DNA of 64,000 nt from Lachnospiraceae bacterium (GTDB lineage: Bacteria > Bacillota > Clostridia > Lachnospirales > Lachnospiraceae), in the NCBI GenBank assembly GCA_030524635.1, contig JAUNGG010000002.1, positions 62,001 through 126,000 of the forward strand, written 5' to 3'. The first letter of the stretch is position 1. Every line of letters begins with the position of its first letter. The notes beneath the pieces were generated by a model. It was given only the letters and a program-made list of their open reading frames with translations, made no database searches and had not been told where the DNA came from. Made by a program: the position numbers and the translations under genes. Shown here in pieces: positions 1 through 64,000 of this stretch.

Positions 1-166
1 CCTCCAGAAACTGCGTAAATGCTGCCTCATCTGTCACCTGCCCATTTACGATAGACAGCTTCGGTGCTTCCTCTGCAACAGCCTGGGAAATCACAAGCTT
101 TCCCTTCCTCACCTCACCGACTGCCGCCTTTACAAGCTGATTGGACAAATAAATCACTGTTTTCAT
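1..166 (-). CDS. PilM-like pilus assembly protein (N-terminal fragment, cut by window edge)
   Basis: The first 55 codons of a minus-strand gene running off the left edge. The protein begins MKTVIYLSNQLVKAAVGE, which resembles the first strand of an actin-like ATPase fold as in PilM. The start at 166 has an AGAGGA-type ribosome site. It lies downstream of prepilin, prepilin peptidase and PilC genes on the same strand, so a PilM-type role (cytoplasmic ring linking the pilus ATPase and the inner-membrane complex) is likely. The identity rests mainly on context because too little protein is visible. Confidence 0.5.
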   Translation of the reverse strand, partial: MKTVIYLSNQLVKAAVGEVRKGKLVISQAVAEEAPKLSIVNGQVTDEAAFTQFLE

Positions 167-266
167 ACCCATAATCCTCTTTTGGTAACTTACATCTTTT
201 GTATTCCGTTCATAAATGCCCTTGCTTCACTGGGTAAAACACTGCGCAGACCTGCTGAACCGTTTC

Positions 267-1469
267 CTAGAACCCAGCCTGCTCGATCACATGGTAGGAT
301 TGATAGATGGGCAGCATCACCGCAGCCATAACACCGCCTACGATCACCGCCATGATCACAATCGTCAGCGGTTCCAGATATGTGATCATCCGGCTCACCA
401 CTTGCTCCGCATCATATTCCATAGAATCCGCAATCGAACACAGCATCACATCCAGATTTCCCGATTCCTCCCCCACACGGACAGAAGCCGAAAGCTTTTG
501 CAAAAATCCATCCACCGTATTTAGAGAATCGCTGACTGTACTGCCGTTCTGCACCATAAAGATCACCTTGTCAAACTGGAAATCAATATAAGAATTGCCG
601 ATGGTCTTCCGGGCGATCTGCAGGGCAGACACAATGGGAATCCCGGCTGAATACAGGGAACTGAAGGCTCTGGCAAATTGCGCCGTGCAGACAGTTTTCT
701 GCAGCCTGCCAAACACCGGTACATGAAGGCTTACCCAGTCCAGCCCTCTCCTGATAACAGGAATACGGCTGGCCGCTTTGCCTCCCAGTCCGATTGCTGC
801 TGCACCCAGCATCACCAGATACCACCGCTCCGTCATAAAGTCTGTAATGCTGTACAGGATCCTGGTAGGCAGCGGCAGTTCCTCCATCAGGCCAAACAGC
901 GCTTCAAACTGCGGCAGCACAAAACCTGTGAGAAGCCCGGTCATTGCAATCAGAAGAATCACCAGCAGCTTCGGGTAAATAACTGCGTTCCTTGTCCTGG
1001 TATCCAGCTTATATGCCCTGCTGTAATGTTCCGCAAGCAGAAGCGCCGTCTTCCCCAGACTGCCGGAAGCCTCCGCAGCATGAAACATGGACAGCATCAG
1101 ATCGGGAAATACCCCTGCCGCCTGCTCCATGGCCTTTGCCAGGGAAAAGCCGCAGCAGACCTGATTTAATACCTGCTCATACACACCTCTGGTCTCCGTG
1201 CGAATGCCTTCCTCCTCAGAAAGGATGGTTAACGCTTTCACCAGGGGGATTCCCGACTGAAGCATCGTTCCCAACTCTCTGGAAAATTCAGAAAGTTCCC
1301 TTGCCTTCAGCGGCCGTCCCCGCTTTTGCTCTGTTATCACCTTTGCCCTGGTCAAATACAATTCCTTTTCCAAAAGAAGAGCATGCAGCTCTGTTTCATC
1401 CGCCGCCGTCAGCCGGCCCTTCACACGTTTCCCATTTTCATCCACTGCCTGGTAACGGTATTTTGGCAT
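267..1469 (-). CDS. Type II secretion system F / PilC family inner-membrane platform protein
   Basis: A 400-residue polytopic protein beginning MPKYRYQAVDENGKRVKG, the classic GspF/PilC N-terminus. It has two T2SF repeats, each with a cytoplasmic helical part followed by membrane segments (about residues 65-190 and 265-395). The length matches the family. The reading frame is open further upstream to 1679, but that part overlaps the prepilin peptidase gene. The start at 1469 has a GGAGGTG ribosome site and follows the peptidase stop by 11 bases. It is the membrane platform on which the pilus ATPase drives pilin assembly. It is co-transcribed with prepilin, peptidase and the PilM-like gene. 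Confidence 0.9.
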   Translation of the reverse strand: MPKYRYQAVDENGKRVKGRLTAADETELHALLLEKELYLTRAKVITEQKRGRPLKARELSEFSRELGTMLQSGIPLVKALTILSEEEGIRTETRGVYEQVLNQVCCGFSLAKAMEQAAGVFPDLMLSMFHAAEASGSLGKTALLLAEHYSRAYKLDTRTRNAVIYPKLLVILLIAMTGLLTGFVLPQFEALFGLMEELPLPTRILYSITDFMTERWYLVMLGAAAIGLGGKAASRIPVIRRGLDWVSLHVPVFGRLQKTVCTAQFARAFSSLYSAGIPIVSALQIARKTIGNSYIDFQFDKVIFMVQNGSTVSDSLNTVDGFLQKLSASVRVGEESGNLDVMLCSIADSMEYDAEQVVSRMITYLEPLTIVIMAVIVGGVMAAVMLPIYQSYHVIEQAGF

Positions 1470-1480
1470 CTTGCACCTCC

Positions 1481-1969
1481 TTACAGACCAAATACTGCCG
1501 TCAGATACCATTCCAGGATCGCCTCGCCCCAGAAGCAGGCGATCACCATACCTGCACATAGAAATGGTCCAAAAGCAAAATGTTCCTTTCTGCCGGCCTT
1601 CTTTGCAGCCAGCAGCCAAATTCCATAGCATCCGCCGCCCAGAATGGCGAAAAACGCCGCTAACACCACCAGCTTCCACCCCAGAAACGCACCGCAGGTT
1701 GCCGTCAGTTTGATATCTCCGCCTCCGAAGGCACCAGGAACTGCCGCAGTCAAAAGCAGCATCGGAAGACTGACTGCAAAGAATCCCAGGATTCTGGATG
1801 AAAGCGGCAGCTGGCTTCCCTCCGCCGTTCTCATTCCCACAGCAGCAGCCAAAAGTGCCAGCACCAGGATCATTGCCGGAAACCGATCCGGGATTTCCAT
1901 CGTTCTGCCATCCATCAGGGCTGCTGCTGCCAAAATTACCGTAAACAAAATAAAAAGACCTGCCGTCAT
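1481..1969 (-). CDS. Prepilin peptidase (A24 family, no methyltransferase domain)
   Basis: A 162-residue membrane protein with the two catalytic aspartates of the A24 aspartic peptidases: D20 in the DGRTMEIPD motif and D85 in FGGGDIK (the GxGD motif). It lacks the N-terminal cytoplasmic methyltransferase/zinc domain of PilD, so it is the short TadV/archaeal-like form. It should cleave the leader of the prepilin encoded just upstream. The start codon overlaps the stop of a 44-codon ORF (ATGA) and has only a weak ribosome site, so translation may be coupled. Confidence 0.9.
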   Translation of the reverse strand: MTAGLFILFTVILAAAALMDGRTMEIPDRFPAMILVLALLAAAVGMRTAEGSQLPLSSRILGFFAVSLPMLLLTAAVPGAFGGGDIKLTATCGAFLGWKLVVLAAFFAILGGGCYGIWLLAAKKAGRKEHFAFGPFLCAGMVIACFWGEAILEWYLTAVFGL

Positions 1970-2100
1970 GCCTTATCTACCCAACCTTTCGACCACACGC
2001 AAAAAGCAGGCTTCCACCAGCCACATGAGCGAATCGAATTTCGTTCTGCCACCGCCTTCATCGTGGAATCACCTGCCTTCATATCCCCTTTGTATGCCAT
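1966..2100 (-). CDS. Possible 44-aa ORF between prepilin and prepilin peptidase
   Basis: Starts with ATG directly after the prepilin stop (TAAATG) and ends with TGA overlapping the peptidase ATG. The product begins MAYKGDMKAGDS and ends GWVDKA, with Trp and Cys residues but no recognised domain. A second in-frame ATG (codon 14) has an AGGTG site in front of it. It may be a real small protein or a translated spacer that couples pilin and peptidase translation. I cannot assign a function. Confidence 0.35.
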   Translation of the reverse strand: MAYKGDMKAGDSTMKAVAERNSIRSCGWWKPAFCVWSKGWVDKA

Positions 2101-2526
2101 TTAATTTTTCCAGACTGTCCAGCCGGACTCGCTGCTGTCCGCCTTTTTGGATGCCCCCGAATCCTCCTCATGATAGGAAGCACTGTAATCCCCTTCCTCA
2201 TAAAGAAAGTCGACGATCACACCACTGTCCTCATCGATCACGCCGGAAGCAATAGTTCCATTGCACAGAGAAAGCTCCTCCGCCTCCACCATCTGGTCCG
2301 TGGTCAGTTCATCCAAGGTCTCTCCATTAGCATAATCCTCCAGGACAATGGTCTGGGCTGCCATATACACATTTCTCGCCTGGATCAGCACCTGCTTCTC
2401 CTTCGCCCGGTCGATCCATCCCACCATGGAAGGAACCATAATCGCTGCCAGGGTCGCCATAATGACCAGCACCACGATCATCTCGATCAGGGTAAAGCCC
2501 TGATCATATTTCCTGACTTTGTCCAT
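2101..2526 (-). CDS. Type IV prepilin (N-methylation motif pilin/pseudopilin)
   Basis: Has a type IV pilin leader: MDKVRKYDQG then cleavage before FTLIEMIVVLVIM, with Glu at mature position 5 and one long hydrophobic helix. The soluble domain of about 100 residues is acidic and ends GWTVWKN. The start at 2526 has an AGGGG site 9 bases upstream and gives a 10-residue leader. An alternative ATG at 2544 adds six residues. Starts further up (to 2613) would overlap the DUF4250 gene. Substrate of the peptidase at 1481-1969, and probably the major pilin or a pseudopilin of this operon. Confidence 0.9.
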   Translation of the reverse strand: MDKVRKYDQGFTLIEMIVVLVIMATLAAIMVPSMVGWIDRAKEKQVLIQARNVYMAAQTIVLEDYANGETLDELTTDQMVEAEELSLCNGTIASGVIDEDSGVIVDFLYEEGDYSASYHEEDSGASKKADSSESGWTVWKN

Positions 2527-2578
2527 CCTTCTGTTCCCCTGCATATCCTGTCTTCCTCTCTCGTTATGTCTGGATATC

Positions 2579-2752
2579 CTATCGAAATTGGTTGGTTTTC
2601 TCATCATATCCATACTGAATTGCTGCCAGCCTTGAGACGATCTCCTCCTTGTCTAAATCCAGGGAATCACAAAGCTGGCTTAAGCTGGAATAATGATCTC
2701 TTAACTGGGTATTAATATAGCTTAACAGCATAACTGGATCTTTTGGTACCAT
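2579..2752 (-). CDS. DUF4250 domain small protein
   Basis: A 57-residue protein with a textbook ribosome site (AGGAGGTGATCAT before ATG). It begins MVPKDPVMLLSYINTQLRD and ends YGYDEKTNQF, the signature of the DUF4250 family, small proteins common in Clostridia with no known function. It is the first gene of the pilus operon or a stand-alone gene 61 bases downstream of the MATE gene. Its end lies 52 bases before the chosen pilin start. Recognition is by sequence pattern recalled from the family. Confidence 0.85.
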   Translation of the reverse strand: MVPKDPVMLLSYINTQLRDHYSSLSQLCDSLDLDKEEIVSRLAAIQYGYDEKTNQFR

Positions 2753-2813
2753 ATGATCACCTCCTGTCAGGAATCTTCTTAAATTATAGCGGACCTCAGA
2801 AGAAACCGCAACG

Positions 2814-4196
2814 TTATTTCAATGTTTTCTTCTCCCACCATCCCAGCCGGTAGAAGAACAGAGTAATCAGTGCACCCAGCACCCAGGAACAGAGGAGGGA
2901 GATCCAGATACACTCATACCTTCCCTGAGGCAGCTCAGGGGTTCTGGTCAGCCAGGCAATTCCGTAGGCCAGGGGAACGCGGACTGCTACTGTGGTAACC
3001 ATGGAGATCCACATTGGCGTCATGGTATCCCCGGCTCCCCGCATCACACCGGAAAGGCTCTGGGTAACTGCCATGGCGATATAGCCTGCTGCCAGAATCC
3101 TCATCATATTGGCACTTAAGTTTACCAGCTCCTCTGTGCTGGTAAAGATGGCCATCAGATGCCGCCCAAACAGAAGGATCAGGGCAGTGATCACTGCCGA
3201 CGTTCCTGCTGCAATCAGTGTCCCCTGCTTCGCTCCCTGATGGACCCGGTCATATTTCTTCGCCCCTACATTCTGACCGGAATAGGTAGTCATGGCAGTT
3301 CCAAAGGAGAAATTCGGCATCATGGCAAAACCATCCACTCTCATAATGATCACATTGGCCGCAATCACCAGCTCGCCGAAGCTGTTGGTCAGGGACTGCA
3401 CCACCACCATGGCCAGAGAGAAGATGGCCTGAGTCACACCGGAAGGAAGGCCAAGACGCATCACCGTCAGGATGTTTTCCCAGTCCGGCTTCAGATAAGA
3501 AAGCTTCATATCAAACAGATTGGTCATCCGGCACAGTTTCAGCAGGCACAGCAGGGCGGAGGCCATCTGTGCGATGACGGTAGCCAGGGCCACTCCTGCT
3601 ACTCCCATCTGAAAGCCTGCCACAAACCACAGATCCAGAATAATATTGAGCACCGTTGCCACCAGAAGATAGATCAGTGCGGACACCGAATCTCCCAGTC
3701 CCCGCAGGATACCGCAGAACATATTGTAGTAGGCAACTCCTGCAATTCCCATTAACAAAATAAACAAATAGGAAGCGCACCAGTCCAGAATGCTTTCCGG
3801 TGTATGCAAAAGCCGCAGCACCGGGCGGATGGCTGCCGACCCCAGCATCATCAGCGCCACAGATGCGGCTGCTGTCAATGTAATGGTGCTCCCAATAGTC
3901 CGCGACAGATTTTCCCGGTCCCTGGAACCGAAATACTGAGAAACCATAATGCTGGCTCCCATGGCAATTCCTACAAACAGTACCAGCAGCAGATTCAGCA
4001 TGGGACTGGCGCTGCCTACGGCTGCCAGTGCATTGTCCCCCACGTACCGGCCTACCACGATGCTGTCTACTGTGTTGTAAAGCTGCTGGGCGATATTGCC
4101 GATCAGCATGGGGATGGTGAAGGCCACAATCTTCTCCCAGGGCTTCCCCTCCGTCATATCTACCTGCGCGAATAATTGTTTTACTTTTGTGAACAT
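2814..4196 (-). CDS. MATE family efflux transporter
   Basis: A 460-residue protein with 12 predicted membrane helices in two MatE halves. The N-terminus (MTEGKPWEKIVAFTIPMLIGNIAQQLYN) and VDSIVVGRYVG are typical of the clostridial DinF/NorM-like branch. It should export cationic drugs or metabolites in exchange for Na+ or H+. Monocistronic by context: the upstream gene's terminator is at 4281-4321. The substrate cannot be read from the sequence. Confidence 0.93.
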   Translation of the reverse strand: MFTKVKQLFAQVDMTEGKPWEKIVAFTIPMLIGNIAQQLYNTVDSIVVGRYVGDNALAAVGSASPMLNLLLVLFVGIAMGASIMVSQYFGSRDRENLSRTIGSTITLTAAASVALMMLGSAAIRPVLRLLHTPESILDWCASYLFILLMGIAGVAYYNMFCGILRGLGDSVSALIYLLVATVLNIILDLWFVAGFQMGVAGVALATVIAQMASALLCLLKLCRMTNLFDMKLSYLKPDWENILTVMRLGLPSGVTQAIFSLAMVVVQSLTNSFGELVIAANVIIMRVDGFAMMPNFSFGTAMTTYSGQNVGAKKYDRVHQGAKQGTLIAAGTSAVITALILLFGRHLMAIFTSTEELVNLSANMMRILAAGYIAMAVTQSLSGVMRGAGDTMTPMWISMVTTVAVRVPLAYGIAWLTRTPELPQGRYECIWISLLCSWVLGALITLFFYRLGWWEKKTLK

Positions 4197-4280
4197 AACC
4201 GCAACGTTCCTTCCTTCGTACTACATAGCTTGATTCCCTTTATCTCTTAATGATAAACGATTTTCATAAAATGTACAAGA

Positions 4281-4321
4281 CAAAAGGCCAATGTCCAGAT
4301 ACTCTGTCCATTGACCTTTTG
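4281..4321 (-). terminator. Intrinsic terminator after the GPH symporter
   Basis: Inverted repeat with 13-base arms (one mismatch), CAAAAGG...CCTTTTG at the base, and a 15-base loop. It lies 41 bases after the stop of the minus-strand symporter gene, in the gap before the MATE gene. Confidence 0.7.
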
Positions 4322-4362
4322 ATAAACTGTAATCGTAATCTTTTGAAATCACTATGCCTGCA

Positions 4363-5736
4363 TCACCTTCCGGAACCATTCTTTCTCTGGCTGATCTCCT
4401 CCACGATCTGGTTATATGCCCTCCGGTTCAGCCGGTAGAAAAACAGAACCGCCGCGGTCACGATCCACAAAATCCCTGGAACTGTGGTAAAAGAATGGCG
4501 GATCACCCCAAGTACAATCGGATTCTGCTGCTGATTTGCCGCATATCCGCAGCTGGCCAGAATCCCTGCCAGCACAGAGGTTCCAATGGCCATTCCCACC
4601 TTATTTCCCAGTGATATGAAGGCATACTGGAACCCGTCATTCCGAAGCCCTGTCTTCCACTCTCCGTACTCCACGCAGTCCGGCACGATGGCATAAATTG
4701 CCGTGTTAAACCCAGAAAAGAAAAACTGCGACAGGCAGGAGAAGAGATAAAAGGGCACCGGCGTTTCCCTGGCAGTGAAGAAATACATGCAGAACATGCT
4801 GATTCCCGTAAGTGCAGCAAATATGGAGGCTGCCCGCCCCTTATTATTGGTCAGCCGGAACAGTAAGGGAAAACAAGCTGCTCCGATGATGGAAGGGATG
4901 ATGATACAAAGGGAATAGGTGCTGAATAACGCTTTATTTCCCTCCACATAAGTAAAATAGTACAATGCATCTGCATTTCGTCCGTAAAGCGTCACGCCGA
5001 ACAGAAACTGACCTGCCACTGCAATGAGATACGGCCGGTTCTTCCCAACGGCTGCCAGCTGCTGCCGTAAGGATATCTTCTGCTTCTCCGGTACGGCCAC
5101 CACCTCTTTTGTCTTTGCGAAACAGAAAATATGACAGGCAGCAAAAATACATCCGTAAATAGCAGCTACCAGCAGATAGCCTCTCTTATCATCTCCATTT
5201 CCAAGAAGGGAAATAAAGGGAACGGTGATGATATTGATGACTCCAATGGCGATCATGGCGCTGACAGAGCGCGATGTATTGATCTGTGCCCGCTCCTCAA
5301 TATTCTGGGTCATGGCGCCGCACAGCGTTCCATACGGAATATTGACGCAGGTGTACCCCAGAACCAGAATGCAGTAGGTCATAGCCATATACACGATCTT
5401 TGCAGTGGATGACCAGCCGGGATGAGCCCAGAAGGTGAGGATCAGAATGATCGCCGTCAGTGGCGCCGCAACCAGCAGCCAGGGGCGGTACCGTCCCCAG
5501 CGTGTATTGGTCTTATCACTCAGTCCTCCAATGATCGGGTCATTGATGGCATCCCAGAATCGGGAAAACAGCATCAGGCCTGCCACGGCACTCATACTGA
5601 TTCCAAACACATCCGTGTAAAATATCATCAGGAAATTCCCGACGAACATCCAACTGAAATTACATCCAACATCTCCCATACCATATGCAATTTTGCTGAT
5701 CAACGGAACTCTTCCGCCTGCTTCCCTGTTTTCCAT
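4363..5736 (-). CDS. GPH-family sugar:cation symporter (MFS)
   Basis: A 457-residue, 12-helix transporter of the glycoside-pentoside-hexuronide:cation family. Hallmarks are KIAYGMGDVGCNFSW near the N-terminus, FSRFWDAINDPIIGGLSD, and RWGRYRPWLL. It imports a sugar, glycoside or uronide with Na+ or H+. The start at 5736 (MENREAGG) follows GAGGAGG by five bases, so it is preferred to the ATG at 5754. The polyol dehydrogenase gene lies just upstream, 66 bases away on the same strand, so the pair likely form an operon for uptake and oxidation of one sugar or polyol. Confidence 0.92.
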   Translation of the reverse strand: MENREAGGRVPLISKIAYGMGDVGCNFSWMFVGNFLMIFYTDVFGISMSAVAGLMLFSRFWDAINDPIIGGLSDKTNTRWGRYRPWLLVAAPLTAIILILTFWAHPGWSSTAKIVYMAMTYCILVLGYTCVNIPYGTLCGAMTQNIEERAQINTSRSVSAMIAIGVINIITVPFISLLGNGDDKRGYLLVAAIYGCIFAACHIFCFAKTKEVVAVPEKQKISLRQQLAAVGKNRPYLIAVAGQFLFGVTLYGRNADALYYFTYVEGNKALFSTYSLCIIIPSIIGAACFPLLFRLTNNKGRAASIFAALTGISMFCMYFFTARETPVPFYLFSCLSQFFFSGFNTAIYAIVPDCVEYGEWKTGLRNDGFQYAFISLGNKVGMAIGTSVLAGILASCGYAANQQQNPIVLGVIRHSFTTVPGILWIVTAAVLFFYRLNRRAYNQIVEEISQRKNGSGR

Positions 5737-5802
5737 CCCATCCTCCTCATCCATGCTGACTGGATTTTTTTCCTTTATTTCTTGATCTGTATCCCCCTGC
5801 TT

Positions 5803-6852
5803 TTACTGTGCGATCCGGATCACGGCCTTCACGATATCTGCCTTATTGTTCACACTGTAATCCATGGCCTTCTGCACCTCATCCAGTGAAAACACATCGG
5901 TTACAATACCTTTTAAGTTTACCTTGCCTGCCGCAACCGCATCGATCGCCATCGGGTAGATATGACGGTAACGGAATACGGTTTTGAAGGTCAGCTCCTT
6001 GTCCAGTGCAAGGCTCATAGGCAGCGTCATCTCACCGCTCTTGCTGTAGCCTACCAGCACAATGACAGCGCCCTTTTTTGTCATATGGATGGTCTGAACG
6101 GTAGTGATCTGGGTTCCGGCAGTTTCAATTGCCAGATCGCAGCCTCTGCCCTCTGTCAGCCGCATCACAGCCTCCACCGCATTCTCCTCGCTTCCATTGA
6201 TCACACCATCTGCGCCTAATTCCATGGCCTTCTCCAGACGCTTTGCCATAATATCCACCACATAAACCTTGGATACTCCCATCGCCTTCAGTGCCATCAT
6301 GGTAACCAGGCCGATGCAGCCGGCTCCCATAACTACAGCAGTCTGGCCTGCCTTGGCGCCGCCCTGCATTGCCGCATGGAAGCCTACTGCCAAAGGCTCG
6401 ATCAGTGCGCCTTCCATCGTGCTCACATTCTCGGGCAGCTTAAAGCACAGATCTGCCTCATGTGCCACATACTCCTGGAATACGCCGTCTACCGGAGGGG
6501 TTGCGAAAAATACCACATCCGGGCAAAGATTATAGCGTCCTGTCTTGCAGAATTCGCAGTGTCCGCAGGTTTTTCCCGGCTCTAATGCCACCCGGTCGCC
6601 TGCCTTTAAATGGGTCACATTCCTTCCCACCTCTACTACCGTTCCTCCTGGCTCGTGTCCCAGAACGAAGGGCGGCTTTACTACATAATCTCCGATCGCG
6701 CCGGTTTCGTAATAATGCAGATCGCTGCCGCAGATCCCCACATACTCCAGCTTTACCAGTACCTCGTTATCCTTTACCTTGGGGATGTCCCTCTCCTCAA
6801 AGCCCATCTTGCCGATCCCCAGCATTACCGCAGTCTTCATCTTACCTTCCAT
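5803..6852 (-). CDS. Zinc-dependent polyol (sorbitol/xylitol-type) dehydrogenase
   Basis: A 349-residue medium-chain dehydrogenase. Visible features are the catalytic zinc residues C41 (GICGSD) and H66-E67 (GHEPGG), the structural zinc cysteines C96, C99, C102 and C110, and a Rossmann loop in VMGAGCIGLVTM. It is closest in pattern to L-iditol/sorbitol or xylitol 2-dehydrogenases, which oxidise a polyol to a ketose with NAD+. ATG 6852 is 9 bases from AAGGAGG. A TTG at 6858 is too close to that site. Transcribed from the promoter at 6937-6965 ahead of the GPH symporter. Confidence 0.9.
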   Translation of the reverse strand: MEGKMKTAVMLGIGKMGFEERDIPKVKDNEVLVKLEYVGICGSDLHYYETGAIGDYVVKPPFVLGHEPGGTVVEVGRNVTHLKAGDRVALEPGKTCGHCEFCKTGRYNLCPDVVFFATPPVDGVFQEYVAHEADLCFKLPENVSTMEGALIEPLAVGFHAAMQGGAKAGQTAVVMGAGCIGLVTMMALKAMGVSKVYVVDIMAKRLEKAMELGADGVINGSEENAVEAVMRLTEGRGCDLAIETAGTQITTVQTIHMTKKGAVIVLVGYSKSGEMTLPMSLALDKELTFKTVFRYRHIYPMAIDAVAAGKVNLKGIVTDVFSLDEVQKAMDYSVNNKADIVKAVIRIAQ

Positions 6853-6936
6853 GTTCAATATCCTCCTTCTTTGTGTTTGCTTTTCATGCTTTTCTATTTC
6901 TTAATTACTTTATTAAATAGTTTTATTATGTATCTT

Positions 6937-6965
6937 ATATTATGATTTCTTTCTGATTTTGTCAA
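6937..6965 (-). promoter_or_regulatory. Sigma-A promoter of the polyol dehydrogenase-symporter operon
   Basis: On the minus strand TTGACA (6960-6965) and TAATAT (6937-6942) are separated by 17 bases. An imperfect 15-base palindrome, ACTATTTAATAAAGT on the minus strand (6907-6921), lies just after the expected start of transcription. It is a plausible operator for the neighbouring ROK regulator. Confidence 0.75.
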
Positions 6966-7045
6966 GCTATTCGGCTGCATTTTTTTATTTACGTGTACTT
7001 TGTACAATTTTTATGCGATGATTTTAGTGAATACTAACAAACAAA

Positions 7046-7075
7046 AAAAGAGACTTCCTTTCAGAAATCTCTTTT
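7046..7075 (-). terminator. Intrinsic terminator after the ROK regulator
   Basis: Stem AAAAGAGA...TCTCTTTT extended by TTC/GAA, with a run of seven T on the minus strand. It starts about 20 bases after the ROK stop codon. Confidence 0.85.
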
Positions 7076-7097
7076 CAGCATATTCATCTGTTTATCT

Positions 7098-8228
7098 CTA
7101 CACCTGCTCAATGAAGGTCTCGATCACCTTCTGGGCCGCTCCCAGCGCTGCTGCTTCGATCTTATAATTACAGCTCCTGATATATGCGCTGTCCTCTGCA
7201 AAGGTCGCCCGTTTTTCCACCTTCCTGCGGATATCTGGAATATACGGCTCCAGATAGCTGCCTACATAGCCGCCCAGAACAATGTCGCAGTCCAGAACCA
7301 TATGAATATTATTGATCGCCACAGCCAGGTAGGTGGTATACTGCTCCCACCGCTCCAGCGCAGCAGGATCCTGCTCCTTCAGCAGCTCAAAAAAATGCTC
7401 CAGCTTCCCCTCTGTCCAATCAGACAGCCGTTTTGCGGAACAGTACGCATCCAGGCACCCTGCCCTTCCGCAGTAGCAGCGCTCGCCCTCCGGGACGATG
7501 GTCATATGTCCCACCTCACCGCACCGGAAATTTTTCCCCTGAACCAGATCACGGCTGCTGAAGATTGCCCCGCCGACGGTGTTGCTTAAGGACAGGTAGA
7601 AAAACCGTTCCGCCGTCTCCGAGCAGATCCCCTCTGCATAGGCTCCCGCATTGGCATCATTTAAAAAATGGCACGGATAGGAGAAAAACTGGCTGATGGA
7701 AGTAAAGGGCACCGCCTCAATCCCCAGAATATGAGAATACGCAACCATGTTCCGCTCCAGATCCACGATTCCGGGAATGGAGATCCCGATACCAAGGAGC
7801 TTCCTCCGATCAGCACCGCTCTCCTCCAGAAACTGCTCCAACCTCTGATTCACCTCGCAGTAATATTCATCCTCCGGGCGAAATGGATGATGGATCCGGC
7901 AGTAATGCAGCAGCGTTCCCTTCATATCCGTCAAAAGCAGGCTGATATGATTTTTCGTAATGTCAAGTCCCGCTGCCAGCCGGGAATCCCCGATCACAGA
8001 CAGCGCCTTTGCCCGCCTGCCTCCGGTGGACTGCAGTTCTCCTTCTTCCCAGACCAGTCCTTCCTTGATCAGATCCTTTGTATTCTGGGTCACAGTGGGA
8101 AGGCTGATATTTAATTCATATGCAATATCCGGATTCGACACCCGGTCATGCTTACAGATATAGCGGAAGATCCGGTTTCGGTTGGATTTTTTTACCTCGA
8201 TATTGGTCATTCTCTTGTTTATCATCAT
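7098..8228 (-). CDS. ROK family transcriptional repressor (XylR/NagC type)
   Basis: 376 residues: a winged helix-turn-helix at about 10-70 (NRNRIFRYICKHDRVSNPDIA...SLPTVTQNTKDL), then a ROK sugar-kinase-like domain. The zinc-binding ROK signature CGEVGHM...CYCGRAGCLDAYCS is complete. Such proteins repress sugar or polyol genes until the sugar binds. The gene lies upstream of and codirectional with the dehydrogenase-symporter operon but has its own terminator. ATG 8225, one codon later, has better spacing from GAGGTG and may be the true start. Confidence 0.9.
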   Translation of the reverse strand: MMINKRMTNIEVKKSNRNRIFRYICKHDRVSNPDIAYELNISLPTVTQNTKDLIKEGLVWEEGELQSTGGRRAKALSVIGDSRLAAGLDITKNHISLLLTDMKGTLLHYCRIHHPFRPEDEYYCEVNQRLEQFLEESGADRRKLLGIGISIPGIVDLERNMVAYSHILGIEAVPFTSISQFFSYPCHFLNDANAGAYAEGICSETAERFFYLSLSNTVGGAIFSSRDLVQGKNFRCGEVGHMTIVPEGERCYCGRAGCLDAYCSAKRLSDWTEGKLEHFFELLKEQDPAALERWEQYTTYLAVAINNIHMVLDCDIVLGGYVGSYLEPYIPDIRRKVEKRATFAEDSAYIRSCNYKIEAAALGAAQKVIETFIEQV

Positions 8229-8319
8229 ACACCTCTATACTTTTTTAAAGTATTTTCTTTAGTGTAGCATGATTTTTATCTCCATGCAAGAGATTTGCAG
8301 ACACGCTTCTTCGGCCATT

Positions 8320-9402
8320 CTAACGGATCGATCCAGCCTGATACAGCAAATTCTCCCTTGCTGGAAGCCGCACAATAAAAGTAGAACCATGATCCGGTTT
8401 GCTCTCCACTATAATTTCCCCGCCGCAAAGCCCTACAATCTGCTTCACCAGCGCCAGACCAAGCCCGTTTCCATCTCCATTCCGGCTGCAGTCTGCCTGG
8501 TAAAATTTATCAAAGATATGTGCCTGCACCTCTCTGCTCATGCCGATTCCAGAATCCTGAAACTCTGCCTGGATCCCGTCATTTTTCCCCCTGTCATCTT
8601 CCTGACCGGTCCGTTTTAAGCGCACTGAAATCATGCCGCCCTTTGGTGTAAAATTGACTGCATTGGAAAACAGATTCGCCCAGACCTGGATCATCAGTTC
8701 TTCATTGCCCAGGTAAAAAATCGATTCCAGATCTAATTTCAGATCCAGATTTTTTTCACTCCACAGCGGTTCCATGGTAAGGATCACCTGACGGATCTGT
8801 TCATCCAGAGAAAACCAGCTTTTTTCCGAGATGATCTGCTGATTTTCCAACTTAGAAAGCTTCAGGATGCTTCCGGTCAGAGAAGATAGCCGCCTGGCGC
8901 TTTCCAGGATCCGCCTGGCATATTCCTGCTGCTCCTCTGGAGGCAGACCAGCTGTCAGCAGGGAGGCATAGCCCTCGATGGCCGCCAGAGGCGTCTTAAT
9001 CTCATGAGATACGTTTTGGATAAAATCGGACTGCAGCATCTCCATGGAGTTTAATTCCTTCACCATCTTATTAAAATTCTGATTCATCTCACGTACCCCG
9101 ATTCCCATGGCCGATTCCGGCAGCTGGATCTGAAAATTTCCCTCTGCCACCTGGTCCATAGCCAGAGCCAGCTGATGGATGGGACGGAAGAAAAATCGTG
9201 AGATCAGAACCGTAACCGTAACAGAAAATGCAGAGGCAGCAATCAGATAGCCCAGGAAAGGCAGCCAGGGAATAGGCTGTTCGATTGACAAAACCCCCAC
9301 AGAAAGCCCAGTGTACATCAGAAATCCGGTAATAAAAAACCCGGCAATCTGGATCATAACAATGGCGCAGACAAACAGCATCCACATTCTGAAATTCTTC
9401 AT
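8320..9402 (-). CDS. Sensor histidine kinase
   Basis: 360 residues: two membrane helices (about 8-32 and 47-70) around a very short extracytoplasmic loop, then HAMP, HisKA with H133 in the SHEIKTPLAAIEGY H-box, and an HATPase domain with N, G1 (DSGIGM) and G2 (GNGLGLALVK) boxes. The tiny outer loop suggests sensing at or in the membrane, as in kinases that detect envelope stress or antimicrobials. Its ATG overlaps the stop of the response regulator gene. The pair lies divergent from the RND operon, which it probably controls. Confidence 0.93.
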   Translation of the reverse strand: MKNFRMWMLFVCAIVMIQIAGFFITGFLMYTGLSVGVLSIEQPIPWLPFLGYLIAASAFSVTVTVLISRFFFRPIHQLALAMDQVAEGNFQIQLPESAMGIGVREMNQNFNKMVKELNSMEMLQSDFIQNVSHEIKTPLAAIEGYASLLTAGLPPEEQQEYARRILESARRLSSLTGSILKLSKLENQQIISEKSWFSLDEQIRQVILTMEPLWSEKNLDLKLDLESIFYLGNEELMIQVWANLFSNAVNFTPKGGMISVRLKRTGQEDDRGKNDGIQAEFQDSGIGMSREVQAHIFDKFYQADCSRNGDGNGLGLALVKQIVGLCGGEIIVESKPDHGSTFIVRLPARENLLYQAGSIR

Positions 9403-10079
9403 TTCCCTATCACCGCCTTATACCCTAATCCCCGGACTGTCACGATCTCAAAATCCGGATTGTCCTGAAATCTCCGCCGCAGCCGGTTGATGTGAACATC
9501 AATGGTCTGGGCATCGGACTGGCTGTCACGTCCCCAGATCTCATCCATCAGCTGCAGGCGTGTAAAGATCTTATTGGGGCAGGAAAGCAGCTTGTACAAA
9601 AGATAAAACTCCTTCTGCGGCAGCATAGCGGATTCCTCTCCCCGGCTGACAGTCATGGCATCGTAGTCCAGCCTGGTATTTTGAATAGTCAGGCTCTTTT
9701 CTGCATAAATATTGGCTCTTCGAAGCAGCGCCTTGACCCGCAGAACCATCTCCTTTACATCGATAGGCTTCGTCATATAATCATCAGTTCCCAGAGAAAA
9801 GCCTCTCCGCTTGGATAAAAAATCATCCTTTGCAGTGATCATCAGCACCGGAAGCAGCGGATTATCCTCCCTCAGAAGCTCCACCAGTTCATAGCCGTCC
9901 ATCACCGGCATCAATATGTCGGTGATCACCAGATCCACATGCTCCCGCTCCATACATTCCCAGGCCTCCTGCCCGTTGTGGGCCTGCAGGGTTTCATACC
10001 CTTCCTTCTTCAGAACAATGCTGTACAGCTCCAGAAGAGCCTTCTCATCCTCTACAATCAAAATCTTTAACATCCGCAT
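9399..10079 (-). CDS. OmpR/PhoB-family response regulator
   Basis: 226 residues: receiver domain with acidic pocket (E10-D11-E12), phospho-acceptor D54 (ITDILMP) and a conserved Lys in MITAKDD, then a winged-helix trans_reg_C domain ending VRGLGYKAVIGK. The start at 10079 (MRMLKILIVEDE) is placed 8 bases after GAGAGGTG. The reading frame extends to 10097 without a better site. It is divergent from the short TetR/RND operon, and direct repeats suited to this family lie in the shared intergenic region. Confidence 0.93.
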   Translation of the reverse strand: MRMLKILIVEDEKALLELYSIVLKKEGYETLQAHNGQEAWECMEREHVDLVITDILMPVMDGYELVELLREDNPLLPVLMITAKDDFLSKRRGFSLGTDDYMTKPIDVKEMVLRVKALLRRANIYAEKSLTIQNTRLDYDAMTVSRGEESAMLPQKEFYLLYKLLSCPNKIFTRLQLMDEIWGRDSQSDAQTIDVHINRLRRRFQDNPDFEIVTVRGLGYKAVIGK

Positions 10080-10204
10080 AACTATGACACCTCTCACGTT
10101 TTATCTGCAATTGTTGCTTCTATTGTACATGACAATCATGAATTAAAGATGAAATTATGGAGCCAAACAACTGCAAACTATGAACTTTCTGTGATTTCAT
10201 CTTC

Positions 10205-10247
10205 GGTTCATCCTGGCTTCAGGATAGGTTCATAGAGAAATGATAAT
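10205..10247 (+). promoter_or_regulatory. Candidate activator sites and -10 of the RND operon
   Basis: GGTTCAT occurs at 10205-10211 and again at 10227-10233, 22 bases apart (two helical turns), with a related GGCTTCA between them at 10215. A GATAAT -10-like hexamer is at 10242-10247, and no good -35 is seen where it should be. Tandem half-sites over a weak -35 are typical of OmpR/PhoB-type activated promoters, so the adjacent response regulator is the likely activator. This is inference. Confidence 0.4.
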
Positions 10248-10279
10248 ATGTCACTCAGCAAACGGAAGGAGGGAGGCAG

Positions 10280-10618
10280 ATGCCTACAGAACGTTTTTCT
10301 CGATTGCAGGAAACAAAACAAAAACGAATCAGCGAAGCAATCATCACGGAATTTCAGCGCACTACATATGGAGAATTGCAGATATCGAATATTGCCAGAA
10401 ATGCAAGGATTTCCAGAGCAAGCCTGTATACCTATTTTCCAGATAAGGAGGATCTGTTTCAGTTTGCCCTGGAGCAGATGCAGAAACAGAACCTGGAAAG
10501 CCCTAAGAAAAAGCTGCTCTTAAACCAGCTTCAGGAGCAGGTGTCAGAATCGGTTCTGACAGGAAAAATGTGTGAAAACAAAAATTCCGCAAACCAGAAA
10601 GGAGAACCCCATGAGTAA
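10280..10618 (+). CDS. Short TetR/AcrR-type regulator (DNA-binding domain with little else)
   Basis: 112 residues. The first ~65 form a TetR-type helix-turn-helix (RISEAIITEFQRTTYGE...NIARNARISRASLYTYFPDKEDLF). The usual ~120-residue ligand-binding domain is absent and replaced by a charged helical tail. The stop overlaps the start of the RND adaptor gene by 8 bases, and the gene has a GGAGGGAGG ribosome site, so it is intact rather than recently broken. It is the first gene of the RND operon and may autoregulate it. A dimer would need a non-standard interface. Confidence 0.8.
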   Translation: MPTERFSRLQETKQKRISEAIITEFQRTTYGELQISNIARNARISRASLYTYFPDKEDLFQFALEQMQKQNLESPKKKLLLNQLQEQVSESVLTGKMCENKNSANQKGEPHE

Positions 10619-11678
10619 AAAATTGATCGCAGGATGCGTGACAGCCATCGCTGTCTGTGCCCTGATTCTGCCCAGGTTTATGAACAAGCAGCCATTCGCC
10701 GAGGCAGTAGCCGACCCTGTTGTAGAAGTCACCCAGCCGGAAATCCGGGATATCAGCCTGACTACCGGACTGGTAGGAAAGGTAGAGCCGGAGGATGTGG
10801 TATACGTTTATCCCAAGGCTCCCGGCGAAGTAACCCAGGTTAACATTAAGGCTGGTGAGATTGTAGAAGAAGGCCAGCTTCTGTGCGTTGTGGATACCAA
10901 GCAGGTGGAAAGCGCCAAAAGCTCTATGGATTCCGCTCAGCTGTCCTTAAAGCAGGCTCAGGAGGAGCTGTCCAGGCAATCTATTCTCTATGCCAGCGGC
11001 GGCATTTCCCAACAAGCCTATCAGCAGTATCAGGACAATGTAACGGCAGCCCAGATTTCCTATAATAATGCAAAGGTAAATTATGACAACCAGGTTTCCT
11101 ACAGCCAGATCACAGCACCCATCAGCGGCATCATAGAGGTATGCAATATTGAGGTTTATGACCAGATATCCCAAAGCAACCTGATCTGCGTAATCTCCGG
11201 TCAAGGTGCCAAAATAGTTTCCTTCTCTGTTACCGAACGAATCAAAAATTATTTACATGAGGGTGACAACATCGTGGTAGAAAAAGACAGCGAGCCTTAC
11301 GCCGGGCAGGTCACTGAGGTCAGCTTCATGGCTGATTCCAACACCGGACTTTTTAAGATCAAGGCTCGGCTGGATGAAAATATTGATGAATCCAGGCTGC
11401 CTACCGGCTCCATGGTTAAGTTGTATGTTACCTCTGAACGGGTTCTGGATGCTCTGACCATTCCGGTGGATTCCGTCTACTATGACGGCGGGTTTCCCTA
11501 TGTTTACACCTATGATTCCGAAACCAGCAGTCTGCACAAGATCCAGGTTGAAGTCGGTTTGTACGATTCTGACTGGATCGAGGTCAAGTCCGGGCTGGAT
11601 CAGAACACAGACGTGCTGACTACCTGGAGCTCTGAGCTTTATGAAGGAACCATTGTACGGATCAAGGGGAGGACGTAA
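10611..11678 (+). CDS. RND efflux periplasmic-adaptor-type (membrane fusion) protein
   Basis: 355 residues: N-terminal membrane anchor (about 4-22), then HlyD/AcrA-type barrel-sandwich halves flanking a coiled-coil hairpin (about 90-170), a beta-barrel and a C-terminal domain. The biotinyl-lipoyl-like half is visible in VYPKAPGEVTQVNIKAGEIVEEGQLL. It bridges the RND pump to an outer channel in Gram-negatives. Here it is presumably anchored on the outer face of the cytoplasmic membrane. ATG 10611 follows AAAGGAG by about 6 bases, and the stop precedes the pump gene by 3 bases. Confidence 0.9.
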   Translation: MSKKLIAGCVTAIAVCALILPRFMNKQPFAEAVADPVVEVTQPEIRDISLTTGLVGKVEPEDVVYVYPKAPGEVTQVNIKAGEIVEEGQLLCVVDTKQVESAKSSMDSAQLSLKQAQEELSRQSILYASGGISQQAYQQYQDNVTAAQISYNNAKVNYDNQVSYSQITAPISGIIEVCNIEVYDQISQSNLICVISGQGAKIVSFSVTERIKNYLHEGDNIVVEKDSEPYAGQVTEVSFMADSNTGLFKIKARLDENIDESRLPTGSMVKLYVTSERVLDALTIPVDSVYYDGGFPYVYTYDSETSSLHKIQVEVGLYDSDWIEVKSGLDQNTDVLTTWSSELYEGTIVRIKGRT

Positions 11679-11681
11679 ACT

Positions 11682-14600
11682 ATGGGAATTACAAAATTTG
11701 TCCTCAAACGTCCGGTAACGGCAGTTTTGAGTATTTTATGCCTGATCGTTTTCGGCTTCCAGTCCCTGTCCGGAATGTCCATGGAACTGACGCCGGATAT
11801 GGATATGTCCATGATGATCATATTCACCACCTATTCCGGCGCCAGCCCGGAGGATGTAAATGAACTGATTACAAAACCGCTGGAGGATGCCGTCGGCACC
11901 CTGTCCGGCCTTGATTCCATCTCCTCTACCTCCAGCGAAGGTTCTTCCATGATCATGCTGGAATATGAATATGGAACTGACATGGATGAGGCCTACGATG
12001 ACCTGAAAAAGAAGGTAGACCAGGTTTCCAATATGGAGCTCCCGGATGACGTGGACACCCCCACGATCATCGAGATGAACTCCAATTCCGGATCTGATAT
12101 CTCACTAGTAGTAGATCATCCCGGCAAAGACAGCTTGTACAATTATGTAAACAACGACATTATACCAGAGTTTGAAAAGCTGTCCGATGTGGCCGAGGTA
12201 TCTATCCGGGGCGGCTCCGAGGAGTATATCCGAATTGAACTGATCGAAGAAAAGGTAAAGCAGTATGGACTTACTATGTCCTCCATTGCCAGCGATATTG
12301 CTGCCTCCGATGTGTCCTACCCCGCAGGAAATACCACAGTAGGCAGCCAGGAGCTGTCCCTGTCAACCAAAATGAATTACGATACCGAGGAATCCCTCAA
12401 AGATATCCCTCTTACTACCAGCAGCAACGATATTGTATATCTGGCTGATGTTGCAAATATCTACCGGGCTTCTGATACAGAGAACAGTATTGCCCGGTAT
12501 AATGGGGAAGATACGATCTCCATCTCCATTTCTAAGCAGCAAAGCTCTACTGCTATGGCCCTGTCTGATGCAGTAAATAAAGTGATCGACACCCTGACCC
12601 GCCAGGATCCGGAGCTGTCCATTACCGTAATCGATGACTCCGCCAATTCGATTTCCGAATCCCTGATGTCGGTGGCAGAAACCCTGGTACTGGCAATCCT
12701 AATTTCCATGGTAATCATTTGGCTGTTCCTGGGTGACTTAAAGGCTTCCCTGATCGTCGGAAGTTCCATTCCGGTATCCATCCTGTTCTGCCTGATCTGC
12801 ATGAATGCCATGGGCCTGACCTTAAACGTTATCACCATGTGCGCCTTGACCTTGGGCGTCGGCATGATGGTAGATAACTCAATCGTTGTTATGGAGAGCT
12901 GCTTTCGTGCCACCGCCTCCAGGGAATCTGGGTTTGTAGAATACATGAGGGATGCCCTGGAGGGTACCAATATTGTAGCCGCCTCTGTGCTGGCATCTAC
13001 TGTTACCACCTGCGTAGTATTCCTTCCTCTAGCAATGTTGAAGGGTATGACCGGACAGCTGCTGGGCCCTTTAGGCTACACCATTGTATTTGCCATGGCA
13101 GCCTCTCTGCTGTCTTCCATCTCAGTGGTACCGCTGTGCTATATGCTGTACCGCCCGAAGGAAAAGGAAACAGCACCTCTGTTAAGGCCGGTTATACGCC
13201 TGCAGGGCAGCTACCGGAAAATCATGAAGGTGATCCTACCGAAAAAGAAAACAGTTATGGTGATCTCCGTGCTTCTCCTGGCTGCCGCCTTTCAGCTGGC
13301 CGGCCAATTGGATACAGAGCTGATGGCCTCCGATGATAAAGGGCAGGTTTCCATTGTTGTTGAAACCAGACCCGGCCTGAAAACTGCCAGCATAGATAAA
13401 ATTGTAAAGCAGGTAGAGAATATTATTGTCCAGCATCAGGATCTGGACGCTTACATGACCAGTGCCGGCGGAAACGGAATGATGTCAGGTGACAGTGCCA
13501 GCATTACTGCCTATCTGAAGGATGACCGGAAGATGTCCACTGAAGAGGTGGCAGCTCAGTGGAAAAAGGAGCTGCAGGATATTGCCGACTGTAACATTAC
13601 CGTGGATGTCAGCGGCTCTATGAGCATGATGTCCTCGTTCGGAGAAAGCTATGAAACAATCATTCAAGGCGCTGATTACGACCAGGTAACGGAAGTTTCC
13701 AATAAAATTGTGTCCGAACTGATGACCCGCCCTGAGGTGACAAAGGTCCATTCTGATGCAGAAAATTCCTCTCCGGTGGTAGAGGTTACGGTAGATGCTG
13801 CAAAGGCCAAAGCTGTAGGCCTGACTGCCTCCTCTATTGGAAATACCTTATACCAGATGATCAGCGGTATCGAAGCCACCGAACTGGATATCGATGGTGA
13901 CAGCATTACGGTTAAGGTGGAGTATCCAGATGGAACCTACGACACCCTGGATCAGGTAAAAGGCATTGTATTATCCACTGGAACTGGCAGCTCCGTTTTA
14001 CTGACTGATGTGGCAGAGGTAGGCTTTAAAGACAGCCCAGCCAGCATTAGAAGAGAAAATAAGCAGTATAAGGTAACCATCTCCGCAGAATATACCGAAC
14101 TGGCAGACAAAGGAAGTTCTATGAAGTTGACTCAGGAGGTCGTACAGCCCAATCTGACGGAAACGGTTACTACCGGCTTAAATTCTATGGATCAGTCCAT
14201 GAACGAAGAGTTTACCGCCATATTCGAAGCGATTGCCCTTGCAGTTTTCCTGATTTTCGTTGTAATGGCAATGCAGTTTGAATCTCCGAAATTTTCTCTG
14301 ATGGTTATGGTAACCATCCCATTCAGCCTGATCGGCTCCTTCGGCCTGCTATGGCTGGCAGACAGTGCCATCAGCATGGTATCCCTGATCGGCTTCCTGA
14401 TGCTGATTGGCACCGTTGTAAACTCTGGTATCCTTTATGTCGATACCGTAAACCAGTACCGGGATACTATGGACCGGGATACCGCCCTGATTGAAGCTGG
14501 CGCTACCCGTATGAGGCCAATCCTTATGACTACGCTGACCACGATCATCTCCATGATCCCCATGGCATTCGGGTGGGGCAGCTCCGGCGAGATGACAAAA

Positions 14601-14822
14601 GGTCTGGCGCTTGTAAATATCGGCGGTCTGACCGCTTCTACTCTCCTGAGCCTCCTGATGCTGCCGGTATTCTACTGCATTATGAGCCGAACACCAAAGG
14701 AACAGAAAAACCGGGAGAAAAAAAGTCTGAAGAAGGCCCAGAACAGAGCCATAAAAAAAGCATTCAAAAAGCCCGGGGACAGCCCCGGCCAGAAAGCCGG
14801 CGGCCATGAAGCAAATAAATAG
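11682..14822 (+). CDS. RND efflux transporter permease (AcrB/HAE-like)
   Basis: 1046 residues in the usual AcrB size range. It has the typical N-terminus (FVLKRPVTAVLSILCLIVFGFQSL), two large extracytoplasmic loops after TM1 and TM7, and 12 membrane helices. TM4 carries LGVGMMVDNSIVVMES, with one Asp where the Gram-negative pumps have an Asp pair. It should export hydrophobic or cationic compounds with proton motive force. It is encoded after its adaptor and before two TolC-like proteins. The last 16 bases overlap the open frame of the next gene. Confidence 0.93.
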   Translation: MGITKFVLKRPVTAVLSILCLIVFGFQSLSGMSMELTPDMDMSMMIIFTTYSGASPEDVNELITKPLEDAVGTLSGLDSISSTSSEGSSMIMLEYEYGTDMDEAYDDLKKKVDQVSNMELPDDVDTPTIIEMNSNSGSDISLVVDHPGKDSLYNYVNNDIIPEFEKLSDVAEVSIRGGSEEYIRIELIEEKVKQYGLTMSSIASDIAASDVSYPAGNTTVGSQELSLSTKMNYDTEESLKDIPLTTSSNDIVYLADVANIYRASDTENSIARYNGEDTISISISKQQSSTAMALSDAVNKVIDTLTRQDPELSITVIDDSANSISESLMSVAETLVLAILISMVIIWLFLGDLKASLIVGSSIPVSILFCLICMNAMGLTLNVITMCALTLGVGMMVDNSIVVMESCFRATASRESGFVEYMRDALEGTNIVAASVLASTVTTCVVFLPLAMLKGMTGQLLGPLGYTIVFAMAASLLSSISVVPLCYMLYRPKEKETAPLLRPVIRLQGSYRKIMKVILPKKKTVMVISVLLLAAAFQLAGQLDTELMASDDKGQVSIVVETRPGLKTASIDKIVKQVENIIVQHQDLDAYMTSAGGNGMMSGDSASITAYLKDDRKMSTEEVAAQWKKELQDIADCNITVDVSGSMSMMSSFGESYETIIQGADYDQVTEVSNKIVSELMTRPEVTKVHSDAENSSPVVEVTVDAAKAKAVGLTASSIGNTLYQMISGIEATELDIDGDSITVKVEYPDGTYDTLDQVKGIVLSTGTGSSVLLTDVAEVGFKDSPASIRRENKQYKVTISAEYTELADKGSSMKLTQEVVQPNLTETVTTGLNSMDQSMNEEFTAIFEAIALAVFLIFVVMAMQFESPKFSLMVMVTIPFSLIGSFGLLWLADSAISMVSLIGFLMLIGTVVNSGILYVDTVNQYRDTMDRDTALIEAGATRMRPILMTTLTTIISMIPMAFGWGSSGEMTKGLALVNIGGLTASTLLSLLMLPVFYCIMSRTPKEQKNREKKSLKKAQNRAIKKAFKKPGDSPGQKAGGHEANK

Positions 14823-14847
14823 CCTTAGGGAAAGGAGCTTCGAAAGC

Positions 14848-16035
14848 ATGAAACAATACATAACCCACATGCCAGAAAGAAGCCAGAGTTGCCGAAAGCA
14901 GGCGGCGACTCTGTGCCTCTCTGCTGTTATAACAGCCTTGCTTCCTGTAACAGTCCATGCAGGAAGCCCTGAATTTGCCAGAACCTCAGAGGAATGGGCC
15001 GCACTTCAGGATAATGTGCTGGAATATAACGAGCTGGCCGACTTGATCCACGAATATAATGTAACAGTCCAAAATAATCAATACACCTACAACAAATTCA
15101 TCAAGGATTACGGGCGTACAAAAACGGATGTGGCTGACAAATATCGGGAACTGGCAGAGGATCTGGAGGATGACCGGACCGGTGAGGATGGTGCCGGCAG
15201 AATAACCGATTATCAATTAGAACAGCAAGCCAAACAGCTTCGAGAGCAGGCAGATGATAATGTAGAAGACAGCCGCACCTACCAGCTGACCTATGCCAAG
15301 GCAGAAGACAGCCTGGTTCAGTCCGCCCAGTCCAATTTCATCTCCTACTATAAAAATCAGCTGGAGCTGGAATCCGCCCTGGAGACGAAAAAAACACTGG
15401 AAAACGCTTACTCCCTGGCTGCAGCCCAGAGGCAGGCGGGAACCGTCACCGATACCGATGTGCTGGATGCCCGGGAGGCAGTTCTAAACCAGGAAACCAC
15501 CATTGCCAATCTGGAGCAGACCATTGAAAACACCAGACAGACCCTGATCGTCACGTGCGGGTGGCAGGGAAGCGACCAGCCAGAGATCCAGAATGTCCCG
15601 GAGGTGGAACTGGCCCAGATCGATGCCATTGACCTGGAAGCGGATAAACAGACTGCCCTGGAAACCAACTATACCCTGCGGATCAACCAGATCAAGCTGG
15701 AGAACGCAGAGAATGCAGAGAATAAAGAAAACATTCAGAAAACCATTGATGCAAATAAGCGACAGATCGGCGTATCGGTTACCAGCGCATGGCAAAGCCT
15801 GAATACCGCCAGGCTTTCCTATGAACAGGCCATCTCCGATGAAGCTGCTGAAGAACGGAACATGACCCTGGCCCAGCAGAAATGGAACGCCGGAATGATC
15901 ACAAAGTATGATTATGAAAATCAGCAGTCCACTCTGGCTTCCAAAAAGCTTGCAGTCCAGACCGCCCAGCTTGATCTCCTTACGGCCCTTGAAAATTATC
16001 GCTGGAATGTGAACGGACTGGCAAGTGCAGAATAA
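14848..16035 (+). CDS. TolC-family outer-membrane-efflux-like protein, copy 1
   Basis: 395 residues with a signal peptide ending near VTVHAG, then long alpha-helical hairpins rich in Gln, Glu and Ala. The repeated LExQxxNAx pattern and a C-terminal half with QKWNAGMITKYDYENQQSTL are typical of TolC. The preferred start is ATG 14848, after AAAGGAGC. The frame is open from 14806. In diderms this would form the outer-membrane duct. In a Firmicute with no visible outer-membrane genes its location is unclear. It is followed by a related gene. Confidence 0.8.
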   Translation: MKQYITHMPERSQSCRKQAATLCLSAVITALLPVTVHAGSPEFARTSEEWAALQDNVLEYNELADLIHEYNVTVQNNQYTYNKFIKDYGRTKTDVADKYRELAEDLEDDRTGEDGAGRITDYQLEQQAKQLREQADDNVEDSRTYQLTYAKAEDSLVQSAQSNFISYYKNQLELESALETKKTLENAYSLAAAQRQAGTVTDTDVLDAREAVLNQETTIANLEQTIENTRQTLIVTCGWQGSDQPEIQNVPEVELAQIDAIDLEADKQTALETNYTLRINQIKLENAENAENKENIQKTIDANKRQIGVSVTSAWQSLNTARLSYEQAISDEAAEERNMTLAQQKWNAGMITKYDYENQQSTLASKKLAVQTAQLDLLTALENYRWNVNGLASAE

Positions 16036-16056
16036 CAGGAAGCGAGGTGAGGTAAG

Positions 16057-17310
16057 ATGATGAAACAGCAAAAACAGACGAAAATGGAACGGCTCCGGCT
16101 TCTGCCAAAACACTGTTTCCACCCAAAACAAATTTTTATATGCCTTCTCTCCTTTGCCTTCTGCCATACCAGCTTTTCCTGCACTGCATTGGCGGAAACT
16201 GCCGGAGAATCCTCCGTCAGCGAAGCCGCCCAAGCGCTCTACACCGCTGCAGATGGGAACCAGATATCTCCGGAACGTCTCCAGGATACTCGGATCGAAT
16301 ATGAAGAGCTGGGCAGCCTGATCCATGCTAATCATCTCAGCATCCAAAAGCTGACAGACAGTGCAGAAGAAACCAAGGAAGCTTATATCAAAATCCGGGA
16401 TTCCCTCCGGTCAGAAAAGGCTGATGCCGATGCCGCAAGGGAAGAAGCGAAGGAACAGGGCGATATGAACAGCTACGCAGAATATGCCTCCTATTCCGCC
16501 ATCTACAAATCTGCCATTCAAAGCTACAACAAAATGATCGACCGCCTGGACCGCTACTCCTCCAATAAAAGCCGGCTGGAACTGGAAAAGCAGCTGACAA
16601 ACGGCGCTCAAAGCCTGATGATCTCCTGGCAGTCCATCTCTTTGCAAAAGGCGGCCCTGGAAACCCAGGAAGCCCTGTACCAAGCACTGTATGAAAATGC
16701 CCAGACTCAGCAGCAGGCCGGTCTTGCCACCGGCCAAGATGTGCAGACGGCCTATCTCAACTGGCAGAATGCCTCTATCTCCCTCCAGTCCCTGTCTGAC
16801 AGCGAGGATGCCATTTACCAGAACCTTTGCCTGATGCTGGGAGTGGATGAAACCGGAAGCATGCAGCTTCAGAGTATTCCTGCTGCTGACCTGAACCGGC
16901 TATCTCAATTGGATCTGGAACAGGATACCAGGACTGCCATCGGCAACAATTCTGAGATCAAGAGTGCACGAAACACAGCTTCTGATGGCAGCACCTCCGG
17001 CAACGCCAGCAAGCAGAGAACCCTGTCCGATCTGGAGAACCAGGTAACTCTGAAAATGAAAGAGCTCTATAAGGCAGTCACAGAAGCAAAGCAGTCCTAC
17101 GATGCCGCCCAGGCCGGATATGCCAGCGCACAGATCACCTGGGGTAATGCACAGAAGAAATATTCTCTTGGAATGCTGAGCAAAGCAGAATACCTGCAGC
17201 AAAAGCTACAGTATGTCCAGAAAGAAACCAACTTCGCAGCCGCTGACTTAAGCCTGTTCCAGGCATTGGAAACCTATGACTGGGCTGTGAAGGGGATCGG
17301 AAGCTCCTAA
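16057..17310 (+). CDS. TolC-family-like protein, copy 2
   Basis: 417 residues with a signal peptide (hydrophobic core IFICLLSFAFCH, ending near CTALAE), then a mostly alpha-helical body like that of copy 1: RIEYEELGSLIHANHLSIQ matches EYNELADLIHEYNVTVQ, and QKKYSLGMLSKAEYLQQKLQ matches QKWNAGMITKYDYENQQ. The two genes look like an old tandem duplication. It is the last gene of the RND operon, ended by a terminator at 17328-17383. The two may form a hetero-oligomer or act with different pumps. Confidence 0.75.
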   Translation: MMKQQKQTKMERLRLLPKHCFHPKQIFICLLSFAFCHTSFSCTALAETAGESSVSEAAQALYTAADGNQISPERLQDTRIEYEELGSLIHANHLSIQKLTDSAEETKEAYIKIRDSLRSEKADADAAREEAKEQGDMNSYAEYASYSAIYKSAIQSYNKMIDRLDRYSSNKSRLELEKQLTNGAQSLMISWQSISLQKAALETQEALYQALYENAQTQQQAGLATGQDVQTAYLNWQNASISLQSLSDSEDAIYQNLCLMLGVDETGSMQLQSIPAADLNRLSQLDLEQDTRTAIGNNSEIKSARNTASDGSTSGNASKQRTLSDLENQVTLKMKELYKAVTEAKQSYDAAQAGYASAQITWGNAQKKYSLGMLSKAEYLQQKLQYVQKETNFAAADLSLFQALETYDWAVKGIGSS

Positions 17311-17327
17311 ACCAATATAACAATCAA

Positions 17328-17383
17328 GAGAAAAGCCAGCAGCAAAACCAGGGTTCCCCTGCTTTCAGCTGCCGGCTTTTCTC
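17328..17383 (+). terminator. Intrinsic terminator of the RND operon
   Basis: Inverted repeat GAGAAAAGCC...GGCTTTTCTC with inner GCAGC/GCTGC. It lies 17 bases after the second TolC-like gene and is followed by T-rich sequence. It could also serve the converging gene at 17415. Confidence 0.75.
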
Positions 17384-17414
17384 CTTCTATCTCATATCTT
17401 TATTTCACATATTG

Positions 17415-18173
17415 CTATCTTAAATAACTCATCATCACATCATCCGGTGTCAAACCGTACAGGTCTCCCATAAACATGACCATCTGGACCCTCCCATTGC
17501 TGATCCTGGCATAGATATACACAGTTCCCTGGATTTTCATGATCTGCTCCGCATCATACTGATAACAGTACCAGATTCCAGTAGGAAGCTGCTTTGCATC
17601 CTTTGCTGTCGGCGTTCCGATCTGGCTCATGGCAAGATCCAGGATCGGCTCGCTGTACTCGTCCAGCATGGTGCCGTACTGCTCCGCATCCTCAATATCC
17701 TTAGAGGAAATGGCAATCACACCTTTTCCATTCGTAAAATAGGTGCTGCTTTCATCCGATGCCGCATCATCCTTTACAAATCCAACAGGAACAGTAAAGG
17801 TCAGTCCATTCAGCGCAAGCTGATCTCCTGCCGGGGCTTCGGTATTCTGACCTGCATCTGCAGCCGCTTCATTTCCATTATTCTGTGCACCCTCTGCCCC
17901 CTGGGTCTGCACCACACCATTTATGATCCAGGCCCCGCTTCCATCTACCGTATATCCGTCCGGGGTTGTGGTATTGACCAGACAGTAGCCATCGGAAATG
18001 AAATAATAGCATTTTCCGTCAACCCAATTCCATCCGTCCTTCAGATAGCCTCCGTCATCCTTCTGATACCACCAGCCTGTCTGATCTGACTTCCATTCAC
18101 CTGCAAATGCCGTCAAATTCATCGCCGCTGCCAGCAATCCGACAGCAGCTGCAGTTTTCAGTATCTTTTTCAT
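17415..18173 (-). CDS. Secreted protein with choline-binding-type cell-wall repeats
   Basis: 252 residues: signal peptide MKKILKTAAAVGLLAAAMNL ending near AFAG, then two or three CW_binding repeats (GWWYQKDDGGYLKDGWNWVDGKCYYF), an acidic Asn/Ala/Glu-rich linker, and a C-terminal domain of about 125 residues (LALNGLTFTVPVGF...) with no recognised enzyme motif. The repeats should hold it on wall teichoic acid or polysaccharide. The start at 18173 has an AAGGAGG site. The C-terminal domain resembles surface-lipoprotein domains of unknown role. Confidence 0.75.
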   Translation of the reverse strand: MKKILKTAAAVGLLAAAMNLTAFAGEWKSDQTGWWYQKDDGGYLKDGWNWVDGKCYYFISDGYCLVNTTTPDGYTVDGSGAWIINGVVQTQGAEGAQNNGNEAAADAGQNTEAPAGDQLALNGLTFTVPVGFVKDDAASDESSTYFTNGKGVIAISSKDIEDAEQYGTMLDEYSEPILDLAMSQIGTPTAKDAKQLPTGIWYCYQYDAEQIMKIQGTVYIYARISNGRVQMVMFMGDLYGLTPDDVMMSYLR

Positions 18174-18293
18174 GATTTTATCCTCCTTTTTGAGAAACTC
18201 CCCAATTGCTCCGTATTGCTGCAATCACAAATACCTATCTATAGTGTAGCCCTCAGAGAAGGATTTGTCAAATAAATCCATTCCGCGTTATCT

Positions 18294-19613
18294 CTAACCG
18301 TTCGACAATCTGCGGCTTTTGGGGAACCAAACGCCCTTCGTCAGAAGATAGGACAGAGGCACCAGATACAGCAGCACGCTGCAGGGAAGCGCCTCCGCTC
18401 CCACTCCAAGCATGGCAAGAGGACCGGTGGATGCCACTGACCATGGAACCAGGGCTGCAATCAAGATAATGGAGTTGCATACATCAGCTGCCTTTTCCTG
18501 AGCATCCTCATATAACTGCCCCAGCATCTGCTCTGCCATGATAATGCCGATGGTCTGATTGCAGAACACACATCCGGCGCAGACTGCAATCACGATCTGT
18601 GCAGCAAACCGCCCCAGCTTCTCCCCCAATCTGGCAGCCTTCTTCTGGATCCCCTCCAGCATACCGGTTCCCCGGAAAATGCCGGAATAGGTGCTGGACA
18701 GGACTACCAGGGCAATCACCGTCTTCATGGACAGCATTCCACCGCCGGAAAAAATAGCCGCCAGCTTATCTGACTTCGGCTGATATCCAAAAATAGTCCA
18801 CCACACTGCATTCCAAACATCAGTTCCCTGTAAAAGGACTGCCAGAAGGAAGGCACATGCTCCGCTGGCTGCTACCGCATAAAACACCTTGATTCCAGAT
18901 AAGGCCATCACCAGAAGCATCACGGCCGGAAGTAGCGTCAGCCAGGACAAAGTAAATTCCGATGTCATCTCTTCCAGAATCTGACTATCCACCGAAAGAA
19001 TAGGATTTTGCCAGGACAGGATCCCATAGATCCCAATGGTCAGAAGCAGCGGAATAATACTGGTTTTCAGCATCATTTTCATATTCTTGCCGCTGTCAGC
19101 ACCGGAAAGAGAAACAGCCAGCAGCGCGGAACTGGAAGCCGGGGAGCACCGCTCTCCAAAATAAGCACCGCTCATAATGGCTCCTGCTGTGATCACCTCA
19201 TTGACTCCGCCGCTTCGGGCCAGAATCATCAGAACCACTCCTGCAGTTCCAGTCACCCCAAAGCTGGTGCCGATGCCGAAGGACAGGATGGCAGTCAGAA
19301 AAAAGGCAATCAAAATAAACAAATGGGGCGTGATCAGCCGAATTCCATGGTAAACGAAAAAGCCAATGGTGCCGTCCGCCCTCCACAGAGAAGTCAGGCA
19401 GCCAATAAAAACCAGCACCCGGACAACAGGAAAAGAGGTCTTTCCCCCAGTCCAGACCATGTTTCCCAGCGCAGTCCAGGTAAAGCCTCTTTTCCTTCCC
19501 ACTGCCAGAAAGCAGCAAAGCCCCAGCAGCAGTGCGTATATTAATGTTTGTCCAGATACCAGGCAGGCTATGACACCTGCCAGGAAAATAAGAAATGCTA
19601 TGAGTAAATCCAT
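18294..19613 (-). CDS. NhaC-family Na+/H+ (or amino acid/Na+) antiporter
   Basis: 439 residues, 11-12 membrane helices. The NhaC/ion-transporter superfamily signature region is GIGTSFGVTGTAGVVLMILARSGG followed by AYFGERCSPASSSALLAVSLSG. Family members exchange Na+ for H+, or malate/lactate, or amino acids. The gene lies downstream of the Na+-dependent-type TRAP transporter with a 143-base gap, so it may help recycle Na+, but no direct link is seen. Substrate uncertain. Confidence 0.85.
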   Translation of the reverse strand: MDLLIAFLIFLAGVIACLVSGQTLIYALLLGLCCFLAVGRKRGFTWTALGNMVWTGGKTSFPVVRVLVFIGCLTSLWRADGTIGFFVYHGIRLITPHLFILIAFFLTAILSFGIGTSFGVTGTAGVVLMILARSGGVNEVITAGAIMSGAYFGERCSPASSSALLAVSLSGADSGKNMKMMLKTSIIPLLLTIGIYGILSWQNPILSVDSQILEEMTSEFTLSWLTLLPAVMLLVMALSGIKVFYAVAASGACAFLLAVLLQGTDVWNAVWWTIFGYQPKSDKLAAIFSGGGMLSMKTVIALVVLSSTYSGIFRGTGMLEGIQKKAARLGEKLGRFAAQIVIAVCAGCVFCNQTIGIIMAEQMLGQLYEDAQEKAADVCNSIILIAALVPWSVASTGPLAMLGVGAEALPCSVLLYLVPLSYLLTKGVWFPKSRRLSNG

Positions 19614-19756
19614 GGTAAAAACCTCTGTCTTGTGTCTATTCGTAACTGCTAAAGACCCTTACAGCTACATATTCATTCTGATTTTTATATTGGATTTAGT
19701 ATAGCATCCAACTGCAGACTTCGCAACACATACAGTCTGCAAAAGAATGATAATCA

Positions 19757-21043
19757 CTAACAGCTTCCATACAACAATGTCACCAATCCGGTTGATATTT
19801 GTGGTACAAAGATCAGCAGAACAATCTCTGTCAGAATGGCAATCATATATGGCATTCCTTCTTTCATATATTCGTCAGTAGGACAATCCAGAATATGACA
19901 TACACTGAACATTGCTGTTCCCACCGGTGGTGTCATACATCCCATCGTTACTACAGTCATCATGATAATTCCAAAATGAACACCGTTTACACCTACAGAC
20001 TGAAGAATTGGCAGAAAGATCGGAGTAAAAATCAGGGTATTTACTGCTGAATCCATGACCATTCCCATGAACACCAGAAAAGCAGTAATTCCAACCAAAA
20101 GGATATATTTGTTCGTTGTGATTTCTGATATAAAGGAGGCAAGCCATGCCGGAGCCCCGCTGTAGGTTAAAACATAACTGAAAATACCTGCACAGATCAC
20201 AATCATAAGGATGGAACCATTATCTGTGATACTGCTGTCCAAAACTTCCATAAAATTCTTAAAGTTCAATTCTTTATAAATGAATTTTCCTACGAAAACC
20301 GCATATACGATAGCAAATGCTCCTGCTTCTGATGTGGTAAAAATACCAAACCGGATACCAACCACCAATATAACCGGAAACATCAATGCCCAAAAGCTCT
20401 TTCTGAAACTGCTCCATACCTCACCTAATTTAGGTGGGTTAAGATTAACCGGCTTATAGCCTCTCTTTTTACTAATAAAATGAGTGGGTACCATTAAGAT
20501 TAGCGTCATCAAAATACCAGGCACCACACCTGCTACAAACAGCTTTCCAACCGAAATATTTCCGACATACCCGTACATGATCAATCCCATGCTGGGCGGA
20601 ATGGTCGCCGTGATCAAACCGCCGAAGGAAAGCACAGCCGCCGTAAATGCTTTTGAATAGCCATCCTTTAACATGGATGGTCCCAAAAATCTTGCTTCCA
20701 TAGATGCATCCGCTACTGCTGAACCTGAAATTCCGCCCATCAACGCACTCAGTATGATGGACACCTGTGCCAATCCTCCTGTCAAATGACCTGTCAGAGT
20801 TTTTGCAAAGTCCACCAGTTTATCCGTAATTCCTGCCGCATTCATGATACAGCCTGCAGTCAGGAAGAACGGTACGGACAAAAAGGTGAAGCTCTGGGTA
20901 GATACTACCATTTTCTGAGCTGCAATGCTGAAGCTGACATTGGGCTCCAGGAAAAAGAACATACAGGAAGCGATTCCAATTACATATGCAATCGGCATAT
21001 TTAACAGCAGCAATAGGATAAAAACAGCAGCCACCGCTATCAT
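19757..21043 (-). CDS. TRAP transporter large permease (DctM)
   Basis: 428 residues, about 12 membrane helices, with typical DctM motifs: FLSVPFFLTAGCIMNAAGIT, LMGGISGSAVADASM and GLITATIPPSMGLIMYG. The start at 21043 (MIAVAAVF) follows GGAGGG and overlaps the DctQ stop (ATGA). It forms the transport channel of the TRAP system, driven by an ion gradient, with substrate delivered by the binding protein at 21591-22610. Confidence 0.93.
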   Translation of the reverse strand: MIAVAAVFILLLLLNMPIAYVIGIASCMFFFLEPNVSFSIAAQKMVVSTQSFTFLSVPFFLTAGCIMNAAGITDKLVDFAKTLTGHLTGGLAQVSIILSALMGGISGSAVADASMEARFLGPSMLKDGYSKAFTAAVLSFGGLITATIPPSMGLIMYGYVGNISVGKLFVAGVVPGILMTLILMVPTHFISKKRGYKPVNLNPPKLGEVWSSFRKSFWALMFPVILVVGIRFGIFTTSEAGAFAIVYAVFVGKFIYKELNFKNFMEVLDSSITDNGSILMIVICAGIFSYVLTYSGAPAWLASFISEITTNKYILLVGITAFLVFMGMVMDSAVNTLIFTPIFLPILQSVGVNGVHFGIIMMTVVTMGCMTPPVGTAMFSVCHILDCPTDEYMKEGMPYMIAILTEIVLLIFVPQISTGLVTLLYGSC

Positions 21044-21558
21044 GATACATCCCTCCTCTCTGTAAAATCTTCCATGGATGCCTTTTCGCAAATTACCAAT
21101 ACATCCTGGACAATCTGAATTATTAATGAGATCGAAATTAAAATACCACCTAATACAAGGCTTAATGTAATATAGGAATTGCTGATATTTAATGTTGTGA
21201 TCTTCGTTTTCCAGTTTAATTGTGCCATGTACATACCATAATAGGTCATCGCAACAATAAACACCAGCATCAAAATACGATTAAATAAATCGATACACAT
21301 CTGAACCTTCCTGCTAAAATGTCTGGTCAGAATATCCACGCCAAGATTTGCCTTCCTTCTGGTACTTTGACTGCATGCCAGAAATGCAAACCACGCAAAC
21401 AGCAGCAGTACCAGATCCAATGACCAGGTTACCGTGAAATTCATATATCTGGCCAGAGCCATCACAAAGCACAATATGATAATCGCTATCAGCAGTAATT
21501 TTGATAACCCTTCTTCAATTTTTACAATCCATCTGTAAATGGAAGATAAAATCTTCAT
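21040..21558 (-). CDS. TRAP transporter small permease (DctQ)
   Basis: 172 residues, four membrane helices. It has the family-typical WSLDLVLLLFAWFAFLACSQSTRRKANLGVDIL stretch (the DctQ W-E/D-L and G-x-D features). The start has a GGAGG site. It sits between DctP and DctM genes and overlaps DctM. It forms the membrane scaffold of the TRAP complex. Confidence 0.92.
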   Translation of the reverse strand: MKILSSIYRWIVKIEEGLSKLLLIAIIILCFVMALARYMNFTVTWSLDLVLLLFAWFAFLACSQSTRRKANLGVDILTRHFSRKVQMCIDLFNRILMLVFIVAMTYYGMYMAQLNWKTKITTLNISNSYITLSLVLGGILISISLIIQIVQDVLVICEKASMEDFTERRDVS

Positions 21559-21590
21559 CCTCTGCCTCCATTACTTCACATATCATTTCA

Positions 21591-22610
21591 TTACTTGATT
21601 GCATCTAACAACTGCTGCCTTGCATCTGACAGCCCTTCCGCCTCATATACCTGATCTGCAACAGCCTTAAATTCCGTCAGATCAATGGTGTCATTGACCT
21701 CAAGCCCTTTTCCCTTCATATTTTCCAACTGCTGGTCTACCAGTTCCAGGGTAAGCTTCGAGGAATATTCTCCAGCCTTCACACTATTGTCCACTAAAAT
21801 CTGCTGTAAATCCTCCGGCAGTTTTTCAAACCAGTCGTTGCTTAAAACAAGCCCCAGCATTAGCTGATACTGATGGGTCATGGTGTAATGTTTACACACC
21901 TCGTAAAGCTGCATATCATTTACCGTTACAACCTGCTGATCCGCTCCATCTACCACCTTCTGCTGAATTCCGGTATATACCTCACTCTGCGCCAGGGAGG
22001 TTGGAATTGCACCGAATGCAGTTAAGGTATCTACCCACTGCTTGGTAGATCCGGTACGCAGCTTTACATCCTTTAAATCAGCCATGGAATTGATCGGCTT
22101 TGTGGTAAGGATGTTCCGATCTCCCTCATAATAATTAAAGCTAAGTACCTTATAGCCTTCACTGGCCAGCTCATCGCACCAGCTCTGGAATACATCTGTT
22201 TGAACCATTTTATTTCCGGTCTCATAGTCATCAAACAGATACGGACCACAGATCACGCCCATATTGGGCACGATATCGGAGAAACGGCCTGCATCTGTCA
22301 TAAAGGCAACATTGGAACCTGTTTTGCACTGATTGATCAAATCTACCGCGTCGCCTAAGCTTCCGTTGGGAAATACTTCTACCTGAATCCGTCCGTCAGA
22401 GGCTGCTTCCACATCTTTCTCAAACTGATACAACGCCTGCACCACCGGAGCCTTATCTCCCTGCACATGAGATACCTTTAAATTATAGGTTTCTGCTGTT
22501 GTTTCAGCAGCAGTATTGTTTGATGGAGCTGTGCTCTCCTTTCCCTTGCAGGCAGTTAATCCTGCAGCCATACATACCGCCATAATTCCACATAATAATT
22601 GTTTTTTCAT
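21591..22610 (-). CDS. TRAP transporter solute-binding lipoprotein (DctP)
   Basis: 339 residues. A lipoprotein signal peptide ends with lipobox LTAC (Cys 21). The DctP fold is indicated by HVQGDKAPVVQALYQFEKDVEAAS, VFPNGSLGDAVDLINQCKTG and the substrate-carboxylate Arg region LKDVKLRTGSTKQWVDTLTAFGA. TRAP binding proteins usually take organic acids or sugar acids. Position in the genome points to the glycyl radical enzyme substrate. Start at 22610 with AAGGAGAGG. Divergent from the AraC gene. Confidence 0.93.
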   Translation of the reverse strand: MKKQLLCGIMAVCMAAGLTACKGKESTAPSNNTAAETTAETYNLKVSHVQGDKAPVVQALYQFEKDVEAASDGRIQVEVFPNGSLGDAVDLINQCKTGSNVAFMTDAGRFSDIVPNMGVICGPYLFDDYETGNKMVQTDVFQSWCDELASEGYKVLSFNYYEGDRNILTTKPINSMADLKDVKLRTGSTKQWVDTLTAFGAIPTSLAQSEVYTGIQQKVVDGADQQVVTVNDMQLYEVCKHYTMTHQYQLMLGLVLSNDWFEKLPEDLQQILVDNSVKAGEYSSKLTLELVDQQLENMKGKGLEVNDTIDLTEFKAVADQVYEAEGLSDARQQLLDAIK

Positions 22611-22634
22611 CTTATCCCTCTCCTTTTTATTTTT

Positions 22635-22647
22635 TACGAACAAAAGC
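22635..22647 (+). promoter_or_regulatory. 13-base motif shared with the glycyl radical operon leader
   Basis: TACGAACAAAAGC lies 25-37 bases upstream of the dctP start codon. The identical 13 bases occur, on the opposite strand, at 30762-30774 just after the -10 of the activase-GRE operon. It is a candidate operator of a shared regulon, possibly bound by the AraC-family protein. Confidence 0.5.
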
Positions 22648-22896
22648 TTATTTATTTGATAGCATAAGTTTATCATGACCGTTACGACTTTTTTTGCAGT
22701 TATACCAAAAAAATTTGCGCTTTCTTTTCCAGGATAGCTATTTTAAGGCTTTTTTCCTTCATTAATTTGATGTTTTTTGGTATTATTTCAATATAAAGCA
22801 AATTTTTCTGACAAAATGCAAAGTTTCCTATCTGTCCTGATTTATAATAGTCGCAAATCATTTTTACCATTTTTTATAAAAGCAAAGGAGATGTCT

Positions 22897-23763
22897 ATGG
22901 ATATCCAGTACAATCAAAAATTTACTGATGAATTTTCCCTGAAACATAAAATAACCCGCTCCAATGAACTGCCCCGCCCACATTATCATGATGATTATGA
23001 ACTGTTTTTAAATCTCACGGAAAATCTGGTCACTATGGTAAATGGAAAATATTATCATATTAATCCCGGCACCCTTCTTTTATTTAACAATATGGATCTT
23101 CATCACAACTACATTGTTTCCAATAAAAATGACTATGACCGGTATGTCCTCTTTTTTAAGCCGGATTACATCCGTTCCCTGTCATCGGCCCAAACGGATC
23201 TTTTAGAATGCTTCCTATTCCGGCCATTTGAAGACCCGAACATTCTCCCCCTGAACCGCCGGCAGCAAGATAAACTAATCAAAACAATGAATCAAATTAT
23301 TAATATTAATCATGCCCAGTCTGACGAAATTTATGGAAAAGATCTTCTGATTAAATTTAAATTAGGGGAACTGCTGATTAATGTCAACAGCATTTACCGG
23401 GAATACCATGGTATCAAACATACCATTTTAAACTCCCATTACTCTCTGGTGTACAATATTATTAATTTCATTCATGCAAATTTCCAAAATAACCTTTCCC
23501 TGGATTATCTGGAGAAGAAATTTTATATCAACAAATACTATCTGTGCACCCTGTTTAAGGAAGTTACCGGCACATCGCCTAATCAATATATCATCAACTG
23601 CCGCATTAACAAGGCAAAGGAGCTTCTGATGAATGATGTGAGTGTAGAAGAAACCTGCAGTCAATCCGGCTTCAATAACCTGTCCCATTTCAGCCGAACC
23701 TTCAAAAAAGCAGTGGGCGACAGTCCAAAGCAATTTCAGTTAAAGTCAAAATCAATTCTCTAA
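22897..23763 (+). CDS. AraC-family transcriptional regulator
   Basis: 288 residues: an N-terminal cupin-like sensor (LPRPHYHDDYELFLNLTENLVTMVNGKYYHINPGTLLLFNN) and a C-terminal double helix-turn-helix (LDYLEKKFYINKYYLCTLFKEVTGTSPNQYI...CSQSGFNNLSHFSRTFKKAVGDSPKQF). The start at 22897 follows AAAGGAG by six bases. The frame is open 120 bases upstream. It is divergent from the TRAP operon and probably regulates it and the glycyl radical operon in response to a carbohydrate-like effector. It is AT-rich compared with most of the window. Confidence 0.92.
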   Translation: MDIQYNQKFTDEFSLKHKITRSNELPRPHYHDDYELFLNLTENLVTMVNGKYYHINPGTLLLFNNMDLHHNYIVSNKNDYDRYVLFFKPDYIRSLSSAQTDLLECFLFRPFEDPNILPLNRRQQDKLIKTMNQIININHAQSDEIYGKDLLIKFKLGELLINVNSIYREYHGIKHTILNSHYSLVYNIINFIHANFQNNLSLDYLEKKFYINKYYLCTLFKEVTGTSPNQYIINCRINKAKELLMNDVSVEETCSQSGFNNLSHFSRTFKKAVGDSPKQFQLKSKSIL

Positions 23764-23874
23764 ATACTCTGTTTTTTATAATAAACCAGCTACTTTCTGG
23801 CTAAATAATAACGAGGTTAGCAAAAAATCGGAGCTTTAGGAATTGTGTTTTAATGATAAAGGAGTGAACTGTTA

Positions 23875-23903
23875 TTGACATTATTGATGCTCAGTGTTAT
23901 AAT
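23875..23903 (+). promoter_or_regulatory. Consensus sigma-A promoter of the GNAT leader
   Basis: Perfect TTGACA (23875-23880) and TATAAT (23898-23903) with a 17-base spacer. It drives the leader peptide/attenuator region in front of the acetyltransferase. Such a perfect promoter is typical of mobile resistance genes. Confidence 0.9.
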
Positions 23904-23938
23904 TATGCAAAATCAGATAGAAAGCGAGGTGCTCAATT

Positions 23939-24001
23939 ATGGGAAATAACAGGGTTAATATGAAATCTGAATATCTTTTGAGGACCTCGGTTGCATTGTA
24001 A
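23939..24001 (+). CDS. 20-residue leader peptide
   Basis: ATG with a GCGAGGTGCTC site in front encodes a 20-residue peptide that begins MGNNRVNMKSEY and ends TSVAL. The Shine-Dalgarno region (925-934 of the 23 kb block, CGAGGTGCTC) can pair with GAGGACCTCG at 23980-23989 inside the peptide frame (one mismatch). A terminator hairpin follows at 24023-24050. Promoter, peptide and terminator together form a classic attenuator like those before ribosome-protection and erm-type genes. The activity is inferred. Confidence 0.65.
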   Translation: MGNNRVNMKSEYLLRTSVAL

Positions 24002-24022
24002 TAGTATTTTGTAGATTTTTTT

Positions 24023-24050
24023 GCCGTGGTTTAATTAGCCGCGGCTTTTT
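24023..24050 (+). terminator. Attenuator terminator before the GNAT gene
   Basis: Stem GCCGTGG/CCGCGGC (one G-U pair) with an AT-rich loop and a T run, between the leader peptide stop and the acetyltransferase start. It would stop transcription unless leader translation is disturbed. Confidence 0.75.
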
Positions 24051-24139
24051 GTTTGTTTTTGATGCAATCTTCTGTTCCTTATAGATGTTCATACAAGATC
24101 AACTTACTGATTAAGTCAGGACAATTTATGGAGGAATTT

Positions 24140-24586
24140 ATGATTCATCTTAGAAAAATTACAGAAGAAAACTTTATTGACGCATTTAATCTGAAACTCG
24201 CACCAGAACAAGAACGCTTTGTTTCACATCCGATTCGCAGTCTCGCACAGGCTTATGTTTATAGGGAGCAATGTCAGCCTTTGGGAATATATGAAGATGA
24301 CACTATGGTTGGCTATGTTATGGTGATTTACGATTATGATATCCCTGAATATGATATATGGCATATGATGATTGATGTATCGAAACAGAAACGGGGCTAT
24401 GGTAGAGCTGCATTGGATCGGGTGCTTGATTATATCAAAGCTAAACCTTTTGGCGCTTCAAATCGGGTAACTTTAACCTGTAACAGGGATAATATCCAAG
24501 CACTAAATTTGTATAAGAGTAGAGGCTTTACAGAGACCGGAGCAGCGGACGAAGATGAAATAGAACTATCACTGATCATGCAGTAA
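24140..24586 (+). CDS. GNAT family N-acetyltransferase (spermine/spermidine BltD-like or resistance-type)
   Basis: 148 residues with the GNAT core: MVGYVMVIYDYD (beta 4), WHMMIDVSKQKRGYGRAALDRVL (motif A, acetyl-CoA loop RGYGRA) and NIQALNLYKSRGF (motif B). The N-terminus, EENFIDAFNLKLAPEQERFV, resembles polyamine acetyltransferases of the BltD/PaiA type. GGAGG lies five bases before ATG 24140. It is controlled by a promoter/leader peptide/terminator unit and lies inside a mobile-element scar, so a drug-modifying role is possible. The substrate cannot be read. Confidence 0.8.
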   Translation: MIHLRKITEENFIDAFNLKLAPEQERFVSHPIRSLAQAYVYREQCQPLGIYEDDTMVGYVMVIYDYDIPEYDIWHMMIDVSKQKRGYGRAALDRVLDYIKAKPFGASNRVTLTCNRDNIQALNLYKSRGFTETGAADEDEIELSLIMQ

Positions 24587-24727
24587 CAAATTCCTATTTA
24601 TCAGGCTGGTCGTCTCGCCTAAAAGCTGAATATCAGCCGCCCACCGGCGGCACACCAGGCAGGAAATCAGAAATGGTTTCCTGCTTTTCTTTTGCCCAAA
24701 ACCAACCACAGGAAGGAGGAAGCCGAT

Positions 24728-25227
24728 ATGCCCTGTCCCCACCATGATATAAAAATCGTCCAGCGCAGCAATCACCAGTCAGCCGTAGCCGCCGCAGCTT
24801 ACCAGAGCGGGGAACAGCTGTTTTCCGAATACGACCAGAAACAGAAATATTATTCCCATAAAAGTGAAATCGTCCACACCGAAATCATGCTGCCGCCCCA
24901 TGCCCCGCGGTCATACGCAGACCGGAATACCTTGTGGAACGCCGCCGAAGCCATAGAAAAACAATGGAACTCCCAGCTTGCCCGGAGGTTCGTGCTTGCC
25001 ATACCGAGGGAACTTCCCCCGGAACAGTACGCCAACCTTATCCGGGACTACTGCCGGGAGTTTTTCGTTTCCAAAGGCATGATTGCCGACTTTGCCATCC
25101 ATGACAAGGGGGACGGAAATCCCCACGCCCACATCCTTCTTACCATGCGGGCGATGGACGAAACCGGGAAATGGCTCCCCAAGAGCCGGAAAGTCTACGA
25201 CCTTGACGAGAACGGCGAGCGTATTCC
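24728..25227 (+). pseudogene. MobA/MobL relaxase, truncated after ~165 residues
   Basis: Begins MPCPHHDIKIVQRSNHQSAVAAAAYQSGEQL after GGAGGAAGCC, the standard MobL/MobQ N-terminus. It carries the HUH metal site (H133-A-H135 in NPHAHILLTMR). Homology continues through SRKVYDLDENGERI, then the frame enters unrelated DNA at about 25224 and stops at 25240. Full-length MobL proteins are several hundred residues, so the helicase/C-terminal part is lost. The intact version nicks oriT of mobilisable elements. Its GC content is higher than that of the neighbouring GNAT region, so the scar is composite. Confidence 0.85.
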
Positions 25228-25308
25228 AACATCACCATGACGCTGAACTATTACGCACATGCGACTTTTGCTTCTGCGAAGGCTGAAATGGATAGGCTGG
25301 CGGCATAG
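25225..25308 (+). pseudogene. C-terminal remnant of a tyrosine recombinase/integrase
   Basis: In the frame ending with TAG at 25306-25308, the codons read SNITMTLNYYAHATFASAKA...RLAA, the last ~28 residues of a transposon-type integrase. They include the NITMTLNYYAH motif with the catalytic Tyr. The rest of the integrase is missing: the sequence joins directly to the cut relaxase. This shows an internal deletion between relaxase and integrase of one element. Confidence 0.75.
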
Positions 25309-25493
25309 TAGTAAGGGCAGTTTTTACTACACTTTTACTACTTTTGATTGCCGAGTGAGGCTTGGAAATGCCGAGTTGTGCCGAGTATCTTCCGTAAAGA
25401 AAAATGCCGGAAAAGCCTGAAATATCAGGCTAAACCGACATTTGCCACCAAATGCAAAGATAATCAGAAATTTGCTATAACTTTTCAAATAAA
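25309..25493. other. Probable right end of the mobile-element scar
   Basis: No gene. It holds two close copies of TTTTACTAC (25322-25340 region) and three copies of GCCGAGT (25350, 25370, 25380). These lie directly after the integrase end, where arm-type or core sites of an integrative element are expected. No target-site duplication could be defined by eye. Confidence 0.4.
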
Positions 25494-25540
25494 ATGCAGG
25501 CTCCTCCAAAGCTTACCTGTGCTTTCGAGGAAACCTGCAT
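25494..25540 (-). terminator. Intrinsic terminator of the GRE-cupin-manA operon
   Basis: Long hairpin: ATGCAGG, TCCTC and AAAGC arms pair with GCTTT, GAGGA and CCTGCAT around an 8-base loop. On the minus strand it is followed by TTTTATTTG. It starts 18 bases after the manA stop codon and marks the native side of the insertion. Confidence 0.8.
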
Positions 25541-25558
25541 ATTTTAATAGGGTTACTG

Positions 25559-26662
25559 TCAATCAACCTTCGGCCCCATAAACTGCATAAGCTTCAACCT
25601 GGAACCTTTCTCCGCTTCCACCGTCCACGTTCCCATACCGGCCGGCACCAGAAATTGATCTCCCGGTTTCATCAGCTGCCTGCATCCATTTGCACCCCCT
25701 TCACCATATCCTTCTAAAACATAAATTCCGGAAAAAACAGGAGAATCCTCCATCTTTATCTGTTTCCAGACATCAATTTGATCCAATCGAAACAATGGCG
25801 TGTTCTGGTATCCGATTAGAATCCTGCGTCTGCCTCCCGGCTGCTTCTCACAAACAGCGGCCTTCACAAACCACCTTTGGATCGCTTCTTCCTCTGTTAC
25901 TCCTTCATAAGCAAAGCAGTCAAACATTTGTTCAAACCCCAAACCTTGATGGCACATGGAATCATCAATGATCAAGCCAGCCGGAGTAACCCGCTCCACC
26001 CGGATCGTATAATCCGTAGGCTCCTGAATTTCCATCAGAAAGCATCCCTCTCCAATTGCATGGGGAACTCCTCCTTTTATCAAAACGGTATCGCCCTTTT
26101 TTACCTGGATTTTATGCATGAACTCCAGCATTCCGCTGATATCCTGACGTTCAAACAGGGTTTTCCACCTTTCCCTGGTGATTCCAGGACGAAATCCTAT
26201 GTAAATACATGGCTCTACCCCATTGACCGGCGAATCATCCAGGATATGCCAGCATTCCGTCTTTCCATAATCCGAATGAAATAACCGGCGCGCCGTTTCT
26301 TTATCTGGATGAACCTGTACCGTAAGCCGCTCTGCTGCATCGATCAATTTTACCAGTACTCCCGTCTGAGAACCATATTTGGCTGCATGCCCCTCTCCAA
26401 GAACAGCTGCCGGGTCAGCAGCAATCAGTTCCTTCAGCAAACGGTTTCCTTGTTCCGGCAGATGACTCATCCCCTCCTCCGGGAACTCCTCCCGCCCGGC
26501 ATTTCTGGCCGCCACAACAGACAAGATCCATTCCTCAGGAAACTGTGTCACCCTTCCATTCTTCTGCCCATGAAGCAGGTCAAGCCGCCGTCCTCCCGTA
26601 TAGGTCCTCCATGCCCTGGGAGAATCCAGTCGAATTAATCCGCCCTTTGAAATCTGATCCAT
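25559..26662 (-). CDS. manA: ManA-like class I mannose-6-phosphate isomerase
   Basis: 367 residues with the metal-site motifs of type I phosphomannose isomerase: QVHPDKE, and GVPHAIGEGCFLMEIQEPTDYT, with a C-terminal cupin (GDQFLVPAGMGTW). It normally interconverts mannose-6-P and fructose-6-P. The divergent N-terminus (RAWRTYTGG) places it with the Firmicute branch found in varied sugar operons, so it may act on another phosphosugar. AGGAGG lies before ATG 26662. It is the last gene of the operon after the glycyl radical enzyme and bicupin. Confidence 0.85.
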   Translation of the reverse strand: MDQISKGGLIRLDSPRAWRTYTGGRRLDLLHGQKNGRVTQFPEEWILSVVAARNAGREEFPEEGMSHLPEQGNRLLKELIAADPAAVLGEGHAAKYGSQTGVLVKLIDAAERLTVQVHPDKETARRLFHSDYGKTECWHILDDSPVNGVEPCIYIGFRPGITRERWKTLFERQDISGMLEFMHKIQVKKGDTVLIKGGVPHAIGEGCFLMEIQEPTDYTIRVERVTPAGLIIDDSMCHQGLGFEQMFDCFAYEGVTEEEAIQRWFVKAAVCEKQPGGRRRILIGYQNTPLFRLDQIDVWKQIKMEDSPVFSGIYVLEGYGEGGANGCRQLMKPGDQFLVPAGMGTWTVEAEKGSRLKLMQFMGPKVD

Positions 26663-26671
26663 GGCATCCTC

Positions 26672-27442
26672 CTATCGGTCAAAGGACCGCATGGTTCCAG
26701 TTGGCTTATGTACCTCGTCCAGATACTGATTGGCCTTTTCCGGGTCCTGGATAAAGTCAATCCAGATATAATGAGCAACCTGATCGCCTTTTACACTGAC
26801 TCCATGGTTGGAGCCAAGGGGAATGTGCAGCAGGGAATTTCCTCCCATTGGATATACCAGATCATCAATCAGAAGCTCCATATGATTCTCCGGGAAGCTG
26901 AAAAAAAACTGGTCCAGAAGAGGATGTGCATGCTGGCCGATCAGATCGTCCCCGTAAGTTTCCACACTGCCCATGGCAAATCTCGGTATTGTCCTCTGAG
27001 GAAGGATGGCTCTGCTGATGGTTTTTTCACTCTTAAACGGGTCCCGATACTGCTGGGCTGCCAGATAAGCTCCTGTAATGGGATATTGAGAACGATTCTC
27101 ATTGATCTCCTGAATATCCCGTTCTCCCATGACCCAACGAATTTCCAGCACATCCACATTCGTTTCCGCAAGCACCTGAATATTTTGATCATGTCTTGCA
27201 GCCAGAAATGCCTTTTCCTCATAATGGTATCTCTCACCATCCACCAGGAAAGAAGCAGCTCCGCTGCATAAAAATAAAATTCTTACAAACTCTCCGTCTG
27301 CCATAAACTTGGTATCATCCCCCTCCAGCATCATATGATGATACACGGAGGCTCCTGGAATCTCCTGTTCCAGCATCAGACAGCTGGAACGAATCTCGCT
27401 GTTAATTGTCAAAATCTCCTCTGCAATTTCTTCTCTTTTCAT
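26672..27442 (-). CDS. Bicupin protein of unknown function
   Basis: 256 residues with two cupin-like halves: VRILFLCSGAASFLVDGERYHYEEKAF (about 55-90) and a second with HAHPLLDQFFFSFPENH plus HIPLGSNHGV (about 170-225). The His residues in the second half could bind a metal. The start at 27442 has AAAGGAG six bases upstream and overlaps the stop of the glycyl radical enzyme gene, so the two are translationally close. It might be a sugar isomerase/epimerase acting on the enzyme product or a small-molecule sensor lacking a DNA-binding domain. The function is not known. Confidence 0.75.
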   Translation of the reverse strand: MKREEIAEEILTINSEIRSSCLMLEQEIPGASVYHHMMLEGDDTKFMADGEFVRILFLCSGAASFLVDGERYHYEEKAFLAARHDQNIQVLAETNVDVLEIRWVMGERDIQEINENRSQYPITGAYLAAQQYRDPFKSEKTISRAILPQRTIPRFAMGSVETYGDDLIGQHAHPLLDQFFFSFPENHMELLIDDLVYPMGGNSLLHIPLGSNHGVSVKGDQVAHYIWIDFIQDPEKANQYLDEVHKPTGTMRSFDR

Positions 27443-27453
27443 TTGATCTCCTT

Positions 27454-29703
27454 TCATCTGTTTGCCGGTTCCGCATTGTCCTCTCCATTTACCGCCAGAA
27501 TCCGGTCTACCACAAGCTGCCTGAATTCCGGACTCAGCATAGCAAAATATGCGGTAAAGCCAGTAACCCGTACCACCAGATCCGGGTACTTAGATGGATC
27601 CTTATGTGCCTCCAGTACCTTATTCTTGTCAATAATGTTAATATTCAAAAGCGTATTGCCGTCTTCCAGAATTGTGCGGATCATTGCAACCATCTTTTCC
27701 ACCCCCTCTTCTGTTCCGGCGATTCCCGGGTCCAGCTCAAGCTGCACCGGGGCGCAGTTTCCGTATCCTGGCTGTACACTTGCAATCGAATTTGCCATCG
27801 CCGTTACTGCACCGTCCCTTCGAAAGCCAATGGTTGGATTGGCTCCATGGTTGATTGCCTCCCCGTTAAAACGCCCATTTGGTGTAGCCCGCACATGACT
27901 TCCGAATTCCAGTGTATTGGACCAGCTGAACCAGCCAGGGATAAACTGGATTTCCGGATAGTCCGGATCTTCCTTTCTTGCTTTGTCCACCTGCTGACGG
28001 ACTAAGCTTGTATAAAGCTCATTGATCTTTCTTGCCCATTTATCTCCCAGTGTGTTTCCTCCGCAATAACGCTGACTGTGAAGCATCATCTGGCGAATGT
28101 ATTCTCCATCGATATCCTTCCAATCCAACTCCAGCTGTTTCGTCAATGCCTTCCAGGTGATCTTCCCCTCCTGTTCGATCCTCTGCTCACATGCTGCAAA
28201 GCTGTCCGCCACGGTTCCGATACCTGCCCCATCCATGCACATATTAAAATACCTGGCACTCTTGGTCACATCCGCGCCTTTTTCAACCGGTCCCTGGCTC
28301 AAAAGATTGCAGATCAGCTCCGGCTCATTCTGATCCTGGTGGTGGAGATGGAACAAAATTCCTCTGGCTGTGGTTTCCACCGCACGGGTCAGATGCTTTT
28401 CAAAATGCTTCCACAGCACTTTTGTGGACGGTTCTTTTTGCCCCGCCTCGTCCATCATCTCAAAATATGCTACCTCAAACACCTTTGCCACATTAATTTT
28501 TACTAAATCATTTAAGGTATATTCCATTCCAGGAATGCTCATCCAGGAACAGCCTGCCGCCAGCCGTTTTCTTGCCAGATTTCTATCATAACCACAGCGC
28601 ATAAATCCGTTTACCAGACTGTTGTCACCAGAATACCTGGGCCATGCATTTTTATTTTTAAACAGATAACGAACCGATGTCTTGAAGAAATCCTCGTTCA
28701 TATTATCATGAACACGGACGGTTAAATTGCAGGCAATATTGATCCAATCTGCTGCCTCCAGAATCAAATAGGAAATATGAGATGCCATGTCCTGTCCGTC
28801 TTCTCCCGGCCCTGCCAGCTGGTAATATCTGGTATCATTTAAGAACAGGCAGGCAATATAGAACTTTGCCGTTTCATCATCAATAATTCCTTCTGCAATA
28901 TCATGCTCATAAAATGGCCGGAGCAGTTCATCTAACTGACCACCGCTGGGTCCCCGGTTATACAGACGGCTGAAAAAGCTAAACCAGCACATCCACTGGA
29001 TGCATTCCCTTAAGGTTTCTGGTCGTCCGGCGGCCATCTTATGATTGACTTCTGCCATCTCTTCCAGGTTCTTTTTCAAATACGGATTCCGCTCTTCTTT
29101 GGAAAGTTCACCTAGCTCCTGGCTGATCCTGATTAAAAAGCGGATAATTCCTTCTACTACCATAATTTCGCTTTCGTAGAATTCCTGACACTCTGGTTTT
29201 GAATTGATCTTCTGATATTTCTTCAGTTTTTCCAGAATTCCGCCCCATCCCATCTCAAATCCCATCCGAAGATCTGGCGTAAAATGGCCGTCTGAACCAA
29301 TACCACATACAATATTGTACTGTTCAAATGCTTCCTTGAGGTCATCATATGGGATATCGGGATTCCAGATTGCTCCCTTCTGCCTTGTCATAAAGAAAAA
29401 GCCTCTTCCCACAAAAGCATCCAATGGGTCACAGTACAGCGGATGCTCTTCCAAAAGTTTACAGTAATTTGTCCGCCAGCCCTCATAACCATAGTAACTA
29501 CCATTAGCGTTATTCGGAATAAATTCAAAATGAAAATCATCTGGCGGAACCACTCGTCCATAATCATCCTCATCCAGGCCGCCTTCCATGTCAATCTTTT
29601 CCTGTGTCTGTTCCAGCTTGCGCTTTTTTAATAATCGTATCCGTTTGTCATAGCTGAATTGCTCTGTCTCCGGAAATTCATTGATAAACTGAATTTTTCC
29701 CAT
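27454..29703 (-). CDS. Glycyl radical enzyme of unassigned specificity (PFL-like)
   Basis: 749 residues. The C-terminal glycyl radical motif is RVTGFTAYF with G715. The thiyl cysteine is C385 in LAAGCSWMSIPGMEY. Most lyase-type members read G-C-x-E at this point; here the residue two after Cys is Trp, so the usual Glu base is absent. PFL itself has Cys-Cys. The N-terminal PFL domain spans about 1-600 and the Gly_radical domain about 620-749. The protein is somewhat shorter than diol dehydratases (~790) and CutC (~850). It is encoded after its activase and before a bicupin and ManA-like isomerase. The substrate is probably carbohydrate-like, which is inference. Confidence 0.9.
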   Translation of the reverse strand: MGKIQFINEFPETEQFSYDKRIRLLKKRKLEQTQEKIDMEGGLDEDDYGRVVPPDDFHFEFIPNNANGSYYGYEGWRTNYCKLLEEHPLYCDPLDAFVGRGFFFMTRQKGAIWNPDIPYDDLKEAFEQYNIVCGIGSDGHFTPDLRMGFEMGWGGILEKLKKYQKINSKPECQEFYESEIMVVEGIIRFLIRISQELGELSKEERNPYLKKNLEEMAEVNHKMAAGRPETLRECIQWMCWFSFFSRLYNRGPSGGQLDELLRPFYEHDIAEGIIDDETAKFYIACLFLNDTRYYQLAGPGEDGQDMASHISYLILEAADWINIACNLTVRVHDNMNEDFFKTSVRYLFKNKNAWPRYSGDNSLVNGFMRCGYDRNLARKRLAAGCSWMSIPGMEYTLNDLVKINVAKVFEVAYFEMMDEAGQKEPSTKVLWKHFEKHLTRAVETTARGILFHLHHQDQNEPELICNLLSQGPVEKGADVTKSARYFNMCMDGAGIGTVADSFAACEQRIEQEGKITWKALTKQLELDWKDIDGEYIRQMMLHSQRYCGGNTLGDKWARKINELYTSLVRQQVDKARKEDPDYPEIQFIPGWFSWSNTLEFGSHVRATPNGRFNGEAINHGANPTIGFRRDGAVTAMANSIASVQPGYGNCAPVQLELDPGIAGTEEGVEKMVAMIRTILEDGNTLLNINIIDKNKVLEAHKDPSKYPDLVVRVTGFTAYFAMLSPEFRQLVVDRILAVNGEDNAEPANR

Positions 29704-29825
29704 TCCTGTTTCCTCCTCATAATTTATTTTCTACAGAAAAAGAATCCTGCTGTTCAGAATTCTTCGCCTGCAGCGGGTTGCTTCATCATTTCTGAATTTC
29801 TTTTGAATCCTCCCTTGCACTTTAT

Positions 29826-30737
29826 TTACTCCGTTTTCACCAGAATCCCTTCCTGAGATGCTATGCCCTTTAATTCTTCTAATCTGAATGGGGACAATGG
29901 CTTTACCCCTTTAAATGGATTTTTAAGCCCCAAACTGTCATATTTTGAATCTCCAAGAGGATTGAAATTCAGCAGTTCATAGTACATCCGCTTTTCACCC
30001 TGCAGTCCGGCCAGGAAGGCTGCTATCGCTCTGATATTTTCATTGGAATCTGTAGCTCCAGGAATTACAGGAGTTCTGACAATGTATGGGATTCCTAATG
30101 CATCAATTTGTCTTATGCTCTCTAATATCTGCTGATTTTCCACACCAGTCCAGTGCTTATGTGATTCAGAATCAAACAGCTTCATATCACACATGACCAA
30201 ATCCAGTTTCTGGATAAATGGCTGTATCGTTTCCCACGGGAAATTTAAGTTTGTTTCAATTCCCACTGAAATTCCTTCCTGATGGCATCTCTCTGTAAGC
30301 TCTGATGCAAACTCTAGCTGACACAGCACTTCGCCTCCTGTCAGCGTTACACCTCCTCCGCTGGTTTGGTAATAGGATCGATCTTGAACAATTTCCTCCA
30401 TTACCTGATCTACAGTCATCTTCTTTCCACTGACAGCCATTGCTCCTGCATAACAGATATCTGCACATTTTCCGCATTTAACACAAATATTTTTAAAATA
30501 CCTGTGAATGTTGTTAATTCGTTTCTGAGCTTTACACGGACAGGCATAAACACATTTATAGCAGCTAATACATTTGTTTGCATAATAGTGAAGATCCTGC
30601 CTCAAACTAATAGTTTCTGGATTATGACACCATTTACATGCCATATTGCATCCTTTAAAAAACACAGACGTTCGGATGCCCGGCCCATCATTCAGGGCGA
30701 ACCTCTCGATCTCGGTAATAAATGCTGTTTCTGACAT
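29826..30737 (-). CDS. Glycyl-radical enzyme activating protein (radical SAM)
   Basis: 303 residues. The radical SAM cluster is C30-x3-C34-x2-C37, followed by two ferredoxin-type 4Fe-4S motifs (C54/57/60/64 and C83/86/89/93), the usual insert of activases for non-PFL glycyl radical enzymes. SAM-binding GGE is in TLTGGEVL. It makes the glycyl radical on the downstream enzyme. Start with AAAGGAG before ATG. First gene of the operon; 122 bases separate it from the enzyme gene. Confidence 0.95.
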   Translation of the reverse strand: MSETAFITEIERFALNDGPGIRTSVFFKGCNMACKWCHNPETISLRQDLHYYANKCISCYKCVYACPCKAQKRINNIHRYFKNICVKCGKCADICYAGAMAVSGKKMTVDQVMEEIVQDRSYYQTSGGGVTLTGGEVLCQLEFASELTERCHQEGISVGIETNLNFPWETIQPFIQKLDLVMCDMKLFDSESHKHWTGVENQQILESIRQIDALGIPYIVRTPVIPGATDSNENIRAIAAFLAGLQGEKRMYYELLNFNPLGDSKYDSLGLKNPFKGVKPLSPFRLEELKGIASQEGILVKTE

Positions 30738-30761
30738 AAAAAACTCCTTTGCATGTTACAG

Positions 30762-30787
30762 GCTTTTGTTCGTATGCCTGTATTATA
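30762..30787 (-). promoter_or_regulatory. Promoter -10 and operator-like dyad of the GRE operon
   Basis: TATAAT on the minus strand (30782-30787), no good -35. Directly downstream is a dyad ACAGGC...GCCTGT (30757-30780 region) that contains TACGAACAAAAGC, the same 13 bases found in the TRAP leader at 22635-22647. The lack of a -35 suggests an activator. The dyad could alternatively be a repressor site at the transcription start. Confidence 0.5.
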
Positions 30788-30885
30788 CAAGGGAGTTCTT
30801 TCATTTTTTTATGTTTTAACCTGATTTATTTTGCAATTCTTGAGGTATTGCGAAAGTAACCATATCCCCGTTAACATACTCCGCA

Positions 30886-33438
30886 TTACTCCGCCATCAC
30901 ATCCCGATACAAAGCATGCTCCTCCATGGCCTTGGTCAGCTTTGCCATATCGGACAGATCCCCGATCAAGATCACGCCGCACAGACGATTATTTAAGAAG
31001 TAATACTTCCGGTACTGGCCCTTCCCCAGATCCTTCCATTCTACTGTCTTGTAGATCAGATTTGGATTCTTTCCATTGTCGCCCAGCGCAAACAACGCGG
31101 TATTCATGCCGTGGAAGGTCAGTGCCGGGGATACCGGCTTATATTCCAGACTGTCTCCTGCTGCGTTGGCTCCGGCTACCTTGCCTTCCTCTACAGCCTG
31201 AGGCCAGATCGCGTAATTCATGCCCTGATATTCTGCGCAGTCACCGCAGGCGTAAACATCTGGAAGGCTGGTTTCCATCTTCTCATTGACTATAACGGCT
31301 CTTCCAATCTCCATTCCCATGGCCTTTGCCAGCGCTACATTGGCACGGACGCCGGCGGAGATCACTACAAAGTCCGCCTCATACCGCTGCCCGTCGGCCA
31401 GACGCACTCCGCAGACATGGGCGGCGCCGTCCTGCTCCTCCTGCTCGATGGCTTCTACTGCAGCGGCTGTGTGGATCTGGATGCCCTGCTTTGCCGCCAT
31501 AGCCTTCAGGATCTCCCCTGCGCTCTCGTCAAGCTGGCGTCCCATCAGCATGGGAGCCGCCTCTAAAACGGTAACGGAAAGTCCTGCCTTCTTAAACTCC
31601 CAGGCAGCTTCCAGTCCCAGAACGCCTCCGCCGATCACAACTACCGATTTACTCTGCTTCATCAGCTTCTCTACCTTCCGGGTGTCCTCCAGGCGGCGGA
31701 TAGCAGCTACCTCCGGCAGATCAGAGCCGGCAATCGGCGGAATGAAGCACTCGCTTCCCAGCGCATAAATCAGCTTGGTGAAATGAATCTTGCTTCCGTC
31801 ATCTAACACCACCTGCTTCTCCTCTAAATTAACAGACTGCACATTTCTTCCCAGCATCTGATAGATATTATTCTGTGCATACCAGCTCTCCGCCTCTATG
31901 GCAATCTGTGCCGGCTCCAGGCCTGCCACAATGGATTTGGTCAGCATTGGGCGGTTGTAGGAAGCATAGGGCTCATTGGAGATCAGGATGACGGTGCCGG
32001 TCTTATCCCGCTCCCGGATCGCCTTTGCCGCGTTAAAGCCGGCAGCGCCATTGCCTAGGATCACATAGAAGCTTTCTGTATTATTGGTAAATTCGTTCTC
32101 CTCCACCTCTACCGGAATGAAGTTTTCCCGGCCAACGCCGCATACCGGGCAGATATCCATGGAGGAATCAAAGATCTCGCCGCATACCAGACACTTCACC
32201 AGCTGACGGCTTCCCTTCTTCTTTGGAAGGGTAACTTCCTTCTGAAGGACTCTGCAGCCAAACTGATAGCCGTATTCATAGGCGCTGACCAGATCCGCCT
32301 CATCCGGCTTAAAGCGCACTTTAAATCCATCGGATACCTTCATCTTAAGCTGCTTTAACCGCTGGGTAATATTGGGCACGCCCTCGCCGCTCCAGCCGTA
32401 GCTTCCGAAGGCACCTGCATACTTTCCGCCGTGGGTGGCCGGGAACATACCCAGAGTCAGATCCCAGATAGGCTTCAGCGCTTCTCCCACTATAGTAGGA
32501 GTGCCCAGAAGGAAGCCGTCTGCAAAAAGCAGTTCTTCATTGACCTTGGCAGCATCTGCTGTCACCATATCATAGGTCCTCACATCGATATCGCCGCTGT
32601 CCTTCACACCCTCCGCGATCTTTTCTGCCAGCATACCGGTATAGCCGTATGCGCTTACATAAGGGATGACAACCGTCTTCTTTGGATTGGGATTTACCAC
32701 GGTAGACCACTGCCGGTACTGCTTCATCACCTGTCCGATCCGGTCTCCTGCCAGAACCGGCCCATGCCCGGTGCATACCATGGTGATATCCATTCCTTCC
32801 ACCCGGTCAAGAGCCTTCAGCATATAGGGCTTAAAAGGTCCGATAATGCAGTCGTAGTAATATTTTAACGCCTTCTGGTAGTCCTCCTCATTGACAATGG
32901 CAGAGGATACCACCTCCGGCAGACAGTAATGGGAGCCAAAGGAATCACAGGTAACCAGGATCTGCTCCTCCTCAATAAAGGTATACATGGTGTCCGGCCA
33001 GTGGAGATTGGGAACGATCATAAAGCGCAGGGTCCTCTGCCCGATCTGCATTTCCTGATTGTCCTTCACCGGAAGGCTGACAAAATCCCGGTTCACGATC
33101 TCCTTTAAAAATCCGATAGCGCCTGCTGTGGCCACGACTTTCATCTGAGGACTGTAATCCAGAAGCATTTCCACGCTTCCTGCATGGTCCGGCTCGGTGT
33201 GACTGACGATCAGATAGTCGATCTGCGTCACATCGATGACCTCCTTTAAGTTCTCCAGATACTGATCAAAGAACTTTGCCTTTGCCGTCTCAAAGAGAAT
33301 GGTCTTTCCTCCGGTCTTCATCACATAGGAATTGTAGGTGGTTCCAAATTCTGTGTACATGATGATGTCGAAGACCCGAAGCTTATCATCAATAATTCCT
33401 GTCCAGTAAAAATTTTCCCGCAGTTGAATGGATCCCAT
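30886..33438 (-). CDS. Class F flavodiiron protein: FDP-rubredoxin-NADH:rubredoxin oxidoreductase fusion
   Basis: 850 residues. A beta-lactamase-like diiron domain (residues 1-245) has ligands H80-x-E82-x-D84-H85, H146, D165 and H225. A flavodoxin domain follows (254-400). A short-spaced rubredoxin has C416/C419 and C430/C433, only 10 residues apart. An NAD(P)H/FAD oxidoreductase follows (about 456-850) with GxGxxG motifs at GNGAAG and GGGVLG. This order defines class F FDPs, which carry electrons from NADH to O2 (or NO) within one chain, protecting anaerobes. AAGGAGG precedes the start. It may form an operon with the phosphoesterase, 17 bases upstream. Confidence 0.93.
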   Translation of the reverse strand: MGSIQLRENFYWTGIIDDKLRVFDIIMYTEFGTTYNSYVMKTGGKTILFETAKAKFFDQYLENLKEVIDVTQIDYLIVSHTEPDHAGSVEMLLDYSPQMKVVATAGAIGFLKEIVNRDFVSLPVKDNQEMQIGQRTLRFMIVPNLHWPDTMYTFIEEEQILVTCDSFGSHYCLPEVVSSAIVNEEDYQKALKYYYDCIIGPFKPYMLKALDRVEGMDITMVCTGHGPVLAGDRIGQVMKQYRQWSTVVNPNPKKTVVIPYVSAYGYTGMLAEKIAEGVKDSGDIDVRTYDMVTADAAKVNEELLFADGFLLGTPTIVGEALKPIWDLTLGMFPATHGGKYAGAFGSYGWSGEGVPNITQRLKQLKMKVSDGFKVRFKPDEADLVSAYEYGYQFGCRVLQKEVTLPKKKGSRQLVKCLVCGEIFDSSMDICPVCGVGRENFIPVEVEENEFTNNTESFYVILGNGAAGFNAAKAIRERDKTGTVILISNEPYASYNRPMLTKSIVAGLEPAQIAIEAESWYAQNNIYQMLGRNVQSVNLEEKQVVLDDGSKIHFTKLIYALGSECFIPPIAGSDLPEVAAIRRLEDTRKVEKLMKQSKSVVVIGGGVLGLEAAWEFKKAGLSVTVLEAAPMLMGRQLDESAGEILKAMAAKQGIQIHTAAAVEAIEQEEQDGAAHVCGVRLADGQRYEADFVVISAGVRANVALAKAMGMEIGRAVIVNEKMETSLPDVYACGDCAEYQGMNYAIWPQAVEEGKVAGANAAGDSLEYKPVSPALTFHGMNTALFALGDNGKNPNLIYKTVEWKDLGKGQYRKYYFLNNRLCGVILIGDLSDMAKLTKAMEEHALYRDVMAE

Positions 33439-33455
33439 AAGATACCTCCTTAATT

Positions 33456-34388
33456 TTATTCTACCGAAAATATTCGGTTTACTTCCAGCTTGTCCAGAAT
33501 CTGATGGGCGTCCGCCCCCGGATGGGTGACACAGATCCGGTAGATCATCTCCACAAAGGCCGGTTCTGACTTCAGATTATCTGCCACCCAGTTTACGGTC
33601 GCTCCCCGTTTCATAAAACGCATGATCTTTGCAATCAAAAACAGCTGATCCCGCTCCTGCTGTTTCTGCTCTGCTGCTCTCTGCCTTGCTGCCGCCTGCT
33701 TTGCTTCTTCTCGTTCTGATGCCCTTTGTTCGGTTGCTTCTTGTTCGGATGCTTCTTGCTTCGCGGCTTTCTGACCCTTCATCTTCCGGAATTCTGATCG
33801 TTCTGCTTCTGTGACTGTCTGCCTGGAAGCTCCTCCATCTCGCTCCGGCATCGGCTTTCTCCAGCCTTCTGCCGTTTCCTCTGCTCCCAAATTCAAGCCA
33901 GCCCCCGGCTCTCTGCCGTACTCTTCGTCCAGCCAGATGGTCTTCACACTGTAATTTCCATCCTGCAGTGTCATAACTGCCAGGGACAGGGGCAGCGTAA
34001 ACCGCTTATACCCGCAGCTTCCTGGATTCAGCCACAGCCGTCCATCCTCGATCTGCTGGTAGTACATGTGAGAGTGGCCAAATATCACCACCTGCTCGTC
34101 CCCCAAAGTATGCGGAATATCAGATCGCTCATGGGCCATGATGAATCGGACTCCCCCCAGCTCAAACCGCCGCACCAGTGGAAGCTGCATTCCCCAGAAG
34201 CCGTCATTATTTCCTCTGACTGCATACAGCGGCTGCTTAATATGCAGCTTATGATACAGCATTTGATTATCAAAATCCCCTGCATGAATGATCACGTCAC
34301 AAATTTCCAGTATCTTTTCTACCTCAGGGCGCAGCAGACCATGTGTGTCTGAGATCACTGCTGCCCGTATTGGTTCCCCTCTCTTCAT
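33456..34388 (-). CDS. YfcE-like metallophosphoesterase with C-terminal helical extension
   Basis: 310 residues. The first ~160 form an MJ0936/YfcE phosphodiesterase with all metal motifs: DTHG, HAGDFD, RGNND, and GHSHM. Residues ~175-250 form a charged, Gln/Glu/Ala-rich coiled-coil with repeats of the type EQEATEQRASEREE. The last ~55 residues (LFLIAKIMRFMKRGATVNWVADN...) form a small helical domain. Usual YfcE proteins stop at ~160-185 residues, so the tail is an added module of unknown role. Encoded just before the flavodiiron fusion. Confidence 0.85.
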   Translation of the reverse strand: MKRGEPIRAAVISDTHGLLRPEVEKILEICDVIIHAGDFDNQMLYHKLHIKQPLYAVRGNNDGFWGMQLPLVRRFELGGVRFIMAHERSDIPHTLGDEQVVIFGHSHMYYQQIEDGRLWLNPGSCGYKRFTLPLSLAVMTLQDGNYSVKTIWLDEEYGREPGAGLNLGAEETAEGWRKPMPERDGGASRQTVTEAERSEFRKMKGQKAAKQEASEQEATEQRASEREEAKQAAARQRAAEQKQQERDQLFLIAKIMRFMKRGATVNWVADNLKSEPAFVEMIYRICVTHPGADAHQILDKLEVNRIFSVE

Positions 34389-34475
34389 TATTTCCCCCGT
34401 GTTTCCTGATTTCTGCGTTTTTTGTTTCTGCCGCCTTTTTGTTTCTCTGTCATTTCCTCATGCTTCCCGGCATAA

Positions 34476-35384
34476 TTACCCCAAAGCCAGAAATCCTTTT
34501 ATATTATCCAGCACCTTCCGGCTTAAAAGCTGATATGCCTGCCTTGTCATGCCGGCAGATGCATTGACACAGATTACATTCTCCTGCTGAAGCACTTCCT
34601 GAGCAATCCCACCAAGTGCCCCTTTTGTATCGCAGCAGAAAATATTTTCCGGATTGGAGATCCACTTTTTCAATGCATCCAGATCCGCCGCCGGCCCAAT
34701 GGAGGTATTAAACATAATCTTCCCATTTCCCAGCGCTTCAAACTCTTCCTGATGAAGAAGGATCACATTTTTATTCAGACAGGTAAACACCACATCACTC
34801 TCTGCCAGAAGGGTCTTCAGCGGCTTATAGTGGATACCGGCTGCCTCCCGCTCCGGCTTTGCACTGCGGGCATAATAGGAAACCTCCGCTCCCAGGAAAT
34901 GGAGAGCATCTGCAATCATACCGCCGGATACGCCTAAGCCTATGATTCCCACCTTAAGGCCGGTGATCTCAATGGGCTTCTCCTTCCAGAGAGGATACTC
35001 GTACCCATGCAGGATTCGAATCAGCTGATAAAGCACGTATTCCACCACGCCCCTATCTCCATAATCCCGGATACCTGTGACGGTAATACTTTTGCTTCTG
35101 GCACAGGCAATATCCACATTTGCACTTTCCTCTGAGTACAGGCTGCAGCACATGCCGATATATTTTATATTGGGCGCATTCAGAATTACCTCCCTCTCCA
35201 GCCGGGAAGTGTAGCTAACTAAAACAGCATCTGCATCACCGATCCGCTTTAAAATTTCTTCATTTCCATCTGGGATATCCGGATACATCACAATCTCCTG
35301 TGCATATTCCTTCAATTCCTCCTTAGCCCAGTCCACCAGGCTGACTGGCTCAATGGCCACCAATTTTTGAAATTTCTTTTCCAT
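34476..35384 (-). CDS. D-isomer-specific 2-hydroxyacid dehydrogenase family protein
   Basis: 302 residues with split catalytic domain and a central Rossmann domain (GLKVGIIGLGVSGGMIADALHFLGAEVSYYAR). The usual catalytic Arg region (FNTSIGPAADLDALKKWI) is altered: family members usually read NxxRGxxVD here, and the usual Glu/His pair is not clear either, so activity should be doubted. It lies 37 bases after the aspartate dehydrogenase gene. AGGAGAG precedes the ATG. It could reduce or oxidise a 2-oxo/2-hydroxy acid, or act as a degenerate binding protein. Confidence 0.8.
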   Translation of the reverse strand: MEKKFQKLVAIEPVSLVDWAKEELKEYAQEIVMYPDIPDGNEEILKRIGDADAVLVSYTSRLEREVILNAPNIKYIGMCCSLYSEESANVDIACARSKSITVTGIRDYGDRGVVEYVLYQLIRILHGYEYPLWKEKPIEITGLKVGIIGLGVSGGMIADALHFLGAEVSYYARSAKPEREAAGIHYKPLKTLLAESDVVFTCLNKNVILLHQEEFEALGNGKIMFNTSIGPAADLDALKKWISNPENIFCCDTKGALGGIAQEVLQQENVICVNASAGMTRQAYQLLSRKVLDNIKGFLALG

Positions 35385-35421
35385 AACAATCTCTCCTATT
35401 GATTCGTTTTTAACCGTTTAT

Positions 35422-36222
35422 TTAATAAAATACCACTGGTGAATCCAGATTTCGAAGCAGCGCAACCACGCTCCACCCAGCGATGGCGCTGGTTCTGGAA
35501 TAGATATCTACCACGGCCTTTACACCATCAATTTCCGCTGTGATCTTGTGGTCATCTCCCGCCATTCCCGGAACGCTGGTGATCCGGGCGGTTGCCTGCT
35601 CCGGTCCGATGGTAGCCAGTGCAGATGCCACTGCCACATTTACCTTTGTAGGCAGCAGAGCGATTGCTTCACTGGCCGTTCCAGAAAACACCTGACGGTC
35701 AGCCTCCTCGGTCATCATCTCCTCCTGGAAAAGAGGGGTGTTTTGCAGGGAAGCAGGCCCTTTTCTGGTCTCAATCCCAGCCTGAATCTCCTTCCCTTCC
35801 GCCTGCGCCATCAGAGCCACGGTCTGAAGCACATCAAATCCGCCTACTGCACCAGCCGGGATATGGATCTTCGCTCCGCCCTCAGCTGCTGCCTCCTTCA
35901 CCACTTCATAAAATGACGCATCGGCAAACGCGCCGATAGACAGCGGCACCAGGCTGATTCCCCGGCGCAGCGCCTCCACAGCCACATCCTTTACCGTCTG
36001 GACGGAAGCAGTTTCCACCAGATAATCCGGCTTCAGATTCAGAAGCTCCTCCAGACTCTCACACGCCCTGCCTCCTGCCCGGGCAGTCAGCTGCTCTGCT
36101 TTTCTGTGATCCCGGCTCATGGCGCCAACCAGCTCATACCCATCCAGCAGTCCCTTTTCACAAGCCTCCGCTACAATATTTCCCAAAAATCCGCATCCTA
36201 CGATTGCTAATCGCTTTCTCAT
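35422..36222 (-). CDS. L-aspartate dehydrogenase (NadX-like)
   Basis: 266 residues: a Rossmann NAD-binding half (RLAIVGCGFLGNIVAEAC) and a DUF108-type C-terminal half with IHIPAGAVGGFDVLQ and KVNVAVASALATIG. Enzymes of this family oxidise L-aspartate to iminoaspartate/oxaloacetate with NAD(P)+, feeding NAD synthesis, or work in reverse. The start at 36222 has GGAGG five bases upstream. The frame is open to 36255. Pairs with the 2-hydroxyacid dehydrogenase downstream. Confidence 0.88.
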   Translation of the reverse strand: MRKRLAIVGCGFLGNIVAEACEKGLLDGYELVGAMSRDHRKAEQLTARAGGRACESLEELLNLKPDYLVETASVQTVKDVAVEALRRGISLVPLSIGAFADASFYEVVKEAAAEGGAKIHIPAGAVGGFDVLQTVALMAQAEGKEIQAGIETRKGPASLQNTPLFQEEMMTEEADRQVFSGTASEAIALLPTKVNVAVASALATIGPEQATARITSVPGMAGDDHKITAEIDGVKAVVDIYSRTSAIAGWSVVALLRNLDSPVVFY

Positions 36223-36670
36223 TGCATCCTCCGATTTCGATCTGCTTTCCTGCACATCGCCTTTTTCACTTTTTGTCCTCTTCTATGCCTTCCAGCATTA
36301 CCTATACATTGTATCAAATTCTTTGATTTCCGTAAAGCAATACTATTTTTGCCATGGAAACTTTCCTTTTATCAGCACTGTTTTCTGACATCAGCCGCCA
36401 TATTCCTTTTTTGCAAACAGATATTGATAGTTACGTTTCTGCATCCGGAGGGTTTCTTCTACCCGATGCAGAAATAATTATATTTATAACATTTCAAACC
36501 ACTTCCGCCCCCTTTTAATGCAATTTTCCCAAGTTTTTTACTCTTTTTCCCCCACTTTACCTATGTTCTTTTGCTTTATAATAGAGTATAATAAAAGAAC
36601 TCTAACAGCTTGCCCGCTGGAAGGCAGCTGTAAGCTGCAAAAGAAACGATAAGAAGAAAGGACAAAATTT
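36223..36670. other. Intergenic region with hairpin and plus-strand promoter elements
   Basis: No gene seen. A 10-bp perfect stem (TTTCTGCATC/GATGCAGAAA, 36436-36474) with an inner GGGT/ACCC step forms a strong hairpin without a T run on either strand. Two overlapping TATAAT boxes (36577 and 36587) lie before the penicillin-binding protein gene and probably contain its promoter; the -35 is not clear. Confidence 0.5.
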
Positions 36671-39316
36671 ATGAAAAAATTTGGTTCAGTCTTATACAAA
36701 ATCTGGGAAGGCATCCTGACCATCTGTTTCAGTCTTCTGGGCATCGTGGGCGCTTTGATCAAGACCCTCCTGACAGTCCTGACCCTTGGCTGCATCCTGG
36801 GGCTGTGTGCGGGAATTGTGATCTTCATCAAGGTGAAACCAGAGCTGGATCACTGCCGTGAGGTTGCCTATGATAAGCTGGCCACTATGGACCGTTCCGA
36901 TTTCAGTATGCTGTCCGACACCATTATATATGATAAGGATGGAAATCAGATCGGGCTGATCAATGCCGGCCATTACGAGTATGTGGATATCAATCACATC
37001 AGCATGAACCTGCAGAACGCATATATCGCCCAGGAGGACCGGCGCTTTAAGAGCCACACCGGCGTGGATTGGATCGCCACCATGCGTGCCGGCCTTGCTC
37101 TGATCAAGCACAGCGGCGCTATCACACAGGGCGGAAGCACCATTACACAGCAGGTGATCAAGAATACATATCTGACGCAGGAGCAGACCTTTACCAGAAA
37201 AGTCGTGGAGATCCTTCTGGCACCGGAGGTGGAGAAAAAATTCTCCAAGGCTGACATCATGGAATTCTACTGCAATACCAATTTCTACGGCCACCAGTGC
37301 AACGGCATCCAGGCCGCCAGCCGCTATTATTTCGGCAAAAAGGCATCGGAGCTGGAGCCTTATGAGGCTGCCGTTCTGGTAGGTATCAGCAACAGCCCCT
37401 CTGCCTACGACCCGGTCCGCCACCCGGAGGCTTCCTTAAAGAAGCGGAATGATGTGCTGAAAAGCATGTATGAAGTGGGCTTCTTGACGAAGGAGGAGTA
37501 CGAATCGTACATTGACATGCCCTTAAGCATTGTCCAGGAAACCATGGAAGGGACGGACGAAAGCTATCAGACCAGCTACGCCATCCACTGCGCCGCTCTG
37601 GAGCTGATGAAGCTGGACGGCTTCGAATTCCAGTACTTGTTTGAGAATAAGGAGGACTATACCGCCTACATGGAACGGTACGATGAGGCATACAGCCAGA
37701 AGACCGACAGCATCCGTGCCGGCGGCTACCAGATCTACACCTCCCTGGATCATACACTGCAAAATCAGCTCCAGGAGGCCATTGACCTGGGACTGTCCTC
37801 CTACACAGAGCTTCAGGAAAACGGCAAATTCGCACTGCAGGGCGCCGGTGCGCTGGTGGACAACCAGACAAACTATGTTGTCGCCATCGTAGGCGGCCGC
37901 GGCACAGAGGATCAGTTCAACCGCGCCTACTTAAGCGCCAGACAGCCGGGAAGCACCATAAAGCCTTTGATCGACTACGCACCTGCCTTTGACACTGGAA
38001 ACTACTATCCCAGCCGTATGGTGGATGACCATAAATGGGAGGACGGCCCTTCCAACAGCGGCGGCAGCTACCACGGCAATGTGACCATCCGAGAGGCATT
38101 AAACCGAAGCTTAAACACCGTCGCCTGGCAGGTCTTAGAAGATATCGGAATCAACAAGGGTCTGGCGTATTTAGGCGAAATGGAATTCCAGAAGCTAAGC
38201 TACGTGGACAACGGCATCCCCTCCTTAAGCATCGGCGGCTTTACGAACGGTGTCCGCGTTGTGGACATGGCAAAGGGCTTCAGTACATTAGCCAATTACG
38301 GCGTATATAATGACCGAACCTGCATCTCGAAAATCATCCATGAGCGGGATGGGGAGCTGACGAAAAACAGCCGCCCTGCCACTAAGCAGGTCTACCTGGA
38401 GGATTCCGCCTTCATGATCACGGATATCTTAAAGGGTACCATGACAGCCCCCTACGGAACCGGCCGTGGCCTTTCCTTAAATGGCGGCATGCCATGTGCC
38501 GGCAAGACCGGAACGACCAACAGCAGCAAGGATACCTGGTTCTGCGGCTACACCCGGTACTATACCGCTGCGATCTGGGTGGGATATGATATCCCACGCG
38601 CTATGCCTGGCATTTACGGAAGCACCTATGCAGGAAAGATCTGGAAAAGGCTAATGGATCAGATCCATGCGGATCTGGAGCCATGGGACTGGGAGGTGCC
38701 GGTCACAGTGGTTCAGCAGCGGGATGAATCCAACGGCATCACCGATTATTTCAGTACCACCGCAGAGCTGCGGGCAAAGCAGGCAGAGCATGACAAGGAA
38801 CAGGATGTCATGCTTGCAGAACTGAAAAATACGGTAAGCGCATTTGAAAATAAAACGATTGCCAATGCGGCAGACGGCTATTGGGTTCAGGATACCTACC
38901 GCTCCATGATCGCGCAGATCAGCCTTATGGATGAAAATGAAGAACGCAGCCAGCTTTTAGAGCGGATCGAGGCGCGATATGAAACCTTCCAGACTCAGTT
39001 ATCCAGCATGAGCGCGGAAATCCAGGCCTATGCAGACCGGAAGGCTGCAGAGGAGGAGGCTGCCAGAAGGCGTGCTGCTGCAGCCGCAGAAGCAAGAAGG
39101 CAGCAGGAGGCAGCCGCTGCAGCAGCTGCGGCCCAGGCTGCAGCAGAAGCTCAGGCTGCCGCAGCTGCCCAGGCAACCGCTCCGCCGGAGACCCAGCCGG
39201 AAACAACGCCTGATTACTCTGCCGGTCCCGGTGCATTCCAAAATAACAGCCCCGGCGGTTCTACCTCCGGCCAGGTGACCATCATTCCTCAGGGACCAGG
39301 AGGTGGAAATGAATGA
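36671..39316 (+). CDS. Class A penicillin-binding protein (PBP1A-type transglycosylase/transpeptidase)
   Basis: 881 residues. One N-terminal membrane anchor (about 15-55). GT51 glycosyltransferase with catalytic E122 in EDRRFKSHTGVD and GGSTITQQ. A transpeptidase with S428 in the STIK tetrad, and K612-T-G-T. The C-terminal ~100 residues form a coiled region then an Ala/Gln-rich stretch and a Pro/Thr/Gly tail, low-complexity and probably crossing the cell wall. It polymerises and crosslinks peptidoglycan. ATG follows AAAGGA. The stop overlaps the next gene (ATGA). Confidence 0.95.
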   Translation: MKKFGSVLYKIWEGILTICFSLLGIVGALIKTLLTVLTLGCILGLCAGIVIFIKVKPELDHCREVAYDKLATMDRSDFSMLSDTIIYDKDGNQIGLINAGHYEYVDINHISMNLQNAYIAQEDRRFKSHTGVDWIATMRAGLALIKHSGAITQGGSTITQQVIKNTYLTQEQTFTRKVVEILLAPEVEKKFSKADIMEFYCNTNFYGHQCNGIQAASRYYFGKKASELEPYEAAVLVGISNSPSAYDPVRHPEASLKKRNDVLKSMYEVGFLTKEEYESYIDMPLSIVQETMEGTDESYQTSYAIHCAALELMKLDGFEFQYLFENKEDYTAYMERYDEAYSQKTDSIRAGGYQIYTSLDHTLQNQLQEAIDLGLSSYTELQENGKFALQGAGALVDNQTNYVVAIVGGRGTEDQFNRAYLSARQPGSTIKPLIDYAPAFDTGNYYPSRMVDDHKWEDGPSNSGGSYHGNVTIREALNRSLNTVAWQVLEDIGINKGLAYLGEMEFQKLSYVDNGIPSLSIGGFTNGVRVVDMAKGFSTLANYGVYNDRTCISKIIHERDGELTKNSRPATKQVYLEDSAFMITDILKGTMTAPYGTGRGLSLNGGMPCAGKTGTTNSSKDTWFCGYTRYYTAAIWVGYDIPRAMPGIYGSTYAGKIWKRLMDQIHADLEPWDWEVPVTVVQQRDESNGITDYFSTTAELRAKQAEHDKEQDVMLAELKNTVSAFENKTIANAADGYWVQDTYRSMIAQISLMDENEERSQLLERIEARYETFQTQLSSMSAEIQAYADRKAAEEEAARRRAAAAAEARRQQEAAAAAAAAQAAAEAQAAAAAQATAPPETQPETTPDYSAGPGAFQNNSPGGSTSGQVTIIPQGPGGGNE

Positions 39317-39876
39317 ACGAAAATGAGATGAAGCAAAACACACAGGATATTCCAAAAATGCAGCACATTCCGGATAGGCAGAACGAATCACATGAAATCG
39401 ATCATGTGCTGGAAGAGCTGGAGGGAAACTCCAGCCCGGTCAACGCTCCTTTCAGCAGGGAGGGAGCCATCATAGAAACAGCCAGTGAAGAACCCATTGG
39501 TGAAGGATCGGTCAGGAAAGAATCACCCCAGGATCCGTCAGAGGCAGACTCTGCACCAGACAAACGGAAGGAGGATTCCTCTCAAACCATACATTCCCGG
39601 AAGGTCCTTTCATCCACAGAAGAGCCCGGCTACATCCGCCGCTCTCCGGCACGAAGCTGGTTTAACACCTTTATGATCATGAATATCCCGATCATTGGGT
39701 GGCTCTACCTTCTCATCCTGGCCTTCGGGAAGAAGGACCAGCGCAAGGACTTTGCCAAAGCCTACCTGATCTACAAGCTGGTCTTTCTGCTGGTGGCTCT
39801 GGCCATCATCGCCCTGCTCCTGCATGTGGGCATGGATGCAGCCGATCAGCTGCTGCAGTATATGGATATGCTGTAA
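39313..39876 (+). CDS. Membrane protein with long acidic N-terminus, encoded with PBP1A
   Basis: 187 residues: about 105 disordered, acidic, Ser/Pro-rich residues, then RRSPARSWFNTFM and two hydrophobic segments (about 118-138 and 152-175). No family recognised. The 4-base overlap with the PBP gene suggests coupled translation, and hence a role with the PBP, for instance in localisation. A terminator follows at 39922. Confidence 0.75.
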   Translation: MNENEMKQNTQDIPKMQHIPDRQNESHEIDHVLEELEGNSSPVNAPFSREGAIIETASEEPIGEGSVRKESPQDPSEADSAPDKRKEDSSQTIHSRKVLSSTEEPGYIRRSPARSWFNTFMIMNIPIIGWLYLLILAFGKKDQRKDFAKAYLIYKLVFLLVALAIIALLLHVGMDAADQLLQYMDML

Positions 39877-39921
39877 TTGCTCCGTATTTCCATGATTGCG
39901 ATCAATACCAGGTCATTGAAA

Positions 39922-39962
39922 AAGAGCCGGACAGATATTGCTGTAATATCTGTCTGGCTCTC
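39922..39962 (+). terminator. Bidirectional intrinsic terminator
   Basis: GAGCC-GACAGATATT pairs with AATATCTGTC-GGCTC around a five-base loop, with T runs on both strands. It ends the PBP operon (plus) and the aroK operon (minus, stop at 40075). Confidence 0.9.
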
Positions 39963-40074
39963 TTTTTATTTTTTCCTTATCATTTTATCTTCTTTTTCTT
40001 ATTATCTGCCCCTTGCCAGCTTCTATCTGCCGTCTTTATCCGCGGCCTTTATCTGCCTTCTTTGGCGGCTGCCC

Positions 40075-40644
40075 CTACCTGCTGCTCTCTCCCTGCAGCA
40101 GCTTCAGCATATTATCCAGCTCTGCCTTCTCCGCTGCCAGCTTCTGCTCCATCAGGGCCCGAAGCTTATCTACTGTTTCCCCTGGCTGGGAACAGTCCTT
40201 CTCATCTACCACGATATCTGCATAGTGCTCGTAAAGAGGTACACGCTCATTGTACAGATCGCGCAGAGTAAAGCCTGGCTTTAAGGCCACGCCCCGGTCT
40301 ACCACATTGCCGATGCGCTTTTCCATCTCTTCGTAGCTCATTTTCAGGTAAACGATCTCACTGATCTCCTTCAGATGCTCCATGGCCTTGAAGCCATAGA
40401 TCACGGAACCGCCTGGGGCGATGATGGATTTTCTCACATCCAGGCTGGCATTGACCCGCTCCTCCACCTTCAGAAAGCCATCCATACCTTCTTCGGCAAT
40501 AATCTCCTTTAACAGCTTCCCTTCTCTCTCCTGAATTACGATATCGACATCCACAAAGGAATATCCCAGACGCTTCGCCAGCAGCACACCGATGGTGCTT
40601 TTTCCAGACGAGGGCATTCCAATTAATGTAATATTCGGTTTCAT
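40075..40644 (-). CDS. aroK: Shikimate kinase-like protein
   Basis: 189 residues. P-loop GMPSSGKST (9-17), the DxD-type FVDVDIVIQ, and GGSV in IAPGGSVIYGF match shikimate kinases; the later Arg of the lid is in RVPLYEHYAD. It would phosphorylate shikimate in aromatic amino acid synthesis. The FLKVEERV segment takes the place of the usual FRxxE, so the specificity may differ from true AroK. Start at 40644 with AGGAGG; its ATG overlaps the stop of the flavin reductase gene. Confidence 0.75.
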   Translation of the reverse strand: MKPNITLIGMPSSGKSTIGVLLAKRLGYSFVDVDIVIQEREGKLLKEIIAEEGMDGFLKVEERVNASLDVRKSIIAPGGSVIYGFKAMEHLKEISEIVYLKMSYEEMEKRIGNVVDRGVALKPGFTLRDLYNERVPLYEHYADIVVDEKDCSQPGETVDKLRALMEQKLAAEKAELDNMLKLLQGESSR

Positions 40645-41276
40645 GATTTCTTCCTCCTGGTATTGTTTTTGCAAACGGAATATCCAAAGCTTCCGATCTT
40701 CTTTCCTAATTCAAAATATTCTCCGTGGGAGTATGCTACCAGGCCGGCACTGTTTAAATGGAATTTTCCAGCCTGATCCATGTAATCCGGATCCACTGTT
40801 ACTCCAAGCACCTCTGCCAGAAACAGATCATGGCTTCCCAAAGGGATCACCTGGGTCACACGGCATTCGATGTTCACCGGACTCTCCCAGATCCCCGGAG
40901 CTGCCACATGCCGGGATGGCAGCGGTGTCAGCTTCATCTCCTGAAACTTATCCACATCCCGTCCGGATTTCACGCCGCAGTAATCTGCGGCAAGCGTCAG
41001 CTCCTTTGTCACCAGATTGATCACAAACTCTCCGCTTTCTTTTATCATATCGTAGGAATACCGCTCACGCCGCACCGAGATCGACACCATAGCTGGTGAA
41101 GAGCAGGTAGTTCCGGCCCAGGCCACGGTGATAATATTCGGCTTCTCACCTGGTCTTTGGCAGCTTACCATCACAGCCGGAACCGGATACAGCATGTTGC
41201 CCGGCTTCCAGGCCTCCTTTTGGTGAAGCGGCTGCTTTTTGGCTGCCTTGCTCCTTCCATCTTCCTTCTGTTTCAT
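40641..41276 (-). CDS. Flavin reductase family (FMN-binding split barrel) protein
   Basis: 211 residues. A lysine-rich N-terminus, then the flavin reductase-like domain: MLYPVPAVMVSCQRPGEKPNIITVAWAGTTCSSPAMVSISVRRERYSY, and GEFVINLVTKEL. Clostridial members bind FMN and are often annotated as flavoredoxin-like electron carriers. It overlaps the shikimate kinase gene by four bases. Physiological partner unknown. Confidence 0.87.
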   Translation of the reverse strand: MKQKEDGRSKAAKKQPLHQKEAWKPGNMLYPVPAVMVSCQRPGEKPNIITVAWAGTTCSSPAMVSISVRRERYSYDMIKESGEFVINLVTKELTLAADYCGVKSGRDVDKFQEMKLTPLPSRHVAAPGIWESPVNIECRVTQVIPLGSHDLFLAEVLGVTVDPDYMDQAGKFHLNSAGLVAYSHGEYFELGKKIGSFGYSVCKNNTRRKKS

Positions 41277-41285
41277 CTAAGACTC

Positions 41286-42956
41286 TTACTCCTCTGCAAT
41301 CATAATCGCCGGAACCATCTGCTTCTTTCTGGATACCACTCCCGGCAGGCTTACGATCTGGCCTCTTATCTGGCTTTCTCCATTTTCTGTATCAACATGG
41401 AATGCCTTCAGGATCAGCTGCTCTGCACCTGGCCCTTCGCAGAGCAGGTCGGTAGACTCCGTCAGAATATTGGTCAGCATGAAGAACATCATATCCGTGC
41501 CGTGCTCCTGATTGGCCTTCTTTAAAAATGGCAGCAGCCTTACCTTCAGATCATTCAGCTCCTCTGCATTGACTGAGCTGATCTGGCCTACGCCGAACTT
41601 GATCTTTCCAGCCTCAAACCGCTTGAAATCCTGATAGAAGATCTCCCGGTCTGTTTTGCCCTTTAAGTCACTGCCGGCAGCAAACATTTTTCCGGCATAT
41701 CCCTCGATCTCAATTCCCGCGATATCCGCCAGCTCCATTGCAGCCGCCCGGTCCACTGCCGTGCAGGTAGGGGAGCGGAACAGAAGGGTGTCAGACAGAA
41801 TGGCGCTGCACAGCAGTCCGGCGATCTTCGGCTCCACCTGGATCTCATTTTCCTGATACATCTGGTAAATAATGGTGGCCGTGCAGCCTAAGGGCTGGTT
41901 CCGGAAATATACCGGGGAAATCGTTTCCACCGCCCCCAGTCTGTGATGATCGATGATCTCCTGAATGTCAGCGCCCTCGATGCCGTCCACCGCCTGGCCC
42001 TTTTCATTGTGATCCACCAGAATGACAGCCTTTCCTCTGGCGCCTAACAGATTCCGGCGGGAGATCATGCCCTTGTAATGTCCGTTCTTATCCAGAATCG
42101 GGAAATCCCGGTGACGTTTGCTGGCCATTACATCCTTGATATCGTCAATAAAATCCTCCTCGTCAAAGGTGATCAGATGCTCGGTTTTCATAAAATAGCT
42201 GATGGGCATACTCTGATTCACAAGGCGGGCCGCTGTATAAGTATCGTATGGAGTCGTGATAATGGAACAGCCCTTCTCCTGAGCCAGCTTCTTAATCGTC
42301 ATGGATACGCCGGCACCCTCGCAGACGATGATACAGCTGGCCTCCATCTCAATGGCGCACAGCTGAGATTCATACCGGTTGCCCAGGATCACCAGATCAT
42401 GAGGCTCAATGTAAAATTCCATCATATCCGGATTCGCCGCTGCGATCAGTACCTTGCCTTCTCCGAAATAATCATTCTCATTTCCAATTACCATCACGCC
42501 TTCCAGGGTCTCTACAATATTGGCGTACTGGGTAACGGCCTTGGAAAGAATGCTGCTGTCGTATACATTCATGTAAGATTTGGTGATATCTCCTACTGTG
42601 ATCAGGCCCTCCAGAAGTCCGCTGTCTGTCACAGCCGCCAGCGTCACTACATTTGCCTTCTGCATCAGGTTCCATGCCTTTTTCAGAGAAATGTTCCGTC
42701 TGGCACCCTCCGTCTCCCGGATCTCAATATCCTTTACCTGAGTGCGGACCGTCTGCACCAGCTTCGGCTTCTCCACACCGAAATAATCCAGCACAAACTG
42801 GGTTTCAGAGTTTACGTGTCCTGCCCTGGCCGGCTCATAAACTCCTCCGGTCAGCTTCTGCTTCAGATTTGCGTAGCAAATAGCAGAACAAATGGAATCG
42901 GTGTCCGGATTCTTGTGTCCCACAACTAATGTTTTTCGTTTGGTATCTGCTGCCAT
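41286..42956 (-). CDS. ppaC: Manganese-dependent inorganic pyrophosphatase with CBS-DRTGG insert
   Basis: 556 residues. DHH family motifs GHKNPDTDS (H14, D18, D20), LVDHNE and DHHRLG. Two CBS segments (about 75-125 and 255-310) surround a DRTGG domain. This is the nucleotide-regulated class of family II pyrophosphatase, which is inhibited by AMP/ADP and activated by diadenosine polyphosphates in studied members. It hydrolyses PPi. Start at 42956 follows GGAGG by five bases. Alternatively ATG 42968. Confidence 0.93.
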   Translation of the reverse strand: MAADTKRKTLVVGHKNPDTDSICSAICYANLKQKLTGGVYEPARAGHVNSETQFVLDYFGVEKPKLVQTVRTQVKDIEIRETEGARRNISLKKAWNLMQKANVVTLAAVTDSGLLEGLITVGDITKSYMNVYDSSILSKAVTQYANIVETLEGVMVIGNENDYFGEGKVLIAAANPDMMEFYIEPHDLVILGNRYESQLCAIEMEASCIIVCEGAGVSMTIKKLAQEKGCSIITTPYDTYTAARLVNQSMPISYFMKTEHLITFDEEDFIDDIKDVMASKRHRDFPILDKNGHYKGMISRRNLLGARGKAVILVDHNEKGQAVDGIEGADIQEIIDHHRLGAVETISPVYFRNQPLGCTATIIYQMYQENEIQVEPKIAGLLCSAILSDTLLFRSPTCTAVDRAAAMELADIAGIEIEGYAGKMFAAGSDLKGKTDREIFYQDFKRFEAGKIKFGVGQISSVNAEELNDLKVRLLPFLKKANQEHGTDMMFFMLTNILTESTDLLCEGPGAEQLILKAFHVDTENGESQIRGQIVSLPGVVSRKKQMVPAIMIAEE

Positions 42957-43090
42957 ATTCCCCTCCATGTTTTTATTTCATAATCTGTTTACATAGTGTT
43001 CATATTTTGTTCATAATATTTCATTATACTAAATGCATAGAAAGTTAAAGAAAAGCTTTCTTCAATTAGACAAATTGCACATAGATTTTT

Positions 43091-43245
43091 CATAATTACC
43101 CCGGTTGCTTTTTAACCGGGGTCTCCTCATGTCCGGACGGATCCACATGCCCCGGTTCGCCTGCCACAGCTGTTTTTTCGATTCTGCCTGTATGACAGCC
43201 CTGGGCATTTCAGGCGCAGGTTCCAAAAAACCTGCGCCTTTTTTT
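43091..43245 (+). ncRNA. Candidate structured non-coding RNA with its own terminator
   Basis: Between two minus-strand genes. A perfect 9-bp hairpin (ACCCCGGTT/AACCGGGGT, 43098-43122), a GTCCGGAC palindrome (43131-43138), and an ATGCCC/GGGCAT closing pair (43147-43152 and 43203-43208). A terminator with a perfect 10-bp stem, GGCGCAGGTT/AACCTGCGCC (43213-43238), is followed by seven T on the plus strand only. No plus-strand gene here would use this terminator. A clear promoter is not visible (TATACT near 43024 is one option). Not recognised as 6S, SRP or RNase P RNA. Confidence 0.45.
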
Positions 43246-43250
43246 CAATT

Positions 43251-44180
43251 CTATAAATCAGAGAACAGCTTCTCCTGATAAACACCATCTGCAACCAGCT
43301 TCTGGATAGCAGCTACCACAGCTGCCTTATCCTCCTGATAGGTAACACCAAACCACTTATCCTGGGAGTCTAATACCTGAACGGTGCCCTTTCCTTCCTG
43401 AACCAGCGCATCGATCACCTGGGGAAGCAGGAACTCTGCCTTGATATTTCCTTCCGGAATCGTTTTTAAAAATTCAGGGAAGCGCTTCTCAAGCTCCTCT
43501 AAAAATGCAGGAGGAAGTCCCCACATATTCATGGATACCAGCTGGTCAGCCCTTACCGCCACTGCCTCTCCATTATCATTCTCTGCGTGAAGGCCGTCTT
43601 CCTTCATCTGGATGCCGTAGGTCTCTGTCACCTGCTTTAAGGTTCCATCCTCCTTGATCTCGCAGACACCTCTGGTTACCGTGCCGTTCTCGCTTAAGGT
43701 ATTGGCCAGAACAAAGCCAGCCATACACATATCATATACTTCCTTTGTCTCATCCATGGTCTCCACCATGTAATCATGGATCTTGCGGAAGGCTTCCTTT
43801 CCATAGTAATCATCTGCATTGATCACCACAAACGGCTCCTTTACCAGATCCTTTACCGTCAAAACAGCCTGTCCCGTTCCCCATGGTTTCGTCCGGCCTG
43901 CCGGCAGGGAAAAGCCCTCCGGAAGATCGGTAAGCTCCTGATAGGCATACTCTACCTTCGCCAGCTTCTCGATCCGGTTGCCGATAATCTCCTTAAAGTC
44001 CTTCTCCAGATCCCGGCGGATAATGAATACAATTTTATTAAAACCTGCTTCTAATGCATCATGAATGGAATAATCCATGATGATCTCGCCGTTTGGCCCA
44101 ACCGGAGCCAGCTGCTTGATGCCGCCTCCGAAACGGCTACCAATGCCAGCTGCCATGATTACTAATGCTGTATCTTTCAT
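43251..44180 (-). CDS. Sugar-phosphate nucleotidyltransferase (NTP_transferase family)
   Basis: 309 residues. The nucleotide-binding start motif MAAGIGSRFGGGIKQLAPVG, NADDYYG in the metal-site position, and a C-terminal half with LVSMNMWGLPPAFLEEL. It transfers a nucleotidyl group to a sugar-1-phosphate; the exact sugar is not clear. In Lachnospiraceae such proteins are often annotated as UTP-glucose-1-P uridylyltransferase-like. Stands alone, with a GGAG site. Confidence 0.85.
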   Translation of the reverse strand: MKDTALVIMAAGIGSRFGGGIKQLAPVGPNGEIIMDYSIHDALEAGFNKIVFIIRRDLEKDFKEIIGNRIEKLAKVEYAYQELTDLPEGFSLPAGRTKPWGTGQAVLTVKDLVKEPFVVINADDYYGKEAFRKIHDYMVETMDETKEVYDMCMAGFVLANTLSENGTVTRGVCEIKEDGTLKQVTETYGIQMKEDGLHAENDNGEAVAVRADQLVSMNMWGLPPAFLEELEKRFPEFLKTIPEGNIKAEFLLPQVIDALVQEGKGTVQVLDSQDKWFGVTYQEDKAAVVAAIQKLVADGVYQEKLFSDL

Positions 44181-44342
44181 GTGTTCTGTACTCCTTTTCT
44201 GATATTTTGAGACTGATCCTCTATAATTTTGCCCTGTTTGGTCATCGTCAGTGCTGTCTTTTTGTGTTTTGGTTATCCATACTATAACACATTGGTGGGA
44301 AAAAGGCTAGTCTTTCCAGGACAACATATTTTTCTTCTTTCC

Positions 44343-45020
44343 TTAATCTACTACCAATTCATCTACCGTTACGAACTGCCAGCCTTCTGCCAAAAGGCGG
44401 TCAATGATGTCCAGGGCGGCTTCTTGGGAGAATTGGAAGATGTCGTGCATCAGGATAATATCTCCGTCCTCTACCTCACGGCATACTTTGCTGACGATTC
44501 GGTTTCGGTTCTGGTAGCTCCAGTCCATGCTGTCTACATTCCATAAAACGGTAGTCAGGTTAGTTCTGCATTCCAGTTCTTCATTCCAGTCGCCGTAGGG
44601 CGGCCTGACATACTGGGGGCGGGTTCCGGTCAGCTCTTCGATCATTTGTCCGGTCTGTTCAAACGCCTGGCATGCCTCCTCCATGCTGGCCTTGGTCAGC
44701 TGGATATGGCGATAGCTGTGATTGCCGATCAGATGACCTTCTGACTGCATCCGTTTTACGATCTCCTCATTGCCGGGAATATTTTCTCCCATCAGAAAAA
44801 AGGTGGCTTTCACCCCTCGTTCCTTCAGTCCATCCAGAAGGGCAGGCGTCCAGGTCTTATTGGGGCCGTCATCGAAGGTAAGAGCAATGGTTTTGGTGGG
44901 GCCCTCGATCTCTGCAGATGATACTTCCACCGATGCAAAACCTCCAATCCGATCTCCTATCAGCAGGGAGCATAATGCCAGTACCATTCCTAGATGAAAG
45001 GATCGCAGCAATCGTCTCAT
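44343..45020 (-). CDS. Polysaccharide deacetylase (NodB homology, CE4)
   Basis: 225 residues with an N-terminal signal/anchor (about 5-30). CE4 motifs: TFDDGP (motif 1, Asp pair), HSYRH (motif 2, zinc His), RPPYGDW (motif 3), then DWSYQN and LMHD (motifs 4 and 5). It removes acetyl groups from peptidoglycan or chitin-like polymers outside the membrane; the PdaA/sporulation branch is likely by size. Confidence 0.92.
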   Translation of the reverse strand: MRRLLRSFHLGMVLALCSLLIGDRIGGFASVEVSSAEIEGPTKTIALTFDDGPNKTWTPALLDGLKERGVKATFFLMGENIPGNEEIVKRMQSEGHLIGNHSYRHIQLTKASMEEACQAFEQTGQMIEELTGTRPQYVRPPYGDWNEELECRTNLTTVLWNVDSMDWSYQNRNRIVSKVCREVEDGDIILMHDIFQFSQEAALDIIDRLLAEGWQFVTVDELVVD

Positions 45021-45123
45021 GTTCTGTCCCTTCCTGCAGCTTCTGCCGTCTGTTTGGTTCGTTCCCTGCTATTCTATGTGGGGTTGGAATTTCCTATGAT
45101 AAAAAAGGATCCGGAAAAACAAA

Positions 45124-45157
45124 AAGGAAAACCGCCAAGGGGACTGCGATTTTCCTT
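45124..45157 (-). terminator. Intrinsic terminator after tagaturonate reductase
   Basis: AAGGAAAA-CGC pairs with GCG-TTTTCCTT around a 10-base loop. TTTTTGTTTTT follows on the minus strand. It lies about 65 bases after the stop. Confidence 0.8.
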
Positions 45158-45223
45158 CTATAGGGGATTTATATCGTAAGAAAAAACATATAAGCAATGA
45201 TAACAGGTCTGCTTCTGTGAGAA

Positions 45224-46564
45224 TTACTTCTCCAGCACAACCTTGTAAGCCTCTGCCATGCCCTTCTCCTGGATCAGGTCATAGTACTCCTGAACCATTG
45301 GGATCATGTCGGTTAAGTCTGCATGCCAGTAATCCTCTCTCTTCATGATCTCTTCTACAGAAGCGGTCTTCATGAAGCTCATGATCTCCTCGCCGTCGTT
45401 TGCCTTATCGGTGCGGTAGAAGGAAATCAGGCTGGCCATAGAGAAGGTCAGGGCTACCGGATACTTACCGAATTTCTCCTTGTACTCTAAGATGGTAGGC
45501 AGTACACGTACCTGGAACTTGCTTACGGAGTTCAGTGCAATGCTTAACAGCATGTGCTTGATAAATGGGTTGGAGAAGCGCTCCAGAACGTCCTTTGCAA
45601 ACTTCACATCGGTGTCGCTGTTTCCTAAGGTAGGAACGATCTCGTCAAACAGGCACTTCTCTAAGTAGGAACGAACAGTCTCGTCCTTTAAGCACTCGCC
45701 TACGGTCTCTAAGCCGTACAGGTATGCACCTAATACCATGGAGGTGTGTCCGCCGTTTAAGATACGAACCTTTCTCTTCTTATATGGCTTTACGTCATCC
45801 GTCCAAACGATATTGTAGCCTGCCTTGTTAAATGGCAGCTCGTCCTCGTGATGTCCGCCGATTACCCATAAGTGGAAGATCTCAGCGGTATCGATCAGAT
45901 TGTCGGTGTAGCCGATCTGCTTGGTCAGCTCCTCAACCTCATCTCTTGGATAGCCGGTTACGATACGGTCTACTAAGGTGTTGCAGAAATCATTCTCCGT
46001 CTCGATCCAGTTTTTGAACGCATCACCTAATTCCCACAGGTCTGCATACTTTAATACACATGCCTTTAAGTTGTCAGCGTTGTTGTCGATCAGCTCGCAT
46101 GGCAGCAGGATCATACCCTTTAAGCCAGCCTGGAAACGCTTGTATAAGAACTGGGTCAGCTTAGCCGGATAGGACTTGGGAGGCATGTCAGTCAGCTTCT
46201 CGGTTCCTAAATACTCGATACCAGCCTCAGTGGTATTGGATACCAGCACTCTTAAATCCGGGCTGGTTGCTAATGCAATGTACTCCTCATACTGGGTGTA
46301 TGGGTTTAATGCTCTGGAGATGGAGGTTACATGAGTGTGCTCATTTACCACCTGGCCATTCTCAATACCGCGAAGGAATAAGTTATATTCGCAGTTCTGA
46401 TCCGCCAGCATCTGGCACATACCTCTCTCGATCGGCTGTACCACTACGATCTTTCCATCGTATAAGCCCTTCTCCTGTAACTTGTGGAAGAAATAATCAA
46501 CAAATCCACGTAAAAATCCACCCTCGCCAAACTGAATTACTGTTTCCTTAACCTGTGCGCTCAT
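45224..46564 (-). CDS. uxaB: Tagaturonate reductase (mannitol dehydrogenase family)
   Basis: 446 residues: Rossmann start VIQFGEGGFLRGFVDYF and the polyol-dehydrogenase C-terminal domain with NGGHTSMVLGAYLYGLETVGECLKD (the KxxxxNxxH-type site, KVRILNGGH). These features fit UxaB-type altronate:NAD oxidoreductases, which reduce tagaturonate to altronate in galacturonate breakdown. Slightly shorter than the E. coli protein. Preceded by GGAGG. It fits the pectin genes at the right end of the window. A promoter and two operator-like palindromes lie upstream. Confidence 0.85.
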   Translation of the reverse strand: MSAQVKETVIQFGEGGFLRGFVDYFFHKLQEKGLYDGKIVVVQPIERGMCQMLADQNCEYNLFLRGIENGQVVNEHTHVTSISRALNPYTQYEEYIALATSPDLRVLVSNTTEAGIEYLGTEKLTDMPPKSYPAKLTQFLYKRFQAGLKGMILLPCELIDNNADNLKACVLKYADLWELGDAFKNWIETENDFCNTLVDRIVTGYPRDEVEELTKQIGYTDNLIDTAEIFHLWVIGGHHEDELPFNKAGYNIVWTDDVKPYKKRKVRILNGGHTSMVLGAYLYGLETVGECLKDETVRSYLEKCLFDEIVPTLGNSDTDVKFAKDVLERFSNPFIKHMLLSIALNSVSKFQVRVLPTILEYKEKFGKYPVALTFSMASLISFYRTDKANDGEEIMSFMKTASVEEIMKREDYWHADLTDMIPMVQEYYDLIQEKGMAEAYKVVLEK

Positions 46565-46594
46565 CCTTCGCTACCTCCATAAAATATTTGTTTT

Positions 46595-46710
46595 TGTAAG
46601 CCCTTACATTTTCCCATGTTTTCAAGTTTTCCTTTTGTTGTCTGGCTTTACTATACTATACTTTCAGGATAAAATCAATAGTTTTTGAGAAATTTTTGTA
46701 AGTACTTACA
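46595..46710 (-). promoter_or_regulatory. uxaB promoter with two TGTAAG-NN-CTTACA palindromes
   Basis: Perfect 14-base palindromes TGTAAGCCCTTACA (46595-46608) and TGTAAGTACTTACA (46697-46710), 102 bases between centres. They flank a minus-strand promoter: TTGATT (46673-46678), 17 bases, TATAGT (46650-46655). One operator is upstream of -35 and one between promoter and gene, as expected for a looping repressor. The half site fits LacI-family proteins; the centre is CC or TA rather than CG, unlike a CcpA site. Confidence 0.75.
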
Positions 46711-46800
46711 TTTTTTATTCTGACCATGTGAAATTCAACCAGAAATCCCTCTCCCTGCAGCCCCAATACCCAGTGTGCTGAAGGAGGCGGGAAAATAACA

Positions 46801-46832
46801 ACAGCAGCGAGATCTGAAAATCCCGCTGCTGT
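46801..46832 (-). terminator. Intrinsic terminator after phosphoglucomutase
   Basis: ACAGCAGCG-GAT pairs with ATC-CGCTGCTGT. On the minus strand it is followed by TGTTATTTT. It lies 43 bases after the stop codon. Confidence 0.85.
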
Positions 46833-46874
46833 ATAAAACATGATCTTTCCGTATCAACTATGAATTTGTCAATA

Positions 46875-48557
46875 CTATGCCAGAATCGGCTTTAATGCCT
46901 CTGCCAGTGCATCCTTCTGTGCCTGTGCCTCTTCCAGATTCTTACCTAATGTTGTAAAGTAGGTTTTGATCTTCGGCTCGGTACCGGATGGACGAACTAC
47001 AACGGTAGCGCCGCCTGCCAGGGAGTAGATCAGAACATTTGCTGCTGGAAGACCAGTCTCTTCCGGCTTCTGATAGTCCATAACCTTCTCTACCTGATAT
47101 CCGGCAAATTCTGTTGGTGGGTTGTCACGCAGTCCCTGCATGATGCCGGCCATCTTGTCCATACCGGTCAGGCCTGGGAATTCAAAGCTGTCTACCTTAT
47201 TCAGATAGCGGCCGTACTCTGCATAGATCTCCTCCAGACGCTGCTTGATGGAGCTTCCGATGCTGCGGTAATAAGCTGCCATCTCACAGATCAGCATAGA
47301 GCCGATGACAGCATCCTTATCACGTACATACGGGCCTGCCAGGTAACCATAGCTCTCCTCGAAACCGAAGATGAACCGGTCAACCTCACCAGCGGCCTCC
47401 AGTCCGGCGATCTGATCGCCGATCCACTTAAAGCCGGTTAAAACATTGCGCATCTCAACACCATAGTGAGCAGCAATGGCGTCAGCAAGAGGAGTGGAAA
47501 CGATAGACTTCACAGCTACCGGTCTCTCCGGCATGGTGCCCTTCTCAATACGTCCTGCACAGATATAGTCCAGAAGCAGAGCGCCCATCTCATTGCCGCT
47601 TACCAGCTCATAGGTGCCGTCCGGGCACTTCATGGCGATACCAACACGGTCTGCATCCGGGTCGGTAGCCAGCATCAGGTCTGCGCCGGTTTCCTCTGCA
47701 AGCTTCAGTCCCAGCTCCAGTGCAGCATAGATCTCCGGATTCGGGTAACCGCAGGTGGTAAAGTAACCGTTTGGATACTCCTGCTCCGGAACAATAGTAA
47801 TATCAGAAATACCAATATCATTTAAAACCTGGGTAACCGGAACCAGACCGGAACCATTTAACGGGCTGTAAACCAGCTTCAGTCCTGCAGTCTTGCACAG
47901 ACCTGGACGAACCTGACGGGACTCAATGGCCTCATAGAGAGCCTTCTTGCAGTCATCGCCCACAAAACGAATCATTCCATTCTCTACGCCTTCTGCGAAG
48001 GAAATATACTTTGCGCCTTCCAGAATATCCGTCTTTAAGATCTCTGCGTAAACGATTGCAGCTGCATCATCTGTCATCTGGCAGCCATCTGGGCCATATG
48101 CCTTGTAACCATTATATTTTGCAGGATTATGGGATGCTGTTACCATGATACCTGCGTTGCAGTTGTAGTAGCGGGTTGCAAAGGAAAGAGCCGGAACCGG
48201 CATCAGCGCATCATAAATCCTTACATGAATTCCGTTTGCTGCAAGCACACCAGCTGCTGTTTTTGCAAATATATCACTCTTTAATCGGCTGTCATAGCTG
48301 ATTGCAACTGTCTGGCTGCCGCCCTGAGTCTTCACCCAGTTCGCAAGTCCCTGAGTTGCCTGGCGTACAACATAAATGTTCATGCGGTTTGTGCCCGCTC
48401 CTAATACACCGCGTAAGCCAGCTGTACCAAATTTTAATGCAACAGCAAAACGGTCCTTGATCTCATCATCATTACCTTCGATTTTAGCCAGTTCAGGCTT
48501 TAAATCTGCATCTTCCAGATCTGCTGCAAGCCAGCGCTTGTAATCATCCTGATACAT
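46875..48557 (-). CDS. Phosphoglucomutase/phosphomannomutase
   Basis: 560 residues. The four-domain alpha-D-phosphohexomutase: KFGTAGLRGVLG, the phosphoserine loop TASHNP, metal loop DPDADR, sugar loop GFEESYGYL, and phosphate loop RPSGTEPK. It interconverts hexose 1- and 6-phosphates. The start at 48557 follows GGGGG by 8 bases. GTG 48566 is a less likely start. Single gene. Confidence 0.95.
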   Translation of the reverse strand: MYQDDYKRWLAADLEDADLKPELAKIEGNDDEIKDRFAVALKFGTAGLRGVLGAGTNRMNIYVVRQATQGLANWVKTQGGSQTVAISYDSRLKSDIFAKTAAGVLAANGIHVRIYDALMPVPALSFATRYYNCNAGIMVTASHNPAKYNGYKAYGPDGCQMTDDAAAIVYAEILKTDILEGAKYISFAEGVENGMIRFVGDDCKKALYEAIESRQVRPGLCKTAGLKLVYSPLNGSGLVPVTQVLNDIGISDITIVPEQEYPNGYFTTCGYPNPEIYAALELGLKLAEETGADLMLATDPDADRVGIAMKCPDGTYELVSGNEMGALLLDYICAGRIEKGTMPERPVAVKSIVSTPLADAIAAHYGVEMRNVLTGFKWIGDQIAGLEAAGEVDRFIFGFEESYGYLAGPYVRDKDAVIGSMLICEMAAYYRSIGSSIKQRLEEIYAEYGRYLNKVDSFEFPGLTGMDKMAGIMQGLRDNPPTEFAGYQVEKVMDYQKPEETGLPAANVLIYSLAGGATVVVRPSGTEPKIKTYFTTLGKNLEEAQAQKDALAEALKPILA

Positions 48558-48698
48558 TGTCAACACCCCCGAATTATTTTTGATTTATCTGATTTTTCAC
48601 TTATTAATATAACTCTTTCCGGGAATGATGTCAATTCATTTACTTCTTTGAACCGATAATTTTCCTCTTTTTTCCTTCTGTATTTTGCATCCAAACCA

Positions 48699-49703
48699 TC
48701 AGCTTCCCTGCTTTCCCTGCTCTTCCTGCAGCAGTTTCAGGAATTCCTTCCTCTCCTCCTCCTGCTGCTGCAGGCTGATGATCTTATCCATGTTCCGCTC
48801 CGGAATCCAGGCCTTATTGGCATTAAAATAGTAATTGATCTGCTTCCAGTATTTTTCCGGATAAAGGAACAGATAATACAGGCATTTCCGATCCTCTCTC
48901 CTTAATGGCAGAACCCTTTCGTATGCCTCCAGCATATCCATTCCTAACCGCAGGCACCAGTTATGCTTTTCCATAGCCTTCCGCATAAAACGATACAGAT
49001 CCTCCATCTGAAGTCCCAGATGAAGCCGGTTATATTCCACCACTGCCACGTATCCCTCTCCCATGAGCACATGATGATGGTCCAAATCTCCATGGCACAG
49101 AAGTCTGGGTTCCTTTCCCAGCTCCCACATACCGGCAATCCCCTCTGCCGCTTCTTTCGCCTGCGCAAAAAATCCATCAAAACTTTTCATCACACACAGC
49201 TCAAAGTCGGATTTCTTCCGTTTTCCCCGTATGTAAGTCCTGGCCCGCTTCAGCTCCCGGTTGTGGCGTTCCATATCCGCGCTGGCCAGACTGGGAAGAA
49301 TCGATCCCATAGCCCACTCCTCCTGATAGGGAATTTCTCTTAAATACTTGTGGAGCAGGGCGATGGAGGTTACCGCCAGGCATACCTCCCGGCCGTCTCT
49401 AAGGCTGCATTCCCGGTCTCCATACCAGTCCTTCAGCACAAAACGCGTTCCGTCCTCACAGGTGCTTAACAGGCCGCCTTCCATATTTCGGATATACTGG
49501 TCCGCCACCAGACCATTCCTGCCTTTTAACTGGCTTAATACCTGATCCTCGAATTCCAGACGCCTGATCGTGCCTTGATACTCCTTCAAGCTTTTCATTC
49601 CCTGATCCGTTTCACAGATCCAGGCGCCGCGCCCTTTCCGCACAGATTTAATTTGAAGGGCATACTGCTTTAAAACCTCCTCGTATCTATCATTCATGGT
49701 CAT
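48699..49703 (-). CDS. CotS-family spore coat protein (protein-kinase-like/APH fold)
   Basis: 334 residues with the aminoglycoside phosphotransferase-like fold: a Brenner-type HGDLDHHHVLMG and a following ME-DLYRFMRKAMEKHNW, as in CotS/YsxE/YutH proteins. The final metal-site Asp is not evident (VVEYNRLHLG, where DF/D is usual), so it may be inactive as a kinase. Start at 49703 is 7 bases after GGGGGG; the frame is open to 49823. Indicates that the host forms spores. Confidence 0.8.
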   Translation of the reverse strand: MTMNDRYEEVLKQYALQIKSVRKGRGAWICETDQGMKSLKEYQGTIRRLEFEDQVLSQLKGRNGLVADQYIRNMEGGLLSTCEDGTRFVLKDWYGDRECSLRDGREVCLAVTSIALLHKYLREIPYQEEWAMGSILPSLASADMERHNRELKRARTYIRGKRKKSDFELCVMKSFDGFFAQAKEAAEGIAGMWELGKEPRLLCHGDLDHHHVLMGEGYVAVVEYNRLHLGLQMEDLYRFMRKAMEKHNWCLRLGMDMLEAYERVLPLRREDRKCLYYLFLYPEKYWKQINYYFNANKAWIPERNMDKIISLQQQEEERKEFLKLLQEEQGKQGS

Positions 49704-49869
49704 GGACATTCCCCCCTTGCATTTCTTAGGCAATTTCATTTCAGAAATCATTTTCCAGTGTGCTGACACGATTCTATCTGATGAAATTCTATCGTATCCG
49801 TACACCAGATCAGCTACTTCCAACCTATGTGAGCTTGGGTGGGATTATGTATAAAAAATTCGTCTCTGA

Positions 49870-50817
49870 TCAGCCCTTCGCCGCCTGCACCGCCTTCATG
49901 ATTGCCTCTGCCATCACCTCTGCAGCCAGCGTTCCGGCCATATTGATATCCGCTTCCTGTTTTCCAATCGATGCTGCATAAATCGTATCTCCATCTGCCA
50001 TCGTTCCCACCGGATTGATGCAGCGGGCATACGCGTTCCGGGCCATGGATGCGATCTTGCTCATCTCTGCCTTGGAGAATCTGCCGTTTGTCACGATCGC
50101 CCCGATGGTGGTGTTGCTGACGAACAGATCTTTCCTCTGGCTCAGCTGATACAGCTCCTGGCAGGAGTCTGCAAAGCCTCTGCCGTCCTCCGTCCGCAGT
50201 CCGGCCAGCTTCTCTCCTGTCCTTGGGTTAACGATATCCCCCACCGCATTAACGATCACCACCGCTGCCATCTGAAGGTCACCGATGGCTACCGCATGAA
50301 AACCTAAGCCCGACTTGGAGGAACGCCCCATACCGCAGAGTTTTCCCACAGTTGCTCCGGTGCCGCCGCCCACGCTGCCGCAGGAGGGCTCATTTTTTTC
50401 CGCATCCACACAGGCTGCGTAGCCCATAGCTGCATCCGGGCGGATATCACCGCGCCCGGAGCCCAGATCATAGATACAGGACTGGCACACCAGCGGAACC
50501 TTGGCAAAGCCGGTCTCATAGCCGATGCTGTGTTCCTCCAGATACCGCATGACTCCGTCCCCGGCCGCCAGACCAAAGGCAGAGCCGCCGGACAGAACGA
50601 TGGCATTAACCGGATTATCCGCAGTGAGAGGCAGAGCCAGCGGCGTTTCCCTGGAAGCCGGACCGCCTCCGCTGATATCCACGCCTACCTTCGCTCCCTT
50701 GTCAAACAACAGAACTGTAACACCGGTCATCGCTACCTTATCCTGTGCATTGCCGATCCGCAAGCCTTTTATCTCTGTGATCGGGATCTCCCTGATCAGC
50801 TTCCTCTGTTCTCCCAT
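49870..50817 (-). CDS. P1 family (S58) peptidase, DmpA-like
   Basis: 315 residues. Typical features: ITEIKGLRIGNAQD, GGPASRETPLALP, VLSGGSAFGLAAGDGVMRYLEE, GGGTGATVGK, and the self-cleavage/nucleophile region SNTTIGAIVTNG. Family members are N-terminal nucleophile hydrolases or aminopeptidases that cut themselves into two subunits. Start at 50817 with GAGAGGAG. It may be transcribed after the ECF S component gene 85 bases upstream. Confidence 0.9.
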   Translation of the reverse strand: MGEQRKLIREIPITEIKGLRIGNAQDKVAMTGVTVLLFDKGAKVGVDISGGGPASRETPLALPLTADNPVNAIVLSGGSAFGLAAGDGVMRYLEEHSIGYETGFAKVPLVCQSCIYDLGSGRGDIRPDAAMGYAACVDAEKNEPSCGSVGGGTGATVGKLCGMGRSSKSGLGFHAVAIGDLQMAAVVIVNAVGDIVNPRTGEKLAGLRTEDGRGFADSCQELYQLSQRKDLFVSNTTIGAIVTNGRFSKAEMSKIASMARNAYARCINPVGTMADGDTIYAASIGKQEADINMAGTLAAEVMAEAIMKAVQAAKG

Positions 50818-50902
50818 ATTGTTTTCTCCTCTCTTTTTTAAAACAAGCCCTGTTCCTGCCGCCATCTTCACAGCGGCTTTTGAACAGAGCTTTTGTTATC
50901 TA

Positions 50903-51508
50903 TTATCCCATTTTCAGCGCAAGTGCCAATGTGCGGGAGACCACGCTGGCAATCACCGTGCAGGCAACCGCTTCGATCAGCCCCTGAATCCCTACAAAGG
51001 CAACCACAAACATAAAAGGATTGGACACGCCCAGGGTTTCAACAAAGCCCTGAATATAATCTGTATTATAAAAAATCAGCACAAGGGTACTCATAAAAAA
51101 CAAGGTGTTCAGCAAGGGGCATGACAGGCTTGCGATAAAATAAGAGCCGTTCTTTGAAAGCTTCTTCGCTGCCGCGAAAACCAATCCGCAGAGCCACCCC
51201 TCCAGAATACGGGGCACGATGCAGGTAATTGCCGTGCCGATGCGGTTGATGCTGAATAACATGGTAGCAAACGCTCCGCCTCCAAAGGCCTGCATAAAGC
51301 TGGTAATTCCGAAGGCCAGCCCGCAGATTGCTCCGCCCTTTGGTCCCAGGATGATCGCTCCTACTGCTACAGGAACGGTCAGGAATGTAATGGACAATCC
51401 GGGAGTCCGCAGATAGCCAAGAGGGGTAAAGGCCATAACAAAAATGATGGCTACCATTAATGCCAGCTCTACCATGTAGAGTGTGTGTGTTGAGTTGCTG
51501 TTCTTCAT
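50903..51508 (-). CDS. ECF transporter S component (vitamin uptake)
   Basis: 201 residues, about six membrane helices. The segment TPGLSITFLTVPVAVGAIILGPKGGAICGLAFGITSF is typical of ECF substrate-binding S proteins. It pairs with shared EcfAA'T modules encoded elsewhere. The vitamin is not certain. The start at 51508 has AAAAGGAG. A leader of about 290 bases precedes it. Confidence 0.88.
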   Translation of the reverse strand: MKNSNSTHTLYMVELALMVAIIFVMAFTPLGYLRTPGLSITFLTVPVAVGAIILGPKGGAICGLAFGITSFMQAFGGGAFATMLFSINRIGTAITCIVPRILEGWLCGLVFAAAKKLSKNGSYFIASLSCPLLNTLFFMSTLVLIFYNTDYIQGFVETLGVSNPFMFVVAFVGIQGLIEAVACTVIASVVSRTLALALKMG

Positions 51509-51830
51509 CGTTCTCTCCTTTTTTCTGATAAAACGGCGCACCTGAAACAGGCTGCGTCCCCTGCTTTTCAGAGTTTATTTTGGGGATATGGATCTTGAGA
51601 ACGTTTCCTGCATGATAAAAAGCATACTTAGACATAGAAATGCAGAATGATCTCTGCATAGAAGAATTTCTGAATGGTTTAAAATCTGCTCATCAGTTGC
51701 TGCCCTGCAGGGTCAGCACTTTCTGCAAAATGCTATACATAATAATAACAAGCCCAAAGCTTCCAAATCCAGATGCGTTTTCCTGCGAATAACGTTCCTC
51801 TTAAAATATAGCATAAAATCAAGAAATAGC
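51509..51830 (-). promoter_or_regulatory. Long leader of the ECF gene with possible attenuator
   Basis: A minus-strand promoter TTGCTA-16-TATATT lies near 51807-51835, giving a leader of ~290 bases. A hairpin just before the ribosome site (CGCA-CCTG/CAGG-TGCG followed by GTTTT, 51527-51556) could end transcription or hide the start region. No known riboswitch consensus was recognised. Confidence 0.4.
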
Positions 51831-51858
51831 AAGTATCTCTTTACGGACATAGCACAGC

Positions 51859-53040
51859 TTAACATCCAATTTTTCCCATCAATAATTCCTTCTGATTGAT
51901 CTCCGGGTGCTCCAGCACCAGCTCGAGCAGCATGCTAAGGGTTTCCCCCACCTGCTTTCCCGGCTTCATGCCTGCCGCCAGCAGATCCTTTCCTGTCACA
52001 GCCAGCTCCTTCAAGGAAACACAGTCACCGGCCCTTCGGATTTCCTCCGTCAGACTTTTAAGAGCCTCAATGCCCTCTTCTCCCACAGACTGCTTCAGCA
52101 CCAGCAGATCGTCAAAAAGAGAGGGCTCCATCTGGCTCATGGCCCTTCGGATCTCTATCTTCTCTGCCGGAATTCTCCGGCCAGCCCATCGATTCAGAAT
52201 CCGAACACGGGCAATGGTATCATTATCCAGCTTCAGATCCTTTAAGATATTCACGGCGGCATTCTCATCTTCATCCTTAAGGAAAGCTGCCCAACGAATA
52301 TGCTTCTGCCTCGGAAGCTGCGGGCTGACGCAAAGGCGCTGATAATCTACCTGGTGAAAGTGCTCTGACACATACGGGCTGATCCCAGTTTCATAGACCT
52401 CTTTCATCCGCTCCGGGTGATCCGACAGAAGAAGCTTGGTCAGCTCCACCTGGATCCGCTCCTTGCTGACCTTGGAAAGATTGGGCGCAATGGCCGTGAT
52501 CGCCGCCCTGGTCTCCGGCTCAATTGAAAAATTCAGCTGGGCCGAAAACCGAATGGCCCGAAGGATCCGCAGCGCATCCTCTGTAAACCGGTCCATAGGA
52601 TTTCCCACACACCGGATCACCCCTGCCGCCAGATCCTCCATTCCGCCAAACTCATCCACGATCCCGGTCTCATGACTGTAGGCCATGGCATTGATCGTAA
52701 AATCCCGCCGCCGCAGATCCTCCTTCAGGCTGGAGGTAAACACCACAGACTTGGGATGCCTGCCATCCTCATACTCCCCATCGATCCGGTAGGTGGTCAC
52801 CTCATACCCCACATGATCCTTCATGATGGTAACCGTCCCATGCTGGATCCCGGTATCGATGGTCCTGCGAAACAGCTCCTTTACCTGATAAGGCGATGCC
52901 GACGTGGTAATATCCCAGTCTCCCGGAGTCCTCCCAAGAATCGTATCCCGAACACAGCCGCCCACAGCAAACGCCTCATAGCCATGCCTGTTTAATTTCC
53001 CTATGATTTCCTCCACTGCATTCGGAATCTCGATCCTCAT
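51859..53040 (-). CDS. cca: CCA-adding tRNA nucleotidyltransferase
   Basis: 393 residues. Class II nucleotidyltransferase motifs: FAVGGCVRD (27-31), the catalytic pair D41-W-D43, RRRDFTINAMAY, and EDALRILRAIRFSAQL. It adds or repairs the 3' CCA end of tRNAs. The start at 53040 (MRIEIPNAVEEI) follows GGAGG by about seven bases. The frame is open to 53133 but without a site. Single gene; promoter presumably between 53040 and the palindromic element. Confidence 0.93.
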   Translation of the reverse strand: MRIEIPNAVEEIIGKLNRHGYEAFAVGGCVRDTILGRTPGDWDITTSASPYQVKELFRRTIDTGIQHGTVTIMKDHVGYEVTTYRIDGEYEDGRHPKSVVFTSSLKEDLRRRDFTINAMAYSHETGIVDEFGGMEDLAAGVIRCVGNPMDRFTEDALRILRAIRFSAQLNFSIEPETRAAITAIAPNLSKVSKERIQVELTKLLLSDHPERMKEVYETGISPYVSEHFHQVDYQRLCVSPQLPRQKHIRWAAFLKDEDENAAVNILKDLKLDNDTIARVRILNRWAGRRIPAEKIEIRRAMSQMEPSLFDDLLVLKQSVGEEGIEALKSLTEEIRRAGDCVSLKELAVTGKDLLAAGMKPGKQVGETLSMLLELVLEHPEINQKELLMGKIGC

Positions 53041-53118
53041 AAATATGCCCTCCGCTTCTTTCAATATTAAAATACCTAATCTTCCTGCCACCTTCTGCCC
53101 CAGACGTCCCATCACACA

Positions 53119-53255
53119 GCAGCCAGGAATCATGGTTCCCTAAAGAAACCGTAAAAAACGACGGCACTTAGGCGCGGTCTCCCACGCGCCTTAGTACCGC
53201 TTCGTTTTTTCCCGAGCGAGAGCGCGTTTCTGTGGGAACCATGGTTTCTGGCTGC
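53119..53255. repeat. 137-bp imperfect palindromic element between proS and cca
   Basis: Outer 22-base arms (53119-53140 and 53234-53255) are complementary with two mismatches. Nested inside are AGAAAC/GTTTCT, and an inner hairpin with AAAAAACG arms and a GC-rich tip (GGCGCG/CGCGCC at 53171-53188). The inner part (53152-53210) has T runs on both strands and can serve as terminator for proS. The outer arms are not needed for that, so the whole may be a mobile palindromic repeat. Confidence 0.7.
53152..53210 (-). terminator. Terminator of proS (bidirectional hairpin)
   Basis: AAAAAACGA-GCGG-ACT-AGGCGCG pairs with CGCGCCT-AGT-CCG-CGTTTTTT (mismatches between), loop TGGGAGAC. It starts about 100 bases after the proS stop. 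Confidence 0.75.
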
Positions 53256-53311
53256 GTTCCCGAAGCCAGGTTGACTCAACATTCTGACCCGGAAGCAGAT
53301 CCTTCTCTATT

Positions 53312-54745
53312 TTAATAAGCCCGGCCCCAGTAAACCATCTTCTTCGCCGGCTTACCGCAGCAGACACAGGTATCTGCCAGATGCTCCTGGGCAAATGGCA
53401 TACAGCGGGAGGTAGCACCGGTCTCTTCCTTCACCTTATCCTCGCAGGCCTGATCGCCGCACCACATTGCCTTCACAAAGCCTGGCTTGGTATTGATGGT
53501 CTCCACGAACTCATCCCAATTCACTGCAGAATAGGTGTGGGCCTCACGATGTGCTCTTGCCCGCTCCAGCATGTCTGCCTGGATCGTATCCAGCATCTTT
53601 GCAACCTCTGCCTCTAATTCATCTAAGGAAACCACTGTCTTTTCATGGGTATCCCGGCGGACCAGCACAGCCTGATTATTGGCCATATCCTTCGGTCCGA
53701 TCTCCACACGCAGCGGAATGCCGCGCATCTCGCACTCGCTGAACTTCCAGCCCGGGCTCTTATCGGAATCATCCACCTTCACCTTAAAGTTGGACAGGCG
53801 GTCCCGCAGCTCATATGCCTTGTCCAGAACGCCTTCCTTCTGCTGCTGAACCGGGATAATGATCACCTGAGTCGGAGCGATTCTTGGAGGCAGCACCAGA
53901 CCATTATTATCGCCGTGAACCATGATGATGGCGCCGATCATACGGGTGGTCATGCCCCAGGAGGTCTGATGAACATACTTTAAGGTGTTATCCTTATCTG
54001 CAAACTGTACGCCGAAGGCCTTTGCAAAGCCGTCGCCGAAGTTATGGCTGGTACCGGACTGAAGCGCCTTGCCGTCATGCATCAGAGACTCGATGGTGTA
54101 GGTAGCCTCAGCGCCTGCAAACTTCTCCTTATCCGTCTTCTGACCCTTTACAACCGGGATTGCCAGCACCTGCTCGCAGAAATCTGCGTATACATTCAGC
54201 ATCTGGATCGTTCTTGCCTCTGCCTCCTCAGCGGTTGCATGAGCCGTATGCCCCTCCTGCCATAAGAACTCTCTGGAACGAAGGAATGGACGGGTGGTCT
54301 TTTCCCAGCGCACAACGGAGCACCACTGATTGTATACACGAGGCAGATCACGGTAGGAATGAATGTCCTTGGCATAGAAATCGCAGAATAATGTTTCAGA
54401 GGTAGGTCTTACACAGAGACGCTCCTGCAGCGGCTCCAGTCCGCCGTGGGTCACCCATGCAACCTCTGGGGCAAAGCCTTCTACATGGTCCTTCTCCTTC
54501 TCCAAAAGGCCTTCCGGAATAAACAGCGGCATGTATACATTCTGCACCCCAGTCTCCTTAAAGCGGCGGTCCAGTTCATTCTGGATATTCTCCCAGATTG
54601 CATAGCCTGCCGGCTTGATCACCATGCAGCCCTTTACACTTGCATAATCGCAAAGCTCTGCCTTTTTCACCACATCGGTATACCACTGGGCGAAATCCTC
54701 GTCCATGGATGTGATGGCCTCTACCATTTTCTTGTCCTTAGCCAT
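53312..54745 (-). CDS. proS: Proline--tRNA ligase (archaeal/eukaryote-type ProS)
   Basis: 477 residues. Class II synthetase motif 2 ([18 protein letters not shown]) and motif 3 region ([23 protein letters not shown]), with a zinc-binding-like C-terminal domain ending [15 protein letters not shown], the Tyr terminus seen in this ProS type. The bacterial editing insert is absent. Attaches proline to tRNAPro. Start at 54745 follows AAAAGGAG. The frame is open to 54991 through the leader. Controlled by a T-box. Confidence 0.96.
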
Positions 54746-54861
54746 GATAACTTCTCCTTTTCTTTTCAGCTTTTCAAAATTTTGAACGGTTTTGTTCCTG
54801 GGGCAGCAGCTTTTTCTGCCTGAAACTCCTTTACAGCACAAATCGCCCTGCAGTTTCCGGG

Positions 54862-55147
54862 AAAGAAAAAAGCTGCCGTCCCCTGTCAAACACAAGGGAC
54901 CGAACAGCTTCGGCGGTACCACCCTATCTTCAATCCTGGAATCATTCTGGAAATCTTTGCTTCTGATCTCCAGTTCCAGGATCACTCTCACTTCTCATCC
55001 GTTAACGCCGGTAACTACGCTGCGCTTATCTCACGCAGAGCTCCAAGGCCGGTTCAGCATACAGGGACCGGAACGCCTTCCACCATACGGCCTTCTCTCT
55101 GTGCGGTATCTATCCCTACTAATCCTCTTCATCGCTTTTTGTTTTGT
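54862..55147 (-). promoter_or_regulatory. T-box riboswitch leader of proS
   Basis: The antiterminator bulge sequence GGTGGTACCGCC is at 54912-54923 (minus). The competing terminator AGCTG...CAGCT spans 54871-54909 with a T run at 54862-54870. Stem I region has AGAGAG...CTCT. Upstream is a consensus promoter: TTGACA (55177-55182), 17 bases, TACAAT (55154-55159). A Pro codon is expected at the specifier; CCG or CCT in GAACCGGCCTTGG are candidates. Uncharged tRNAPro would turn on proS. Confidence 0.92.
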
Positions 55148-55231
55148 AGGTAGATTGTACGCTAAATTTGCAGCTTTGTCAATTATGAAAACAGCCTAAG
55201 TTACCCAAAAGTTCTTCCGGCAATCAGAACA

Positions 55232-55756
55232 TTAATAGCAGATTTTCCTCTCTGCAAGGTCCTTCTCTTCCTTTCTTGCAGCCGCCTGCGCCGCCAGGCA
55301 AAGATTCTTCAGAGCCGTATTTAACCCGCCGTCTCCCTTTTTCGGTACTTTCACAATGGGCAGCTTTTTCTTGTATTCCTTAATGACCGCAGCATTCTCC
55401 TCCGACATCGCTGCAACGGCAGGTATGCCGGTCTTGACCCGGATATCCATGGCAAGCTTGGCGCACATATTGCTGTAATCCGGATAATTAAAGGAAGGTC
55501 CGCAGATCACCACATCTGGATTCAGCTTGATCGCCATAGCACACAGCTTTCTGGTCACCTCCTCCGGATTTTCCTCATAGGTGCCCGTCCCGCAGGTCAA
55601 GCAGGCAATCACCTTCTCCTCCAGCTCCTTTAAAAAGGGCTTCATCATAATCGCAGGACCAATCACACTCCGGGTGCCGCTCAGCGGCACCATCCGGTCA
55701 TCTTTTGTTCCTTGGCCAGACTGTACCTGGTCATAAATCATTACAATCTTAATCAT
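55232..55756 (-). CDS. Short GrdB-like protein (glycine/sarcosine/betaine reductase B-related), non-selenocysteine
   Basis: 174 residues. IACLTCGTGTYEENPEEVTRKLC and NPDVVICGPSFNYPDYSNMCAKLAMDIRVKTGIPAVAAMSEEN follow the N-terminal half of GrdB-type proteins, where the pattern GPxFNxGRYG...IPxVTxMxxEN is usual. The C-terminal half with the selenocysteine is missing, and the gene ends in TAA. It may be a binding or modifying protein instead of a reductase. It lies 78 bases after the PTS EIIA gene. Its role in a PTS operon is not known. Confidence 0.65.
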   Translation of the reverse strand: MIKIVMIYDQVQSGQGTKDDRMVPLSGTRSVIGPAIMMKPFLKELEEKVIACLTCGTGTYEENPEEVTRKLCAMAIKLNPDVVICGPSFNYPDYSNMCAKLAMDIRVKTGIPAVAAMSEENAAVIKEYKKKLPIVKVPKKGDGGLNTALKNLCLAAQAAARKEEKDLAERKICY

Positions 55757-55834
55757 GTCTTCCTCCTATCGGCTGCTTCCGCGCAAGCGGCCTGACTGTC
55801 CTGCACACATTATTTTCCGTTACATTATTATCTT

Positions 55835-56209
55835 CTAGCATTGATCCGGCGTTTCCCTGCTGCACGCTCCTGCCTGGAGAACTGCCATTTTTCCATCCAG
55901 ATCATCGATCCGCTGATAGGTATCGATCAATTCACTTGCAATAATCTGGAAGCCTTCTGCGCTCATAAGCTGATCCTCCGCATGTACCAGAATCAGAGAA
56001 CCGCCTACCTGCTCTCCCTTGGCCTCCTTCTGGATCAATTCAAAGTGCGCCGCATGTCCGGCCAGATACTGCTCCCGGCCCTCTGCCATGCAGGCTGCAG
56101 CGCCCTCATAATCGCCGGCCTTTGCCTTGTGGATCGCTTCAATATAGCTGGAACGCGCCAGCCCTACATTGGAAATAATCTGAAAACAAATACGTTCTAA
56201 TTCTTCCAT
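55835..56209 (-). CDS. PTS lactose/cellobiose-type EIIA
   Basis: 124 residues, all helical. The phosphorylated histidine is H76 in LILVHAEDQLMSAE; H52 and H55 lie in the GHAAHFELIQKEA stretch. It passes phosphate from HPr to EIIB. Ends RETPDQC. 15 bases after the EIIC gene in the same operon. Confidence 0.92.
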   Translation of the reverse strand: MEELERICFQIISNVGLARSSYIEAIHKAKAGDYEGAAACMAEGREQYLAGHAAHFELIQKEAKGEQVGGSLILVHAEDQLMSAEGFQIIASELIDTYQRIDDLDGKMAVLQAGACSRETPDQC

Positions 56210-56224
56210 AAAAACCCCTCTTTC

Positions 56225-57553
56225 TTACAGGTCATCAAAGGACAGATCGTCCAGGGAAATATCATCCTCATCGCTGTCAGCTGCCTGTTCACTCTCTTTC
56301 TGGTACTGCTTATCCATCATCTTTACAAACGGCATATAGATAAAGACGCCGATAATCAGAAGCACAAGCTGCAGCAGCGCGCCCCTCCATCCCGTTGTTA
56401 AAAATCCGGAGATCACCACCGGCGTGGTCCACGGCATCTGCACGCCGCTGCAGAAGGGAACCAGTCCGCTTACCATAGAAAAATAACTGATAATGATATT
56501 GACAATAGGAGTGAGCAAAAACGGCACCGCAATGATGGGATTCAGCACAATAGGCAGACCAAACACAACCGGCTCATTGATGCCGAACAGCGCCGGCACA
56601 AAGGAAATCTTGCTCAGATCCTTGATCCGCTTCGAGCGGCATACCAGAATCATGGCGATCAGCATGGAAAGGGTAGAGCCACATCCTCCGAAGGTGGTAA
56701 ACAAATCATAAAACTGCTGATTGATCACATTCGGCAGGGGAAGCCCGGCCTGGAGCGCATGAAGATTATCCACCGACAATGGAGTTAAGATGGGCTGCAT
56801 AATACTTCCCACAATGGAGCCGCCGTTGATTCCGAAGAACCAGAACAGATGCTGGAAGCCCATTGCAATAATCACAGCTCCCAGTGTATTCCCCAGGGAC
56901 AGCAGCGGTTTCTGCAGGAATCGGAACACAAAGTCAAAGGCGTTGTGATAGGGAGTCAGGGCAAACAGCACATTGATCAGGAAAAACACCAGCATAACCA
57001 CTCCGGAAGGAATCAATGCCGCAAAGGACTTTGTAACGGTAGGCGGCACCCCGGCCGGCATCTTGATCACCCAGCCCTTTTTCGTCACCCAGGCATAAAT
57101 ATGAACTGCCAGAAAGGTGCAGATGATCCCCACAAAAATTCCCTTAGAGCCAACCCAGCCAAGGGGAATTCCGGTTATCATCATATCGCCCTCAGCGATC
57201 TTAAAGGGCATTAATAGAAACCAAGCTACCAATCCTACTACGGCGCCGGCCAGCCGGTCCACCTCCAATTGCTCAGAAAAGGAATAGCCAATACCGATTA
57301 CTGCCAGGATCGCCATAATATCAAAGGTAGCGCTGGTGGGCTTTGCCATGTAAGCAGTCCAATTCTCCCCGAAAAACTGTGCCCAGAATTCCGTCCAGTT
57401 GGGGATCGGGAAATTGGCGATCAGCAGAAAAAAGGAACCGATGATCAGAAGCGGGGTTGACAGCAAAAAGCCATCCCGGATTGCAATCAGATATTTATTC
57501 TTTCCGATCCGTTCAGCAAGCGGCATAAAAATACGTTCCATTCTGTTAAACAT
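56225..57553 (-). CDS. PTS cellobiose-type EIIC permease
   Basis: 442 residues, about ten membrane helices. Features of CelB/ChbC-type EIIC: MERIFMPLAERIGKNKYLIAIRDGF, GINEPVVFGLPIVLNPIIAVPF, and an acidic C-terminal tail (DEDDISLDDLSFDDL). It imports and phosphorylates a disaccharide or amino-sugar with EIIB/EIIA. MupG in the operon suggests N-acetylmuramic-acid-containing disaccharides. Confidence 0.93.
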   Translation of the reverse strand: MFNRMERIFMPLAERIGKNKYLIAIRDGFLLSTPLLIIGSFFLLIANFPIPNWTEFWAQFFGENWTAYMAKPTSATFDIMAILAVIGIGYSFSEQLEVDRLAGAVVGLVAWFLLMPFKIAEGDMMITGIPLGWVGSKGIFVGIICTFLAVHIYAWVTKKGWVIKMPAGVPPTVTKSFAALIPSGVVMLVFFLINVLFALTPYHNAFDFVFRFLQKPLLSLGNTLGAVIIAMGFQHLFWFFGINGGSIVGSIMQPILTPLSVDNLHALQAGLPLPNVINQQFYDLFTTFGGCGSTLSMLIAMILVCRSKRIKDLSKISFVPALFGINEPVVFGLPIVLNPIIAVPFLLTPIVNIIISYFSMVSGLVPFCSGVQMPWTTPVVISGFLTTGWRGALLQLVLLIIGVFIYMPFVKMMDKQYQKESEQAADSDEDDISLDDLSFDDL

Positions 57554-57555
57554 AA

Positions 57556-57882
57556 TCAGCCCTCCGTTTCCTTTGCTTTCAGCAGCTTAATTGCAAACTT
57601 CAGCACCTTTTCTCCGTTCATCATGCCATAATCACCGGCATCGATCACCGCAACCGGCACCTGATCACCAAAGCGCTGATTGATCTCCTTGTAGCGGAAC
57701 TTGACCTGCGGTCCCAGAAGGATCACATCTGGATGAAGCTCCTCCATGATCTGTCCGATCTTTCCATCGGGGAATGCCTGCACCTCCAATGGCAGCTTGT
57801 GCTGGTCTGCCGCCTTCTGCATGCTGCTGGCCAGCATACTGGTGGACATTCCGGCACTGCAGAATAAATAAATTCGTTTCAT
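57556..57882 (-). CDS. PTS cellobiose-type EIIB
   Basis: 108 residues. Active-site Cys is C8 in LFCSAGMSTSMLA. Fold as in CelA/ChbB. It hands phosphate to the sugar bound by EIIC. A GGAGG site is just upstream. Two bases separate its stop from the EIIC start. Confidence 0.93.
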   Translation of the reverse strand: MKRIYLFCSAGMSTSMLASSMQKAADQHKLPLEVQAFPDGKIGQIMEELHPDVILLGPQVKFRYKEINQRFGDQVPVAVIDAGDYGMMNGEKVLKFAIKLLKAKETEG

Positions 57883-57920
57883 AGCTTATTTCCTCCTCTT
57901 AAATTGATAAGTATTCGCTT

Positions 57921-59918
57921 TCAATCCATCACCCGGTCCATAAAGTCTTCATACCCGCAGGGCACGCACAGCTCTGACAACTTGTCCATATGGTTTACCA
58001 GGTCGGATATCCAGTCAAAAAATATTTTGATCATTCTCTGATCCTCTTCATTTACTGCAAACAGCATTACCAGGCGCACATCAAAGCTTCCCCAGCGAAC
58101 CGGGTTCTTCAGCTGTGCAACTGCAATGGTGGAGATCTTAGCAAAGGAGCCGAAGGCGTGAGGGATGGCAAAGGTGTCCACAAAGGAGGTGGGCGACATG
58201 CGCTCCCGCTTCAGCACCACATCACAGAAGGAGTCGTCAATCAGCCCGTCCCGCTCCATGTCCCTGCAGAGAAATCGTATAATCTCTTCTGCCGAGCTGC
58301 ATTCCAGGTTTTCATAGTAATATTCCCGCCGGATCAGATTTCCGATATGGGCAGTAAATTCCAGGTGGAACGCCTTCTTTTCCAGCTGGTTCAATGCCTT
58401 CAGAATATTGGTCTCTGTATCGATATCCACGAACAGATTAATCAAAACAGTGGGAACATCCAGGCTGTGAGTAATGGGAAATGCAGTTAAAATCAAATCT
58501 GGCTCCAGCGCCTCCACCGCTATCTTTTCAAAATAATGCATGGTAGCCACGATCTCCATTTTTTCAGAAAACATATCAGAAATCTTGACAACACATATTT
58601 TGGAAAATGACTGCTTGTACGGCAGGATCATCACAGCCCGGTATTTTCTTCCTGCATTCATCCGCTCGCTGGCGGCGCCTAAATGAATGGCGATAAATCC
58701 GCTCTCTGTGTCAGATATCTCAATTCCCAGGGTTCTCCCCAAAAACTCTGTGATCACGATCCCCATCTCAAAGACCAGCGGGTATTTCCGTTTGATCTCC
58801 TCTAAAAATATATCCTTCAGGCGAAGCTGATTCTTCTCCCGTTCAATTAAGCCGTGGAGATGCATCTTAAGCCCGGTTTTCAGATCCTCATCGGCCCTAA
58901 AATCGATGCCGAAGGTTTCCCGTACATAATCCAGCACCTGATCCGTCAGCTTGGAGGTATTCACCCAGGTACCCCGGAACCGGATAAAATCATTGGTGTA
59001 ATCGGCGGCCCGCCTTCCCATAATAATGATGGCGAACCGGCTGATCTCACTGTCTGGCACCTTGATATGAAGCCGGTCTGATATCCGCTGGAAAAAATCA
59101 GATGCGATCTGATACTCAATGGTTTCTGTCAGGTTTCCTTCCGTCTCCTCCATGCGGATATAATCGGAGTGCATCATTCTCTCAATGCTGGTCCCTGCAT
59201 GAAGCATCACCATCGGCATCATGGCATCCCGGATGGAATAATCATAGCTTTTAATCACCTTCTCCAGGATATCCTTCACCTCCAGGAGATCGAATCTTTT
59301 GAAAAGCGCTGCAAACTGATTCAGGTTCAGGAAATTTTTCTGCACCTCTGCCACCAGAAGATCCTTATAAAATTTCCGTTTGCTCAATTCATCTCCCTGG
59401 AGCGAGATCAGCTCCCGGCTGCGGATCAGCTTCAGATTCGCATATGGCTCCAGCAGCTTCCGGATCCGTTTCAAATCATGATCCAGGGAATAGCCGCTGA
59501 CGTAAAGCTGGCTCTGAAGGATAGTCAGATTCAGCGCCCTTCCCTCAAACAAAAGCCTTTGGATAATATAACCGCATCTGGTATTGGCACTCTGTTCATC
59601 CATGACTGCATTCTTTTTTTGACCGGGTGCTCCGGCCTTCAAATTCTGCTGCCCGGTCCCCATAACCTGCTGCCCAGCCTGCTCCGCCGGCTTTTCGGCA
59701 AGCGGTCTTCCACGCCCCGGAATGATACAATAGCCAAACTGCACATTCGACTGGATAATCGGATATGGCTGCCGTCCATTGATATCCCGGATGTCTGAGC
59801 GGATGGTCCGGTCTGACACCTGCAGAAGTGCAGCCAGCTGCCTTCCGGTCATCCACCCGCCCTGGTCCGTTAAAATTTCCTGAAGCCTCCGCTGGCGTTT
59901 ATTTTCCATTGCTGTCAT
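57921..59918 (-). CDS. PRD-containing PTS-regulated transcriptional activator (LicR/MtlR type)
   Basis: 665 residues: two helix-turn-helix domains (about 10-60 and 110-170) separated by a Gln/Ala/Gly-rich linker, PRD1 and PRD2 (about 200-400), an EIIB-like domain (about 410-500), and EIIA (about 520-665) with H587 in FAIPHAFGSF. The EIIB part lacks the usual Cys in its first loop (ILPYKQSFSKI), so this relay step is lost. It probably activates the operon from the palindrome at 61090-61107. Lies between mupG and EIIB. Confidence 0.9.
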   Translation of the reverse strand: MTAMENKRQRRLQEILTDQGGWMTGRQLAALLQVSDRTIRSDIRDINGRQPYPIIQSNVQFGYCIIPGRGRPLAEKPAEQAGQQVMGTGQQNLKAGAPGQKKNAVMDEQSANTRCGYIIQRLLFEGRALNLTILQSQLYVSGYSLDHDLKRIRKLLEPYANLKLIRSRELISLQGDELSKRKFYKDLLVAEVQKNFLNLNQFAALFKRFDLLEVKDILEKVIKSYDYSIRDAMMPMVMLHAGTSIERMMHSDYIRMEETEGNLTETIEYQIASDFFQRISDRLHIKVPDSEISRFAIIIMGRRAADYTNDFIRFRGTWVNTSKLTDQVLDYVRETFGIDFRADEDLKTGLKMHLHGLIEREKNQLRLKDIFLEEIKRKYPLVFEMGIVITEFLGRTLGIEISDTESGFIAIHLGAASERMNAGRKYRAVMILPYKQSFSKICVVKISDMFSEKMEIVATMHYFEKIAVEALEPDLILTAFPITHSLDVPTVLINLFVDIDTETNILKALNQLEKKAFHLEFTAHIGNLIRREYYYENLECSSAEEIIRFLCRDMERDGLIDDSFCDVVLKRERMSPTSFVDTFAIPHAFGSFAKISTIAVAQLKNPVRWGSFDVRLVMLFAVNEEDQRMIKIFFDWISDLVNHMDKLSELCVPCGYEDFMDRVMD

Positions 59919-59946
59919 ATGGTTACTCCTTCATTCTTAAGTTCAA

Positions 59947-61032
59947 TCAGCAAAATCCAAACACCTTCCTCGGCTCCATATAATCCAGGAGGAACAGCTC
60001 CCGCTCCGGAATATGTCCGATCACATTCTTCCGCCCATCATTTGGCATTGGCTTTAATGCAATATGCAGCTCGCCCTTGTATCTGGAATATGCATCATTC
60101 AGTATTACCACATCCCCCGGCTTTAAATCCCGGGTATTGGCGGCAGGAATCGATGCCTGTCCGAAGGTCTGCCGGGGCGCCGAGGAACGAACCATGTAAT
60201 CACTGGCATCCCCGCGGTTAGCGTGCTTTGGACCGTAATACAAAATATTCCGCTCCACATCTGTCAGTTCCTTTTCCAGTTCGATCCCAAAGGTGAGAAG
60301 CCCTGGTGTGATGCGGGCACAGGCCGCCAGCTCCTCCTCGGATGCAAAGGCATTGGCAATCAGCACATCATCGATCATCCGGGTTGCAAACAGATGGCGC
60401 ACCTGAAGATCAATGGGCAGGCCCCGGTGCATCTCCAGTGTGCACAGCCCTTCATTTACCGGCCAGGGGCCAAAGGTATTGCCGTTGTTGCTGGATACAA
60501 ATGCTGCTGTATGAAGATGATACTGCTTCATCACCTGATTGCAGTTATTAAAATGCTCCAGACTTAATCCTGTATATTTTTGAGGATAAAAATTATGGCA
60601 AGTAATCAGATTGTCCGGATTGGGGAAATTGGACATTACATTGTCGATATAGCCCCACCCGGAGCTGGCGTTCAGCTCGATCTTTAAACCGCCGTTATAG
60701 GTCATCAGGCTTTCCTTCATTCCGTCAAAGCCTTCATCCAGGCGGATCCCATCTGCATGGATCTCATGAAACAGCGACAGGTCGTCATAAGAAATGTTCA
60801 TCCGGGAAAATACTGCCGGACTCACATCCAGGGTCACTTCCATGTGCTCCTCATGAGCTGCATCAATCAGATCCCGGAACTCTGCCACAAGCTCTTCTCT
60901 GGTTTTTGTTCCCACACTTAACAGACAAGTAAACACCCGCCGAAAACCATATTTTCCTGCCAGATGAATATATGCCATATCCTTCTCCCTGGTTGAATGC
61001 TCTGGATAAATTGAAATTCCTAATCCTGCCAT
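59947..61032 (-). CDS. mupG: MupG-type (DUF871) phosphoglycosidase
   Basis: 361 residues. An N-terminal TIM barrel (GISIYPEHSTREKDMAYIHLAGKYGFRRVFTCLLS...) and a C-terminal cyclophilin-like domain (ELHIALKPMPNDGR). MupG of Staphylococcus is a 6-phospho-N-acetylmuramidase that cleaves imported MurNAc-6P-GlcNAc, as in peptidoglycan recovery. Here it heads a PTS operon whose EIIC is cellobiose-type, so the substrate may be this muropeptide disaccharide or a related one. AGGAGG before ATG. Confidence 0.85.
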   Translation of the reverse strand: MAGLGISIYPEHSTREKDMAYIHLAGKYGFRRVFTCLLSVGTKTREELVAEFRDLIDAAHEEHMEVTLDVSPAVFSRMNISYDDLSLFHEIHADGIRLDEGFDGMKESLMTYNGGLKIELNASSGWGYIDNVMSNFPNPDNLITCHNFYPQKYTGLSLEHFNNCNQVMKQYHLHTAAFVSSNNGNTFGPWPVNEGLCTLEMHRGLPIDLQVRHLFATRMIDDVLIANAFASEEELAACARITPGLLTFGIELEKELTDVERNILYYGPKHANRGDASDYMVRSSAPRQTFGQASIPAANTRDLKPGDVVILNDAYSRYKGELHIALKPMPNDGRKNVIGHIPERELFLLDYMEPRKVFGFC

Positions 61033-61089
61033 TATTCAGTTCCTCCTATTCTATCAGCTTATACTATGTAAGTTATATCATGGACCAAA

Positions 61090-61107
61090 ACTGCATAAAA
61101 TTGCAGT
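61090..61107 (-). promoter_or_regulatory. Palindrome upstream of the mupG-PTS operon
   Basis: Perfect palindrome ACTGCA-TAAAAT-TGCAGT, 58 bases before the mupG start codon. It lies upstream of AT-rich -10-like sequence (TAGTAT/TATAAG near 61043-61055). A likely site for the PRD activator. The order on the minus strand also resembles a RAT sequence (TTACTGC...GCAG), but no terminator overlaps it. Confidence 0.5.
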
Positions 61108-61137
61108 AAAAATTTTTCCTAGCGTCTTAGGAAAAAG

Positions 61138-61178
61138 GGAAACGCAGGAAGCTTTCGTAAGCAGCTTCCTGCGTTTCC
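61138..61178 (-). terminator. Intrinsic terminator after the GH28 gene
   Basis: Perfect 16-bp stem (GGAAACGCAGGAAGCT and its complement) with a 9-base loop, followed by CTTTTT on the minus strand. It begins 17 bases after the stop. Confidence 0.95.
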
Positions 61179-61194
61179 TCTAAATTAAGTCCTT

Positions 61195-62502
61195 TTATCT
61201 TACATCAAACTGATCATTTGCCTTGTCATTTGGTCCTTCCACTGTGATCTGCACATCCTTACAAATCCAGTCCTTCACGCCCTGCAGCCGGCCAAACTCC
61301 TTCGCATTGATGGAAACGTGCTCCAGCACCACATGCTCCATAGGCTTTTCCGGGAATGCATCCACCTCAAAGGCTCTGGAAACACCATGGTAATCCGGTT
61401 CATTCCTTGAGATCACATTCCGGATGGTAATATTCTGCACCTTAGGGATCCCCTGTTTCTCTGGCACAGGCGCTGCAAGGACATGCCAATGCTCCGGAAT
61501 CTCCCCCTCATAATCTTCCGGGATGGCGCAATAGCTATAAGCCGGATGCCAGTTCAGCGCCATGTTAAATGGATACTTTACATTTACCATCTCCAAATTT
61601 TCCACCAGCACATCCTGGATGAATCCGCCTCTGGTCTTTGCTGATTTCAGCCGGAAGCCGCAGTCCGTATTCCGGTACTTCAGATCACGAATGGTAATGT
61701 TTCTTGCCCCGCCGGAGGTCTCGCTTCCGATGGTCACGCCGCAGCCGGTAAGGATCTCGCAGTTTTGAATCAGCACATTTTCACATATCCGGTTGACCCG
61801 GAGCCCATTTGCATCCCGGCCGGATTTCACGCAGATGCTGTCATCATTGCAGGCAATACGGCACCGCTCTACCACTACGTTACAGCAGGAATCAATGTCA
61901 ATCCCATCGGTGCTGGGGCCGTCATTGTCATGGATCCACAATCCGTCCACATGGACCTCCCTGCTGTAGCACACATGGACATTCCAAAAACCGGAGCGGA
62001 CGCTCTCAAAGCCGGACAGCTCCACCTGCTCCGAATTCATCACCACCAAATTTCTGGGACGGCGGCAGTCGTAGTCCACACACCAACGTAAGTTTCTGGC
62101 ATCATAAGCTTTTCTCATGCCGCCCTGACGGTCCTCTCCCCAGTACTTCTTCCACCAGAAGGGGCCCTGGCCATCGATAACTCCTTTTCCCGTCACCTTT
62201 ACATGCTTCTGACCGTCAATATTCAAAATACCTACCAACCACTTCATCTCAATACCAGCTACTCTTGTATCCATAACCGGATACTCCTCCTCATGGGTGG
62301 TACCCATTAAAACAGCACCCTCTTCCATGTGAAATTCCATATTGCTTCCTAAAAACAAGGAGCTGGTTAAATAGGTGCCTGGCTCCAAAACCACTCTTCC
62401 CTGTTCCTTTGCTGCATCATCGATAGCAGCCTGGATGGCTTTCGTATCCAGGGTCATTCCATCGGCAGCGGCTCCGTAATCCTTTGGATTAAACTCCTTC
62501 AT
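61195..62502 (-). CDS. Glycoside hydrolase family 28 (polygalacturonase/rhamnogalacturonase-type)
   Basis: 435 residues, no signal peptide. Right-handed beta-helix with GH28 site residues: STDGIDID (D199), NDDS (D220, D221) and R284-L-K286. The usual GHG catalytic-support motif is GCG at 253-255. The three Asp residues are kept. The enzyme acts on cytoplasmic or released pectin oligomers, perhaps as an exo- or unsaturated-oligogalacturonide hydrolase. The start at 62502 overlaps the GH105 stop by 14 bases and has GGAGG. Confidence 0.88.
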   Translation of the reverse strand: MKEFNPKDYGAAADGMTLDTKAIQAAIDDAAKEQGRVVLEPGTYLTSSLFLGSNMEFHMEEGAVLMGTTHEEEYPVMDTRVAGIEMKWLVGILNIDGQKHVKVTGKGVIDGQGPFWWKKYWGEDRQGGMRKAYDARNLRWCVDYDCRRPRNLVVMNSEQVELSGFESVRSGFWNVHVCYSREVHVDGLWIHDNDGPSTDGIDIDSCCNVVVERCRIACNDDSICVKSGRDANGLRVNRICENVLIQNCEILTGCGVTIGSETSGGARNITIRDLKYRNTDCGFRLKSAKTRGGFIQDVLVENLEMVNVKYPFNMALNWHPAYSYCAIPEDYEGEIPEHWHVLAAPVPEKQGIPKVQNITIRNVISRNEPDYHGVSRAFEVDAFPEKPMEHVVLEHVSINAKEFGRLQGVKDWICKDVQITVEGPNDKANDQFDVR

Positions 62503-64000
62503 CGTGTCCTCCATTCTGTGCCTGTTTCATTTTTTCAATCTCGATTCCTGCCAGCAGCACGATCCCGGTTCCATGGGTATCATTAAAATTCCAGCTCAGC
62601 TCATTTGCATAATACTCCTTACTGAAGGAATAGCCGGAGCCGCGGCAGACGCCGTAAATATTTCCCTTCCAGTCAATGGCGGTCCGGCACAGCGCCTCCC
62701 AGCCCCGCAGGGCACTCTCCCGGTAAGGCTCCGGCTCCCCAAGCCACCCGTACCGGACGCCTCTGGCAAAACCGTAGATAAACATGGCCGTACAGGAGGT
62801 CTCCCGGTACGAGTCGGGGAAGGTCAGCACCTGATGCCACATGCCTTCCTGATCCTGCAGCCTCCGGTATCCCTCACACAGCGTTTGATAAATGGTAATA
62901 ATTTCCTGATAATCCTTATGTTCTTTCGGCATCACCGCCAGAAGCTCGGTGATGGAAAATAGAACCCATCCGTTTCCTCTGCCCCAGGGCACCTTAGTCT
63001 GCACCTGATAATGGGTGTCATAAATATGAGACATGATCTGAAGTTCCGGCATAAACAGGTACCGGAAAAAGTTTTTTACCTGTCGAATGGCATCCTCCAA
63101 AAAGCCTTCCTCTCCTTCCAGCTGATAGTACCTGCACAGGAAGGGGATGCTCATATACATGTCATCTGCCCACATGGTTTCATTCATGAGAGGCATATAG
63201 GAATGATTTCGGTAAAAGGTTCCGTCCGGCAGACGCTGCTGCTGATCCCGGATATACTGTGCTGCCGCCTGACTTACCTTCTGTCCCTCCGGTACCTGCC
63301 GGTCCTTCATCACTTCTAAAAGTGCCGAGGCGAAGGAGCCGCAGTCATCCAAACTGTCAATGGTGGTCAGCTGGTTATGAAAAGGTGCTGCCCCATACAC
63401 TGACTTATCCCACATGCAGTAGTCATAAAAATCCGTGCATTTTCTCATATGGCCCTCCACATAGCTTCCCATGCCCTCATCCCCCAGCAATCTGGCAGTC
63501 TGGATCATACCGTAAAGCGTCACACCCAGGGGATAATTCCATTCCCCGTAAAGGGCGCCTTCGTTGAAGGGGCGAAGATACATCTGCGGCAGGTCTGCCT
63601 GCCAGAAGGTGGCCTGACCATTTTCTGCCATCAGCCTTATGGGCTTTTGGAAGGTAAGCGCACTCTCCATATCTACCTGCTCCTCATGCTCCAGCGGCCC
63701 GGCATACAGCCAGGATACAGAAGAAAAGGCAGCAGGAACCGGGCATTTTGGCGGAAGTGTCCTTCCATCCTCTCCCGCCACCTGAATCTGAGGATCCCTT
63801 CCCCTCACCGCCAGCACATGGCTTCCCGCCGGAAGCGGGTCAGAGAGCGGAAATGGTTTTCCGTCCAGATACCCCTGCCGGATCTCTCCCTGCAGCTGCT
63901 GTGCATAATAGCGGCCTGCTTCCGGAATCTGGAATCTGGCAGCCGCCACCAGCTCCCGTCCCTTTCCCGTCTCTCCAAACAGCCGTTCCGAGAGAGGCAG
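62489..64000 (-). CDS. GH105 unsaturated rhamnogalacturonyl/glucuronyl hydrolase (N-terminal end cut by window)
   Basis: At least 503 residues; the frame is open through 64000, so the start lies outside. A glycoside hydrolase 88/105 (alpha/alpha)6 barrel with YGMIQTARLLGDEG, WADDMYMSIPFLCRYYQ, KVPWGRGNGWVLFSITELL, and ETSCTAMFIYGFARGVRYGWL. It removes unsaturated uronic acid from oligomers made by pectate or rhamnogalacturonan lyases. About 130 residues in front form an extra domain with uncertain function. No secretion signal is visible in the window. Coupled to GH28 downstream. Confidence 0.88.
   Translation of the reverse strand: MPLSERLFGETGKGRELVAAARFQIPEAGRYYAQQLQGEIRQGYLDGKPFPLSDPLPAGSHVLAVRGRDPQIQVAGEDGRTLPPKCPVPAAFSSVSWLYAGPLEHEEQVDMESALTFQKPIRLMAENGQATFWQADLPQMYLRPFNEGALYGEWNYPLGVTLYGMIQTARLLGDEGMGSYVEGHMRKCTDFYDYCMWDKSVYGAAPFHNQLTTIDSLDDCGSFASALLEVMKDRQVPEGQKVSQAAAQYIRDQQQRLPDGTFYRNHSYMPLMNETMWADDMYMSIPFLCRYYQLEGEEGFLEDAIRQVKNFFRYLFMPELQIMSHIYDTHYQVQTKVPWGRGNGWVLFSITELLAVMPKEHKDYQEIITIYQTLCEGYRRLQDQEGMWHQVLTFPDSYRETSCTAMFIYGFARGVRYGWLGEPEPYRESALRGWEALCRTAIDWKGNIYGVCRGSGYSFSKEYYANELSWNFNDTHGTGIVLLAGIEIEKMKQAQNGGHDEGV

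Follow-up and report, generated by a model that had tools for sequence, protein, structure and literature searches.

The window, by which we mean the whole 64,000-nucleotide stretch of Lachnospiraceae DNA that was analysed, contains a leader region in front of a GNAT acetyltransferase gene. The features of the leader, the gene and its downstream flank are as follows:

23875–23903, plus strand: sigma-70-type promoter TTGACA-17-TATAAT with extended −10 TG, 12 of 12 consensus positions
23926–23929, plus strand: leader Shine-Dalgarno (SD) GAGG, read from the sequence
23925–23941, plus strand: segment 1, leader SD and start region, CGAGGTGCTCAATTATG, pairing with segment 2
23939–24001, plus strand: leader ORF of 20 codons, MGNNRVNMKSEYLLRTSVAL, frame kept in homologues
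23968–23990, plus strand: segment 2, codons 10–18, TGAATATCTTTTGAGGACCTCGG, with segments 1, 3 and 5 as alternative partners
24023–24050, plus strand: intrinsic terminator formed by segments 3 and 4 and a U-tract (hairpin 24023–24045, then T-run), conserved in homologues
24074–24097, plus strand: segment 5, post-terminator, GTTCCTTATAGATGTTCATACAAG, complementary to segment 2 and to the GNAT SD
24124–24137, plus strand: segment 6, GNAT Shine-Dalgarno region, TTTATGGAGGAA, pairing with segment 5
24140–24586, plus strand: GNAT acetyltransferase ORF, 148 residues, BltD-like [PF00583 (Acetyltransf_1), 2.6e-14]
24657–24686, plus strand: terminator-like hairpin behind the GNAT gene
24728–25240, plus strand: 5' fragment of a MobQ/MobA-MobL relaxase gene (PF03389, 4.3e-65, profile positions 1–151 of 224; MobQ NF041496, 206.3 bits against a cut-off of 200)

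A consensus promoter, a 20-codon ORF and a terminator ahead of the GNAT gene had been proposed in a sequence-only reading of this DNA, and all four elements were confirmed. The promoter ranks first among 17 sites in the 3 kb scanned, and transcription would start near position 23910. The leader ORF reads ATG GGA AAT AAC AGG GTT AAT ATG AAA TCT GAA TAT CTT TTG AGG ACC TCG GTT GCA TTG TAA; segment 2 includes the stretch TGAATATCT and segment 5 the stretch AGATGTTCA. Folding of the 151-nucleotide leader gave a z-score of −3.9, and none of 200 dinucleotide shuffles was equally low. Terminator-like sites by themselves were not in excess over the same 3 kb (4 against 3.2 expected from shuffles). The leader is present as a single copy in the 3.8 Mb genome to which the window belongs, and the window leader stretch has no family match in Rfam 15 at the gathering score (one weak chance match at E up to 1).

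The relaxase fragment lies between the GNAT gene and an opposite-strand manA-like gene and is likely the remnant of a mobile element adjoining GNAT. A few kb 3' of GNAT, on the minus strand (27454–30737), are genes for a glycyl-radical enzyme and its activating enzyme, recognized by eye from the translation.

Searching 397 Lachnospiraceae genomes at the DNA level gave five clear leaders (L002–L006). The sequence TGAATATCTNNTGRRGACCTC, present in all five, was used as the pattern for scanning 84,980 species genomes, which yielded 38 loci: 31 leaders, two of them cut or broken (L059 and L060), and seven chance matches within coding sequence that were rejected as leaders (L036, L043, L050, L052, L054, L065 and L067). 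Because the five BLAST matches were obtained without the pattern, conservation of the core is not merely an effect of the pattern. The hosts are Lachnospiraceae (Butyrivibrio, Pseudobutyrivibrio, Lachnospira and others) and Oscillospirales (Negativibacillus, Flavonifractor, Anaerofilum and Gemmiger), plus one MAG labelled Erysipelotrichaceae. Leader DNA similarity in plasmids and phages amounted to nothing or to chance 21-mers only, the pattern had no match in viral contigs, and PADLOC gave no match.

In about 30 homologues the downstream gene is nearly always the same BltD-like GNAT, at 68–96% identity; such high identity across bacterial families suggests transfer. In three Butyrivibrio loci (L042, L047 and L113) the leader precedes an unrelated α/β-hydrolase-like gene encoding an ABhydrolase-like_N domain protein, and a few decayed copies are further exceptions. 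Segment 5 and the SD are compensated in these three Butyrivibrio leaders. Several leaders are broken or altered: a TnpB-like transposase gene directly follows a GNAT-less leader (L006/L066), foreign sequence lies within the terminator stem (L059), and a palindromic insert of ~60 nucleotides lies between the terminator and segment 5 (L068).

The homologues retain the ORF, the helix between segments 1 and 2 (1:2; other pairings are denoted likewise), the terminator and the post-terminator motif. The earlier proposal of a leader-peptide attenuator would have been refuted by unconserved leader codons; the reading frame is retained. The ORF ends at codon 20 or 21 in 29 of 30 homologues, and over codons 2–9 its own frame has a pN/pS of 0.60, the other two frames 0.90 and 0.84. 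Variation is lowest at Arg/Lys5 and Asn7, and the peptide carries the conserved motifs R/K5-x-N7 and [SP]EYL[LM]xTS (core R/K-x-N...EYLLKTS). The R-L-R or +X+ motif of macrolide-type resistance leaders was not found in it. At the DNA level, TTGACA is retained by most close homologues, the 5' arm of the terminator (CCGTGG) is invariant across the aligned homologues, and the base of the terminator stem shows a compensatory change from G-C to A-U. Besides leader and terminator, the conserved blocks of the alignment are GATRTTCAYACAAR past the terminator, with segment 5 GATRTTCA invariant, and the GNAT SD. A 5' TCAGAT:ATCTGA helix seen in the window is not conserved and was dropped.

The same leader architecture, with altered sequences, also stands before other genes. 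A covariance model (R1) spanning the leader SD to the terminator was run on the 397 family genomes and gave, besides the GNAT leaders, further matches at E-values, which are rough, of 1e-11 to 5e-5; the best 13 (L100–L112) were read individually. All 13 lead into a divergent paralogue of RsgA, a ribosome-associated GTPase, or into a GNAT-RsgA fusion. All carry the ORF, GAGGT, CCTCGG, CCG(T/C)GG and the terminator, and in most the ORF has the core Y-x-M-K/M/V-T-S-V. RsgA directly follows the leader at eight of these loci (L100, L102–L105 and L107–L109), and a GNAT-RsgA fusion at three (L101 and L112, both read through, and L106, a 527-aa open frame in genome G245); L111 leads into the same GNAT start as the fusions, and L110 into a small RNHCP-type protein followed by what an antisense ORF indicates is RsgA. 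One additional RsgA-type locus is L114. A search for the same leader upstream of different genes, which the sequence-only reading had advised, thus led to divergent RsgA paralogues, GNAT-RsgA fusions and the α/β-hydrolase-like gene.

The one-frame GNAT-RsgA fusions (L101, 1–1395; L112, 3–1406; G245:C145; G156:C17) were read over more than 460 residues, have open frames of 527–531 residues and always stand behind the same type of leader. The small protein of L110 (1831–2259) is zinc-ribbon-like, has an RNHCPYC motif, is without an NCBIfam match and lies between the leader and the apparent RsgA paralogue.

The leader-controlled RsgA is a second copy. In nine genomes it scores 140–156 bits against TIGR00157 (cut-off 100), and the same nine genomes also carry a housekeeping RsgA at 213–252 bits; the genome of the window has the housekeeping copy only. 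Run with stricter filters on 391 genomes sampled across the class, the model had no out-of-family match at E ≤ 1e-4, and 12 RsgA-type loci gave no gathering-score match in Rfam.

The sequence-only reading had also noted that the leader SD can pair with the 3' part of its own ORF, and the pairing analysis bears this out. In the window, CGAGGT.CTCAA of the SD and start region pairs with UUGAG.ACCUCG (codons 14–17) in a duplex of −18.9 kcal/mol, and over 30 homologues the mean for 1:2 is −16.1 kcal/mol against −7.7 for shuffles. Over the same homologues the mean for 2:5 is −18.4 against −6.3, and for 5:6 it is −12.0 against −6.0; 2:3, at −9.4 against −5.2, hardly exceeds shuffles (0.046 in GNAT leaders and 0.11 in RsgA leaders). 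Each leader's own partners pair better than swapped ones for 1:2, 2:5 and 5:6, with permutation P values of 0.0, 0.0 and 0.002, respectively, that are overstated because the sequences are related. For 2:3 own partners were no better than swapped ones, and no covariation was found.

The changes in the supported helices are coupled. Leaders with GAGG have CCTC or CCTT in segment 5, and leaders with GAAG have CTTC. The register of 1:2 shifts between leaders: GCTCAATT goes with TTGAGG and GCTTCATT with ATGAAG, the latter making Leu14 Met. Over fixed columns, both sides have changed in 12 cells, where shuffles give 5.1. The RsgA leaders retain 1:2, 2:5 (−18.3 against −7.0 for shuffles) and 5:6 (−10.6 against −4.8) with altered sequences, for example GUGUG:CACAC in L101, GUAUG:CAUAC in L107 and CAUGAAGGCC:GGUCUUCAUG in L106; the segment 5 motif is not recognizable in L105 and L108.

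In staged folding, the RNA was folded at successive lengths, and the part preceding segment 2 was either left free or masked in the manner of a bound ribosome. With the transcript ending short of the second terminator arm, covering segment 1 brings 2:3 in the window from 0.00 to 0.76 (the mean from 0.10 to 0.67); with a transcript that includes segment 5, 2:5 in the window climbs from 0.00 to 0.86 (the mean from 0.47 to 0.85). In the window the GNAT SD is paired with a probability of 0.87 in the free full-length leader and 0.62 with segment 1 covered, so that it opens only partly. RsgA leaders switch like GNAT leaders. At equilibrium the completed terminator beats 2:3 in both the free and the covered state, so that an antiterminator arm would need to be kinetic. 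The translation arm therefore rests on the coupled changes, and the antiterminator on invariance and the kinetic argument; 2:3 is a plausible antiterminator, weaker than 1:2, 2:5 and 5:6.

We consider it likely that the leader is a two-armed, ribosome-dependent attenuator acting on both transcription and translation. An attenuator is supported by the conservation, the reading frame, the pairings in shuffle and swap tests, and reuse before other genes. In the resting state, segment 2 would be tied up by the start of the leader (1:2) or cleared by ribosomes completing the peptide; the terminator (3:4) would form, and segment 5 would mask the GNAT SD (5:6) in whatever mRNA escapes termination. 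In the induced state, a ribosome held early, at about codons 5–7 (R/K-x-N), would cover segment 1 and leave segment 2 bare. Its first partner could be the terminator's 5' arm (2:3, ACCUCGG with CCGUGGU), which would favour read-through. After transcription of segment 5, segment 2 could pair with that instead (2:5), so that the GNAT SD would stay open. The usual footprint of a ribosome places a stall that frees segment 2 at about codons 5–7, where R/K5 and N7 are the least variable residues. We infer inhibited translation as the trigger of the stall, probably by a ribosome-targeting compound.

As to the leader-peptide attenuator of the sequence-only reading, that part stands strongly, through conservation and own-partner pairing; a plain terminator attenuator does not, since 5:6 and 2:5 are the best supported parts. 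Segment 5, the second arm, was absent from it.

The protein encoded behind the leader is nearest to spermine/spermidine acetyltransferases rather than to any named resistance enzyme. Its nearest solved relatives are 2fl4 and 9dsb, both spermine/spermidine acetyltransferases, at low identity (phmmer against 2fl4, 1.7e-9 across residues 2–138). By fold and homology it is a predicted member of the BltD-like spermine/spermidine acetyltransferase family; no NCBIfam equivalog scored over its cut-off. The leader-bearing GNATs share a conserved acidic stretch, DYDIPEYD, and make up most of an inner clade of the GNAT tree, within which leaderless chromosomal members also fall. Some homologues at ~70% identity are without the leader, so that GNAT function does not depend on it. 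Five outer members of the tree (L077, L078, L079, L087 and L088), of which L087 and L088 are plasmid copies (Subdoligranulum and Paraclostridium), carry unrelated leader ORFs. Upstream of GNAT in these five there are alternatives of a G-rich stretch, CCCTCC and the SD. In folding of L077 and L079, CCCTCC covers the GNAT SD when the ribosome is at the stop codon, and the G-rich stretch of the leader takes CCCTCC and frees the SD when the ribosome is held early; L078, L087 and L088 are less clear as SD switches. The GNAT clade thus appears to be repeatedly associated with ribosome-sensing leaders, consistent with a role in responding to translation inhibition.

The outer homologues bear on a simpler, somewhat unlikely alternative, a translation-only attenuator of the erm type (1:2 and 5:6 against 2:5) in which the hairpin at 24023–24045 terminates partially and constitutively, with no effect beyond a lower basal expression. 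Their SD switches occur in short leaders with no evident terminator, and this explanation also accounts for coupled changes that occur in 2:5 and 5:6 and not in 2:3, and for the advantage of the completed terminator over 2:3. Against it, GNAT and RsgA leaders conserve ACCTCGG jointly with CCGTGG of the 5' arm (CCGCGG in L111) while the 3' arm drifts, and covering segment 1 brings 2:3 from 0.00 to 0.76. The two-armed attenuator remains our preferred reading.

It is doubtful that the leader senses a metabolite instead, such as polyamines as the substrate of a BltD-like GNAT. The precedent is the speFL arrest peptide, which precedes a polyamine-pathway gene and senses a metabolite, ornithine. The solved polyamine enzymes nearest to GNAT and the conserved acidic DYDIPEYD stretch speak for such sensing; the low identity to those enzymes speaks against it, as does the sharing of the leader architecture, and of control by this leader family, with RsgA paralogues, for which we know of no polyamine role. 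No sequence likeness to speFL was noted. Very improbable is an inactive mobile-element remnant conserved merely by recent transfer, for although the relaxase fragment adjoins GNAT, some copies are broken (L041, L059 and L066) and close copies occur in both Oscillospirales and Lachnospiraceae, divergent leaders keep their pairing despite changes on both sides, the frame is kept, and the window has a perfect promoter and an intact GNAT.

Parallels to the two-armed attenuator are known. As in ermC/ermB-type translational attenuators, segment 1 pairs with segment 2 and the SD is sequestered, with a stalled ribosome freeing segment 2 and releasing the SD; unlike them, the present leader has a terminator between the two switching segments, another gene and another peptide. 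In the yxjB (RlmA-II) leader of Bacillus subtilis, tylosin-dependent ribosome stalling is reported to block both termination and translation repression, and one leader likewise combines a leader peptide, a terminator and an SD-sequestering hairpin (PMC6851288); compared by architecture, not sequence, it differs in that yxjB encodes a 23S rRNA methyltransferase and NusG pausing is needed (PMC6851288). The hflXr/rli80 leader of Listeria monocytogenes, which lincomycin induces, combines a short leader ORF with an antiterminator and a terminator (PMC6310831). It places a paralogue of a housekeeping ribosome GTPase under leader control, paralleling the leader-controlled RsgA paralogue, but has a 14-residue leader with an RLR motif, acts on transcription only and controls HflX rather than RsgA or GNAT (PMC6310831). 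Searches of a mostly open-access literature found neither the leader peptide core nor the term RNHCP. Among the papers they listed on leader peptides or attenuation in connection with GNAT, polyamine acetyltransferases or RsgA, none reported the present leader. The type of mechanism is thus already known, and the leader family, its genes and its reach appear to be undescribed in Rfam 15 and the open literature.

The genes under the leader are best read, by analogy with HflXr, as ribosome-distress or resistance genes, and the recurrence of the switch before GNAT and a spare RsgA in related bacteria suggests that it turns on genes for handling blocked protein synthesis. Tentatively, we envisage a ribosome-distress regulon of Lachnospiraceae in which one leader family drives a second, specialized RsgA (sometimes fused to GNAT) that may, like HflXr, protect or rescue ribosomes exposed to drug or stress, plus a mobile GNAT with the same switch that may inactivate a translation inhibitor or modify the translation machinery. 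If so, the leader would mark genes without an assigned role in dominant gut and rumen bacteria (spare RsgA, GNAT-RsgA fusions and the mobile GNAT) as responses to blocked translation, and would provide a computable signature for more inducible ribosome-protection or resistance genes. It would pose the directly testable question of why a second RsgA sits under a ribosome-sensing switch, and a single RNA segment would serve both transcription and translation switches across unrelated genes.
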